Source: a virus
IMG/VR virus record: IMGVR_UViG_3300025669_000068
Location: 1-43,873 of that record
Length of the DNA: 43,873 nucleotides
Reading direction: 5' to 3' (one strand)
Under the pieces are notes generated by a model. The model ran no database searches and was not told where the DNA came from. It was given only the letters and a program-made list of their open reading frames with translations. The position numbers and the translations under genes are program-made. Of this stretch, positions 1-43,873 are shown one piece after another (positions within the stretch are counted from its first letter, which is position 1; each line of letters begins with the position of its first letter).

Positions 1-116
1 CTAAACAAAGCCTTAACTGGTGCAGGAAAAGGAGATTGAATTCCAATAATATCTTCCGCAAGAGTATTAACTGCTGCAACAGCAATTCCATACCTAAGTA
101 GTTTTGCTTTATTATT
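1..116. repeat. Left copy of terminal overlap
   Basis: These 116 bases recur at 43758-43873 with two substitutions (position 11 C versus A at 43768; position 93 C versus T at 43850). The same reading frame passes through both copies and continues correctly across the join. This indicates a circular or terminally redundant molecule rather than two separate loci. The mismatches suggest strain variation in the source population. Confidence 0.93.
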
Positions 117-3100
117 TCGTAATTGTACATTCTTATTCCCAATTCCAATTAAATCTTTAGCTACAAAATTAGCATGACTAATAGTATACGTTTGCCAAAG
201 TGTTAATGCTTTACCAAGAGCACTTCTTTGTGCAGGAGATAAATTAACTATATTACCACTCGCTTGTAATTTTACAACATCCGCATCAGCTCTTCTAATC
301 GCTTCTCTCTCTGTCATCCTCCCTGCTTTAACATCTGCTTTCATTGTATTCCATGAAGCTCTCCAAGTAATCTTAGCTGCTGCCATGTCTATCTTTTGAC
401 TAGCATATAATCCAGCTCGCCTAGTATTCGCACTAGCCTTCTCATATTTAGTTCCTGCAATAGCCCCACTAAAATCTTCTAACCCTGCTTCCATAGATCT
501 TGTATTTAATTCAGATGATTTTTTAATTGGACATTTTGTATCTAATCCATAATCTTTAATTGCTTTCATCATTCCAACTTCACCAAAGACAGTATATGAT
601 GGAGCAAGAGCTGAAGCTTGAATAGCTGCTGTACGAACATTTCCACCTAACACTGCTGCTGTCATATTTGTAGTTAACTTCCTAATCATTTTATCAACAG
701 ATCTTGGCATTTCAAAATTAGGTTTTCCTGCTAAACTATTACTCCAACTTTCAAGTTCTCTAGCCACATAAGGATTATGTTCCCTAAGAGTAGTTGTTGT
801 TCTTCCAGGGATTGTTAACCTCTGGGTAGTTGCTTGTTTAACAAATGCATTTAATGGTGACATATGAATATGCTTTAAAGATTCAGAAGCATACCTCTTA
901 TATATGATTAAAGGATCAAGTTCTAACTTAACCCCCTTACGTAAACCAAGTCTTTGCATATGAGCAAAAGTAGTAGAATCTTTAACAAGTTGTGCATGTC
1001 TTTGAGATATAGTAGCTAAATCATCCATAACAAGATTAACTCTTCCTTCTCTCCTACCTCCTTGAAATAATTGTCTTATATCACTTATAATAGATTCCTT
1101 ACTAAAGAAAGATAAATAATCATCCATAGCTGGGATTTTCTTTTTACCAATTTTAACTCTTGCCTCATTCACTCTATCAAGTAATTCTTTAAACCTTGGT
1201 TGTAATTCTGCCTTAAGTTCTTTAAAGTATTTTGTATCCATTTTAGGTTTCTTCTTCATTATCTTCATAGCCTCAGCCCCAAATGGATTTAAACTATGCC
1301 AAGTAACTCCAGCTTCTTCTCGTAATTTTTTATTTGAAAACTTCTTACTTTGTTCTTTAAGATAATTAACAACCACCCTCTCTTCATCTTTAATTCTACT
1401 AGTAATTTCTCTCGCTTGATCTAATAAAGGGCGAATAGGTTTAAACTTTTCTCCAAATGTTCCAGGATTTGAAAACCATTGAGCAAGTAATCCAGGTTCT
1501 ATTACTTCAAGATCCATAAATTTAATCGCATCAGTATTTCCAACCTTAATCATTTCTTTTGCATTAGTTCTTCCATTAGCATCAGTAGTTATATTAGATT
1601 GCATTTCACCTTCTTTCAAGTCAAAGAATCTAAAATCATTCTCAGCATAATCAAGAGATGTATTACCAGCATTATTTTTATCTTTCTTACTAGGTTCTGT
1701 TATCACCCTTTCCTTTGGTGGAAGGATACTACTTAAAGGTGCTTTCATCTTCTCATACATACTAACATATTGATCAACTTTATTTCCTGTAACTCCTCCA
1801 TCGAGTAAGTAAGTTCTCAAATCCTTTCCCTGTTTTTTAGCTTCTTTATTTAAATTCTCTAATGCATTAACTTGTTTCTTTTTAAAAGTAAGTTCTATCG
1901 CTCCTTTGTTATTTTTCAATGGCTTTAATAAAAAAGTAAGTCTATTTTTATTTTCTTCTATATATTTTATTTTCTTATCAAATACTTTATTCCACCCAAG
2001 AGCTTCATCAGGAATATTCTTAATTCCTCGATAATCTTTTCCATTACTAACCTTACTCCTACTTAACACCTCTTGAATCTCTATTGGCATTAAATCAAAT
2101 TCTATTGTATTAATTTCTTGTTCTTTAGCTTTAATATAATTCTCTGGAATTTTATTATCAGAATTAGGAAATTTATCAAGTTTTTTAAGTTGTTTAAGAT
2201 TCTTTCGTAATTTATTTAATCTAATAATTTTTTTAGATGGTGGACCAAGACCATTAGCTTTATCTCGTTCTATCTTAAGTTCTTTACTTTGTTTTCTATT
2301 AAGTATTCCTAACACCTCTCCTTTTTCAAGAGCTGTTAATGGTTTAACCTTAGATGTTAACGCTTTCTCTGAATATGTTAAAGCTTCCTTTGGTGCTTTT
2401 ATATCAGTAAATCTTTTATTCAAATTTGCTTGTAATTCTCTTTGTTTAACTACTCCATCTTTTGCTTCTTCAGTTTGTATTTTTTCAACCCTAGTTCTTT
2501 CTTGTAACCCTGGATCTTTAGCAACTTCATCTTTAACTTTCTCTTTAACTTTCTCTTGTAATGCAAGACCTTCTTTAGTTTTTAAATAATTTTCAATATC
2601 ATTTACATTCGTATCTAAAATTTCCTGCTCTTTTTTAATTCCTCTTTTTACTTTATTTCCTAAACTAGTTTTTACTTTTCCAATCCCTGCTTTACCTACT
2701 GCATGAATACCACCAAGAACTCCAATCTCTGTTGTAGAAGTAAAAAAAGCATTTGCATTAGGAAATTTTTCTGGGTCAATAATTGGATCAATTCCATAAT
2801 GTATTATTTTCCGTGCAGCCTCAAAACCTTTTCCTAAAACTTCTAATCCTTTTTGAGCAGTTTTAGTTTTAGCCTCAGGTAATAAACCTCCATAAGTATG
2901 GATATAATTTGCTACTTTTTCTCCCATTTCAGCTTGTTCTTCTGGTGTTTTAGGAACAGTTATTCCTAATTTATTTTGAGCATCTTCAACAAGTTTCATT
3001 GGATATTCTAATAAAGTATCTTTACTTACTTCAGATAATGTCTGTTGTATTTTTGCTCCTCCAATAGAACCAAATTGAGCTAAATAAGCAGGAATAAAAG

Positions 3101-3464
3101 CAGTAGCTCCAGCAGCAAATTGACCTGCAAATTCAGGAACTCCTTTAAAAACATCATTAGCTCCTTTCGCTATTCCTTTAACAATATTATGAGGAGAAGA
3201 AGTTTTTATTTGTGGATCAACTATACTTGTTTCTTCTTTTTTCCTTGGTTGTGTCTCTACCTTAGTCTGTTCACTTATTGAACGCCCATCAGTAATCTTT
3301 TCTCCAGTTCTTTCTTTTTCAACATCACTAAATCTAGAAGAAATAGAACCTTTATTTTCAGGCTTTATTTCTTCATCAACATTAGTAAATCTAGAAGATA
3401 TATTATCATTATCTATATCTACTACCTCTTCAACATTAGTAAATCTAGAACTTAAAGTACTCAT
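1..3464 (-). CDS. Large internal virion / ejection-type protein, N-terminal 1154 codons
   Basis: The gene starts at ATG 3464, four bases after the stop of the preceding virion gene. It runs off the left end and continues in frame at 43757-43316, giving 1301 residues. The N-terminus has three copies of a short motif, SSRF(T/S)(N/D)V, at about residues 5-11, 23-29 and 42-48, separated by acidic linkers. A hydrophobic Ala/Gly-rich segment follows, then long Lys/Glu-rich helical stretches. The distal half is helical and includes motifs such as GGNVRTAAIQAS and ALTLWQTYTISHANF. These resemble large polyvalent-protein-associated domains (LPD38-like) of phage internal proteins. Its length, its position last in the virion operon and two smaller companions just upstream suggest a protein carried in the capsid and ejected with DNA. 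No catalytic motif was recognised, so the family assignment is inference. Confidence 0.8.
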   Translation of the reverse strand, partial: MSTLSSRFTNVEEVVDIDNDNISSRFTNVDEEIKPENKGSISSRFSDVEKERTGEKITDGRSISEQTKVETQPRKKEETSIVDPQIKTSSPHNIVKGIAKGANDVFKGVPEFAGQFAAGATAFIPAYLAQFGSIGGAKIQQTLSEVSKDTLLEYPMKLVEDAQNKLGITVPKTPEEQAEMGEKVANYIHTYGGLLPEAKTKTAQKGLEVLGKGFEAARKIIHYGIDPIIDPEKFPNANAFFTSTTEIGVLGGIHAVGKAGIGKVKTSLGNKVKRGIKKEQEILDTNVNDIENYLKTKEGLALQEKVKEKVKDEVAKDPGLQERTRVEKIQTEEAKDGVVKQRELQANLNKRFTDIKAPKEALTYSEKALTSKVKPLTALEKGEVLGILNRKQSKELKIERDKANGLGPPSKKIIRLNKLRKNLKQLKKLDKFPNSDNKIPENYIKAKEQEINTIEFDLMPIEIQEVLSRSKVSNGKDYRGIKNIPDEALGWNKVFDKKIKYIEENKNRLTFLLKPLKNNKGAIELTFKKKQVNALENLNKEAKKQGKDLRTYLLDGGVTGNKVDQYVSMYEKMKAPLSSILPPKERVITEPSKKDKNNAGNTSLDYAENDFRFFDLKEGEMQSNITTDANGRTNAKEMIKVGNTDAIKFMDLEVIEPGLLAQWFSNPGTFGEKFKPIRPLLDQAREITSRIKDEERVVVNYLKEQSKKFSNKKLREEAGVTWHSLNPFGAEAMKIMKKKPKMDTKYFKELKAELQPRFKELLDRVNEARVKIGKKKIPAMDDYLSFFSKESIISDIRQLFQGGRREGRVNLVMDDLATISQRHAQLVKDSTTFAHMQRLGLRKGVKLELDPLIIYKRYASESLKHIHMSPLNAFVKQATTQRLTIPGRTTTTLREHNPYVARELESWSNSLAGKPNFEMPRSVDKMIRKLTTNMTAAVLGGNVRTAAIQASALAPSYTVFGEVGMMKAIKDYGLDTKCPIKKSSELNTRSMEAGLEDFSGAIAGTKYEKASANTRRAGLYASQKIDMAAAKITWRASWNTMKADVKAGRMTEREAIRRADADVVKLQASGNIVNLSPAQRSALGKALTLWQTYTISHANFVAKDLIGIGNKNVQLRNNKAKLLRYGIAVAAVNTLAEDIIGIQSPFPAPVKALF
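3269..3283. promoter_or_regulatory. Dispersed palindrome site 1 (GTTC-N7-GAAC)
   Basis: GTTCACTTATTGAAC, inside the 5' part of the large virion protein gene. The core is identical to the site at 43250. It is one of ten genome-wide copies of GTTC-N7-GAAC; it has C instead of A at the sixth base of the wider consensus. Confidence 0.6.
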
Positions 3465-3468
3465 ACTA

Positions 3469-4797
3469 TTATTTTCCCTTCATTGCATCAATAAATTCTA
3501 CAACACTCATCCCAACACTTTCAGCCATTGCATCAATATTAGTAGATGTTACTCGTACTCCATCAAAATTTTTCTTTGGGATTGATAATTCAACCATAGT
3601 ATCTGGACCAACAAAATGATTTTCTCTTACTAAATATTTACTATTTCCTTGTGCATTGTAATCTTTAGCTGCACTTTCAGCAATATCTATTGGAGTTCTA
3701 TCTTTAAGTATTTTATTATTTGCTCCTAATATATATTCACGATCTTCTTTTTCCTGATTTATTACTTTTGTTTTCTCTTCCTTTTTAACCAAATCTTGTT
3801 CTCTAATAACCTCTTCTTCTTTAAAAGTATTAGTTATTTCATCTTGTTTTACATCTTGAGTAAATTCTTGTTTATTTAATTCAAGAGCATTATTTGCAAT
3901 TTGAGCTCTTAATAATGCAATTTCATTAGCACTATTTCCCTTATTTGGTAAAGTAGATTTAAATTCTTCTAATCTTATTTTTTCATTAGTACTTAAAGTT
4001 TCTAATTCCCTCTTAAATGCTCTCTCTGTATTTGTAGCCTCAACCTTAGCTCCTGCTAAACTCTTCGCAGCTTCAGTCTCTCTACCATATTTAAGTTCAC
4101 CAAGTTTTTGTTTATATATCATATCTGCAAGAGCTTCTCCTCTTTTACCACCTTGCATTAATATTTGCAATGCCTCAGGTCCAAGTCCCTTTAAATCATT
4201 AGCTGTCAAACCTTCCTCAGTACCTAAATCAATTTCAGGAGAAAAACTTTTAATCCCTTCAAGAGCTTTATCAGTTCCAAAAGGACTCGTTGGTGTTTTT
4301 CTTGGATTTAAGTTTCCTTTTGTAGTAACATTACCTTCTTGATCAAAAGTAAGAGAAGTTACATTATCATTATCTTCACCTAAAGCTGCCATAAGTTTAT
4401 CTTGTTGACTTGATTGAATTCCTTTTTGTTTTGCAGTAGCTTTTTGTAAAGCTTCATTTTGACTCCATAAACTAGCTGCTCTTCCCATAGCTGCACCAGG
4501 TCCCTTAGGATCTAAACCAATAGCTAATTCACTCATAGCCTGAATAAAATTAGGATCCTCTAATTTTTCCATAGAAGCTTGTTTAAAATTTTGCCATTTA
4601 GAAGTTGGTTTAGGATTTTCAAAAATATCACTTTTAACTTTCATATCTTCACTCTTTATAATATCTTTAGATCCTTTTTGTGGATCAAATACATCCAAAG
4701 CATCTTCTTGATCATCTAACCAACTAAGATTATTATCAGAAGAACCAGCATTGTCTCCAAAACTAAAACCTGTATCAAAAAAATCTAATTCGCCCAT
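3469..4797 (-). CDS. Internal virion protein candidate, 442 aa
   Basis: ATG 4797 is chosen over upstream frame extensions because AAAGGAG lies just before it and the upstream residues look non-coding. The protein has an acidic, aromatic N-terminus (MGELDFFDTGFSFG). A region resembling a short helical domain (SELAIGLDPKGPGAAMGRAASLW) follows, then a long Lys/Glu/Gln-rich stretch likely to form coiled coil at about residues 240-360. The C-terminal 80 residues are more globular. It is the middle gene of three consecutive structural genes before the end of the virion operon, the usual place of ejection or internal-core proteins in short-tailed phages. No enzyme motif was seen. Confidence 0.72.
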   Translation of the reverse strand: MGELDFFDTGFSFGDNAGSSDNNLSWLDDQEDALDVFDPQKGSKDIIKSEDMKVKSDIFENPKPTSKWQNFKQASMEKLEDPNFIQAMSELAIGLDPKGPGAAMGRAASLWSQNEALQKATAKQKGIQSSQQDKLMAALGEDNDNVTSLTFDQEGNVTTKGNLNPRKTPTSPFGTDKALEGIKSFSPEIDLGTEEGLTANDLKGLGPEALQILMQGGKRGEALADMIYKQKLGELKYGRETEAAKSLAGAKVEATNTERAFKRELETLSTNEKIRLEEFKSTLPNKGNSANEIALLRAQIANNALELNKQEFTQDVKQDEITNTFKEEEVIREQDLVKKEEKTKVINQEKEDREYILGANNKILKDRTPIDIAESAAKDYNAQGNSKYLVRENHFVGPDTMVELSIPKKNFDGVRVTSTNIDAMAESVGMSVVEFIDAMKGK

Positions 4798-4814
4798 ATT
4801 CTTATTCTCCTTTC

Positions 4815-5669
4815 TTATGAAAAGTAACCAGCAATACCACCAACAACAGCACCTATTGCAGTACCCCAACCAGCATTAATCTTAGTACCTATCATAGCAC
4901 CACCAACAACTCCAGACATTACTTTAGATCCTGTACTTGCTTCCTCAGCAACACTTCCTCCACCTCCACCACCACCACCACCATTTAAGGCAGCAATATT
5001 AGCTCTTTCTAAAGCAAGAACTGAAAAAGGCCAAAGATGATTTTTAACTTTAAATAAATAATTATGATTATCTGTATCAAATTCAATAGTAATAGCAAAC
5101 CTTAAAATTTCTAAATATTGTCCAATGATAGCTTGATTCCATTTAAGATGTTGAGCAAAAACCTCAGCAGCTACAGGAATAAGTTTATATTTTAACTCTG
5201 CATCAAACTCAGCAACTTTTTTAATTCTTGCTGATTCAATTATTCCTTTACCAATAATAAAAGTACTTGACATAACTGCATTTGCGTCTCTCATACCTAA
5301 TTGAAATCTTGGTAATACATCTTGTTCAATCTCATCTGTAAGTAAATCATTATGTGAAGTACTTGCTGATTGAATTGCATCCATATCTTGAATACCTGTA
5401 AGTACTTGACTAAACAAACTTTCAATATCTAAGCCTGCTCCAAATTTTCCAAACATATCATACAAAGAAGGAAAACTTGACATAGTATATCCAGTACCAT
5501 ATAAACCAGATGTAAAATCTTTATATTCAAAATCATCATAAGGACTATCATCTCGTAAAATATCACCATAACCTTGTGAATGTAATAATAAAGTATCATG
5601 AGTTACTTCAAGATTTGGTCGATATCTTATTACATTAGTTCCTCCTCCTCCTCCACTACTACCTCCCAT
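4815..5669 (-). CDS. Virion protein with glycine linkers and Gly-zipper C-terminus, 284 aa
   Basis: It starts at ATG 5669 after GGAGGT. It opens with MGGSSGGGGG, has a mixed alpha region in the middle, a run of nine glycines near residues 230-238, and a C-terminal Gly/Ala/Val segment (SGVVGGAMIGTKI, then AIGAVVGGIAGYF). Such Gly-zipper tails can insert in membranes or pack as helices in ejection channels. It lies upstream of the two larger internal protein genes, so a DNA-ejection or internal-core role is likely by context. No database family was recognised. Confidence 0.7.
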   Translation of the reverse strand: MGGSSGGGGGTNVIRYRPNLEVTHDTLLLHSQGYGDILRDDSPYDDFEYKDFTSGLYGTGYTMSSFPSLYDMFGKFGAGLDIESLFSQVLTGIQDMDAIQSASTSHNDLLTDEIEQDVLPRFQLGMRDANAVMSSTFIIGKGIIESARIKKVAEFDAELKYKLIPVAAEVFAQHLKWNQAIIGQYLEILRFAITIEFDTDNHNYLFKVKNHLWPFSVLALERANIAALNGGGGGGGGGSVAEEASTGSKVMSGVVGGAMIGTKINAGWGTAIGAVVGGIAGYFS

Positions 5670-5679
5670 AAATTACCTC

Positions 5680-6108
5680 CTATAAATAATATTCATATTT
5701 ATGAGAACTACATGTAGCTCCTACATCCATACAAATAGAATGAACTTTTTCATTAGAACTATCACCAATAATAGCTTTACATTCAGCTTCTTTAGCTATC
5801 TTTCCCATATCTATGAATACTTCTTGCCAAGCATTATCATCTTGCTCAAAGAAAGAATATATATTATTAAAATATAAATATTTCATCCCTGAATCATTAT
5901 AAACTTTAAAAGAAAGAATAATAACAAAAGTTACATTTCCATCTTTTTTTCCAATAAAACAATACTTCTTACCAGAAAGTAAATCTTGAAGTAAGTTATA
6001 ACAATAAACTTGTCTATATTCTTCTAAAATATTATCTGAATTTAAAGCTGAAAATTTAATAATCTCCCAAAATTTTGGTACCTGTCCACTATGTATTTGA
6101 ACTAACAT
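5680..6108 (-). CDS. GNAT-like acetyltransferase fold protein, 142 aa
   Basis: Size and pattern fit a GCN5-related N-acetyltransferase. An N-terminal helix begins near PKFWEII, beta strands follow (YCFIGKKDGNVTFVIIL, YLYFNNIY), then a helix with GKIAKEAECKAIIGDSS and a final strand. A canonical acetyl-CoA loop (Q/RxxGxG/A) is not evident, so activity is uncertain. GNAT-like genes are often found among tail genes of environmental podoviruses, where their role is unknown. It sits two bases after the tail protein gene at 6110-7354, consistent with cotranscription. Confidence 0.5.
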   Translation of the reverse strand: MLVQIHSGQVPKFWEIIKFSALNSDNILEEYRQVYCYNLLQDLLSGKKYCFIGKKDGNVTFVIILSFKVYNDSGMKYLYFNNIYSFFEQDDNAWQEVFIDMGKIAKEAECKAIIGDSSNEKVHSICMDVGATCSSHKYEYYL

Positions 6109-6109
6109 C

Positions 6110-7354
6110 TTATCTCCTTTTAATATCTAAATGACTAAAACCATAGATAACACCATTAACTTTCATTTGATCAATATATACTTTTTCATATGTACTCATT
6201 TTAAATTCCAATTTAAATTCTCTACAAAAACATTTTAAATATGCAATTCCTTGAGGAGTAAATGTTGCCCATGGAGAATATGCAAAAGTAGTTCGCATAT
6301 CCATACGATACGCTATTCTTACTTCCATATCCTTACTACCTTCAGTACTTATTTCAATGTTAAATATATCTTTTTCTTTTCTAGTCCCAAGATCATAAAT
6401 ACCTGTAGTAAAACCAATTGTAGGTAATACAATAGCTGCTGGAGAAACAACATACTTTGTACTTCCAGAATAATTAATTCCAGTAATATTACTTGGACCT
6501 GATGAAAGACTCTTATCTTTATATGAATAAACATATCCAGTAGTTCCATCACAAATATATAATAAACTATTATGTTCATCAAGACTAAGAATTACTGTCC
6601 CAAGAGATTTTAAATATTCTTTATAACCAAGATCAATAACATTACCATTAGTAATTTCCCATAAAGACCCATTTAAATCTACACACCATTGCATACCATC
6701 AATATCTGTTTTCATAGTTCCAATCTGTGCATGCTTATTCTGGCTACCAATAGAAATTATCCTTTCTGGTTTCCAAGTATTTTCTATTGGAATAACTTTA
6801 ATAATCCCTTTACTACCATATACAATAATAGATTTATCAAGTTTTATTAAATCATATATTGTACCAATATGATACAAAGGTCTTTCTCCTGCAATATTAT
6901 CATGACCTTGATCAAAAGATAAAGAACCAATATTTGACCATTTCAACCATGAATTTTTTTCAGGAGCAATGTGAACTCCATCAGTTGATATAGTCATTTC
7001 CATAGCTATAGTTGTAGCAGTAATAATTATACCAACTGTTTTTTCTCCAGAAAGACTTAGATTAAAAGATAAATTTGCATTAATCCAATTATCAGCACTT
7101 TCTCCAGAAACTTCCATATCAAATTGAAGCCTACCTTGAAAAGGATCTCCAATTCTATCATAACCATTACAATTAAAATAAGTATTTAATAAAGGATTTA
7201 AAGGTAAAGGACTATCTGAATGAAAACCTGCAACTATATTTGTTTCAAAAATTATATGATTAGCTGATATAGTAATATGTCTAATAATATCAGACCAACC
7301 TTGAATAGCAAAACCAAATTCTATTGCTCCTGCATCTATATCTGTATCAGCCAT
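6110..7354 (-). CDS. Tail-associated structural protein, 414 aa (possible C-terminal half of a split gene)
   Basis: Residues 1 to about 135 are beta-rich. From WSNIGSLSFD onward the sequence reads like the C-terminal two thirds of a podoviral tail protein: GTIYDLIKLDKSIIVYG, GMQWCVDLNGSLWEI and YICDGTTGYVYSY give repeated beta-blade-like elements, with a basic end. The protein at 9073-9564 ends in NYNGQVIIGGL, the type of sequence I would expect just before such a region. Two genes, including an RCC1 propeller, lie between. A structural role is supported by position; the split-gene idea is inference. Confidence 0.6.
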   Translation of the reverse strand: MADTDIDAGAIEFGFAIQGWSDIIRHITISANHIIFETNIVAGFHSDSPLPLNPLLNTYFNCNGYDRIGDPFQGRLQFDMEVSGESADNWINANLSFNLSLSGEKTVGIIITATTIAMEMTISTDGVHIAPEKNSWLKWSNIGSLSFDQGHDNIAGERPLYHIGTIYDLIKLDKSIIVYGSKGIIKVIPIENTWKPERIISIGSQNKHAQIGTMKTDIDGMQWCVDLNGSLWEITNGNVIDLGYKEYLKSLGTVILSLDEHNSLLYICDGTTGYVYSYKDKSLSSGPSNITGINYSGSTKYVVSPAAIVLPTIGFTTGIYDLGTRKEKDIFNIEISTEGSKDMEVRIAYRMDMRTTFAYSPWATFTPQGIAYLKCFCREFKLEFKMSTYEKVYIDQMKVNGVIYGFSHLDIKRR

Positions 7355-7363
7355 AAATTACCT

Positions 7364-7804
7364 CTATATATCTATCTGAATATTTTGAATTGTTAATGTT
7401 CCACCTGCGGATTGAGTAATTTCACTTCCAAAATCAATATAACCAAGAATTACATCAGCAACTATATCTCCACTGGCTGTTACATCATCATCAAAAAGTA
7501 TCATACCTGGACTTGGTCCAATGTTACCAGTAGTAGCTGTCCAAGTTATATCATCACAAGTCATTTCTGCTCGATCAGTTGTATCATTTTGAGTTACAAC
7601 TACAGTAGTTAAAGTTTTAGTATTTGCTGTATAACCATTTCCAGTACTTAACTCACTTGCACTAACATCTGCATAACCTTCATGAGCATCTTCATCAAAA
7701 GTAAATCCAGTATCCATAAGTATAGTTTTAATACTATCTGAACTAAGATTAACTGCTCCAAGAGCTATTGCATAACGTCCATTATTACTAGGTTCTGTTG
7801 CCAT
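7364..7804 (-). CDS. Small beta-rich virion protein, 146 aa
   Basis: The sequence is Thr/Gly/Asp-rich with no long helix (LTTVVVTQNDTTDRAEMTCD, then GGTLTIQNIQIDI). It lies between the RCC1-like gene and a tail protein gene, 9 bases before the latter. This composition and setting match small tail or tip-associated beta-sandwich proteins. No catalytic motif was seen and the family was not recognised. Confidence 0.6.
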   Translation of the reverse strand: MATEPSNNGRYAIALGAVNLSSDSIKTILMDTGFTFDEDAHEGYADVSASELSTGNGYTANTKTLTTVVVTQNDTTDRAEMTCDDITWTATTGNIGPSPGMILFDDDVTASGDIVADVILGYIDFGSEITQSAGGTLTIQNIQIDI

Positions 7805-7828
7805 AAAATTTTCTCCTTTTTTATTTTA

Positions 7829-9076
7829 TTATGATTCTTTCCCACCATAAATATTTAAATTTCCAGCATACAAAGAAAGAATATCTGTATCTACTAAACC
7901 AAGAGTTTCAAAATAAGATCCAGCCCCTCTTGCACAAGCATGTTGAGTATTATTTCCACAAGAATATAATTCATTTAATGAATTAATTACATAAGAAGTA
8001 TTATAACCTAAATCAAGCAGAGTCCAATTAGAAGCTGTCCCTACTTGTGTAACAGTCCTATTGGTCACATGTGTTCCTTGTCCCAGTTGACCATGTGTAT
8101 TAAGCCCAACAGACCAAAGTGTGCCATCAGAATTAATAAACATAGTATCAAACTGCCCCATACTAGCTGCAAGAACAACAAACCCTGTATCTGTATAAAT
8201 TGATTTTGCTGTAGTATTATTAAGACAAAGTTGACCATATAAATTATAACCACAAGTCCAAAGTGATCCATTTGTTTTTATAGCACATTGAGAATATACA
8301 CCTGCATGAATACTCATCCAATTAGACCCAGTTGATGTCGCCGTAGGAACAGTTTTCATGCCAGACCCACAACCAAGATTATTATTTATATTTAATCCCC
8401 AAGCCCATAAAGTGCCATCAGTTTTAATTCCAAAACAATCATAAGACCCAACGGCAATATCTGACCATGTGTCAGAACCAACTTGAACAAAAGTACTACT
8501 ATCTGTGCCCGCACCAGACGTTCCTATTCCAAGCTCTCCTTGTAAATTTCTTCCACAAGACCAAAGCGTTCCATCTGTTTTAATTAAAAGATTTGTACTT
8601 GAATCACCACAAGCAACTTTAGCACAACCGCTTGACATGATTTGAGTAAATGTAGATAAGTCTGAAGTATTACCAGTACCAAGTTGACCCGTAGAATTAT
8701 TCCCTATCGCCCATAAGCTTCCATTTTCTTTTATAAGCAATGCCCAACCATTCCCTATTGCAGCATTAATAAAAGGACCAGATTCTTCTGTAATAATAAA
8801 ATTAGATGGAAATGTTCCATAATCCCTAAGTAAAATAAAATGTCTATTATCCCCACCAGAATAAAGATCATAGGAAGGAGGTGGATTAGGAGTAAGAAAA
8901 GAAGTCCAGTATCCACAAGGAGTATGTTTAGGAGTAATAGGCGTGCCATCTTTATCATCAAGAGTCCAAACAGGATCGGCAGATGTAGCTATCTTATTGC
9001 CTTCATTATATTGATTGTTGGCAAATGTTGGGGTAAAATCCCAAGGTCCAGAATCTTTATCTTTTTTCCAAGTCAT
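7829..9076 (-). CDS. RCC1-repeat beta-propeller virion protein, 415 aa
   Basis: At least five, probably six, RCC1-type blades of about 50 residues are visible. Each carries a signature such as DGTLWSCGRNLQGELGIG, DGTLWAWGLNINNNLGCG or DGTLWSVGLNTHGQLGQG. RCC1-like propellers occur in phage tail tips and adhesins, where they probably contact host surface or capsule; the eukaryotic exchange-factor role does not apply. ATG 9076 overlaps the TGA of the upstream gene (ATGA), giving coupled translation. It may be a recently acquired host-range module between two parts of an older tail gene. Confidence 0.85.
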   Translation of the reverse strand: MTWKKDKDSGPWDFTPTFANNQYNEGNKIATSADPVWTLDDKDGTPITPKHTPCGYWTSFLTPNPPPSYDLYSGGDNRHFILLRDYGTFPSNFIITEESGPFINAAIGNGWALLIKENGSLWAIGNNSTGQLGTGNTSDLSTFTQIMSSGCAKVACGDSSTNLLIKTDGTLWSCGRNLQGELGIGTSGAGTDSSTFVQVGSDTWSDIAVGSYDCFGIKTDGTLWAWGLNINNNLGCGSGMKTVPTATSTGSNWMSIHAGVYSQCAIKTNGSLWTCGYNLYGQLCLNNTTAKSIYTDTGFVVLAASMGQFDTMFINSDGTLWSVGLNTHGQLGQGTHVTNRTVTQVGTASNWTLLDLGYNTSYVINSLNELYSCGNNTQHACARGAGSYFETLGLVDTDILSLYAGNLNIYGGKES

Positions 9077-9564
9077 AATCCACCTATAATAACTTGTCCA
9101 TTATAATTACACATTGCATTTACACTGGGTAAAGAAGTAGTTACTGTATACGCTTGGGTTAAACTATCTCGAACTACTGCAACTGTATCATTTGATAAAT
9201 ATAAATATTTAATAAAATCAACAACTTGCCAAAGATTCCCAGTAGTTGTAGTAAGTTTAAGAGTCCAAGAACTTCCATCCCATTCATAAATCTTTGTAGC
9301 ACTTAATAAAATAATAAAATCAGATAAAATATAAATTTGAGGGTATGGAAAACTTACTTCTAATACATCAGTAGCAGTTCTAGTAAGAGCATCTAATGAT
9401 TGAAGTACTTCATCTTTTCCCATCATGGTAGACTTTTCCATTCCATCACTATTTCTCACATTAGAAGCTTTCTCTCTTAATCCTTTACTCAATGAATCAT
9501 TAAATAATGTAAGTGAAAACTTTCCATTTTGAAAAACTTCTAATCCTGATTTATTACTAATCAT
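9073..9564 (-). CDS. Tail structural protein, 163 aa (possible N-terminal half of a split gene)
   Basis: It starts at ATG 9564. It begins with a polar region mentioning KGLREKASNVRNSDGMEKS and continues with beta strands (PYPQIYILSDFIILLSATKI, then WDGSSWTLKLTTTTG). It ends at MCNYNGQVIIGGL. The ending looks like the middle of a larger propeller-like tail protein rather than a natural C-terminus. The matching downstream part appears to be in 6110-7354. Position between adaptor-type genes and adhesin genes supports a tail role. Confidence 0.55.
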   Translation of the reverse strand: MISNKSGLEVFQNGKFSLTLFNDSLSKGLREKASNVRNSDGMEKSTMMGKDEVLQSLDALTRTATDVLEVSFPYPQIYILSDFIILLSATKIYEWDGSSWTLKLTTTTGNLWQVVDFIKYLYLSNDTVAVVRDSLTQAYTVTTSLPSVNAMCNYNGQVIIGGL

Positions 9565-9566
9565 AA

Positions 9567-9914
9567 TTATAACCTTCCATTATCGATTGTTGTATCTAAT
9601 CCTTTCCGTGTACTGACTGAAGTTAAATCACAATTTTTAGATAATAATATTTGTTTTGCAATTTTTGGTTTTGCCATATCTAATAACTTCTCATAAGGTA
9701 ATCCTGTATTATCACTTTCCATTTGTTCTAATATTTTTTGAATAATTATATTATGACCTTGAAAATCTTTATTCTTATCTATAAATTCTTTTGTAATCTT
9801 ACTCATACTTATATGTTCTTGGATTAAGTTTCCCATAACTTCAGGCATACGAAGAAGTACTTTTTCAGTAACAGTAAATACTATATCATTCATTTGATCA
9901 TTTGATAATTCCAT
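9567..9914 (-). CDS. Unknown helical protein in virion operon, 115 aa
   Basis: A mostly helical, charged protein (TVTEKVLLRMPEVMGNLIQE, FQGHNIIIQKILEQME). It is packed tightly between the adaptor candidate gene (3-base gap) and a tail protein gene (2-base gap). It has no cysteine-metal motif, signal peptide or membrane segment. The position suggests a small neck component or tail chaperone, but nothing in the sequence proves this. Confidence 0.6.
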   Translation of the reverse strand: MELSNDQMNDIVFTVTEKVLLRMPEVMGNLIQEHISMSKITKEFIDKNKDFQGHNIIIQKILEQMESDNTGLPYEKLLDMAKPKIAKQILLSKNCDLTSVSTRKGLDTTIDNGRL

Positions 9915-9917
9915 ATG

Positions 9918-10643
9918 TTATCCTTCTATTTGATTAATTCCATAAGATTCTTCTTCAACTACATCTTTATTCATTTCCATTACATCCTCTTTAATCGCAC
10001 TTAACCAGTTCTTTGCATTCTCAGTTCCTCTACTATGACATTCTAATTTATATTGAGCAGCTCGAATAAGTAATTCATTTTCCTCTATTGTCCAAAAATT
10101 TTCATCAGCATCAGCACTTAAATCAACATTTTTAAACAATCCATTAACCTCAACAACATAAGCTTCATCAGCAGGAGGAACAATAATAACCCCACGATAA
10201 TCATACTTCTTATCTGTTTCTATCCAAGTCTTATTAATAAAAGTACCAAGAGACTCTTGATCAGTTGTTTCTAATGCTCGAAGTTCCGCAAGAGCGTAAT
10301 AAGCAGGAGCTCCATTATCTGTACTTGTAGCAAGTTCTGTATACAATCCTTTTAATTCATTCAAAGTAATCTTTTCTAATTGATAACGCTCCTCTGAATT
10401 ATTTACCCATATCTCATTAACCACCCTGCAATGATGTTGAAATGTTATACTATATTCTCCTCTTGCAAGAGAATAATATAACTTCGCTTTTTCAGCATTT
10501 ATTAACGCCAATTTCCCAAGCATCTTCATACCTGAGTTGATGTAATAATTAGCTCCCTTATCAACATAATCAACTGTATCTACAACAAGATCATATCTTC
10601 CAGACTCTTTTACAAATTGTGTTCTCACTTGAAGTAAATTCAT
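9918..10643 (-). CDS. Head-to-tail adaptor candidate, 241 aa
   Basis: ATG 10643 (MNLLQVRTQFVKESGRYDL) is preferred to a TTG five codons upstream, because GAGG lies at proper spacing before it. The N-terminal pattern, with a predicted helix then DYVDKGANYYINSGMKML, and the long helical middle resemble adaptor proteins that sit under the portal of short-tailed phages (phage adaptor/DUF6682-like). It follows the major capsid gene and a hairpin, and precedes the tail genes, which is the usual adaptor position. Family assignment is from pattern memory, not a search. Confidence 0.6.
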   Translation of the reverse strand: MNLLQVRTQFVKESGRYDLVVDTVDYVDKGANYYINSGMKMLGKLALINAEKAKLYYSLARGEYSITFQHHCRVVNEIWVNNSEERYQLEKITLNELKGLYTELATSTDNGAPAYYALAELRALETTDQESLGTFINKTWIETDKKYDYRGVIIVPPADEAYVVEVNGLFKNVDLSADADENFWTIEENELLIRAAQYKLECHSRGTENAKNWLSAIKEDVMEMNKDVVEEESYGINQIEG

Positions 10644-10669
10644 ATTCTTTTTCCTCAAAGATTAAAAGT

Positions 10670-10699
10670 TAAACAAGGGCAGTTTCCCACCCTTGCTTA
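10670..10699 (-). terminator. Hairpin after the major capsid gene
   Basis: CAAGGG (10674-10679) pairs with CCCTTG (10690-10695), with partial extension beyond one mismatch. On the minus strand it is followed by TTTAACTTTT. It lies between the capsid gene (ends 10735) and the adaptor gene (starts 10643). It probably acts as a partial terminator that keeps capsid mRNA in excess over tail mRNA. Confidence 0.6.
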
Positions 10700-10703
10700 G
10701 TTT

Positions 10704-10718
10704 GTTCAATTATTGAAC
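10704..10718. promoter_or_regulatory. Dispersed palindrome site 2
   Basis: GTTCAATTATTGAAC followed by ACCAATTA. It lies in the 91-bp gap between the capsid and adaptor genes, next to a terminator-like hairpin. The flank ACCAATTA is shared with the sites at 26718, 31436 and 38340. Confidence 0.7.
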
Positions 10719-10734
10719 ACCAATTACATAATTT

Positions 10735-12051
10735 CTATGCTGTATTAGTATCTCCAAATCCTGTTAAATAAGCCCAAGATAATGGAAGATTATATTCCAA
10801 GCCTGCCTCAGTTAAGAACTCTTCTTTAATACCATCAATTCTTGTATAGCCAGTATTAGTTTTTCCAATACCCTCACCAATAAAATGAGTATCACGATTC
10901 TGAAGATATTTATAATTAACATTTTCTGGTTCATAAATAACCATGATATTCCGAGTAGTTGTTTCCATAGAAAATAATGGATGCGTCATAAGATATATAC
11001 TACCCATAGCAGTTATAAACTCAGTAACTTTAATACCATACACAGTAGTTGTTGGACCAAAGGCGAAATCTCCACCAGCTTTAACTAAACGATTAAGTGC
11101 AAGTAATGCACCAGAACCACATAAAGCTAATTTATCAGACATACCATAACGAAAACAAATTTCAAGTTGAGTCTCAAACCAATGTTCTCCACCAGCAAGC
11201 CATGATTGTCCAGAATAAGCACTCGCAAGAGCATAATTACTTACAGTACCTGTTGAACCACCTTGTCCAGTATAACCACCTCTAATAGCAGGAATCAAAC
11301 CTAAAGTTGTTTTTTCAGGTTTTCCATTCGTACCTGTACCATCTGAAGGAACACCCCATAAAAATGCTTTTTCTATCTCAATAGTATGATTTTCCAAAGT
11401 CTCCATTTTAATCCGTTGGTAATAATCAGGCTGTGTTCGAAGTTTAGTCTGCATTGCTGATCCTGTAATCTCCAAAGGAGTACGAAAAATCTGCATAAAG
11501 TTATACCATTTAGTAGGATCAGATGCCATTGAATCAGGCATAGCCGCACCTTCAGAATTAATATTACCTGCAATTAACATTACATCAGCATCTGATAAAT
11601 CACCAGAAGAACTATTATCATCATCTTCAAGTAGCTTAACTCTTGCATAAGAATTAGCACCATTAGACACTCTATCAGTAACTTTTGCAATAACATCAAC
11701 AGTTAAATCAGACGCATCTCGTAAAGTAACCTGATGCCCAACTCTGAAAAATGCAATATCAGCAGCTATCATTTTCATATACAAAACAGTCCCTGCAACA
11801 GCACCAGAAGTATAAGAAATAGAAAGATCTGAATCTGTATACCTTCCAGTAATAACCCCTCTTGATGTAGGAAGTCCTTTTGTCCACCAATAGTATTCTG
11901 AATCAGTACAAGATACCTTCTTCATCTTACTCATAAGAGCAGTTATTGGAGCCATTCCATTTGGTTTGTAATATAATATTTGTTCTTTCCAACTTTTTGG
12001 ACGTTCATCTGTAGCCCAATCATCTGTTCCTCTCATTCCAAATAAAGTCAT
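10735..12051 (-). CDS. Major capsid protein (SU10/DUF5309-like), 438 aa
   Basis: Length and motifs fit an HK97-fold major capsid protein of the SU10-like/DUF5309 type. The N-terminus has MAPITALMSKMKKVSCTDSE followed by YYWWTKG. Later come the pattern LALCGSGALLALNRLV, a YGIKVTEFITAMGSIYLMTHPLF strand region and a C-terminal segment with GYTRIDGIKEEFLTEAGLE. It follows the scaffold and capsid-associated genes and precedes the adaptor, the standard order for the head module. It would form the icosahedral shell. Confidence 0.85.
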   Translation of the reverse strand: MTLFGMRGTDDWATDERPKSWKEQILYYKPNGMAPITALMSKMKKVSCTDSEYYWWTKGLPTSRGVITGRYTDSDLSISYTSGAVAGTVLYMKMIAADIAFFRVGHQVTLRDASDLTVDVIAKVTDRVSNGANSYARVKLLEDDDNSSSGDLSDADVMLIAGNINSEGAAMPDSMASDPTKWYNFMQIFRTPLEITGSAMQTKLRTQPDYYQRIKMETLENHTIEIEKAFLWGVPSDGTGTNGKPEKTTLGLIPAIRGGYTGQGGSTGTVSNYALASAYSGQSWLAGGEHWFETQLEICFRYGMSDKLALCGSGALLALNRLVKAGGDFAFGPTTTVYGIKVTEFITAMGSIYLMTHPLFSMETTTRNIMVIYEPENVNYKYLQNRDTHFIGEGIGKTNTGYTRIDGIKEEFLTEAGLEYNLPLSWAYLTGFGDTNTA

Positions 12052-12076
12052 ATTCTTTTCTCCTTATTATTTAATA

Positions 12077-13657
12077 TTATGCTGTTACAGAATTATCAAC
12101 ATAAGTAACATAAACATCTGTTGAACCAGCATCAAATTCATCCCAATCATGAGTTGTTGGTGTACCACTAAAGTATACACTTGTAGCACTTGCACTTGGT
12201 GCAAGAACAAAACCACCAGCAGCTGCTGTATAGTTTAAATCTCCAACACCATCTACATTTGCAGAAGCAGCATAATCACCAGCTCCTGTAGTACTACCAA
12301 GTTCTACTCCAAAACCAGCTTCATCACCAACAGAACCATGCCATTTTATTGTACAATGAGCAACTACATCTAATACCCTTCCAAGTGCTGGAATTATAGT
12401 TGTTGCACCAAGTTGAATTGACTGTTCTACTTTATCAGCATCACCAGTGAAATCTCCATAAGCTACAGTATACTTCAATGTTTTTACATTAAAATAACCA
12501 GTTGTTCCTTGACAAATATTAGGTGTAACAACAATCAAACCACCATCGAGAGTAATTCCTGTAGATGCCTCAAGTTCAATAGTAGGTGCAGTTACCTTTA
12601 CTACATTATCTGCAATAAAATCCCCTTGCCCATCAGCAGATGATTGGAGATATATCCCACCATCTCGGAGAAATATCTGTTTATCAGTATCAACAATAAC
12701 ATCACCATTAACATTAATATCACCAGTACCAGTAGTTAATTCATGTACTCCATCGATAGTAACATCACCATCAAGAAGAATAGATGTAATTGCTTCAAGC
12801 TCAATTGTAGGAGCAGTAATTTGTGCTCTCGTATCAGCAATAGCATCTAACTGCCCATCAGTAGAGGATTGAATATAAAGGTCAGTATCTCTAAATTGAA
12901 TCTTCTTATCTGTTGCTACAGTTACATCACCTGCAAGACTATCAACAGTAATAACCCCTGTTGTTGCCATAGTTGCATCACCAGAAATAGCTGCTGCAGC
13001 ACAAGTTTCTCCTGCACCTTGACCAATAACAAGTGATCCAGCACCAGAGTTATCTAATAACGTAACATCAATATCTGTTTTTGTTCCAACAAGTACAGTT
13101 CCAGCAGCAGCAGAAATCATTGTATCTTCAACTGCTTTAGCACCGATTGTAACATCACCATCATTTGCCATTGTAACATCACCAGAAAGAGCAACACTTG
13201 TCATTGTAGTAGCATTACCTACAAGAATTTTTGTATCACCTTTACCAGATAATGCAGTAGGAGCACTGGCTGCACCACCAATAATAACTGATCCTTGTGC
13301 TAATGCATCCATTTTTGCAAGTGTCACAGCATCATCAACAAGTGCAGCTGTATCAACACTACCTGCCGCAATAGAAGAAGCGATAACATCAAAATTACAT
13401 GATGTATTTGTACCGACATTTTCATATCTTCCTGTAGTACCTGCACCAACATCAGTATCAATAAAAATACATCCCTTAGCATAGCCGGAAGTTGTATTTA
13501 CTGGTACATCAGTTCCTGTAGCTTTTACTATATCATGATCTTCATCATATTCCATTACAAGAATATTATTAGTAGTACCAGCATTTGCTGCTAGCTTAAC
13601 TTCACCATTTCTAATAATACTCTTTAAAGGAGTTGTTAAAAAATTATCCGCTCTCAT
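12077..13657 (-). CDS. Capsid decoration / head fiber-like protein, 526 aa
   Basis: The N-terminal 95 residues look like a capsid-binding domain (EVKLAANAGTTNNILVMEY, GCIFIDTDVGAGTTGRYEN). The middle is built of Gly/Asp/Thr-rich repeats (SGDVTMANDGDVTIG, SGDATMATTGVITV). Two similar blocks of roughly 65 residues each contain a form of FRDTDLYIQSSTDGQ and APTIELEA. The C-terminal 130 residues form a separate beta-rich domain. This layout fits a fiber or decoration protein attached to the capsid. It lies just before the capsid gene, as such genes usually do. It is not an enzyme. Confidence 0.7.
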   Translation of the reverse strand: MRADNFLTTPLKSIIRNGEVKLAANAGTTNNILVMEYDEDHDIVKATGTDVPVNTTSGYAKGCIFIDTDVGAGTTGRYENVGTNTSCNFDVIASSIAAGSVDTAALVDDAVTLAKMDALAQGSVIIGGAASAPTALSGKGDTKILVGNATTMTSVALSGDVTMANDGDVTIGAKAVEDTMISAAAGTVLVGTKTDIDVTLLDNSGAGSLVIGQGAGETCAAAAISGDATMATTGVITVDSLAGDVTVATDKKIQFRDTDLYIQSSTDGQLDAIADTRAQITAPTIELEAITSILLDGDVTIDGVHELTTGTGDINVNGDVIVDTDKQIFLRDGGIYLQSSADGQGDFIADNVVKVTAPTIELEASTGITLDGGLIVVTPNICQGTTGYFNVKTLKYTVAYGDFTGDADKVEQSIQLGATTIIPALGRVLDVVAHCTIKWHGSVGDEAGFGVELGSTTGAGDYAASANVDGVGDLNYTAAAGGFVLAPSASATSVYFSGTPTTHDWDEFDAGSTDVYVTYVDNSVTA

Positions 13658-13669
13658 ATATTACCCCCT

Positions 13670-14461
13670 TTATTGTAGACCACATTCGAATGAGATCATT
13701 TCAACAGCAGCAGCTGGAGTAGTTGCACCAAGTTGATAAAAGAAAGGAACAACAACCTCAGCATCATCAAAGGTAAATGCAGCAGTTGTACTAGGTGGCA
13801 TACCATCAATTTTATATGTAACAACACCAGCAGCACTTACATAAACAGCAAGTTCATGAATCTCAGCATCTGCCCAATCATCAGTTGTGTCAGTAGTTGT
13901 TGTATTACCATCATTAAGAATAGTCTCAATAGTAATGTTACCAGAAATAGTATTTAACGATGCCATTTCATCATAATCATCAAGAGCTTTCTGATAATCT
14001 TCAACCTTTCTAAATCCAAATGCACAATCATCAGTCCCTGCAACTACACTGATGTAATATTTAAGTTTAGCATAAAATGCAGGAGAAGTACCAACAGTAA
14101 AAACTCCTTTATTATTTGCATTAATTCCAAGACAATACTCTATTCCTTCATCATCTGTTTCATCTTGAACAATATTTAATCCATAAGTACCTAAAGAACC
14201 ACTGTCAATAGTCTGTGTACCTATCACATGAATCTCCCAAGTACAATCATCAATAGTACAAAGATTCTCATCTCCATCAGTTCCAGTAGCAGCACCAGCA
14301 CCTAACTTTGCTACAGTAATTGGAGTAGTATTAAACTCACATTGAATAGTATCTCCTTGGACATCTTTAATTGGTCCAGATACATTCAAACCATTAGGAA
14401 GTTCTATTGGACCTCCCTTTTGAAAACTTTCTACAAATTCATTATATCGACTTTCAGTCAT
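13670..14461 (-). CDS. Capsid-associated beta-sandwich protein, 263 aa
   Basis: It starts MTESRYNEFVESFQKGGPIE, then reads as a beta-sandwich: TWEIHVIGTQTIDSGSLG, AFYAKLKYYISVVAG, DDCAFGFRK, AVYVSAAGVVTYKIDG and a final EMISFECGLQ. The strand pattern is like LamG/concanavalin-type folds found in phage head decoration proteins. It is encoded between the scaffold and the larger decoration protein, consistent with a head surface protein. Confidence 0.62.
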   Translation of the reverse strand: MTESRYNEFVESFQKGGPIELPNGLNVSGPIKDVQGDTIQCEFNTTPITVAKLGAGAATGTDGDENLCTIDDCTWEIHVIGTQTIDSGSLGTYGLNIVQDETDDEGIEYCLGINANNKGVFTVGTSPAFYAKLKYYISVVAGTDDCAFGFRKVEDYQKALDDYDEMASLNTISGNITIETILNDGNTTTTDTTDDWADAEIHELAVYVSAAGVVTYKIDGMPPSTTAAFTFDDAEVVVPFFYQLGATTPAAAVEMISFECGLQ

Positions 14462-14472
14462 AAATTATCTCC

Positions 14473-15360
14473 TTATTGTAATACTTCATTCATATCATCT
14501 ATCTCACTTTGCATGCCAGTAGCTTTTTTCTTACTTCCTTTCCTGGCTCCTTTTGGTTTTACAAATGCAGGTTTCTTCTTCACTTTCCCAGTCTCAGAAG
14601 AATTCTTATTTGTCTTCCCTTTTGTTTTCTTTATTCCTAATTCTTTATAAACAACAGTTGCTGCTTTATCAAGAATCTTTTGCATATTAAATCCAGGACC
14701 TGCTTTTTCAGCAAGTTCCTTTGCTGTCGTAGCTACATACTTTTTAACATGAGATAAGGCAGGATGGGCGGTATAGAAATCAGTTTTAAGTTTATCAGAA
14801 CTTGATCTTGTTTTCATATTTTTGGAAATTAAATCAGGAGTAACTTCCATAATTTTATTAACAGTTTCATTATGAATTTGTTTTCCATATGATGTTAATA
14901 AAGATTTAAAAGCTTCTGCTTCATCATTATTATATTCAAGTTCTGTGATAAAAGAATCAAATTCAGGAGTCTTAAAAAAGTCAATCTTCTCTTCCTTTTT
15001 ATCCTTCGTATCTTCCTTCCCCTCTTTACTAAGAAGTTTATTCACAACAGTAAGAAGTTCAGCAATTTGTTCTTTTTGCTCATTTACTATTTTACTTAAT
15101 TCTGATTCTTCTTCATCTTCCTCTTCATCATCCTCTCCTTCTTCCTCTTCATCATCATCAGAGTTTTCTTGGTCTTTTTCTTCCTCTCCTTCATCTTCTT
15201 CATCTTCTTGAGATTCCTCTTCACTCTCTTCAATTGAATCTTCATCCTTTGAATCCTTTTCAATAGATTCTTCATCATAACTATCACCAAGTACTGAAGT
15301 CATTTCTGCAATATCAGTAGCCACATTATCATCATTTGACTCTACTTCTTTCTTACTCAT
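14473..15360 (-). CDS. Capsid scaffolding protein candidate, 295 aa
   Basis: Residues about 14-90 are extremely acidic (runs of Asp/Glu/Ser), then a coiled-coil stretch (SKIVNEQKEQIAELLTVVNK), a helical middle and a basic Lys-rich C-terminal part. An acidic, helical protein with a basic end just before the capsid genes is typical of scaffolds, whose basic C-terminus binds the inside of the shell. Its start overlaps the upstream gene by 8 bases. The acidic repeat also creates spurious open frames in both other strands and frames here. Confidence 0.78.
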   Translation of the reverse strand: MSKKEVESNDDNVATDIAEMTSVLGDSYDEESIEKDSKDEDSIEESEEESQEDEEDEGEEEKDQENSDDDEEEEGEDDEEEDEEESELSKIVNEQKEQIAELLTVVNKLLSKEGKEDTKDKKEEKIDFFKTPEFDSFITELEYNNDEAEAFKSLLTSYGKQIHNETVNKIMEVTPDLISKNMKTRSSSDKLKTDFYTAHPALSHVKKYVATTAKELAEKAGPGFNMQKILDKAATVVYKELGIKKTKGKTNKNSSETGKVKKKPAFVKPKGARKGSKKKATGMQSEIDDMNEVLQ

Positions 15361-15667
15361 TTGATTCTCCCTCTTTCAGTTCTGAATCATCAGAAATTTT
15401 ATTATTTAACATATCTTGAAAAATCTCTTTCATTTCTAAAAGATTTCTCTTCCTTCCTCTAAAAGTATCACATTGTCTTCCAGTGTAGGTTACATCAAAA
15501 TCATCAAGCATTAATGAAGTTTCAGCAATTCTTAAATCAATTTCATTTAAATAATCTTGATAAATGGAAGTCTTTATAAATCTTTCAATTTCCATAGGTG
15601 AGGAGAGAATTTTTCCATAACTCCCATTATCACCTTGATTAAATATAACCTTATCATTCTTACCCAT
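15353..15667 (-). CDS. Unknown protein between portal and scaffold, 104 aa
   Basis: Its ATG shares one base with the portal stop codon (TAATG), so translation is coupled, and its 3' end overlaps the scaffold gene. The sequence has a helical middle (MEIERFIKTSIYQDYLNEI) and a basic patch (TFRGRKRNLLEMKEIFQDML). Similar small genes accompany portals in many podoviruses, but no function can be read from the sequence. Confidence 0.65.
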   Translation of the reverse strand: MGKNDKVIFNQGDNGSYGKILSSPMEIERFIKTSIYQDYLNEIDLRIAETSLMLDDFDVTYTGRQCDTFRGRKRNLLEMKEIFQDMLNNKISDDSELKEGESNE

Positions 15668-17532
15668 TACACTGCCTCCCGTATAGGAACTATATTTCCT
15701 GCTTGAGCATCTTTTGCAATCTGCTCGTTAGGCTGTACATTAGCACCTCGACGAATAAAATTATCTACATTCTTAACTCCATCAGCACGCATAAGTTGTT
15801 TGAAAATATTCACAATATCAAACTTCTGAGATAACTCAGGATTTGTTGCAATGAGTTCAAACATCTGCATTGGCATTGTACTATTTCCACCAGGCACACT
15901 TCCATCACGAATGATAACATCATAATTAACATCTAAATCACCAGGAGATATTTTCATCCTTCCTCGTGAAATACTTCCTTTATATTCCTCTAAAAGAACC
16001 TCTGACCAATCTCCGATAACTTTAACATACATATCATCATCCATCATTTGTTGAGTGTGTTCTGCAAAGAATTCACCAATATCTTGCATCCCTTGTAACC
16101 CAATAACTTTAGCAACTCGTTCAAGTCTGTTCATACCTCCTGTAGCAGTACCTTGAAATTCAGCTTTAGTAACTCTTTCTGGTCCTCCAGTTCTTTGACT
16201 TCCCATATTAGATGGATCTGTTGCTGCTGTCTTTTGCATCATATCCATAATAAAAGAACTATCGCCAATATTATTTCTAGTAATATCATTTATTTGTAAT
16301 TGTTTTACTGCATCATTTATCTTCCCTTGTCCCCATGCAGGTCGTCGCATTCTTGCAATCCCACCAGGTTTTGGATCTTTAAGATCATTTATATTAACAA
16401 GATAAGGATCAACGATTAAAGTATCATTAATAGCTTTACGTACATTAGCTACATGAGAATTTAATAAGAAATCTAACAACCCTTGCATACCAGAAACAAC
16501 TTCAAGGCGACTAAGTGGAGTACTTGAATAACCATCAAAATCAGGACTAATAACTGCTGTTGGAAATTTATCATGATTAAAATTAGCTGGACGAGCGACT
16601 AAGACAACAGAATCTCCAGCAATTCTGAATAACCATTTTTCAGGTCGATCATTATTTCCTAATCCCCATTCTTTAGGAATAATTTTCATATACATAGATA
16701 TTTCAGTTATAGGCTGCATAGAAGTGCTTAACTTTCTTCCATTTGCTCCTGTCCTCAAATATCTTGCTGAATCATCTTTATCATAAATACTAGTTGTTCT
16801 GTTCTCAAGTAAAGATAAATATCTAACATTAAACATATCTTCATCAACAAGTTCATCAGATAAAAGGTCCATATAATTTGTATCACTAACCCATCCAATA
16901 CTTTCTCCATTTTGAATATTATCAACAGATACATTAGGATCAGGGAGATAGCGATAAGGATCAATATTAACAAGAGCATTACCTTCAAAGATACCATTAG
17001 AACTAGTTTTCCATATTGGGGCTACAGCTCCGATACCATAAGTAAATGCATCACGATACATTGTATGAAGATTTAACATTACTTTAAATTTATTACAATG
17101 GAGATTTATTACTTTTTCCATTAATATACTTCCTACAACATCATCAGGAGAATAACCTTCATAACGAAATAACGGATCACGAAAAAAAGCTGCCATCATA
17201 TAAGATAACAAAGTTTCTAAAATAGCATAAGTGTATGGAAAAACAATACTAACAGGTTTTCTATCATCAGTTAATATCACCCCTGATTCTTCATTATCAA
17301 TACGTTTATATGCAGTAAGAAATTTATCTTGTTCATTCCAAGATTCAAATCTACCTTGCATAACTCCAGCAGATTCTTGAGCTCGTTCAAGAACTTTATC
17401 TAAGATAAGATTATGTAAAGCACTTCCAGGTTTTAAATCCAAACCTTCTGGATATTTATAAGAAAAAGTTTCTTTATTTAAACCTTTTCTAATATTTCTT
17501 TTTCCTGCATCTCCATAAATTATTACTGGCAT
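15667..17532 (-). CDS. Portal protein, 621 aa
   Basis: It follows the large terminase by 8 bases. Features of large podoviral portals are visible. An N-terminal wing region has PVSIVFPYTYAILETLLSYM and AAFFRDPLFRYEG. A helical segment follows (VISPDFDGYSSTPLSRLEVV, then QGLLDFLLNSHVANVRKAIN). The clip and crown region reads QRTGGPERVTKAEFQGTATG. Twelve copies would form the ring through which DNA enters and leaves the head. The size, about 620 residues, fits portals of SU10- and P22-like phages. The tail is Ala/Gln-rich and short. Confidence 0.85.
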   Translation of the reverse strand: MPVIIYGDAGKRNIRKGLNKETFSYKYPEGLDLKPGSALHNLILDKVLERAQESAGVMQGRFESWNEQDKFLTAYKRIDNEESGVILTDDRKPVSIVFPYTYAILETLLSYMMAAFFRDPLFRYEGYSPDDVVGSILMEKVINLHCNKFKVMLNLHTMYRDAFTYGIGAVAPIWKTSSNGIFEGNALVNIDPYRYLPDPNVSVDNIQNGESIGWVSDTNYMDLLSDELVDEDMFNVRYLSLLENRTTSIYDKDDSARYLRTGANGRKLSTSMQPITEISMYMKIIPKEWGLGNNDRPEKWLFRIAGDSVVLVARPANFNHDKFPTAVISPDFDGYSSTPLSRLEVVSGMQGLLDFLLNSHVANVRKAINDTLIVDPYLVNINDLKDPKPGGIARMRRPAWGQGKINDAVKQLQINDITRNNIGDSSFIMDMMQKTAATDPSNMGSQRTGGPERVTKAEFQGTATGGMNRLERVAKVIGLQGMQDIGEFFAEHTQQMMDDDMYVKVIGDWSEVLLEEYKGSISRGRMKISPGDLDVNYDVIIRDGSVPGGNSTMPMQMFELIATNPELSQKFDIVNIFKQLMRADGVKNVDNFIRRGANVQPNEQIAKDAQAGNIVPIREAV

Positions 17533-17540
17533 AAAGTCTC

Positions 17541-19106
17541 CTAAATTATTCTTTCATATTCTTCAATTTCATCATTATCTAATTCTGCAAATTCATCTTC
17601 GTAATCATTATCAAGATCATCTGGATCAAAATACATAGCGTATTCATCCATAATTGGAGTTATGTAACTAAATGCATCTATAATATCCTTCAATTTACTT
17701 TTTGGATGCCAGATAAGTTGATTCTCAATTCTTGTACAATTACTTTTATTATGATAAATATAACCAAGTCGATATGCAGGAGAGAGGCTATTTGATATTC
17801 GAAGATCCTTATCTCCTTTAGCATTTAATCCAATATATGTAGGATATATTCCTCGTTTATGCATTTCATTTTTAATAGGTTGACTTACAAATTCATGTAA
17901 TCCATTCTCTTCTACAGCAAGTAAACTCGCATTATACATAAGTACAAGATTAAACATTATATCATATAATGCATCAGGACGTACTTTCTGCCCAATAGCT
18001 TCTCGTAAGAAGATCATTCCTAATGAACGATAAACAGAAACTACTACAATACCAGAATCAGCTGAATGCATTTTAATAGTACGAGCCGGATCAGCTATTA
18101 CAACTGTCACAAGATCTTTAACAGGAATAGATAGTGTTTTCCATTCATCGAGACCGTTCAATTGTTGAACAACCTCTAAATGATCACCACACTCAGTATA
18201 GTATTTAAATGATTCCTCTTTAAATATAGCATCTTTAAGTGAAATCGGTATGTTCATATATTCCATGTAAAAGAGATCAGTACGATCTTTTTGTGTCTCA
18301 GATCCTTGATGATTCTTATACTCTTGTTTAATCTCTTCAGTTGTCATATAATTAGGATCATAAGTATTAAAATCTTGATCACAAATACTAAGTACTTTAT
18401 CTGGAGTGTTTACAGTTAACCAATCATCAGCGTCTATTAAATTCTGTAATAAAGCATCTTCATGCTTGATAGTATCAATATAAATAAATTCTGCTGGTTC
18501 TCCATACTTACTTTCTGTTTTCATTAAATCTGAAAAAAACCAAGTTAATAACTTTTCCCGCTGTTCATTAGATCGAACAAGTTCTACTGTTTCAAGATCA
18601 TCAATAATTATTAACCCTGGTCTATGTCCTAACCAATTTAATCCTCTCACTTGTTGTCCAGCACCACGAGGGAGAATAAATACATCTCCATAGGCTACCC
18701 ATGATTGTTTACTAAAACTATCCTTCATCCCATCTTTTGAAAATTTAATATCTCCAAAATACTTCTGAACACTTTCAGATTGTTGTAATAATCGTTTAAT
18801 AGACTCTGTCTGCATTTCAGCACTTGTAGCACTGTTTGATAAATAAATAATAAAATTAACTTCACGAAAAAGAATTGCTTTAATAACTCGAAGTTTTGCC
18901 AAAGTTGTTTTACCAAGTCCACGAGGAGCAGCAATTGCTTTCTTCTTTCCTGGAGCATCAATAACTTCAAATATTTTTTTATGTAGGATTGAAAAATCAG
19001 TAGTTACTTCTTCTGGAAAAAGAGTTTTATCAAATAACATACTATCAAACATACAAGGACCAAGAAGTTCTTGTAACTCAGGATCATATTTATCAATAAT
19101 AGTCAT
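17541..19106 (-). CDS. terL: Terminase large subunit, 521 aa
   Basis: This is the DNA-packaging motor and nuclease. The ATPase domain has a Walker A at residues 59-68 (AAPRGLGKTT) and a Walker B with catalytic acids at 165-172 (LIIIDDLE). A linker leads to an RNase H-like nuclease with a first aspartate at about 339 (VIADPARTIKMHSADSG), an acidic pair near 399-400 (LAVEENGLHEF), and C-terminal aspartates in KLKDIIDAFSY. The C-terminus is very acidic. All core motifs are present, so it should be functional. The arrangement small terminase, then fiber and lysis genes, then large terminase is unusual in that the subunits are far apart. Confidence 0.95.
   Translation of the reverse strand: MTIIDKYDPELQELLGPCMFDSMLFDKTLFPEEVTTDFSILHKKIFEVIDAPGKKKAIAAPRGLGKTTLAKLRVIKAILFREVNFIIYLSNSATSAEMQTESIKRLLQQSESVQKYFGDIKFSKDGMKDSFSKQSWVAYGDVFILPRGAGQQVRGLNWLGHRPGLIIIDDLETVELVRSNEQREKLLTWFFSDLMKTESKYGEPAEFIYIDTIKHEDALLQNLIDADDWLTVNTPDKVLSICDQDFNTYDPNYMTTEEIKQEYKNHQGSETQKDRTDLFYMEYMNIPISLKDAIFKEESFKYYTECGDHLEVVQQLNGLDEWKTLSIPVKDLVTVVIADPARTIKMHSADSGIVVVSVYRSLGMIFLREAIGQKVRPDALYDIMFNLVLMYNASLLAVEENGLHEFVSQPIKNEMHKRGIYPTYIGLNAKGDKDLRISNSLSPAYRLGYIYHNKSNCTRIENQLIWHPKSKLKDIIDAFSYITPIMDEYAMYFDPDDLDNDYEDEFAELDNDEIEEYERII
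18156..18170. promoter_or_regulatory. Dispersed palindrome site 3
   Basis: GTTCAATTGTTGAAC, preceded by GACC as at sites 24683 and 37242. It lies within the terminase large subunit gene, in the region coding for the linker before the nuclease domain. Confidence 0.6.
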
Positions 19107-19127
19107 TAATTATATATCTTTCTTTTA

Positions 19128-19193
19128 TTACTTATGATAATTAAAAAGCCAATTTGGAATGCCACATTCATCTGAATAGCCTTTGTACGGCAT
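19128..19193 (-). CDS. Possible 21-aa peptide
   Basis: A short frame, MPYKGYSDECGIPNWLFNYHK, preceded by GGAGT seven bases before ATG. It fills the gap between the membrane peptide gene and the terminase gene. It is too short to judge by composition; the ribosome site is its only support. Confidence 0.3.
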   Translation of the reverse strand: MPYKGYSDECGIPNWLFNYHK

Positions 19194-19204
19194 TTTTTAC
19201 TCCT

Positions 19205-19330
19205 TTATTTAATCCAATCTAAAATTAAATCAATCTGCCCTGTAAAAATTAAAGCCATTGCAATAGCAACTATTCCAGCTATTAACACTATCCTTGTAGG
19301 CATTTTCATACTCTTCCAAAAATATTTCAT
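19205..19330 (-). CDS. Small membrane protein, 41 aa (lysis cluster)
   Basis: MKYFWKSMKMPTRIVLIAGI begins it, and a single hydrophobic segment of about 20 residues is followed by a short acidic/aromatic tail (QIDLILDWIK). A good GGAGGAAG site precedes ATG 19330, which overlaps the end of the previous gene. In a lysis cluster such a protein could be a second holin, pinholin or antiholin; only the membrane segment is directly visible. Confidence 0.62.
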   Translation of the reverse strand: MKYFWKSMKMPTRIVLIAGIVAIAMALIFTGQIDLILDWIK

Positions 19331-19539
19331 TTCTTCCTCCTGTTTTCTTTAATTACTTTAGGAATTGTAATCCCAAAGAGAGTTATTAAAACAATGACTA
19401 ATCCAATCTTACTTGTCCAATCATCACAATTTGAAGAAATACTATGTCTAATCCATGCGTAAAATCCAACTCCGTACCCTGCCAACTCTGCTATCCATTC
19501 CTCTAATAACTCTTTTAATTGTTCAAGTAATATTTTCAT
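19327..19539 (-). CDS. Holin candidate, 70 aa
   Basis: An amphipathic helix at the N-terminus (MKILLEQLKELLEEWIAELA), a weakly hydrophobic region and one clear membrane segment (IGLVIVLITLFGITIP) are followed by a basic end (KENRRKK). Size, charge pattern and immediate overlap with the endolysin gene (4 bases) fit a holin. The sequence family was not recognised, so the call rests on topology and context. Confidence 0.6.
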   Translation of the reverse strand: MKILLEQLKELLEEWIAELAGYGVGFYAWIRHSISSNCDDWTSKIGLVIVLITLFGITIPKVIKENRRKK

Positions 19540-19910
19540 AGTTGTCTTAACCTTGTCCTATGGTGCGTTTGTAAGTGAAAATGAAATACTCCATTCTTTA
19601 CTTTATGAATCTGTACCACCATTTTTTCAGGTCGGTTTGAATCATATTCCCATCGTTTATTGATTTTTCTTTCTATTTTTTTTTTGATTCGCTCAGAATA
19701 AACCCATGATCTTAAATCAACACCTCTACCAGGGTTAGTGGAATGGACATCTCCAGCATGTAATGATTTTCTCCAAGCCTCAGTGATATAAACTCCAAAT
19801 TCGTCAGCAATCTCATTGACTATTCTAATTAAAAGAGGGGCATAATTACGTTCCATTAAAGCTCTTAGAACTTTTGAATCTTTTATATGAATTTCACCAG
19901 GTTTTATCAT
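19536..19910 (-). CDS. Endolysin candidate, M15-like peptidase, 124 aa
   Basis: The order of likely zinc ligands matches M15 D-Ala-D-Ala or L-Ala-D-Glu peptidases. His/Asp lie in DVHSTNPGRGVDLRSW (typical HxxGxAxD-like block) and a C-terminal His pair in GVFHFHLQ. The usual SxxxGxAxD is changed to STNPGRGVDL. At 124 residues it is a minimal single-domain enzyme without a wall-binding domain or signal peptide, so a holin would be needed for export. It would cleave peptidoglycan peptide bridges at the end of infection. The adjoining holin-like gene supports this. Confidence 0.72.
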   Translation of the reverse strand: MIKPGEIHIKDSKVLRALMERNYAPLLIRIVNEIADEFGVYITEAWRKSLHAGDVHSTNPGRGVDLRSWVYSERIKKKIERKINKRWEYDSNRPEKMVVQIHKVKNGVFHFHLQTHHRTRLRQL

Positions 19911-19922
19911 GTCCCTGCTCCT

Positions 19923-20030
19923 TTATTTCCTTTGCCCTTTTCTCTGTGGAGATTTACACCCTCCGCGACCTTTATTAGCGCCTTTGCCCTTACCTGAACC
20001 GTCTCGTTTTGGTGTTCCTTTTTTAGCCAT
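19923..20030 (-). CDS. Small basic Gly/Lys protein, 35 aa
   Basis: MAKKGTPKRDGSGKGKGANK begins this peptide, which ends RGGCKSPQRKGQRK. TTTCCTCC in the plus strand gives a strong AGGAGG-type site before ATG 20030. Tiny Gly/Arg/Lys-rich proteins of this look are common in environmental phages near lysis or structural genes, with unknown role. Nearly one third of residues are Lys or Arg, so nucleic-acid or membrane contact is possible. Confidence 0.6.
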   Translation of the reverse strand: MAKKGTPKRDGSGKGKGANKGRGGCKSPQRKGQRK

Positions 20031-20051
20031 TGTTTCCTCCTGTTTTAATTA

Positions 20052-20495
20052 TTATCCTCTTAGACCTTTATTCCAGATTTTAAACTTATCGCTCTCTATT
20101 TTTGAGACAAGCTTTCTGTCTTGAAGATTCCCAAAAACTAATTGGTACTTATCGTTATTATCTTTGTGTCCGTTCAGGTCTATAAAAGCCACATCGTTAT
20201 GTCCATCCATAATAACTTCAAAGCCAACCAGATTACCTACTCCCTTTTTTACGAGCCATGCTTTAAAGAGTCTAACCCTTTGTACGCAATTTGTGCTTTC
20301 GGGATCTTTGGGGTTAAATATAAGCTTATAAGCAGGGGATTTCTTCATAATGTATTCTGGATTATAAGGGAGTCTGTATTCTTTTAGATATAGAAAGACT
20401 TTCCCGTTTTCGACTAATTCTTTCGGGAGCATAGAATATAATACTGATCTACTTACAGTTATGTATTCAGGATTAAAAAACACTATTCTCTCCAT
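20052..20495 (-). CDS. Unknown protein, possible cysteine-protease-like fold, 147 aa
   Basis: A cysteine at the head of a helix (STNCVQRVRLFKAWLVKKG, Cys70) is followed about 29 residues later by His99 in IMDGHNDVAFIDLNGH and an aspartate a few residues on. This Cys-His-Asp order resembles transglutaminase-like peptidases, but similarity elsewhere is not evident. The gene overlaps the lipoprotein gene by 13 bases and is within the lysis cluster, so a cell-wall role is possible. The call is tentative. Confidence 0.45.
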   Translation of the reverse strand: MERIVFFNPEYITVSRSVLYSMLPKELVENGKVFLYLKEYRLPYNPEYIMKKSPAYKLIFNPKDPESTNCVQRVRLFKAWLVKKGVGNLVGFEVIMDGHNDVAFIDLNGHKDNNDKYQLVFGNLQDRKLVSKIESDKFKIWNKGLRG

Positions 20496-20692
20496 TCCTT
20501 AAAAACTTTAAGGACACTTTCCATAATTGCATTAAACTTTGATTTATCCTCTGCCATAATCTTTGCACTTATAGAGTCTCTATCTGCTTTTATGTGAGCA
20601 TAATTACCAGAGGAATATTTATACTCCGATATACTTATTATACACCCTTGTAAAAATAAACATAATAAAATACAAATAATTAATTTACGCAT
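20483..20692 (-). CDS. Lipoprotein, 69 aa (spanin-like position)
   Basis: The signal peptide MRKLIICILLCLFLQGC has a lipobox LQGC with the acceptor cysteine at residue 17. About 50 mature residues follow, ending in a helix (FNAIMESVLKVFKEW). Lipoproteins next to endolysin and holin genes are often outer-membrane spanins (Rz1-like) in phages of diderm hosts. However, it is not proline-rich and no partner with an inner-membrane anchor and coiled coil is obvious. A lipoprotein acting in superinfection exclusion is an alternative. Confidence 0.7.
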   Translation of the reverse strand: MRKLIICILLCLFLQGCIISISEYKYSSGNYAHIKADRDSISAKIMAEDKSKFNAIMESVLKVFKEWRE

Positions 20693-20694
20693 AA

Positions 20695-20841
20695 TTAGTT
20701 TTCTCCAATTAATGTAGGTAATCCTTGCATACCACCGAATACATACTCAGTTGGAACTTCTTCACTTATTAAATTACCTTCAATATCATACACTCTTATT
20801 CGTTTAAGCCATTTAAGAATTATTCCTTTCTTATATCTCAT
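20695..20841 (-). CDS. Unknown small protein, 48 aa
   Basis: A short frame from ATG 20841 (MRYKKGIILKWLKRIRVYD...) ending two bases before the lipoprotein start. It is basic at the N-terminus and has a short beta-like part (VYDIEGNLISEEVPTEYVFG). It has no signal or membrane segment. Compact packing between two genes supports it being real. Confidence 0.5.
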   Translation of the reverse strand: MRYKKGIILKWLKRIRVYDIEGNLISEEVPTEYVFGGMQGLPTLIGEN

Positions 20842-20867
20842 ATCTGTTCTTGCCGTTGTCTAATATG

Positions 20868-22580
20868 TTATTTTGTCTCTTCTTCCCAATAAGTTGAATC
20901 ATGTGGGTCACGGTCGAATATTACTTTTGATATAATTCCCTGCCACATTCCACTCCCATTAATAGAACCTCCATATAAAATTCCTGAACCCCATCCACCA
21001 TCATATATTCCTTCTGCTGAGCTAACACCATTACTTGTAATTTGTTTAGTTGAATCCCACCAATAAGAAGCAAGCTTAGAATATCCTGACATTGCACTGG
21101 TTAAAGTGACTACATTTGCACCATCTCTTGATCTTGCTCTGCTATTATCAGCAAATTCAATATATAAATATCTACCATTTACGTTAAGAGATACAAAAAA
21201 AGCAGAATTAGATACTAATATATCATCTGGTAATAACTGTGCTTCAATATATACTGATCCTTCTTTGTCTGATAATAATACAGGCACATTTGCAGCATTT
21301 GCTATACTAAAAATTTGAATTGCCAAGGTTGCTCCGCCTATTATAGGATGTGCGCTAACTCTTGCATAACCATCATCCATCTGCGCCCAATCTAAATAAA
21401 CAGCATCCCCACTTGTTCCAAGCTTAATACCAAATTCAGGATCAGTTACGGTAGGAAGTGTTGTCTGAGCATTAAACCAAGCCGAAGCTGATATGCTTGA
21501 AGTAACCTCGACCCAGGTTGACCCTCCATCCATTGTTATATATATTTTACCCGTACCTGTTTTCCTTTCAACGAATATACCACCAGCATGAACTCCCGAA
21601 GCTGAGGTATAAGGATCAAGAATCATGGTAGCATTAGCACCAGAAGCCGTTAAGGTATTCTTATCAGCAACGGTTGTGCCATCTATTAAAACTACATCTC
21701 CTGCTGTTATTGAACAATCTGTCACGTTCCAATCTGCGTGAGTGAAATCTCGATAAACTGTTGAACCTATCACATTAGTTGTACTCGGATGAAAAGCCAT
21801 TCCGATTGTGTTTGTGAGGGCTGCTCCTGTGGCTTCGGTTACTACATTTGAAGCTACGGTATTTGCGTTTTCAGTGTTGTACCATTTTGTAACGGCTGCT
21901 GTGGTGGTGGGTATGTGGTTGCTTGGGTTTTGATTGGTTTGTCCGGTTACGTCTTCAACTTGGAAATCTGTAACTATCACATTTGCCCAATTTGACTCAT
22001 TAAGGTCAATAAATCCAAATGAAACACCGCCACCCCCGCTTCTACCTAACATTTTAACACTGTAGCGTAAAGCAGTTCGAGTTAGTGTTGGAAGACTAGT
22101 ATAGTTCCCAGTCTCACTATTATAATGGTTGAAGCTATAGCCTGTCAATTGCCCGGATGGCACGCTGACAGTAAAGGATAATCTATAACTATGTGCCTCT
22201 ATTGTTGTAATATCGTTTTGATAAAGTGCATCAAACTTTGAATTTGCCGTAAACCCATCAGTTCCAGTTATTGTAACCCCTGATGATTTAGTCCATGCTG
22301 CGTTGCTAATATTTTGACTCCACAAAGCACGATTAGTAACACCCCTACCCCCATACACCGGAGCAACATTAGTTCCAGATTTCTGTAAGACTCCCTCAAA
22401 ATCAAATACATACATATCCGAGGATCGAGTATAAGACCCTGAATATTTTGTGTTCCATGCTTCGATTAAGGCGGTTGAGGTTAAGTCGAGAATTTTTACA
22501 CTAAAGCTAATTATACATCCATTAATAGGATTAATAATAGGACGTAAGATTGGTTGGATAATTGGATTAATCACAGTCAT
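20868..22580 (-). CDS. Receptor-binding fiber / spike with lectin-like domains, 570 aa
   Basis: After a proline/isoleucine-rich start (INPIIQPILRPIINPI), residues 75-230 contain the head-spike or carbohydrate-binding signature around LWSQNISNAAWTKSSGVTI. A second beta domain occupies the middle. The C-terminal 130 residues are LamG/concanavalin-like (GSVYIEAQLLPDD, RYLYIEFADNS, SGMWQGIISKVIFDRDP). It probably binds a surface sugar on the host. Its composition is more GC-rich than the neighbouring head genes, and it lies beside the lysis genes, both consistent with modular exchange of host-range genes. Confidence 0.72.
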   Translation of the reverse strand: MTVINPIIQPILRPIINPINGCIISFSVKILDLTSTALIEAWNTKYSGSYTRSSDMYVFDFEGVLQKSGTNVAPVYGGRGVTNRALWSQNISNAAWTKSSGVTITGTDGFTANSKFDALYQNDITTIEAHSYRLSFTVSVPSGQLTGYSFNHYNSETGNYTSLPTLTRTALRYSVKMLGRSGGGGVSFGFIDLNESNWANVIVTDFQVEDVTGQTNQNPSNHIPTTTAAVTKWYNTENANTVASNVVTEATGAALTNTIGMAFHPSTTNVIGSTVYRDFTHADWNVTDCSITAGDVVLIDGTTVADKNTLTASGANATMILDPYTSASGVHAGGIFVERKTGTGKIYITMDGGSTWVEVTSSISASAWFNAQTTLPTVTDPEFGIKLGTSGDAVYLDWAQMDDGYARVSAHPIIGGATLAIQIFSIANAANVPVLLSDKEGSVYIEAQLLPDDILVSNSAFFVSLNVNGRYLYIEFADNSRARSRDGANVVTLTSAMSGYSKLASYWWDSTKQITSNGVSSAEGIYDGGWGSGILYGGSINGSGMWQGIISKVIFDRDPHDSTYWEEETK

Positions 22581-22584
22581 AAGA

Positions 22585-22914
22585 CTAAGCTCCTAATCTT
22601 ACAGTACAACTTCCAGAAGTAAATCCACTTGTTTTACATCCAACACGATATTGTACACATTCCTCTTTATCAGTAATATACTGCTCAGTATCCTCATCAT
22701 ATGTTTTTTCATTCCAAGCAGTTGTTGGAACATCATACGTGGTAACACCAGCGTCGAATGTTCTTTGAACACTGATTAAGATTTTTGTAGAGTTATCTTT
22801 AATAGAAAAATTTAATCTTTTTGCTGGTAATCCTGGAGTAAGATTCTTCTTTGGACTAATCCAATCAGTGAATTGATTTTCATCAGTTATGGTTTTAGTT
22901 ACTTCATTTGACAT
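22585..22914 (-). CDS. Small virion-associated protein, 109 aa
   Basis: A beta-rich protein (KRLNFSIKDNSTKILISVQR, then VQYRVGCKTSGFTSGSCTVRLG) with three cysteines near the end. It lies between the small terminase and fiber genes (4-base gap to the latter). Similar short proteins with a Tyr-Arg-Val-Gly-Cys strand occur as head or tail accessory proteins in metagenomic phages. Function not established. Confidence 0.58.
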   Translation of the reverse strand: MSNEVTKTITDENQFTDWISPKKNLTPGLPAKRLNFSIKDNSTKILISVQRTFDAGVTTYDVPTTAWNEKTYDEDTEQYITDKEECVQYRVGCKTSGFTSGSCTVRLGA

Positions 22915-22927
22915 AAGTATTCTCCTA

Positions 22928-23371
22928 TTAATTTATTACTTTTAACTTTATTTCATTATTCTTATCAAATAACTCTTGTTGCCTTGCTCTCATTTCCATA
23001 ATATCTTCAGTGGTAAAATGAACATTGACTGTTGATTTTTGTTCAATTGGTTTATGTCCAGTTCGATCAAGAACATCTTTAGCTGCAGCAAATTTAACTG
23101 AAGCTGGAGCTGGAATATTTGGATCAAGAAGATCTTTGACAACAGCTAATGCACTTATATTCATCTCAGATAAACTACGTCTAACATCAATCATTCCAGA
23201 TTCCGCTTTATCAGAAAGACCATTCATATATGCTACACACATTGGATCACGAAGAATCTTAGCTACTGTTTGATATTTTGTTTCTGTCCTTAATGCTATG
23301 TCGCTTGGCTTAAGTCCCTCAAACCTAAGCCTTGCGATTTCTCGATGGTGAGTTTTTAACTCTTTCAACAT
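22928..23371 (-). CDS. Terminase small subunit-like DNA-binding protein, 147 aa
   Basis: It is the first gene after the virion promoter. An N-terminal helix-turn-helix is visible (PSDIALRTETKYQTVAKIL). A helical oligomerisation region follows, with AAKDVLDRTGHKP, a sequence typical of small terminases and related packaging proteins, then a Glu/Arg-rich tail. It should recognise the packaging start site and hand DNA to the large subunit encoded about 3.8 kb downstream. ATG 23371 is preceded by AGGGGTGA. Confidence 0.72.
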   Translation of the reverse strand: MLKELKTHHREIARLRFEGLKPSDIALRTETKYQTVAKILRDPMCVAYMNGLSDKAESGMIDVRRSLSEMNISALAVVKDLLDPNIPAPASVKFAAAKDVLDRTGHKPIEQKSTVNVHFTTEDIMEMRARQQELFDKNNEIKLKVIN

Positions 23372-23437
23372 TTGATCACCCCTAATGTAGTTTATTTTCC
23401 TAACTTAGTTTGAATAAAACTCTTTGTTCCTATTACC

Positions 23438-23466
23438 ACTATATAGTGTTTATTCTTCTTTGTCAA
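23438..23466 (-). promoter_or_regulatory. Virion-arm promoter, sigma70-type
   Basis: On the minus strand TTGACA (23466-23461) is followed by a 17-base spacer and TATAGT (23443-23438). Transcription should begin near 23431, some 60 bases before the small terminase gene. A perfect 12-bp palindrome, CACTATATAGTG (23437-23448), covers the -10 box and may be an operator. Confidence 0.85.
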
Positions 23467-23570
23467 GGGAAACTTTCGTATGGGAGTAGACTCTTTTTGA
23501 CGGACAAGGGATTTGGTGGATTTTATAATATAGAAGATGTTAAAATGAGTTCAAAGGACATTATATGGGT

Positions 23571-23585
23571 GTTCGATATTTGAAC
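23571..23585. promoter_or_regulatory. Dispersed palindrome site 4
   Basis: GTTCGATATTTGAAC with GGTCATTATT to its right. Read on the minus strand it is GACC-GTTCAAATATCGAAC-ACC, matching the flanks of several plus-strand copies. It lies in the divergent control region about 105 bp from the virion-arm promoter. Confidence 0.7.
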
Positions 23586-24044
23586 GGTCATTATTGGTAA
23601 AGAAAAATGGAGATGCTTTTATGTAACATTACCTTACTTGTATGTCTTTATTTTAAAATTTGAAACCTATTTATTCATTCCCCTATTAGGGTCACATATA
23701 TTTTATCCCCCTTTTACTTTATACATATATTAAAATAAATATTTTTTTCTCCAAATCCATGTCAGAGTACCACAGAGTAGGGGTGAGGTACTACAGAGTG
23801 GTAAAGTTTAAAATATTGAACTAAAGTTTATTTTTTTGAACCGTGGAACAACATCCTTATAACCTTGTGGGAGTAGTGTGGAACAAATAAGTTTACATAA
23901 TAAGTTTATTATTTTGAACATTATGGGGTGTTATCCTTTATATATCGTACATTATCCTTTACGATTTCCTTTACGAAATGATAAAACCCTTACCAGTTGT
24001 GGATTGGCATGAGGCTTGCAGTATACCTTTATGAACATCGTTCT

Positions 24045-24073
24045 TTGACAATATTGTGATATACCAGTTAAGT
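24045..24073 (+). promoter_or_regulatory. Possible early promoter
   Basis: TTGACA at 24045-24050 is a perfect -35 box, but the sequence 17 bases later (TTAAGT) is a poor -10. GAAC-ATC-GTTC just upstream (24033-24043) could bind a regulator. It is the only promoter-like sequence I found before the first plus-strand gene and may need an activator. Confidence 0.4.
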
Positions 24074-24115
24074 AAGCCATAAAGCCATAATATATAAATA
24101 TAAGGAGTATATATC

Positions 24116-24622
24116 ATGGCACAAAGTATACATACAATCATTAAAACTGGCAAGTTTGAAGTAAAACATCAACATGAAGAAGTAATGCTTAATATACCTC
24201 AATATCTTATAATAAATAGTGATGTTATGATGGATGAGGATAAGTTGCTTCAATGGGCGATGGATAATGAAATCTTACATGGATTGCTTCATAAAGGAAT
24301 TAAGCAATTAATCATTGATTTACGGGCAACCGCACGACCACAAGTAAAACTTTATTCCAGTCCTGATAAAATTAAAGAACGTGAAGAGGATGGATTCAGG
24401 ATTGACAAGACTAAATGTGAGGTTACTCGGTCAATTATTAAGGATGCTGATAAAGCACAAGATCGAATTGACAATTACATAATTAAACCTCTACCAATAC
24501 CGGGAACAACCACGAATGTGAAGGTGACAAAAGCGATAGAGGATAAGATGTTAGAGATAGTGGCAAATATGAAAAAGGCAGGAATGAATGACGAACAAAT
24601 AAAAATTGCTTTAGGGAAATAA
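24116..24622 (+). CDS. Unknown early protein, 168 aa
   Basis: First gene of the plus-strand arm, with AAGGAG before ATG. It opens with IIKTGKFEVKHQHEEVMLN and has a helical middle (LLQWAMDNEILHGLLHKGIK). A basic region follows, then a helical C-terminus with MLEIVANMKKAGMNDEQIKI. Layout and the C-terminal short helix are loosely like the protein at 28129-28521, so the two may be distant paralogs; this is a weak inference. Being first and alone before a long gap, it may be an early regulator or takeover protein. Confidence 0.7.
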   Translation: MAQSIHTIIKTGKFEVKHQHEEVMLNIPQYLIINSDVMMDEDKLLQWAMDNEILHGLLHKGIKQLIIDLRATARPQVKLYSSPDKIKEREEDGFRIDKTKCEVTRSIIKDADKAQDRIDNYIIKPLPIPGTTTNVKVTKAIEDKMLEIVANMKKAGMNDEQIKIALGK

Positions 24623-24682
24623 GTTTTACAAACGGCTTTATGGTTTATTCAACTGGTGTATTGTAATAATCAACCCAAGACC

Positions 24683-24697
24683 GTTCGATTATTGAAC
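24683..24697. promoter_or_regulatory. Dispersed palindrome site 5
   Basis: GTTCGATTATTGAAC with GACC on the left and AGTCATTA on the right. It lies after the first plus-strand gene, just before the GC-rich repeats. Confidence 0.7.
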
Positions 24698-24745
24698 AGT
24701 CATTAAAGGTGCGGGTGGACTGGGAAAGGGATGTAAGATATAAAA

Positions 24746-24769
24746 GGTGACCCGGTGACCCGGTGAGCC
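24746..24769 (+). repeat. GGTGACCC tandem repeat
   Basis: Three adjacent 8-bp units: GGTGACCC, GGTGACCC, GGTGAGCC. They stand out as GC-rich in AT-rich sequence and open the block that may be an origin. The following 30 bases are also GC-rich. Confidence 0.8.
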
Positions 24770-24800
24770 ATGAGCCGACCCTCGACCCACCCCACCTGTG

Positions 24801-24962
24801 TAAAAATCAGAAAGAAATATTATTAGAAAAGAGATAGAATAGAAGAGGAGTATTGTAGTAGTAAATTTTTTTTTTATTTTTTTTTTTAACTAATAACTAA
24901 CCACTCTCTTACTTACTAACACTTCAACCTTATTTTATATCACCTAATTTTACAACACCTTA
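24801..24962. other. Strand-composition switch (nearly C-free then G-free)
   Basis: From about 24801 to 24864 the plus strand has a single C and many A/G. After two T tracts separated by one A, from about 24866 to 24962 it has no G. GC-rich, partly complementary repeats lie on both sides. An easily melted, strongly skewed segment like this is typical of replication start zones, though no initiator site is proven. Confidence 0.55.
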
Positions 24963-24996
24963 GAGGCTCGAGGCTCGGCTCGGTGGGTCGGCGTGG
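24963..24996 (+). repeat. GC-rich repeat cluster, right side
   Basis: GAGGCTC occurs twice in tandem (24963 and 24970), followed by GGCTCGGTGGGTCGGCG. Parts of it (GGTGGGTCG, CGGCTC) are the reverse complement of the left cluster at about 24770-24796, so the two could pair around the AT-rich centre. Confidence 0.6.
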
Positions 24997-25111
24997 TGAA
25001 CATAACAGTTATAATAACATAGCAGAGTCAAAAATAGATAATAACTTCAAAGGAGGATAAGAACAAACAATATGCCACCAACAAACAAAGTACCACCAAC
25101 AAAGACTGTGC

Positions 25112-25140
25112 TTGCAATCCCGTTGGATTAATGGTATAAT
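25112..25140 (+). promoter_or_regulatory. Promoter for small early genes
   Basis: TTGCAA (25112-25117), a 17-base spacer and a perfect TATAAT (25135-25140). Transcription would start near 25147, 65 bases before the gene at 25212. Confidence 0.8.
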
Positions 25141-25211
25141 ACGGGTATGAAAATAAGAAAGATAGAGGAAGTATTCTTTTTAACAACAAATAACTAGAAA
25201 GGAACCAAATT

Positions 25212-25370
25212 ATGACAAGATTAATAATTAAAGAAACAATAATGAATAGAGATAATATTACAAGTGATCAAGCGGACAGTTTAATTAATGAAGCATTAGA
25301 TCAATTTGAAAATTATTTAGTTGCTGGGGATGAGGAAGGGATGAGTAATATTTGCCAAGAGTTTTTTTAA
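25212..25370 (+). CDS. Unknown small acidic protein, 52 aa
   Basis: The ATG follows AAAGGAAC. A helical acidic protein with the pattern LDQFENYLVAGDEEGMSNIC and a final EFF. Small phage proteins with a Gly-Asp turn between two helices and an aromatic end are common in early regions, function unknown. It is first after a near-consensus promoter. Confidence 0.6.
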   Translation: MTRLIIKETIMNRDNITSDQADSLINEALDQFENYLVAGDEEGMSNICQEFF

Positions 25371-25424
25371 CCTAGAACCTGATTATATAGACAATATTAT
25401 TTAACCAGGAAAGGAAAATCCATT

Positions 25425-25541
25425 ATGACAAAAGAACATTATAAGCACTTAGTAATAGAACTACATAGAGGGAATATTACTCTTGAATACTTCTTCCTAA
25501 TGACAATAAATCCATTAGGAATTAAGGCAGACAATTTATAA
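25425..25541 (+). CDS. Unknown small protein, 38 aa
   Basis: MTKEHYKHLVIELHRGNITL begins the frame, after AAAGGAAAATCCATT, the same type of ribosome site as its neighbours. It probably folds as two short helices. It is followed by an AT-rich hairpin. Confidence 0.5.
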   Translation: MTKEHYKHLVIELHRGNITLEYFFLMTINPLGIKADNL

Positions 25542-25555
25542 CTAAAATGATAACT

Positions 25556-25588
25556 AAATAGTTAAATACGATCATCATTTAACTATTT
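25556..25588 (+). terminator. AT-rich hairpin, possible weak terminator
   Basis: A perfect 12-bp inverted repeat, AAATAGTTAAAT / ATTTAACTATTT, with a 9-base loop, 14 bases after a stop codon. It is not followed by a clear U-run, so it may protect mRNA ends rather than terminate. Confidence 0.45.
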
Positions 25589-25642
25589 ACCTTATCACTT
25601 TATTTACTACAAAAACCAATAACTATGAAAGGAACAGACATT

Positions 25643-25939
25643 ATGGATTCAATAAATATTTATCTCTTAACACAATCAGATAATACAGGCTATGATTCAT
25701 GCGATAGTATGATAATACAAGCAAAGAATGAAAAGGAAGCAAGAATAATTCATCCAAGTGATCAGTATAAAGACAATACCTGGAAAGCAAAATATAATGA
25801 TAAAGATTGGAATTATAAAAATTGGAATTATAATGCTTGGTGGGCAAATAAACCAGAAAATGTAAAAGTAAAATTAATTGGAAAGACAATAAAAAGTACA
25901 AAGACTAAAATATTACTCACTTCATTTAATGCATTATAG
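25643..25939 (+). CDS. Small phage protein of the LLTQ-NTGYDS type, 98 aa
   Basis: ATG 25643 is chosen over 25625 because GAAAGGAAC lies before it, as in neighbouring genes. The order of IYLLTQSDNTGYDSCDSMII, AKNEKEARIIHPSDQ, a Trp/Asn/Tyr-rich stretch and VKVKLIGKT matches a widespread small phage protein family of unknown function. In that family the protein pairs a beta strand with a residue-rich insert describing a short domain. No enzymatic motif was seen. Confidence 0.7.
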   Translation: MDSINIYLLTQSDNTGYDSCDSMIIQAKNEKEARIIHPSDQYKDNTWKAKYNDKDWNYKNWNYNAWWANKPENVKVKLIGKTIKSTKTKILLTSFNAL

Positions 25940-25951
25940 GAAAAGCAAATT

Positions 25952-26503
25952 ATGGCAAGTATAAATATAAGAATGAGATTTACGGATAAAGAACTCGCAC
26001 ATGGAATTGACGGTTTATTAAAAAAAGGTCATCCAGTGCCAGATACTTTACAAGAGATAATAAGGCAAATAGTTTACTTTGGCAATGCATATAGTCATAA
26101 TGATGCAAATTATGACCAAACATCACCATCAATTAGTAGTCAAAATATAATTAATCAAATAAACCAGACGAGGTCGCATAAAAGAAATCTGCCTCATTTA
26201 ACCCAGCAATTACACAATGACTTAAATACCGTTAGTACAATAAATACTGTTGACTTTACAAAATCGGTTGAGAGTACGAATAGTTATTTACTCCAACATC
26301 TTGAGCCTTCTGACAAAGCAAAGGGACAAAATATGTTATCCATGATGGACATTCCAGGTGGAGCAAACATCAAGGAGAATTTAACAAGTGAGAATGAGGA
26401 GGTACGTAGAATAACCTACACTATGTTTAGGCATAGTGAGCACCTTACTGAAGAGGAACAAATATTAATTGATAATTATAAAGAAAATTCTAATGAAAAA
26501 TAA
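25952..26503 (+). CDS. Unknown early protein, 183 aa
   Basis: The N-terminal 45 residues (INIRMRFTDKELAHGIDGLL, then DTLQEIIRQIVYFG) look like a compact helical domain and loosely resemble the start of the 74-aa protein at 36043. The middle is Asn/Gln/Ser-rich and likely disordered, and the C-terminal helix region has SENEEVRRITYTMFRHSEHL. Such a layout would suit a DNA-binding or adaptor protein, but that is a guess. Confidence 0.6.
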   Translation: MASINIRMRFTDKELAHGIDGLLKKGHPVPDTLQEIIRQIVYFGNAYSHNDANYDQTSPSISSQNIINQINQTRSHKRNLPHLTQQLHNDLNTVSTINTVDFTKSVESTNSYLLQHLEPSDKAKGQNMLSMMDIPGGANIKENLTSENEEVRRITYTMFRHSEHLTEEEQILIDNYKENSNEK

Positions 26504-26702
26504 ATCATTATACAAACTCACATGGTGCTATTGTCCAATGTGTGAAAAGACATATCAGAGACTCGTTAATTTCACAGGAAGAGGAACACCAAAATACATT
26601 TGTGAAGATTGTAAAAAATTAGATGCTTATCAAGATTATCAGGAAAAACTATCAGATTATTCACGAAATAATGATGGGAATAAAAAGAAAGCGAAGTCAT
26701 AA
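26493..26702 (+). CDS. Zinc-ribbon protein, 69 aa
   Basis: ATG 26493 is preferred to a TTG eight codons upstream. Two cysteine pairs, CPMC and CEDC, spaced about 27 residues apart form a likely zinc ribbon, followed by a Lys-rich tail. It overlaps the upstream gene by 11 bases. Zinc-ribbon mini-proteins of phages often bind nucleic acid or RNA polymerase; the target here is unknown. Confidence 0.65.
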   Translation: MKNKSLYKLTWCYCPMCEKTYQRLVNFTGRGTPKYICEDCKKLDAYQDYQEKLSDYSRNNDGNKKKAKS

Positions 26703-26717
26703 AAACCACTAATAACC

Positions 26718-26732
26718 GTTCAATTATTAAAC
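26718..26732. promoter_or_regulatory. Dispersed palindrome site 6 (one mismatch)
   Basis: GTTCAATTATTAAAC: last half-site AAAC instead of GAAC. Flanks ACC on the left and ACCAATTA on the right agree with the consensus. It lies 21 bases before the ATG of the membrane peptide gene. Confidence 0.6.
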
Positions 26733-26753
26733 ACCAATTACAAGGAGAGTAAA

Positions 26754-26930
26754 ATGACATACAAAACTCGTAAGTATATCTCAGAAGCATTGAAAAGATC
26801 AGAAAAGAGAAAAAAGAAAAAATTTATTAAAGAATTTATAATAGCAATAATTTTAGTTATTTTAGGAACAATTTTAGGATGTTATATGAAAACAATTGAT
26901 TTTTCATCCCTATTCACAATCTATAACTAA
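26754..26930 (+). CDS. Small membrane protein, 58 aa
   Basis: After AAGGAGAG the protein starts MTYKTRKYISEALKRSEKRK. It has a strongly basic cytoplasmic part, one membrane helix (FIIAIILVILGTILGCYM) and a short tail. The positive-inside rule predicts N-in topology. In the early region it may alter the host membrane or exclude other phages; there is no direct evidence. Confidence 0.62.
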   Translation: MTYKTRKYISEALKRSEKRKKKKFIKEFIIAIILVILGTILGCYMKTIDFSSLFTIYN

Positions 26931-26942
26931 CAGGAGTATCTT

Positions 26943-27281
26943 ATGAATCAAAATACATTCATATCAACTAAGATTGAAAAATTAAAACAAAATCGAGAAT
27001 CAATATATGCTGATCTTAAATTAGCAAAAATAAACTTAAACAAAGCACAGTTATTTTATGACAATAATAAAAACAATTATAATAATCTTGCTAATAAATT
27101 TCGTTCACTTGATAGTCAAATATCAGAAGCATATATCACAAAAATTTCTTCAAAAAAACAACATTCTCGATGCTGTAATAAAATTAAAAAAGATAAAATG
27201 CCAAAACATTTAATAAAACTTATCAATTCATTACCAAAAGAGAAAATAGAAAAATTGATTAAAAAATATGAAATGAAATAA
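26943..27281 (+). CDS. Coiled-coil early protein, 112 aa
   Basis: Residues about 8-70 form a Lys/Asn-rich coiled coil (TKIEKLKQNRESIYADLKLA), and the C-terminus is basic (LIKLINSLPKEKIEKLIKKY). A Cys pair lies near position 80 (SRCCNK). It is followed two bases later by another basic protein gene. No family was recognised. Confidence 0.62.
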   Translation: MNQNTFISTKIEKLKQNRESIYADLKLAKINLNKAQLFYDNNKNNYNNLANKFRSLDSQISEAYITKISSKKQHSRCCNKIKKDKMPKHLIKLINSLPKEKIEKLIKKYEMK

Positions 27282-27283
27282 AG

Positions 27284-27505
27284 ATGTTTTATCATTTCTC
27301 TATTGATTTAAAAGCATATGCAGCAAATTTCTTCTATCCTCCAACAATCCCATGGAAGATAGAATATAAAGATAAACCTAAAAAGAAGAAAAAACATCAT
27401 TTCAAACAACCAAAGGCTAACATGGGATATAAACGAGGACAAAGAAGGGGAAAGATAAAATTATCCTTCTGGCAAAAGTATTATTTAATAAAGGTACATA
27501 TGTGA
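27284..27505 (+). CDS. Basic early protein, 73 aa
   Basis: Aromatic N-terminus (MFYHFSIDLKAYAANFFYPP), then a run of lysines, histidines and arginines (KPKKKKKHHFKQPK; GYKRGQRRGKIK). It starts two bases after the upstream stop. The charge suggests nucleic-acid binding. No recognised domain. Confidence 0.5.
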   Translation: MFYHFSIDLKAYAANFFYPPTIPWKIEYKDKPKKKKKHHFKQPKANMGYKRGQRRGKIKLSFWQKYYLIKVHM

Positions 27506-27530
27506 GACTCAAACATGGAGAATTAAACTA

Positions 27531-27950
27531 ATGATCTTTCCACAGGAAGAATTACAAAATACTATTGATTATTATGAAAAACAATTAATTAGGCTTAAAA
27601 AACAATTAAAAGAACCAATAAAAAAGGAAAAAATAATTCTCTGGGAATTATTAGAGCAATTAAAATTACTCCCTTTTATTGATAGTGTATCTAATTATGG
27701 ACATATAAATATTTATTTTAAACAACGAATTAATATTGAAGAATTAGAAGAATTATATAATATAATAGAAGAGATATTAATAGGATATTCTTTAGATGAA
27801 AAAGATTCAACAGAATATAGCCTTTATTATAAACATGAATCATTATCATACATATTTATATTTTTATCTCTTAATAATTGTAAATTAATTAATACAGGAA
27901 AAATGGTAGCTGAGACTAAACAAGATTGTTCATTTATGAAAAAGAATTAA
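27531..27950 (+). CDS. Unknown early protein with coiled-coil start, 139 aa
   Basis: Residues 5-40 are a likely coiled coil (LQNTIDYYEKQLIRLKKQLK). A beta-alpha region follows (LPFIDSVSNYGHINIYF; INIEELEELYNIIEEIL) and the end is strand-rich. It is the last gene before the strong promoter at 27994. Function unknown. Confidence 0.6.
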   Translation: MIFPQEELQNTIDYYEKQLIRLKKQLKEPIKKEKIILWELLEQLKLLPFIDSVSNYGHINIYFKQRINIEELEELYNIIEEILIGYSLDEKDSTEYSLYYKHESLSYIFIFLSLNNCKLINTGKMVAETKQDCSFMKKN

Positions 27951-27993
27951 TTATTACCTTATATCAAATACATAACAAAAATTCAACCTTGTG

Positions 27994-28023
27994 TTGACAT
28001 ACAGGTACGTTATGTGGTATATT
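27994..28023 (+). promoter_or_regulatory. Strong early promoter
   Basis: TTGACA (27994-27999), an 18-base spacer and TATATT (28018-28023). The start of transcription is expected near 28030, leaving a leader of about 100 bases before the gene at 28129. Confidence 0.85.
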
Positions 28024-28062
28024 AAAGGTAACAAGTGACGGACAGACCTTAACATCTTGTTC

Positions 28063-28102
28063 GCCAAGTTATAAACGCATCACCTCTTGGCAATAATGCC
28101 AA
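28063..28102 (+). promoter_or_regulatory. Leader with mutually exclusive hairpins
   Basis: GCCAAG (28063-28068) can pair with CTTGGC (28086-28091), or TTGGC (28087-28091) can pair with GCCAA (28098-28102). Only one pairing is possible at a time. It is in the leader of the next gene, just before its ribosome site, so it could switch translation or mRNA stability. Confidence 0.45.
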
Positions 28103-28128
28103 AAACATTTAATAAAGGAGTATGTATT

Positions 28129-28521
28129 ATGGGAACAATTAAAATCGTAAGTAAGAAACATGAGCATGTAGAAGGTCTTGGAACACGTGCAGTTGAAGTT
28201 GATCTTCCAAAAGTTCTTACTTGTGAAACCCTCGGTGAGTTTGTTGAAATTATGGGAGAAGATTTTTGCAGAAATTACATCCATGCACAGATGAAGATTA
28301 CTTTTCGATCTCACATCAGGACAAAGATGGATAGTATCAAAGATGGTGAATTTACTATATCAGATGAGGAAATCATGGCGTTAGTCTTTGAAGATTGGAA
28401 ACCAGAAGGAAAAGTCAGAATATCTAATGAAGATAAAGCTATGGCAGCCCTTAGTAAACTTGATCCAGAAGCTCTTGAAGCAGTTCTTGCTGAAGCTAAA
28501 AGACAGGCAGACAAAGGGTAA
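28129..28521 (+). CDS. Unknown, probably abundant early protein, 130 aa
   Basis: ATG 28129 follows AAAGGAG and fits better than the ATG at 28087, which lies inside the leader. The protein has KIVSKKHEHVEGLGTRAVEV, LPKVLTCETLGEFVEIMGED and a C-terminal helix ALSKLDPEALEAVLAE. Many metagenomic phages carry a protein with this order in the early region; role unknown. A strong promoter and structured leader suggest high, regulated expression. The ALSKL-PEAL tail is shared with the protein at 36272. Confidence 0.7.
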   Translation: MGTIKIVSKKHEHVEGLGTRAVEVDLPKVLTCETLGEFVEIMGEDFCRNYIHAQMKITFRSHIRTKMDSIKDGEFTISDEEIMALVFEDWKPEGKVRISNEDKAMAALSKLDPEALEAVLAEAKRQADKG

Positions 28522-28554
28522 TTTCTTAACACTTAATTAAGTCTTAAATTTATC

Positions 28555-28590
28555 TATAACAGGCAAAGTGACTATGCTTTGTCTGTTATA
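28555..28590 (+). terminator. Intrinsic terminator
   Basis: A 14-bp stem (28555-28568 with 28577-28590, one G-T pair) and an 8-base loop followed by TTTTCTT. It ends the single-gene transcript from the promoter at 27994, with some read-through likely into the replication genes. Confidence 0.85.
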
Positions 28591-28616
28591 TTTTCTTACC
28601 AAAAGGAGATAATAAC

Positions 28617-28964
28617 ATGCCAGAATTAACAAAAGCAGAACTTATTGCCAAAAATAACCAGTTACAAGAAAAATTATATGATAGTGGAGTTGATACTCGT
28701 CCAACACTAATGAGTGATATTGAAGCTATTGAAATAGTGACAAATGAAAAATTAACAAAATTAATCCTAACTTATAAAAAGAAACAAGAGAATTTAGTAA
28801 AAAGTTTTAATCAGGACTCAAAAGCTCTTTTTAACACTTGCACTAAAGAAACAGGAAGAGAATTTTTAATCCCTACTAATCTTACTCAATGCTTTCCAGA
28901 TCCTTTTTTATTTTCTCAAACAGAAGCAATAACAAATCGTTATGATTGGAAAAAATGCAATTAA
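28617..28964 (+). CDS. Unknown early protein, 115 aa
   Basis: The start follows AAAAGGAG. The N-terminus is helical (ELTKAELIAKNNQLQEKLYD), the middle Lys-rich, and the end has NLTQCFPDPFLFSQTEAI. It precedes the Cas4/RecB-like nuclease gene, but no functional motif is evident. Confidence 0.62.
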   Translation: MPELTKAELIAKNNQLQEKLYDSGVDTRPTLMSDIEAIEIVTNEKLTKLILTYKKKQENLVKSFNQDSKALFNTCTKETGREFLIPTNLTQCFPDPFLFSQTEAITNRYDWKKCN

Positions 28965-29048
28965 AAGATATAAAACTAATGTTAATATTGATATGACATA
29001 TAGACAAGAAAATTTATTAAATGATATTATAAACGAAAAATACTAAAC

Positions 29049-30035
29049 ATGAATTACAATAAAAAAATAGACTATTCATCCATCAGTACATATATTGCCT
29101 GTCCTCGCCAGTTTTTATACCAATATATGTTCCATTTTAGATCATCTCGTCCCAACATACATCTTGTATTTGGCTCATGTTGGCATTATGGACTCGAAGT
29201 AGTATACAATAGACTAAAGGATGATCCAAATTCATTAACAATTATTGACGCTACGGAACTTTCAATAGCTGCTTTTACAACCTTATGGAATCTTGAAGGA
29301 GAACCTCATTTCTCAGATCATGATATTATTTTTCCAAAAAGTCCTGGTAGAGCAAGTGACATGTATCATGCATATTGGACTCGGTATTTAGAAACAGAAG
29401 ATGCTACCAAAAAGATCATCGCTGTAGAATCGCCATTTGTAATTAACTTAAATGCCATTGATAAATCAGAGGCATCATTACCTAATTACATAGGACGACA
29501 AGATTTATTATTCCAACTTCCTGACGGAACATTAGAAATAGTAGATCATAAAACGGCTAAAGCTTTATGGAAAACAACTTTATCTGGCTTTATAATGTCA
29601 TATCAAACAGATGGATATTTAACAGCTGGAGAAATCTTCTACGATTCAATACCAAAAATGACCTATTCTCTTGCATTTTTTCAAAAAACAGCAATGAAAT
29701 TTGAACGATTTACTATTGTTAAACGTAAAGCAGCTATTGAACAATTTTTATTTGAATTAATCCATATAGTAAAGGAGATACAGAGGAATATAAATTTATT
29801 TTATTATGAATTAGAGACAAAGAAACTTCGTAATGACAATATCGCATCTTTTCCACGTTGTCCAGGATATGCTTGTACAATGTATATGTCAAATTGTCCA
29901 TACTTTGATCTTTGTGGAATGCGTTCAAATCCCTTATTATGGCATAATAATCCTCCTCAAGGTTATCATGTCAATGAATGGGACCCAGACCTTCATGATG
30001 AAGAAATGAGGAAAAGATTAGAGGAGGTAGTATGA
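29049..30035 (+). CDS. PD-(D/E)XK nuclease, Cas4/RecB-like, 328 aa
   Basis: An N-terminal cysteine block (YIACPRQFLYQYMFHF) and a C-terminal cysteine cluster (RCPGYACTMYMSNCPYFDLC) could hold an iron-sulfur cluster as in Cas4 and AddB. Nuclease motifs lie between: the conserved His in GSCWHYGLE, the aspartate in IGRQDLLFQLPDG, then EIVDHKTAK (D-E-x-K type). It probably acts as an exonuclease in recombination and replication with the Sak4-like ATPase and the DUF669-type protein that follow. It overlaps the next start by 4 bases. Confidence 0.88.
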   Translation: MNYNKKIDYSSISTYIACPRQFLYQYMFHFRSSRPNIHLVFGSCWHYGLEVVYNRLKDDPNSLTIIDATELSIAAFTTLWNLEGEPHFSDHDIIFPKSPGRASDMYHAYWTRYLETEDATKKIIAVESPFVINLNAIDKSEASLPNYIGRQDLLFQLPDGTLEIVDHKTAKALWKTTLSGFIMSYQTDGYLTAGEIFYDSIPKMTYSLAFFQKTAMKFERFTIVKRKAAIEQFLFELIHIVKEIQRNINLFYYELETKKLRNDNIASFPRCPGYACTMYMSNCPYFDLCGMRSNPLLWHNNPPQGYHVNEWDPDLHDEEMRKRLEEVV

Positions 30036-30220
30036 TTTGTCCTCTCTGTGGTGCACAAGAAGAATATGATGCAGAAGAAGAATTAGAAAATCAAATAATG
30101 AATACTTATATTTGTACTGATTGTCTTGTTCATAAATGTATATTAATAACAACAGATACATTTCCTAAAAGCTGTCCTATGTCTCCTACAGATACTGGAC
30201 ATTGGAGAGAGGTAGAATAA
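30032..30220 (+). CDS. Zinc-ribbon protein, 62 aa
   Basis: Cysteine pairs CPLC near the start and CTDC at about residue 37 indicate a zinc ribbon, with an acidic middle and a further HKC / SCP group. It overlaps the nuclease gene by 4 bases and the next ATG shares the last base of its stop codon. Tight coupling suggests action in the same recombination module. Confidence 0.7.
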   Translation: MICPLCGAQEEYDAEEELENQIMNTYICTDCLVHKCILITTDTFPKSCPMSPTDTGHWREVE

Positions 30221-31002
30221 TGAAAACATTAAAAACACCCTTCGCTGCCACAATAAAACGAGATAAGTTTGACCTGAAAATCCTTCTCGCTGGTGGTGCA
30301 GGTTCTGGTAAAACTCACTTATGTGGAACATATACTAAAGGTCCAATACATTTTTACATGATAGATAAAGGAGGTGAGGTTACATTAGAGAAATTAGTTG
30401 CTGGTCGTCCAGATAATGCACCATTAACAGTAGATATTTTATCTGCATCAGATATTACCCTATTAGATATTTGGACAAAAATTCAACAGGATGAAAAAGA
30501 CGGCTTCTTTGACTATCTTGCAGAAACTAATGGAATTGTAGTATTTGATTCCATAACAAATTTAGCAATTAAAGGTAATAAAGATATAGCTAAGACATGT
30601 GGTATCACACCTCCCTCTTTTGGAAAAAAAGCAGATTCTAAAAAAAAATTCAGCTTCGTTCATTGGGATCAAAGTAAGTCTTGGATAATGACAATAATTA
30701 ATACAATCCAAGACCTTCCCTGTGCATCAATAGCAACCATTCATCTTATGACAATGACTGATAGTGAAGGAGCAGTAATTTGTCGTAAACCATTATTACA
30801 AGGTTCCATGAGAGATATTATTGACATTGATTTCACAGAAGTATATCTTTGTGATACTAAAAATAACAAGCATCAAATCTATATGCAAAAGAAAGGAAAA
30901 TTTGATGCAAAATCTAAAGCATTTTCATGTAATAAATTAGAAGATACAACATTGGATATCATTGCTAATACTTATATGAATGGAAAAGTAGAAATTAAAT
31001 AA
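30220..31002 (+). CDS. RecA-fold ATPase, Sak4-like recombinase, 260 aa
   Basis: ATG 30220 overlaps the stop of the upstream gene; the frame extends six codons further but without a good site. Walker A is at residues 26-32 (GAGSGKT), Walker B at IVVFDSITNLA near 107, and HLMTMTDSEG provides a later RecA-like block. The core lacks the RecA N- and C-terminal domains, as in Sak4 proteins that catalyse single-strand annealing with a partner DNA-binding protein. The pairing with the DUF669 gene downstream supports this. Confidence 0.85.
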   Translation: MKTLKTPFAATIKRDKFDLKILLAGGAGSGKTHLCGTYTKGPIHFYMIDKGGEVTLEKLVAGRPDNAPLTVDILSASDITLLDIWTKIQQDEKDGFFDYLAETNGIVVFDSITNLAIKGNKDIAKTCGITPPSFGKKADSKKKFSFVHWDQSKSWIMTIINTIQDLPCASIATIHLMTMTDSEGAVICRKPLLQGSMRDIIDIDFTEVYLCDTKNNKHQIYMQKKGKFDAKSKAFSCNKLEDTTLDIIANTYMNGKVEIK

Positions 31003-31057
31003 AGAAGAAAGAGTAAGTGAAGAATAAAAACATAACCCTTTATAAGGAGAAAGTAAC

Positions 31058-31432
31058 ATGGCATTAATTAAAGATTTAAAAGACATCCCTGATTTAGCCC
31101 CAGTAGCAGAAGGTGAGTATGATATCAGAGTAACAAAAGTAAGAGAAAATCCAAGTAAGAATACAGGACGTAATTCTATCCAACTTATTTGTGAAATTGT
31201 TGATGAAGAAAATGCAGCTCCATTATTCCATAATATCTGGCTTCCAATGGAATCAGACGACAAAGATAAAGCAGATACAATGTGGAGAATGATTAAAGAA
31301 TTCACAAGTGCTCTTGGATTAGAAGGTGAATTGGAACTTGAAGATTTTGAAGATTTAGAATTTTCAGCCTTATTATCTTTTGTTGATGATGATGACTTCC
31401 CAGCAAAGAATGAGATTAAAAAGGTAACGTAG
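31058..31432 (+). CDS. Single-stranded DNA-binding protein, DUF669-like, 124 aa
   Basis: The beta-rich N-terminal half (GEYDIRVTKVRENPSKNTGR; SIQLICEIVDEE; LFHNIWLPME) and the helix-rich acidic end match DUF669 proteins, which act as single-strand binding partners of phage recombinases. The C-terminus is only moderately acidic. It follows the Sak4-like gene with its own ribosome site (AAGGAG). Confidence 0.78.
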   Translation: MALIKDLKDIPDLAPVAEGEYDIRVTKVRENPSKNTGRNSIQLICEIVDEENAAPLFHNIWLPMESDDKDKADTMWRMIKEFTSALGLEGELELEDFEDLEFSALLSFVDDDDFPAKNEIKKVT

Positions 31433-31435
31433 TCT

Positions 31436-31450
31436 GTTCAACTTTTGAAC
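31436..31450. promoter_or_regulatory. Dispersed palindrome site 7
   Basis: GTTCAACTTTTGAAC followed by ACCAATTAAT. It begins 4 bases after the stop of the DUF669-type gene, at the head of a 227-bp gap. Confidence 0.7.
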
Positions 31451-31479
31451 ACCAATTAATAATTAGTTAAAATAATAAT

Positions 31480-31604
31480 ATGGGTGCATCGAGGGCATGT
31501 GGTAACAATCTGGATCAGAGTGAGAAGAAAGTACATCTGATTTAAAAAGGAGATAGAGCAAGCTTAATTACCTTGACCATTAAAACCAGCAGAGGTAAAC
31601 AAGC
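31480..31604 (+). other. Possible structured leader RNA
   Basis: Within the gap before the DUF1937-like gene, ATCAGA (31514-31519) pairs with TCTGAT (31536-31541). GCTT plus ACCT (31562-31565, 31570-31573) pair with AGGT plus AAGC (31593-31596, 31601-31604) around a symmetric internal loop. The segment is more GC-rich than its surroundings. Two very short frames here (31480-31545 and 31605-31658) may be leader peptides or chance. Confidence 0.4.
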
Positions 31605-31659
31605 ATGAACGACCTGGACACCCATTTTATTATAATAGAAAATATTATAAAGGAGTAAG

Positions 31660-32109
31660 ATGAAAATTTATCTCGCAGCACCATACAGTGATAAAAATTC
31701 AAAAGTAATCAATGAAAGAGTAAAGATAATAAACAAACGAGCTGCAGAACTTATGAACAAAGGGTATATTGTCTACTCCCCAATATCCCACTGTCACACT
31801 ATTGCATTAGAAAACTCTCTTCCAACAGATCATATCTTTTGGCATAAACAAAATGAGTCCTTCATTCAATGGTGTAATATAGTAGTCATTATTACCATAG
31901 ACGGATGGATAGAATCAAAAGGAGTATCTGATGAAGTGGATATAGCTAAAAAATATAATAAAGAAATTACTTCTTACATTCAGTTTACTTCTTACAATCC
32001 TCTATACACTGATAATCCATTACATGGTTATAACTATTTATATCAATCAACCAAGAATATATCACTTAAATCAGAAAATATTAAATCAACAGAAAAAGAT
32101 AATTGTTAA
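31660..32109 (+). CDS. DUF1937 / nucleoside 2-deoxyribosyltransferase-like protein, 149 aa
   Basis: MKIYLAAPYSDKNSKVINER, SPISHCHTIALENSLP, WCNIVVIITIDGWIESKGVS and EVDIAKKYNKEI follow the order of DUF1937 proteins, which share the nucleoside 2-deoxyribosyltransferase fold. The family is thought to act on nucleosides or nucleotides. Catalytic residues were not verified. The last 35 residues are an Asn/Ser-rich extension. It is outside the replication block but could supply nucleotide salvage. Confidence 0.78.
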   Translation: MKIYLAAPYSDKNSKVINERVKIINKRAAELMNKGYIVYSPISHCHTIALENSLPTDHIFWHKQNESFIQWCNIVVIITIDGWIESKGVSDEVDIAKKYNKEITSYIQFTSYNPLYTDNPLHGYNYLYQSTKNISLKSENIKSTEKDNC

Positions 32110-32425
32110 TCAGGATAAATTATTCATAGCAATTTTAAATAAAATAACTAATATAGATTATAATTTATTAAAGAAAATAAAAGGAATAAAATAACATTCT
32201 GCCCGTAACTCCAGCGCTGTTACCTCTCCAGCGTGCATAACAATTAAAATTAATTTTAATAGCTAAAGACTCTCGATATTGAAGCGGGTTTTACAGAAAG
32301 TGGTTTTATTATTTTGTCTACTTTCGCATGTTTTTCATTAGATATATTACGCAAGAGTTCAGAGAGGTTTTTTTAATGATAAAAGAGAAGACAAAAATTT
32401 GATAAAAAGGAGGAAAGATTATACC
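32110..32425 (+). other. Gene-free stretch
   Basis: 316 bases without a convincing gene. A GC-rich patch (32201-32240), an 18-bp AT palindrome (32243-32260) and a run of T (32368-32374) lie here. The only frame with an ATG is 8 codons. The likely content is RNA structure, described separately. Confidence 0.6.
32204..32374 (+). ncRNA. Possible structured non-coding RNA
   Basis: GTAAC (32205-32209) pairs with GTTAC (32219-32223), or ACCTCTC (32222-32228) pairs with GAGAGGT (32362-32368) to close a domain of about 130 bases. Inside are the palindrome ATTAAAATTAATTTTAAT (32243-32260) and AAAGT/ACTTT next to GCG/CGC (32284-32327). The outer stem is followed directly by TTTTTTT, as in an intrinsic terminator. 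No promoter was identified upstream, so this may be a processed part of the operon mRNA. Confidence 0.4.
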
Positions 32426-32485
32426 ATGCTAACATTTAATCAGTTTAAACCTTTTGTATCTCATAATCAAAGTAAAAACAAATAG
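32426..32485 (+). CDS. Possible 19-aa peptide
   Basis: MLTFNQFKPFVSHNQSKNK after AAGGAGGAAAG, a very strong ribosome site. It is the only support; length prevents other judgement. It could be a leader peptide of the next gene, 18 bases downstream. Confidence 0.35.
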   Translation: MLTFNQFKPFVSHNQSKNK

Positions 32486-32503
32486 AATTTAAACGGAGGT
32501 AAA

Positions 32504-32638
32504 ATGACTGATAAAGAAAAGAATATAATGCTATCGCTAATAATACGGCAGCTAAAAGAGTTTGACATAACGGAAGAGGAATATTTAGAGAGAAAAAATG
32601 AGATTCGGGAATATTTATTTGGAGTGGGGAATTTGTGA
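32504..32638 (+). CDS. Unknown small helical protein, 44 aa
   Basis: ACGGAGGT precedes ATG. The protein is a helix-turn-helix-like pair: MTDKEKNIMLSLIIRQLKEF, then ITEEEYLERKNEIREYLFG. Short two-helix phage proteins of this sort are common. It stands before the first copy of the conserved leader element. Confidence 0.55.
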   Translation: MTDKEKNIMLSLIIRQLKEFDITEEEYLERKNEIREYLFGVGNL

Positions 32639-32658
32639 TTTTATAACTATGTATCGAT

Positions 32659-32696
32659 TTATTAGCTTAGACAGGCTACGCCAGCGTCGCTAATAA
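32659..32696 (+). other. Stem-loop before leader copy A
   Basis: TTATTAGC (32659-32666) pairs with GCTAATAA (32689-32696), with an inner GGC/GCC stem. It ends where the first conserved leader begins and may act with it as one RNA structure. Confidence 0.5.
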
Positions 32697-32732
32697 AATA
32701 TTGCAACGGACAAGCCGGTGATCAACACATTA
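32692..32732 (+). repeat. Conserved leader element, copy A
   Basis: About 41 bases shared with copies at 33204 and 33909. Its hairpin is CAACGG (32704-32709), loop ACAAG, CCGGTG (32715-32720), with one A-G mismatch. It ends 9 bases before the ATG of the Cys-rich gene, followed by GGAGG. Confidence 0.75.
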
Positions 32733-32741
32733 GGAGGACAA

Positions 32742-32990
32742 ATGAAAAATTGGAACATAGTAACTTCGTCAATTTTTTGCCCTGACAAGTTAGCAAATAA
32801 AAAACAGTGCGCACATAAAAACCGGTATGGCAATGGGGAGTGTGCGGAGGCTAATTGCCCTATCAAACAGCCTCCTAATCAAGTTGTTGAAGCTGGACAG
32901 GCTTCATTTTGTGGCAATTGGGGAAAATGTGAGTTTCCCGGATACCGTAAATGCAATAAAGATTGTAGCAACTATACGCCAGCCATTTAA
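32742..32990 (+). CDS. Cys-rich protein, 82 aa
   Basis: ATG 32742 follows AGGAGG. Eight cysteines are spread over the chain (FCPDKLANKKQCAHK; GECAEANCPIK; FCGNWGKCEF; KCNKDCSN), enough for two zinc sites or disulfides. There is no signal peptide, so zinc binding is more likely. Codon use is more GC-rich than surrounding genes, and it stands in a small cassette with repeated leaders. Function unknown. Confidence 0.68.
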   Translation: MKNWNIVTSSIFCPDKLANKKQCAHKNRYGNGECAEANCPIKQPPNQVVEAGQASFCGNWGKCEFPGYRKCNKDCSNYTPAI

Positions 32991-33025
32991 CACAAAATAT
33001 TATTTGCATAGGAGACATAGCTAAA

Positions 33026-33205
33026 ATGAGATATTTTTATTTATCAAATAAGGAGGTGACAGAAACCGATGGATCTGAAGCTTGGGCAATAGTTGAAGAA
33101 CTTACAGATGGTAGTATACATCTCTATCAAATCGGATTTACAAATAAAACCGAAGCTATTGAAACTATAAAAAGAGTTATAGCGAATCGTGGTGAAAGCG
33201 AATAA
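33026..33205 (+). CDS. Unknown small protein, 59 aa
   Basis: MRYFYLSNKEVTETDGSEAW begins it, and the C-terminus is a helix (TNKTEAIETIKRVIANRGES). The beta-beta-alpha look resembles small phage proteins of unknown role. GGAGAC lies 10 bases before ATG. Its stop codon overlaps leader copy B. Confidence 0.6.
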   Translation: MRYFYLSNKEVTETDGSEAWAIVEELTDGSIHLYQIGFTNKTEAIETIKRVIANRGESE

Positions 33206-33244
33206 TAAAATAGTGCACCAGACAAGCTGGTGACCATTACATTA
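33204..33244 (+). repeat. Conserved leader element, copy B
   Basis: Hairpin CACCAG (33216-33221), loop ACAAG, CTGGTG (33227-33232), all six pairs intact. Compared with copy C an A-T pair replaces G-C at the loop-side position of the stem: a compensatory change. It is followed by TTGGAGG and the next ATG at 33259. Confidence 0.78.
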
Positions 33245-33258
33245 CTTGGAGGTCTATT

Positions 33259-33570
33259 ATGAGTTGTTGGAACAAGCAAGAGCTTGAAAATATGCTTGAA
33301 GACGTAGTTAATGAGCTTGATTTATCCGAAACAGCAATTGAAGAACATAGCCCAAATGGAACGCCACCGGCAGAACTTGTGAGGCTTGTACTTGCTGAAA
33401 AGGATAGAAAGATATCCCTTTTGCAAAATGGGTTTGTAGAAGTTAAAGCGAAAAATAATAAAAAGTTAGAGATGGATGCTACCGAATGCAGAAAACACGG
33501 GATTTGTGATATACCAGAGCATTTATGCAATAATAGGCGTGAACATCTTAATCCGCACCACTCAACTTGA
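33259..33570 (+). CDS. Unknown helical protein with C-terminal Cys/His group, 103 aa
   Basis: It starts MSCWNKQELENMLEDVVNEL. A long acidic helix, a Pro/Gly turn (HSPNGTPPAELVRLVLAEK), a second helix and a C-terminal ATECRKHGICDIPEHLCNNR with three cysteines and two histidines suggest a small zinc-binding end. It is the first gene after leader copy B. Confidence 0.65.
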   Translation: MSCWNKQELENMLEDVVNELDLSETAIEEHSPNGTPPAELVRLVLAEKDRKISLLQNGFVEVKAKNNKKLEMDATECRKHGICDIPEHLCNNRREHLNPHHST

Positions 33571-33595
33571 ACATTATACCAGAAAGGAAAAAACT

Positions 33596-33910
33596 ATGAG
33601 CCATGCGAATGGGCAAGTAAAATTTAAAGATGGGACAGTGTTTCATTATGAATACAACGGTACATCTGATGTAGTTATTAACTGTTTGTATGAAAAATAT
33701 GAGGACATGTCAGATAATTGGAGGAAACAACCACGTAAAACTTGTGAGTGTGGGAATGATGAGCCTGTTGAAATAGCTACAGATTATGGATATGGCTTTT
33801 ACTGGAAAGGGAAAGCCTGTAAAAAATGCAAGGCGATAACTGAGGGGTATGGCTCCGGCATGGGTGATAATAGCGAGGAAAGTGATAAATTACCTGAATG
33901 GTGGGTATAA
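33596..33910 (+). CDS. Zinc-ribbon-like protein, 104 aa
   Basis: ATG 33596 has AGAAAGG before it; the longer open frame has no ribosome site. The protein has VKFKDGTVFHYEYNGTSDV, then CECGNDEP and, about 25 residues later, CKKCKA, a treble-clef or ribbon-like pair. The end is Gly/Trp-rich. It precedes leader copy C and has the cassette-type composition. Role unknown. Confidence 0.65.
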   Translation: MSHANGQVKFKDGTVFHYEYNGTSDVVINCLYEKYEDMSDNWRKQPRKTCECGNDEPVEIATDYGYGFYWKGKACKKCKAITEGYGSGMGDNSEESDKLPEWWV

Positions 33911-33949
33911 TAAAATAGTACACCGGGCAAGCCGGTGACCATTACATTA
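33909..33949 (+). repeat. Conserved leader element, copy C
   Basis: Hairpin CACCGG (33921-33926), loop GCAAG, CCGGTG (33932-33937). The flanks match copy B almost base for base. Here no strong gene starts directly after; the next well-supported ATG is at 34079, so a gene may have been lost from this slot. Confidence 0.75.
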
Positions 33950-34078
33950 ACACTTATGAGCATGACACGCTTCATTAATCAAACAATGCTACGGATATCA
34001 TTGACGCTCACGCTGATTAGCATATTAGCTCTGAATAAACCTAAATTAATCATAAAACATATTAAGGAGAATAAAATT

Positions 34079-34276
34079 ATGTTAAGACAACAAGTAAAAA
34101 TATCTTTAGATGGATTTGAAATATCAGCATCTTTTCTTTATTCTCCTGCTGATCCTTGGGTAGGAGTACAAGCAGAAATCAATGATATTAAATTAGATAT
34201 CTCTTATAATAATCAAGATAAATTAACAAAGCAATATATTATAGATGAAATTCATACCATTATGGAGAATAAATAA
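34079..34276 (+). CDS. Unknown small protein, 65 aa
   Basis: ATG 34079 follows AAGGAG. The open frame runs upstream to 33935 but those residues are low-complexity and unsupported. The protein alternates strands (QQVKISLDGFEISASFLYSP; VGVQAEINDIKLDISYNN) and ends in a helix. It is followed two bases later by the ligase gene. Confidence 0.6.
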   Translation: MLRQQVKISLDGFEISASFLYSPADPWVGVQAEINDIKLDISYNNQDKLTKQYIIDEIHTIMENK

Positions 34277-34278
34277 TT

Positions 34279-36039
34279 ATGACACAATCAATACAAGAAA
34301 GAGTAAAAAATGCAAACGCAGCTTATTCAGCAGGTGTCCCATATCTAACTGATATTGAATATGATCTTTTATGGCAAGAATTACATGCTCTTGATCCATA
34401 TAATAAACACCTCTACCATACTGCACGAAATCCTAATCTTGGACAAGATATACATCCACATTTATACAAAATAAAGGGAACGAATAAAGCATTTAAACAA
34501 GACGATCTTAAACCTTTCTTACAAAGATTTGGCAATCAACCATTAATCCTTGAACCAAAATACGATGGTTGTGCAGGGGTATTATATCGACAATCAGGAG
34601 AAAAGTTTAAACTATTATTAGAAGGAAATGGGTTAGCAGGGAGAGATATATCACATCATCTTAATAGAATTAAATTCACATGGTATCCTGATGCAGTAGA
34701 ATCAGTAGAACTTATCATACCTTGGAGCAGATGGGAAGATTCATATGGAGCTAATCCTAGAAATGTAGTTGCTGGTTGGTTAGCGAGGACAGAACTTCCT
34801 CATAATATAGAAATGGTAGGGCATAATGAATCACCACTTTTAGAAGAATATAATTATGATGGTAATTTAGACCTCTTATCAGAGAAACTTTTAGAATTAC
34901 ATACAATTTGGAAAGCAATATACCCGATAGATGGAATAATGATTAAAGTAAAAGATCATAAACTCCGTTTAACATCCGATACACATGATGAAGTATATGC
35001 TTGGAGTATCGCATGGAAACCTCCTATTCAAACAGCAGATACAAGTGTGACGAATATCGAATGGAATGTATCACGAACAGGTAGAGTAATTCCAACAGTT
35101 GTTTATAAAGAAATTGAACTTTGTGGAACTAAAAATACTCGTGCTACAGGTAATAATGCTCAATGGATTAAAGATAAAAATATTAAACAAAAAGACATCA
35201 TCACTATTGGTAAAGCTGGTGAAATTATTCCAAAGATAATCTGTATAAAAGAAAAAATAGATCAAAATAATACATGGTCTATTCTTCCAGTATATTGCCC
35301 AATGTGTAAAGAACGATTAAAATTTAAAGGAGTTCATCTTATCTGTGATAATGATAAATGTATAGCTTCACTTATAAAATCTATTTCATATTTCTATTCT
35401 GACAAAGGCATGGATTTAAAAAGCATCGGTGAAAATATGATTGCAGATCTTCTTGATAATCCTGACATTTATAACGTCCTCATTGATAATCCTTGGGCAT
35501 TATTATCCCCTAAGGAATACAATATTTATGATCAGATTATTTCTATTTGGGGACAAGCTAAAACAAAGATATATATCTATAATCTTAATAAAATAAATAA
35601 GACAAAAAATGCATGTCATTTTATAGCAGCACTCGGTAAAAAAGGTTGTGCATATAAGACTGCATTAAAATGTTACCATAGTATGAAAGGATATGAAATT
35701 AAATCTCATATTCAAAAAGATGCGAGTATAAATTTCGCTTTCAGCATGATAGAATACTATAAAGCAAATAAGTTTATGCTATCTTTCAACTTCATTCCTA
35801 TCCCTGAACCACCAAAAATTCTCTATTGTATAACAGGAGCTTTAAGTTCTTCTCGTAATGATATGATAGCATACCTTGAAAGTCAACAATGGCAATTTTC
35901 CAATCAGGTATCTAAATTTGTAAGTATACTAATTGTAGGGGACAAACCTGGGAAAACTAAAATAACTAAAGCAAAGGAACATAACATCCTTATGATAAAA
36001 GAAATTGATTTACCAAATTATATTAAAAAAGGAGATTAA
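34279..36039 (+). CDS. ligA: NAD-dependent DNA ligase, 586 aa
   Basis: It has the domain order of LigA. An Ia-type region with YLTDIEYDLL (22-31) is followed by the adenylation lysine in KYDG (94-97), then DGIMIK (218-223) and AWKPP (245-249). The OB-fold has GKAGEIIPKI (311-320), a four-cysteine zinc finger has Cys 340, 343, 356 and 361, and a helix-hairpin-helix region follows. A BRCT domain begins with PKILYCITGALSSS at about 509. It is about 80 residues shorter than usual, mostly in the HhH region. It seals nicks during phage replication with NAD as cofactor. All key residues that I could identify are present. Confidence 0.93.
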   Translation: MTQSIQERVKNANAAYSAGVPYLTDIEYDLLWQELHALDPYNKHLYHTARNPNLGQDIHPHLYKIKGTNKAFKQDDLKPFLQRFGNQPLILEPKYDGCAGVLYRQSGEKFKLLLEGNGLAGRDISHHLNRIKFTWYPDAVESVELIIPWSRWEDSYGANPRNVVAGWLARTELPHNIEMVGHNESPLLEEYNYDGNLDLLSEKLLELHTIWKAIYPIDGIMIKVKDHKLRLTSDTHDEVYAWSIAWKPPIQTADTSVTNIEWNVSRTGRVIPTVVYKEIELCGTKNTRATGNNAQWIKDKNIKQKDIITIGKAGEIIPKIICIKEKIDQNNTWSILPVYCPMCKERLKFKGVHLICDNDKCIASLIKSISYFYSDKGMDLKSIGENMIADLLDNPDIYNVLIDNPWALLSPKEYNIYDQIISIWGQAKTKIYIYNLNKINKTKNACHFIAALGKKGCAYKTALKCYHSMKGYEIKSHIQKDASINFAFSMIEYYKANKFMLSFNFIPIPEPPKILYCITGALSSSRNDMIAYLESQQWQFSNQVSKFVSILIVGDKPGKTKITKAKEHNILMIKEIDLPNYIKKGD

Positions 36040-36042
36040 AGT

Positions 36043-36267
36043 ATGACTCAGCATCAAGATGAAAGAGAGACAAAAGCAACTTTTCGTATTAGTAATTCTT
36101 TATACCAAGATGTAATTACACAATTAGATCATGGACAACCATCATTATTATTTCGTAAACTTTTTCTCGGTGTGAAAAAAATATTAGATGAAGATCAGAA
36201 AGATGATCTTATGAAATTCTTATACAGTAACTATCCATTAGTTATTGAAAGTATAAAGGAGGAATAA
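36043..36267 (+). CDS. Unknown small protein, 74 aa
   Basis: After AAAGGAG. The chain has ATFRISNSLYQDVITQLDHG and LLFRKLFLGVKKILDEDQ; the spacing resembles a ribbon-helix-helix or similar small DNA-binding dimer, though this is not certain. It is a candidate for the missing repressor of the dispersed palindromes, because no other clear repressor gene is visible. The assignment is speculative. Confidence 0.5.
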   Translation: MTQHQDERETKATFRISNSLYQDVITQLDHGQPSLLFRKLFLGVKKILDEDQKDDLMKFLYSNYPLVIESIKEE

Positions 36268-36271
36268 TTTT

Positions 36272-36538
36272 ATGTCATTAATGGATAGAATAAAAGTAAT
36301 CCCATTCTCTTCTTATTCTAATGAAAAGAAATTCTCTTTCATCGAAAAGCTTCAACGACTTCGAACAAATGATCAGATCGAAGCAAGATCTAAAGCATTA
36401 AAAGGGAACACGAAATCATCTAGGAAAAACAAAGCTAAGAAAGGTAAACGAATAATCGATCCAAAGAAAGCAGCAGCCTTAGCTTTATCTAAATTATCAC
36501 CAGAAGCATTACAACAATTAATACGAAGGGTTACATAA
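36272..36538 (+). CDS. Basic protein with ALSKL-PEAL tail, 88 aa
   Basis: A helical N-terminus, then a Lys/Arg-rich centre (TKSSRKNKAKKGKRIIDPKK) and a final ALALSKLSPEALQQLIRR. The last helix is like the end of the protein at 28129. The charge suggests DNA binding. It stands 3 bases before the ParB-methyltransferase gene, after a good GGAGG site of its own. Confidence 0.58.
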   Translation: MSLMDRIKVIPFSSYSNEKKFSFIEKLQRLRTNDQIEARSKALKGNTKSSRKNKAKKGKRIIDPKKAAALALSKLSPEALQQLIRRVT

Positions 36539-36541
36539 AGA

Positions 36542-37969
36542 ATGAAAAATAAAATATTTACACTAATCAGTATCAATCCAAATGATATTATAATAAAAGA
36601 AAGGGCAAGAAAAGACCTCGGAGATTTAACAGAACTAAAAGATTCAATAACAAAATCAGGTCTTTTAAATCCAATTCTTATAACACAAGATAATGTATTA
36701 ATTGCAGGTGAAAGAAGACTAACAGCTATAAAAGAATTAGAACTCCCACTTATTGATGCCCGTATATCTCCATCAATTAATTCCGATGATGCTATGATAA
36801 TGGAAATGATGGAGAATGTAGCTAGGAAAGATTTCACCTGGGCAGAAGAGATAACATTAAAACTTAACCTTCATAAGTACTGGGTAGCAGAGGCAACAAA
36901 AGAAAATAAAATTCATGGTTATCGTGCTACAGCTGAAAAACTTTCCTGCTCCATCGGAACATTATCTACTGATCTCGTTCTTGCTAAACATCTCCCAACA
37001 TTTCCAGACCTCATTACTTGTGAAACTAAAATCAAAGCAAAGAATACACTCAAGAAAATGGGAGAACAAGCAGAGGCAATCAACTCCGCTAATGACTTAT
37101 CCCCTGAAGAGAAAGCAAACTTAGCCTCTATGATGCAGGGGAATTTCAAAGCTACAAAAACATCCAAAGGAAAAGTAGAATTAAATATTCCTAAAGCACA
37201 GCATGAAGATACAATTCCAGATTGCTCAGCTTTAAATGACCGTTCAAAGATTGAACACCAAGAAAGTAATGAAAAAACTAAGCTGAAGAAAGAAGTAGCT
37301 TATAGTATAGAAACATATGATACATTCATAAACAAGATTCCAAACAATTCAGTTGGTCTCATTGAACTCGACCCTCCATATGCAATTGATTTCAATACAA
37401 ACTATGGGCAAGTATCAAATATAAAAGCTAAGGCAAATGATTGGACAGTGGAACAATTATATTCCTTCTACAAAACTATGTTGCCAGTCCTATTTGATAA
37501 ACTCCTTGATTCAAGTTGGATCATATGTTGGACAGGAAAAGAACATTGGTTAGAGACAAATAAAATTGCAGAAGAATCAGGATTTAAGATTCAACCTCCT
37601 GGAATATGGGCAAAGTCAGGAGGAAGTACTAACACTCCTAAAACAAATATGATATCAAACTATGAAATGTTTTTATTATTTCGAAAAGGAAAAGCGACAT
37701 TCAATACCCCTTCTTTTCCAGCAGTAATAAATTTCAATCCTCCATCATCTTCTCAACGAATCCATCAATGGGAAAAACCACTTGATATGTATAAATATAT
37801 AATCTCTGCCCTTGGTAGGCAAGGTTCATTATTCCTATCTCCTTTTGCAGGATCTGGTAATTCTCTCATAGCAGCTACGCATGAAAACATGATAGCTATG
37901 GGTTGTGATGAAAGTCAGAAATATATTTATGGTTTTATGGATAGATTTAATGGGATATTTAATTCATAG
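36542..37969 (+). CDS. ParB-like domain fused to DNA methyltransferase, 475 aa
   Basis: Residues 9-110 form a ParB/Srx-type domain (SGLLNPILIT, IAGERRLTAIKELE, MEMMENVARKDFTW). Residues 120-150 look like a KorB-type helix-turn-helix (GYRATAEKLSCSIGTLSTD). After a charged linker (200-255) comes an N4-cytosine/N6-adenine methyltransferase with the catalytic DPPY at 277-280 and the AdoMet motif FAGSG at 435-439, i.e. the catalytic motif first (beta-type order). ParB-methyltransferase fusions are known in phages and mobile elements. The target sequence cannot be read here. A dispersed palindrome lies in the linker-coding part. Confidence 0.88.
   Translation: MKNKIFTLISINPNDIIIKERARKDLGDLTELKDSITKSGLLNPILITQDNVLIAGERRLTAIKELELPLIDARISPSINSDDAMIMEMMENVARKDFTWAEEITLKLNLHKYWVAEATKENKIHGYRATAEKLSCSIGTLSTDLVLAKHLPTFPDLITCETKIKAKNTLKKMGEQAEAINSANDLSPEEKANLASMMQGNFKATKTSKGKVELNIPKAQHEDTIPDCSALNDRSKIEHQESNEKTKLKKEVAYSIETYDTFINKIPNNSVGLIELDPPYAIDFNTNYGQVSNIKAKANDWTVEQLYSFYKTMLPVLFDKLLDSSWIICWTGKEHWLETNKIAEESGFKIQPPGIWAKSGGSTNTPKTNMISNYEMFLLFRKGKATFNTPSFPAVINFNPPSSSQRIHQWEKPLDMYKYIISALGRQGSLFLSPFAGSGNSLIAATHENMIAMGCDESQKYIYGFMDRFNGIFNS
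37242..37256. promoter_or_regulatory. Dispersed palindrome site 8
   Basis: GTTCAAAGATTGAAC with GACC to the left and ACCAAG to the right. It lies within the ParB-methyltransferase gene, in the codons for the linker between its two domains. Confidence 0.65.
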
Positions 37970-38000
37970 ATTGGTATACTTGATAATTTAAAAGGCGAAC

Positions 38001-38031
38001 AAAACGTACCGTTTAACGTCGTTTTAACTTT
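38001..38031 (+). terminator. Possible terminator after the methyltransferase gene
   Basis: AAAACG (38001-38006) and CGTTTT (38020-38025) can pair, followed by AACTTTTTTT. An inner AACG/CGTT repeat offers alternative pairing. The stem is weak, so termination is likely partial. A second inverted repeat, TTGGGGT/ACCCCAA (38053-38059, 38076-38082), follows without a T-run. Confidence 0.4.
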
Positions 38032-38179
38032 TTTTGGGATACTTAAAAGTAGTTGGGGTAAAAAACGTCACCACCACCCCAAAAAAGGGCGAGGATTGGA
38101 AATTATCCTACGTTTTATGGTGCAAAGGGATTTAGAAAGGCAACCACCACATTGTGGTACAACTAGAAAGGAGTTTTAA

Positions 38180-38293
38180 ATGGCACAATTAACACCAGAG
38201 GAAATGAAAAAGCTCCTTGATAATGTTACTAAAGAAGATTTAAAACTTCTTAAATTTATTAAGGAGACTAAATATTATCTTAAAAGTAATTGA
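38180..38293 (+). CDS. Small charged protein, 37 aa
   Basis: MAQLTPEEMKKLLDNVTKED begins it; AAAGGAG precedes ATG by 5 bases. It is a Lys/Leu-rich helix pair without cysteines. It stands alone between two non-coding stretches, before a dispersed palindrome. Confidence 0.55.
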   Translation: MAQLTPEEMKKLLDNVTKEDLKLLKFIKETKYYLKSN

Positions 38294-38339
38294 TACTTAT
38301 ATACAAAAACAAATACTACGATATGAATAATTACTGGAT

Positions 38340-38354
38340 GTTCAACAATCGAAC
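38340..38354. promoter_or_regulatory. Dispersed palindrome site 9
   Basis: GTTCAACAATCGAAC followed by ACCAATTAAAG. It lies 23 bases before the ATG of the zinc-binding-like protein at 38378, just upstream of the polymerase genes. Confidence 0.7.
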
Positions 38355-38377
38355 ACCAATTAAAGAAAGGAAATAAT

Positions 38378-38638
38378 ATGAATGATAAAAAAGAATTTAA
38401 ATCTTACAAACCATTTAGTATGAAACCAAATATTCCACCTTGCAAACATCCAAATCTTCAACCATTAGAACTTATGTTCGGTCAGCATGTTGGACATCAG
38501 GCAGGTTTTGATAATGACATATGTAGTTGGGGATTAACTATTATGTCTTCCCATAGAGTCAGAGTTATACGTTACTGGTGTCCAACATGTAATGCTATTA
38601 TTGAAGCCCCAAAAGCTAAAGTAGTACAGGAGGATTAA
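38378..38638 (+). CDS. Possible zinc-binding protein, 86 aa
   Basis: PPCKHPNLQ near residue 21, a central HVGHQAGFD and IRYWCPTCNAIIE near residue 68 give Cys-His and Cys-x2-Cys groups that could bind one zinc. It is followed six bases later by the polymerase gene, so a role as polymerase accessory is possible. No family is recognised. Confidence 0.62.
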   Translation: MNDKKEFKSYKPFSMKPNIPPCKHPNLQPLELMFGQHVGHQAGFDNDICSWGLTIMSSHRVRVIRYWCPTCNAIIEAPKAKVVQED

Positions 38639-38644
38639 TTATTA

Positions 38645-41167
38645 ATGGCAATTCTAATTCCAAAAAACATTACTATAAAGAAAACATTTGATCCTTTGAA
38701 AACAGACTGTCCACCAACAACTAATATAGCTACAGCAAATTATATTATGGTAGGTAATTTTCCCAATACGATAGAAGTAATGGAGAAAGAACCATTCGTT
38801 GGTCCAGCAGGGAATCAATTGAAAAGAATATGTTCTGTTTGTCAACTTCCTATGTACCAGATTTACCTTACTCTCAGTTGTAAGTCATTATTACCAAGTA
38901 ATAATAGAAATAAACTCTGGACAGAAAAAGGATTCCGACATCCTAGTTGGGGCTTATTACAGAAACAATTAATTGATGAACTATCAAATTGTAAAGCTAA
39001 GACAATCATCTTACTCGGTGATACTGTTATGCATTTACTTCTTGATGAACCTAAATTTAATTCAATAACAAAATATAGAGGAAGTATATATAAAGCTGAA
39101 GAATTTCCTCATCTTACTGACCCATTAGCAGGTAAGATAATCTGCTTATCATACCACCCAGCATTCACTCAAGCAATGAAAAGTCCTGTCTCATTCTATA
39201 CAATGATTTTTGATATAAGTAAATTTATTAAAGTAAATAATTCTCCCGAGCTTCTTGATATCCAACCAGTTCTACATATTAAACCACTCTTTGATGAAGT
39301 TTTATCTTTCTTTAACAAATGTATGGATAAACCTTATGTAGGTTTTGATATTGAATGTACTCCAAAATACATCACATGCTTCTCTTTAGCATATAAAAAT
39401 AAAGATGGAACTATCCATTCCATGTGTATTCCATTAATGGATAATTCAGGAAACTATTGGACAATAAACGAGGAGGTAACTATATGGACAGAATTATCAA
39501 AGCTTCTCATTTCTCCAGATGTAGGACTAATATGTCAGAACGGAATGTTCGATGTTATGTTTGTCTTACGCACCATGAACATAATTTCAGACAATTTCTT
39601 CTTCGATACCATGCTGGCACAGCATATAGTATACACAGACTTACCGAAAGGGTTAGACTTTCTTACTTCCGTATATACTTATTTCCCATATTATAAAGAC
39701 GAAGGGAAACAAAGTCATCTTAGTGTTATTAAAGATTGGACTATGTATTGGAAATATAATGCAAAAGATTCTGCATATCTTATTCCAATAATGCTTAATC
39801 TTCAAGAAGAGTTACGAGACTTTGAAGCTGAAGATGCAATGCAATATACCATGGAACTTCACAAGCCTCTTATGGAAATGGAGTTTAATGGGTTATTAAC
39901 TAACAGAGAAGGGATAGCAATTGCAAAGAAAAAGTTTGAAGAACAATTAGCCCAACTCACTATTGATCTTAAAAAACTTACAAACATAGAACTTAATACT
40001 AATTCACCTCCACAAATGGTAGCCTACTTCTACGGAACTTGTATGATCAAGCCATACATTAACCGTAAAACAAAACGTCCTACATGTGATAGTACAGCAT
40101 TATCTCGTATAGCTAGAAAGAATGTAAAAGGATCTAAGGAAGCGAAAATTATTATTCAAATGCGTACGATAGGAAAATTAATAAGCACTTACTTCACCAT
40201 TAATGTTGATTCAGATAATAAACTTAGATGTTCTCATAAGATTGCAGGGACAGTCTCTGGTCGTATTGCTACTGAAAAAACTTTTTTCGGAACTGGAGCA
40301 AATTTACAAAACCAACCTTATGAATACAAGAAATATCTTATCCCTGATCCTGAACATATCTTATGTGAAATTGATTTAGCTAAAGCTGAGGCTCATGTAG
40401 TAGCTTACCTCACCCAAGATGCTAATATGATTGAAGCCTTTACATCAGGTATAGATGTCCATGCGTTTAATGCGAGTAAAATATTCAGCAAAACTATTGA
40501 AGAAGTAATAGATGAACATCATGCTAATAAGGAAGATCAAAAAAGTACAATGCGTTATATGGGAAAGAAGGTTGTCCATGCAAGTAATTATAATATGGGA
40601 CCACAGACTTTCTCTGACCAACTTGCTAAAGAAAACATATTCAAAGGACAAGCAGAATGTAAGAGGTTACTTCTTAATTACACTTCTCGCTTTCCTGGTT
40701 TACATCGTTGGCATAAATTAATAGAAGAAGAAGTTCAAAATTCCCGAGTACTTTATAATTTATACGGTAGACCTAAAAGATTTTTAGGTCTTATGAATGC
40801 TGCATTATATCGCAACGCATATAGTTTTAAGCCACAAAGTACAGTTGCTGAACTCTTAAATAAAGGGTCAATTAAAATATGTAATGACAAACGATTAGAT
40901 CGACATCACCATGATATTGATTTAAATACAACTGTACATGATAGTGATGTGTTTCAATTTAAAATATCTAAATCTCCTGACCTTCTTGATATCTTACTAA
41001 TCATGCAAGACCATATGAATCATACGTTCACTCATAAAGGAAAGAGTTTTAACATTGGGCTCGATGCAAAGATAGGATTACAATGGGCGGGAGTTAAGAC
41101 AGCAGAGATTAGTACATTTGATAAACAAAGTGTTGAAGAAGCTTTACATAAAATAGGAGTGAAATAA
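38645..41167 (+). CDS. Family A DNA polymerase fused to a uracil-DNA-glycosylase-like domain, 840 aa
   Basis: Residues 30-190 resemble family 4 uracil-DNA glycosylase (PFVGPAGNQL at 50-59, YHPAF at 170-174). The first motif is GNFPN instead of the usual GExPG, so glycosylase activity is doubtful. Residues 230-380 are a 3'-5' exonuclease: DIE at 235-237, QNGMFDVMF at 298-306, YNAKDSAYL at 371-379. The polymerase part has SGRIATE (538-544), motif A with Asp577 (EIDLAKAEAH), motif B around KKVVHASNYNMG (641-652) and motif C VHDSDVF with Asp766. Such fusions are known in SPO1-like phages. This is the main replicase. Confidence 0.93.
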   Translation: MAILIPKNITIKKTFDPLKTDCPPTTNIATANYIMVGNFPNTIEVMEKEPFVGPAGNQLKRICSVCQLPMYQIYLTLSCKSLLPSNNRNKLWTEKGFRHPSWGLLQKQLIDELSNCKAKTIILLGDTVMHLLLDEPKFNSITKYRGSIYKAEEFPHLTDPLAGKIICLSYHPAFTQAMKSPVSFYTMIFDISKFIKVNNSPELLDIQPVLHIKPLFDEVLSFFNKCMDKPYVGFDIECTPKYITCFSLAYKNKDGTIHSMCIPLMDNSGNYWTINEEVTIWTELSKLLISPDVGLICQNGMFDVMFVLRTMNIISDNFFFDTMLAQHIVYTDLPKGLDFLTSVYTYFPYYKDEGKQSHLSVIKDWTMYWKYNAKDSAYLIPIMLNLQEELRDFEAEDAMQYTMELHKPLMEMEFNGLLTNREGIAIAKKKFEEQLAQLTIDLKKLTNIELNTNSPPQMVAYFYGTCMIKPYINRKTKRPTCDSTALSRIARKNVKGSKEAKIIIQMRTIGKLISTYFTINVDSDNKLRCSHKIAGTVSGRIATEKTFFGTGANLQNQPYEYKKYLIPDPEHILCEIDLAKAEAHVVAYLTQDANMIEAFTSGIDVHAFNASKIFSKTIEEVIDEHHANKEDQKSTMRYMGKKVVHASNYNMGPQTFSDQLAKENIFKGQAECKRLLLNYTSRFPGLHRWHKLIEEEVQNSRVLYNLYGRPKRFLGLMNAALYRNAYSFKPQSTVAELLNKGSIKICNDKRLDRHHHDIDLNTTVHDSDVFQFKISKSPDLLDILLIMQDHMNHTFTHKGKSFNIGLDAKIGLQWAGVKTAEISTFDKQSVEEALHKIGVK

Positions 41168-41169
41168 AT

Positions 41170-42414
41170 ATGACCACCAGACATCTATCCGACTGGCTTG
41201 AGTACTATCTCCAGTTCACTCAAAAATCTGAACCTCCAACTCAATACCACGTATGGTCAGGTATTTCTGCCATCGCATCTTGTCTCCGAAGAAAGTGTTA
41301 TTGCAATTGGGGATCACGTGGATATGTCTATCCTAACTTTTACCTCTGCCTTGTTGGTCCACCTGGAGGAAGGAAAGGTACGGCTATGAAAATAGCAAAA
41401 AAGATGCTACAACAATTAGAACTCCCTATGGGATCAGATGCATTAGGATCAGTACAAATGTTGTATAAAGAAATAAAAGAAGCTCAGGCAGAATACATAA
41501 GTGCAGGAAAAGTAGGTAAGACTTTCCAACATAAGAGTCTTAGCATATGGAGTGAAGAATTTCAAGTATTTCTTTCCGACAAAGATCAACGGCTAATCGG
41601 TAGTCTTACTGACCTTTTCGATTGCGCAGACAACTGGAAATATTCAACCTTATCTCGAGGACTTGATGACTTAAGTAACTGTTGGTTAAATATAATAGGA
41701 GCAATAACTCCAGCATTACTCCAGTCAAAACTATCAATGGATGCAGTTGGAGGAGGGTTAATATCTAGAATTATTTTCATCGTAGGGTATGGACCAATTA
41801 AAAAAGTAGCTCTACCTTTCTTTTCACCTGAAGAAGAAGAGTTACAAATAAAGTTACAACAGGATCTTGAACTTATCAAAGACATGGCAGGAGCATTCAA
41901 ATTATCTAATGATTTCCTAGAAGCTTGGGTATCATGGTATGAGACAGTGAATCCAGTTAATTCTGTAAATAATGATAAATTCATGGGATATAATTCTAGG
42001 CGTGCATTACATCTTAATAAACTTTGTATGATATTCTCTGCATCAGAGCGACAAGATATGATAATTACAGAAGATCATTTTAATAAAGCTCTTGCAATAT
42101 TAACTGAGGCAGAAGAAGAAATGCCTAATGCTTTTTATGGTCTTGGTCGTGGGGCGCATAGTGAAATCTTCACAAGCTTTCTACGCTACATAGAAGGGAG
42201 AGAACAATTCTCTTTTGCAGACCTTACTAAAGCTTTTCAATTAGATTCTAAACCAGTAGAAATGCAAGAGTTTATTCAGATGGCAGAGACAACAGGAAAA
42301 ATAATAAAGAAAAAATCTATGGGAGGAGATTTATATTATGAAACAATACATGAGGATAAAGTAGAAATTGATAAGAGTCATTTAAAAAACACATTATATA
42401 AAAGGATGGGATAA
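41170..42414 (+). CDS. DUF3987-type ATPase (helicase/primase-associated), 414 aa
   Basis: It starts two bases after the polymerase stop, with GGAG inside the polymerase end. Walker A is unusual: VGPPGGRKGTAM near residue 62. The acidic Walker B-like motif is probably SIWSEEFQVFLSD. DUF3987 proteins occur beside phage primases and helicases and probably remodel DNA at forks. No primase motif is present here, and no other helicase gene was found in the window, so this may be the only fork motor. Confidence 0.8.
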   Translation: MTTRHLSDWLEYYLQFTQKSEPPTQYHVWSGISAIASCLRRKCYCNWGSRGYVYPNFYLCLVGPPGGRKGTAMKIAKKMLQQLELPMGSDALGSVQMLYKEIKEAQAEYISAGKVGKTFQHKSLSIWSEEFQVFLSDKDQRLIGSLTDLFDCADNWKYSTLSRGLDDLSNCWLNIIGAITPALLQSKLSMDAVGGGLISRIIFIVGYGPIKKVALPFFSPEEEELQIKLQQDLELIKDMAGAFKLSNDFLEAWVSWYETVNPVNSVNNDKFMGYNSRRALHLNKLCMIFSASERQDMIITEDHFNKALAILTEAEEEMPNAFYGLGRGAHSEIFTSFLRYIEGREQFSFADLTKAFQLDSKPVEMQEFIQMAETTGKIIKKKSMGGDLYYETIHEDKVEIDKSHLKNTLYKRMG

Positions 42415-42415
42415 G

Positions 42416-43006
42416 ATGGAATTATTTTTTGATATAGAAACAAGCGGATTCATTAGCAAGAAAATTGACTTCGATCATAAAGATCAAGCATGGGCAATAC
42501 AACTTGCAGCAATCCTCAGTACAAAGGATGAAATTATACAAGAATTAAACCTGCTTATTAAACCAGCAGGACGTGCTATGAACTACCATGCAGAGAAGAT
42601 TCATGGAATTAGTTTAGATAAGGCAGAAGCAGAAGGAAGAGATGAGAAAGAAGTAATTGCTCGTTTTGCAGACCTCCAGTTACAACGACCAACAAGAATC
42701 TGTCACAACTATTCATTTGATTCAGAATTCATCTCCCAAATGTTTCAACGGAATATGGATACATTAACAGATCAACAACGTAGTATATTCTTTATTGACC
42801 TTCCTCATTTCTGTACTATGAAAGATGATAGTATAAAAAGATATGTTAATGCAAAAAATGTAAAGGGGAAATTAAAATGGGCAAAGTTATCAGAGATGTA
42901 TGAAAAGTTATTTGCATATAATTTTCTAAATGCTCATGATGCCCTTGAAGATACTAGAGCTTTACGAGATTGTTATTATGAATTACAAAGGAAGGAGATT
43001 ATATAA
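42416..43006 (+). CDS. DnaQ-like 3'-5' exonuclease, 196 aa
   Basis: A DEDDh exonuclease. Motif I is FDIETSG with Asp6 and Glu8, motif II CHNYSFDSEF, and motif III HDALEDTRALRD near the end, where His and Asp are both present. It may proofread or degrade DNA at forks. This would be a second exonuclease next to the one inside the polymerase. The start is one base beyond the upstream stop. Confidence 0.9.
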   Translation: MELFFDIETSGFISKKIDFDHKDQAWAIQLAAILSTKDEIIQELNLLIKPAGRAMNYHAEKIHGISLDKAEAEGRDEKEVIARFADLQLQRPTRICHNYSFDSEFISQMFQRNMDTLTDQQRSIFFIDLPHFCTMKDDSIKRYVNAKNVKGKLKWAKLSEMYEKLFAYNFLNAHDALEDTRALRDCYYELQRKEII

Positions 43007-43242
43007 TGGATAAAGAATATACAGACAGAGCACAAACACCAGAAGAAAAGCTTGCCTTTGAACATTGGAAATTTATAGAAGATACATTAAAAGCTTATGA
43101 TATTAAGGCTGAACATGAATTAATTAAAGCAAAACATATGTATATATCAGCCTTCATTCATGGATATAAACATAGGAAGGAAGAGGATAATTTTAAAAGG
43201 TTAAAAATTGATAGAATGATAATACCAGGATTAAAAACCTAA
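43006..43242 (+). CDS. Unknown helical protein, 78 aa
   Basis: ATG shares one base with the exonuclease stop (TAATG), indicating coupled translation. It is a helical, charged protein: TPEEKLAFEHWKFIEDTL, then AEHELIKAKHMYISAFIHGY, then a Lys-rich tail. It is the last gene of the plus-strand arm. No motif recognised. Confidence 0.65.
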   Translation: MDKEYTDRAQTPEEKLAFEHWKFIEDTLKAYDIKAEHELIKAKHMYISAFIHGYKHRKEEDNFKRLKIDRMIIPGLKT

Positions 43243-43249
43243 ACTCACC

Positions 43250-43264
43250 GTTCACTTATTGAAC
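43250..43264. promoter_or_regulatory. Dispersed palindrome site 10
   Basis: GTTCACTTATTGAAC with CACC on the left. Core identical to site 1 at 3269. It lies between the last plus-strand stop and the bidirectional terminator. Confidence 0.7.
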
Positions 43265-43270
43265 AAGCAG

Positions 43271-43309
43271 AAATAGGGAAGAAACGATATTATATTTTCT
43301 TCCCTATTT
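43271..43309. terminator. Bidirectional intrinsic terminator between converging arms
   Basis: A perfect 14-bp inverted repeat (43271-43284 with 43296-43309) encloses an 11-base loop. A-tracts and T-tracts on the two sides give a terminator in both directions. It sits between the last plus-strand gene (ends 43242) and the end of the minus-strand virion operon (43316), where transcripts from both arms would meet. Confidence 0.92.
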
Positions 43310-43315
43310 TTATTT

Positions 43316-43873
43316 CTACCTACTTAATGGGCGTCTTCTACTACTTTTTCTTTCTCTACGAGATCGACTCTCTCCTCTTCCAACGTTACTACTTCCTCCA
43401 CTATTATTTTCTGGCAAATGTCCAATCAAAGCTCTTGGAGTACTCTCTCCTCTATGCCTAGTCCCTCTTACATATTTAGTTATTTGTGAAGTTCCTGTAA
43501 TTCCAAGTCCTTTTCCTACTAAAGAAGCAATTGCAATGATAGCTTTCTCATCTCCTGCAAAAGCATCAGGAAGTAAATCTTGTTTAATATAATCATTTCC
43601 TGCAATAGCTTTTGCTATATCTCCATAGTACTGCATCAGTGGACCAAGTGGATGTGATCCAAATTTCAAGCTTCCAGTAAGTGGAACACCTTCACTAATT
43701 TCTAATAAGACATCTTTAAATAAAGCAATACTTGACTTATCTCCTTGATCTATTCCTCTAAACAAAGACTTAACTGGTGCAGGAAAAGGAGATTGAATTC
43801 CAATAATATCTTCCGCAAGAGTATTAACTGCTGCAACAGCAATTCCATATCTAAGTAGTTTTGCTTTATTATT
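43316..43873 (-). CDS. Large internal virion / ejection-type protein, C-terminal part
   Basis: This is the in-frame continuation of the gene that leaves the window at base 1. The first 116 bases repeat bases 1-116. The encoded 185 residues include a Leu/Ala-rich helical part, a segment ending GTSQITKYVRGTRHRGE and a Gly/Ser then Arg-rich tail (RSRRERKSSRRRPLSR). The basic tail could contact DNA; that is inference. An apparent shorter start at TTG 43765 is not real, because the frame is open further upstream through the join. The gene ends in TAG seven bases from a strong hairpin terminator. Confidence 0.85.
   Translation of the reverse strand, partial: NNKAKLLRYGIAVAAVNTLAEDIIGIQSPFPAPVKSLFRGIDQGDKSSIALFKDVLLEISEGVPLTGSLKFGSHPLGPLMQYYGDIAKAIAGNDYIKQDLLPDAFAGDEKAIIAIASLVGKGLGITGTSQITKYVRGTRHRGESTPRALIGHLPENNSGGSSNVGRGESRSRRERKSSRRRPLSR
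43758..43873. repeat. Right copy of terminal overlap
   Basis: Direct repeat of bases 1-116, 114 of 116 identical. Joining base 43757 to base 1 gives a unique length of about 43,757 bp and restores one uninterrupted 1301-codon gene on the minus strand. Confidence 0.93.

Follow-up and report, generated by a model that had tools for sequence, protein, structure and literature searches.

Structure of the window array and its repeated sites

The window, which is the whole 43,873 nt stretch of viral DNA analysed here (IMG/VR record IMGVR_UViG_3300025669_000068, positions 1 to 43,873), carries an array of small units on its plus strand. In order, these are a candidate start junction, a geneless unit with site A, an 82 aa gene with a degenerate site, a 59 aa gene followed by site B, a pair of genes followed by site C, the weak site D and a decayed unit (Table 1).

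Table 1. Features of the window array; R1 is a covariance model built without sites from the window
Feature	Position	Strand	Basis
Candidate array-start (attI-like) junction, AACTATGTATCGATTTATTAGC	32645..32666	+	Likeness to the array start of G003
Geneless mini-cassette (TTAGCTTAGACAGGC...GCTAAT + site A)	32662..32728	+	Shared units in L014/L015, L050 and L052
attC-like site A	32688..32732	+	R1, E=7.2e-9; folds with cognate R'
Cassette gene, 82 aa, Cys-rich	32742..32990	+	57 bp at 96.5 % identity with a cassette of L052
Degenerate site, CGCCAGCCATTTAACACAAAATATTA	32978..33002	+	Same sequence type closes cassettes in L052 (2950s) and L050 (3650s)
Cassette gene, 59 aa	33026..33205	+	ORF; stop at the start of site B
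attC-like site B	33200..33244	+	R1, E=1.5e-5; pair counts
Cassette gene, 103 aa	33259..33570	+	ORF
Cassette gene, 104 aa, four Cys in zinc-ribbon-like pairs	33596..33910	+	73 % identity to an ORF of L033
attC-like site C	33905..33949	+	R1, E=2.5e-4
Weak attC-like site D, ending ATTAGC	33973..34027	+	R1, E=0.28; missed by the initial annotation
Decayed geneless mini-cassette, ATTAGCTCTGAATAAACC...	34024..34051	+	Similar to three ATTAGCTCTGGATAAACC units in the array of G003

The start junction was delimited by comparison with G003, a phage genome colinear with the window, in which an array at a different place begins with nearly the same 22 nt, AACTATGTATCTACTTATTAGC (38239–38260); the arrays of L050 and L052 start with CTACATAACTACTTAT. 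On this likeness, 32645..32666 is a candidate attI-like array start. The geneless unit that follows is shared with L014/L015, L050 and L052 at 95–98 % identity over 32661–32721, with identity beginning exactly at ATTAGC and differing sequence upstream. No Pfam or PHROG match was obtained for the 82 aa gene, whose cassette and its counterpart in L052 both start with ATTAGGAGGAC after different sites. The relative of the 104 aa gene in the related phage L033 (6754–7065) has its stop codon elsewhere and no site after it.

Copies A, B and C had been described in the initial annotation as a repeated element with a covarying hairpin; they were located at 32690–32732, 33202–33244 and 33907–33949 on the plus strand, and a degenerate pattern for them matched nowhere else in the window (chance expectation 0), placing the repeats far above chance. 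The stems are as described there for copy B (CACCAG/CTGGTG) and copy C (CACCGG/CCGGTG); that of copy A, which was left unmentioned, carries one mismatch (CAACGG/CCGGTG). Pair counts over six sites, drawn from the window and from other phages, bore out the proposed A-T to G-C double change (A-T in 3/6, G-C in 3/6) and revealed a change from C-G to A-T at another pair. With only six sequences, some of them related, this covariation supports a selected structure rather than proving it. An outer pairing beyond the hairpin, of the form GCYAAT ... ATTRGC, had been overlooked; it reads GCCAAT/ATTGGC in L005 and GCTAAT/ATTAGC elsewhere. Each of the three elements closes the unit before it, at that unit's 3' end, and copies B and C start at the stop codon of the upstream gene.

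The imperfect hairpin that characterizes attC sites, with paired R and L boxes and an unpaired spacer, was recovered from folds, pair counts and cross-detection of canonical attC. Predicted folds of this form were obtained for L52s2, L50s4, L5_3, L7d, L49b and, with its cognate R', site A. An extra base lies on the 5' arm of the longer sites (GTT[G]CA, CGCT[G]CT, GAACCT[G]CT), in which box-pair counts were weak relative to shuffles (38/500), and the short sites of the B and C type have a 2 nt bulge on the 3' arm, compared with the R''-L'' arm described for attC. The L box of site D (AATGCTACGG/CGCTGATT) resembles that of a canonical attC in the bacterial genome G187.

Related sites in other phages and in bacteria

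Scans of IMG/VR located related sites in L004–L007, L014, L015, L049, L050, L052 and L053; a hit in L051 was judged to be a chance match in coding sequence. Nine sites of other phages went into R1, which detected sites A, B and C of the window as well as new sites in L049, L015 and L004. At E<10 it gave no match in L028–L034 or L009–L013, seven phage and five bacterial loci that are without such arrays. The search beyond this genome that the initial annotation had proposed thus gave both further phage hits and covariation, and its structural claim withstood it. Other searches returned no match: Rfam, blastn against collections of phages and plasmids with the window array, an L007 site and the L052 array as queries, and a ligase-based search of IMG/VR for relatives. 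A scan of genome contigs with a pattern of the B and C type gave six stretches, judged from their coding context to be chance.

In 150 Pseudomonadota genomes, R1 produced only two matches at E≤0.01, approximately the chance number (per-genome E near 0.003, 150 x 0.003 roughly 0.5); both are bacterial and of canonical attC form, one being GCCTAAC...GTTAGGC in an array of three and the other TCTAAC...GTTATAC. Among chromosomal loci around integrase hits, the best match (E=0.0087) was GCACAAC-AAAGC-GTTGCACCC...GGGTGAAC-TCAGTC-GTTGTGC, an attC-like site approximately 0.7 kb from a TIGR02249 integron-integrase match. The phage site at L050 3106 and the attC of G187 share AATGCA..CGGACGGCGTACC..GCCG.TGATTT and differ at TAAC/GTTA versus TAAT/ATTG. 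Matches in 369 Gammaproteobacteria other than G187 (E 0.01–0.09) look like chance. No match was found in G006 at E≤0.05, and a G029 locus was matched when searched alone. On chromosomal integron regions, a home-made R''/R' scanner gave too much noise in GC-rich DNA to classify cores and was not used as evidence. The phage sites are called attC-type because the R1 matches read as canonical attC sites, one of them near an integrase gene; the bacterial scores are modest, and it is the form of the sequences that carries the assignment.

The phage sites follow the layout of bacterial integron attC sites and of CALINs, the integrase-less attC clusters, namely R''-UCS-L''-VTS-L'-UCS-R' (PMC2727003). 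They share an L box of the type GTT[G]CA/TGAAC or ATTGCA/TGAAT, a position after the gene and breakpoints in the R' triplet. They differ from bacterial attC in a triplet of ATT/AAT instead of GTT/AAC, in that no integrase was found, and for many sites in length (about 45–56 nt, versus 57–142 nt reported for attC). CALINs with methyltransferase cassettes are already known in virulent phages, where they were predicted by canonical attC models and 5/6 of those tested recombine via IntI1 at G|TTRRRY (Qi et al. 2023, PMC9892861). The arrays described here are similarly attC-like clusters without an integrase and with methyltransferase cassettes, but they have ATT and sit in different phages.

The ATT triplet and cassette exchange

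All of the junctions that were delimited by eye (31/31) read ATT, with AAT in R'', a count that overstates the evidence because the junctions were found partly through the ATT motif. ATT was absent at the expected distance in several sites (L005_2, L7a, L7c, L4_0 and L49a). The AAC ... GTT pair of integron attC sites was thus replaced in the phage sites by AAT ... ATT, whereas the canonical bacterial matches of R1 carry AAC/GTT. This pair is described as the only conserved sequence of attC (PMC2727003) and as universal in attI sites, and a C-to-A change there is reported to lower recombination (PMC4792948). The bacterial genomes covered, among them sets of 150 Pseudomonadota and 369 Gammaproteobacteria, yielded no integron with ATT sites, and junctions of the form ATTRRRY/RTTRRRY were not found in the open-licence literature. 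Judged from such papers, what appears to be new is that the triplet is consistently ATT and that it recurs in several phages unrelated to one another.

Comparison of arrays gives less biased support for ATT than the count of junctions. L004 and L005 are 99.7–100 % identical on either side of a 1,149 bp insertion in L005, placed within CATT exactly at the end of a site, with ends that overlap in CATT(A) only. The insert, which is also carried by L006, has three parts: a geneless unit and two genes, one C5-methylase-like and one Cys-containing. The difference between L004 and L005 arose by recent gain or loss of the insert at an ATT site. One HTH-like cassette occurs in both L050 and L052 with different upstream neighbours, with identity beginning at ATTAGGAGGA. 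ATTAGC is where the mini-cassettes of the window, L015, L052 and G003 start, and the ends that sites share reach as far as ATT or ATTA. Identity switches at ATT in about ten further comparisons, not all of them independent, while ATTR starts at 1.6 % of array positions. The L004/L005 insertion and the switch points are comparative evidence for exchange of cassettes with the crossover inside the R' triplet, as in attC. The initial annotation's reading of the locus as an array of exchangeable gene cassettes is well supported by this polymorphic insertion, by the cassette found beside different neighbours in two phages and by the related sites elsewhere.

Two observations in L014 and L015 lie apart from the sites. 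The two near-identical contigs (L015 reversed) differ by a deletion of ~1.4 kb upstream of a site and not at it, which may reflect a chimera, and iteron-like TTATCCGGA repeats are clustered at 6780–7020 of reversed L015.

Interpretation of the array and its genome context

Searches of ten phage contigs, most of them fragments, detected neither a tyrosine nor a serine recombinase, nor a Y1 transposase; two matches to PF00589 below the cut-off lie inside a methyltransferase ORF. A complete integron, with intI beside attI, was likewise not found on the ten contigs, the attI-like sequence being a candidate. As no recombinase was found on the phage contigs, the enzyme probably acts in trans and may come from a Desulfobacterota host.

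We consider it very probable that the elements are integron-type attC sites ending small cassettes, and that the cassettes are exchanged, at an ATT triplet, by an integron-type recombinase acting in trans. Single strands of the sites would fold into imperfect hairpins with an R''/R' helix, an unpaired spacer, an L''/L' helix with extrahelical bases and a terminal loop. Cassettes are most likely swapped by crossing over in the R' triplet, which in these phages is ATT (AAT in R'') in place of GTT/AAC, through a site-specific recombinase of integron-integrase type from a source outside the phage contigs. Sites built like those of integrons, with GTT changed to ATT, suggest that an integron-type enzyme shuffles genes among these phages. 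There is perhaps an even chance that a lineage of integron integrases, in a Desulfobacterota host or an unsampled phage, switched its triplet from GTT to ATT; if so, its cassette pool would be recombinationally apart from ordinary integrons and common to unrelated phages.

The initial annotation had instead proposed an RNA control element or binding site for a phage protein in shared mRNA leaders, in which case the repeats would recombine merely as repeats. The covarying hairpin, the genes with ribosome sites that come after copies A and B and the terminator-like minus-strand matches that overlap B and C are all compatible with a leader. This reading is nevertheless unsupported, because the element closes the upstream unit, overlaps the stop codon in B and C and has the attC layout. 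The switch points also fall in ATT, outside the hairpin, R1 finds canonical bacterial attC sites, and sites occur on geneless units as well. The ends of the L004/L005 insertion share only CATT(A), too short for homologous recombination. A leader is therefore improbable as the explanation of the array, and the elements may have an additional role in RNA.

Hairpins that adjoin a short target-like sequence, on contigs lacking a tyrosine recombinase, are also what another single-strand system would leave, with a Y1 transposase of the IS200/IS605 or REP/RAYT type acting in trans. A Y1 transposase was equally absent, with no match to PF01797 and hence none in cis on the ten contigs, and in their paired R boxes, their L boxes and the layout of the cassettes the sites resemble attC, which R1 also detects; we regard such a system as very improbable. 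Capture of ordinary cassettes long ago from a canonical GTT integron, with ATT arising by drift in sites that are now inert, would fit the integrase-less CALINs known in phages (PMC9892861) and the degenerate state of some window sites. It is unlikely given that several phage contigs, unrelated to one another, have the same change throughout in R'' as well as R', and that L004 and L005, at 99.7–100 % identity, differ by an insert recently gained or lost at an ATT site.

Under integron-type exchange at ATT, phages would trade small genes, including DNA methyltransferases, as cassettes, in arrays that would escape searches insisting on GTT, and the identity of the enzyme becomes a concrete, testable question. 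Frumerie et al. 2010 (cited in PMC5371416 and PMC4792948) reportedly changed the cleavage triplet of integron sites in the laboratory with IntI1. The arrays here are a natural set, which with ATT throughout would be evidence that the triplet is able to evolve, and would set one cassette pool apart from the others.

The window ends in an overlap of 116 bp with its own start (1–116 and 43758–43873, 98.3 % identity); the genome is thus probably complete at about 43.76 kb, either circular or circularly permuted. The colinear 45 kb genome G003, in which L007 lies, has roughly 30–76 % protein identity to it. G003 has no array at the place of the window array, an empty state read from sequence up to a break as the contig ends in that region; it carries an array elsewhere, at a place that holds none in the window. 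Among named phages the closest is a Desulfofustis phage (portal 41 %, polymerase 31 %), which hints at a Desulfobacterota host.

Elsewhere in the window, 38645–41167 encodes a single protein combining DNA polymerase A, a 3'-5' exonuclease and an N-terminal domain of the uracil-DNA-glycosylase superfamily, and 36542–37969 encodes an N6/N4 DNA methylase fused to a ParB N-terminal domain. On inspection by eye, a terminase-like ORF of L052 (5180–7408) appears to hold an intein-like insertion that runs from CFALGTPVLMYNGK to TVTHNS. A noncoding stretch, CTGCCCGTAA...GCGGG, is conserved between the window (32172–32380) and G003 (44948–44996 and 1–110, the contig ending inside it), and is possibly a structured RNA or packaging site.
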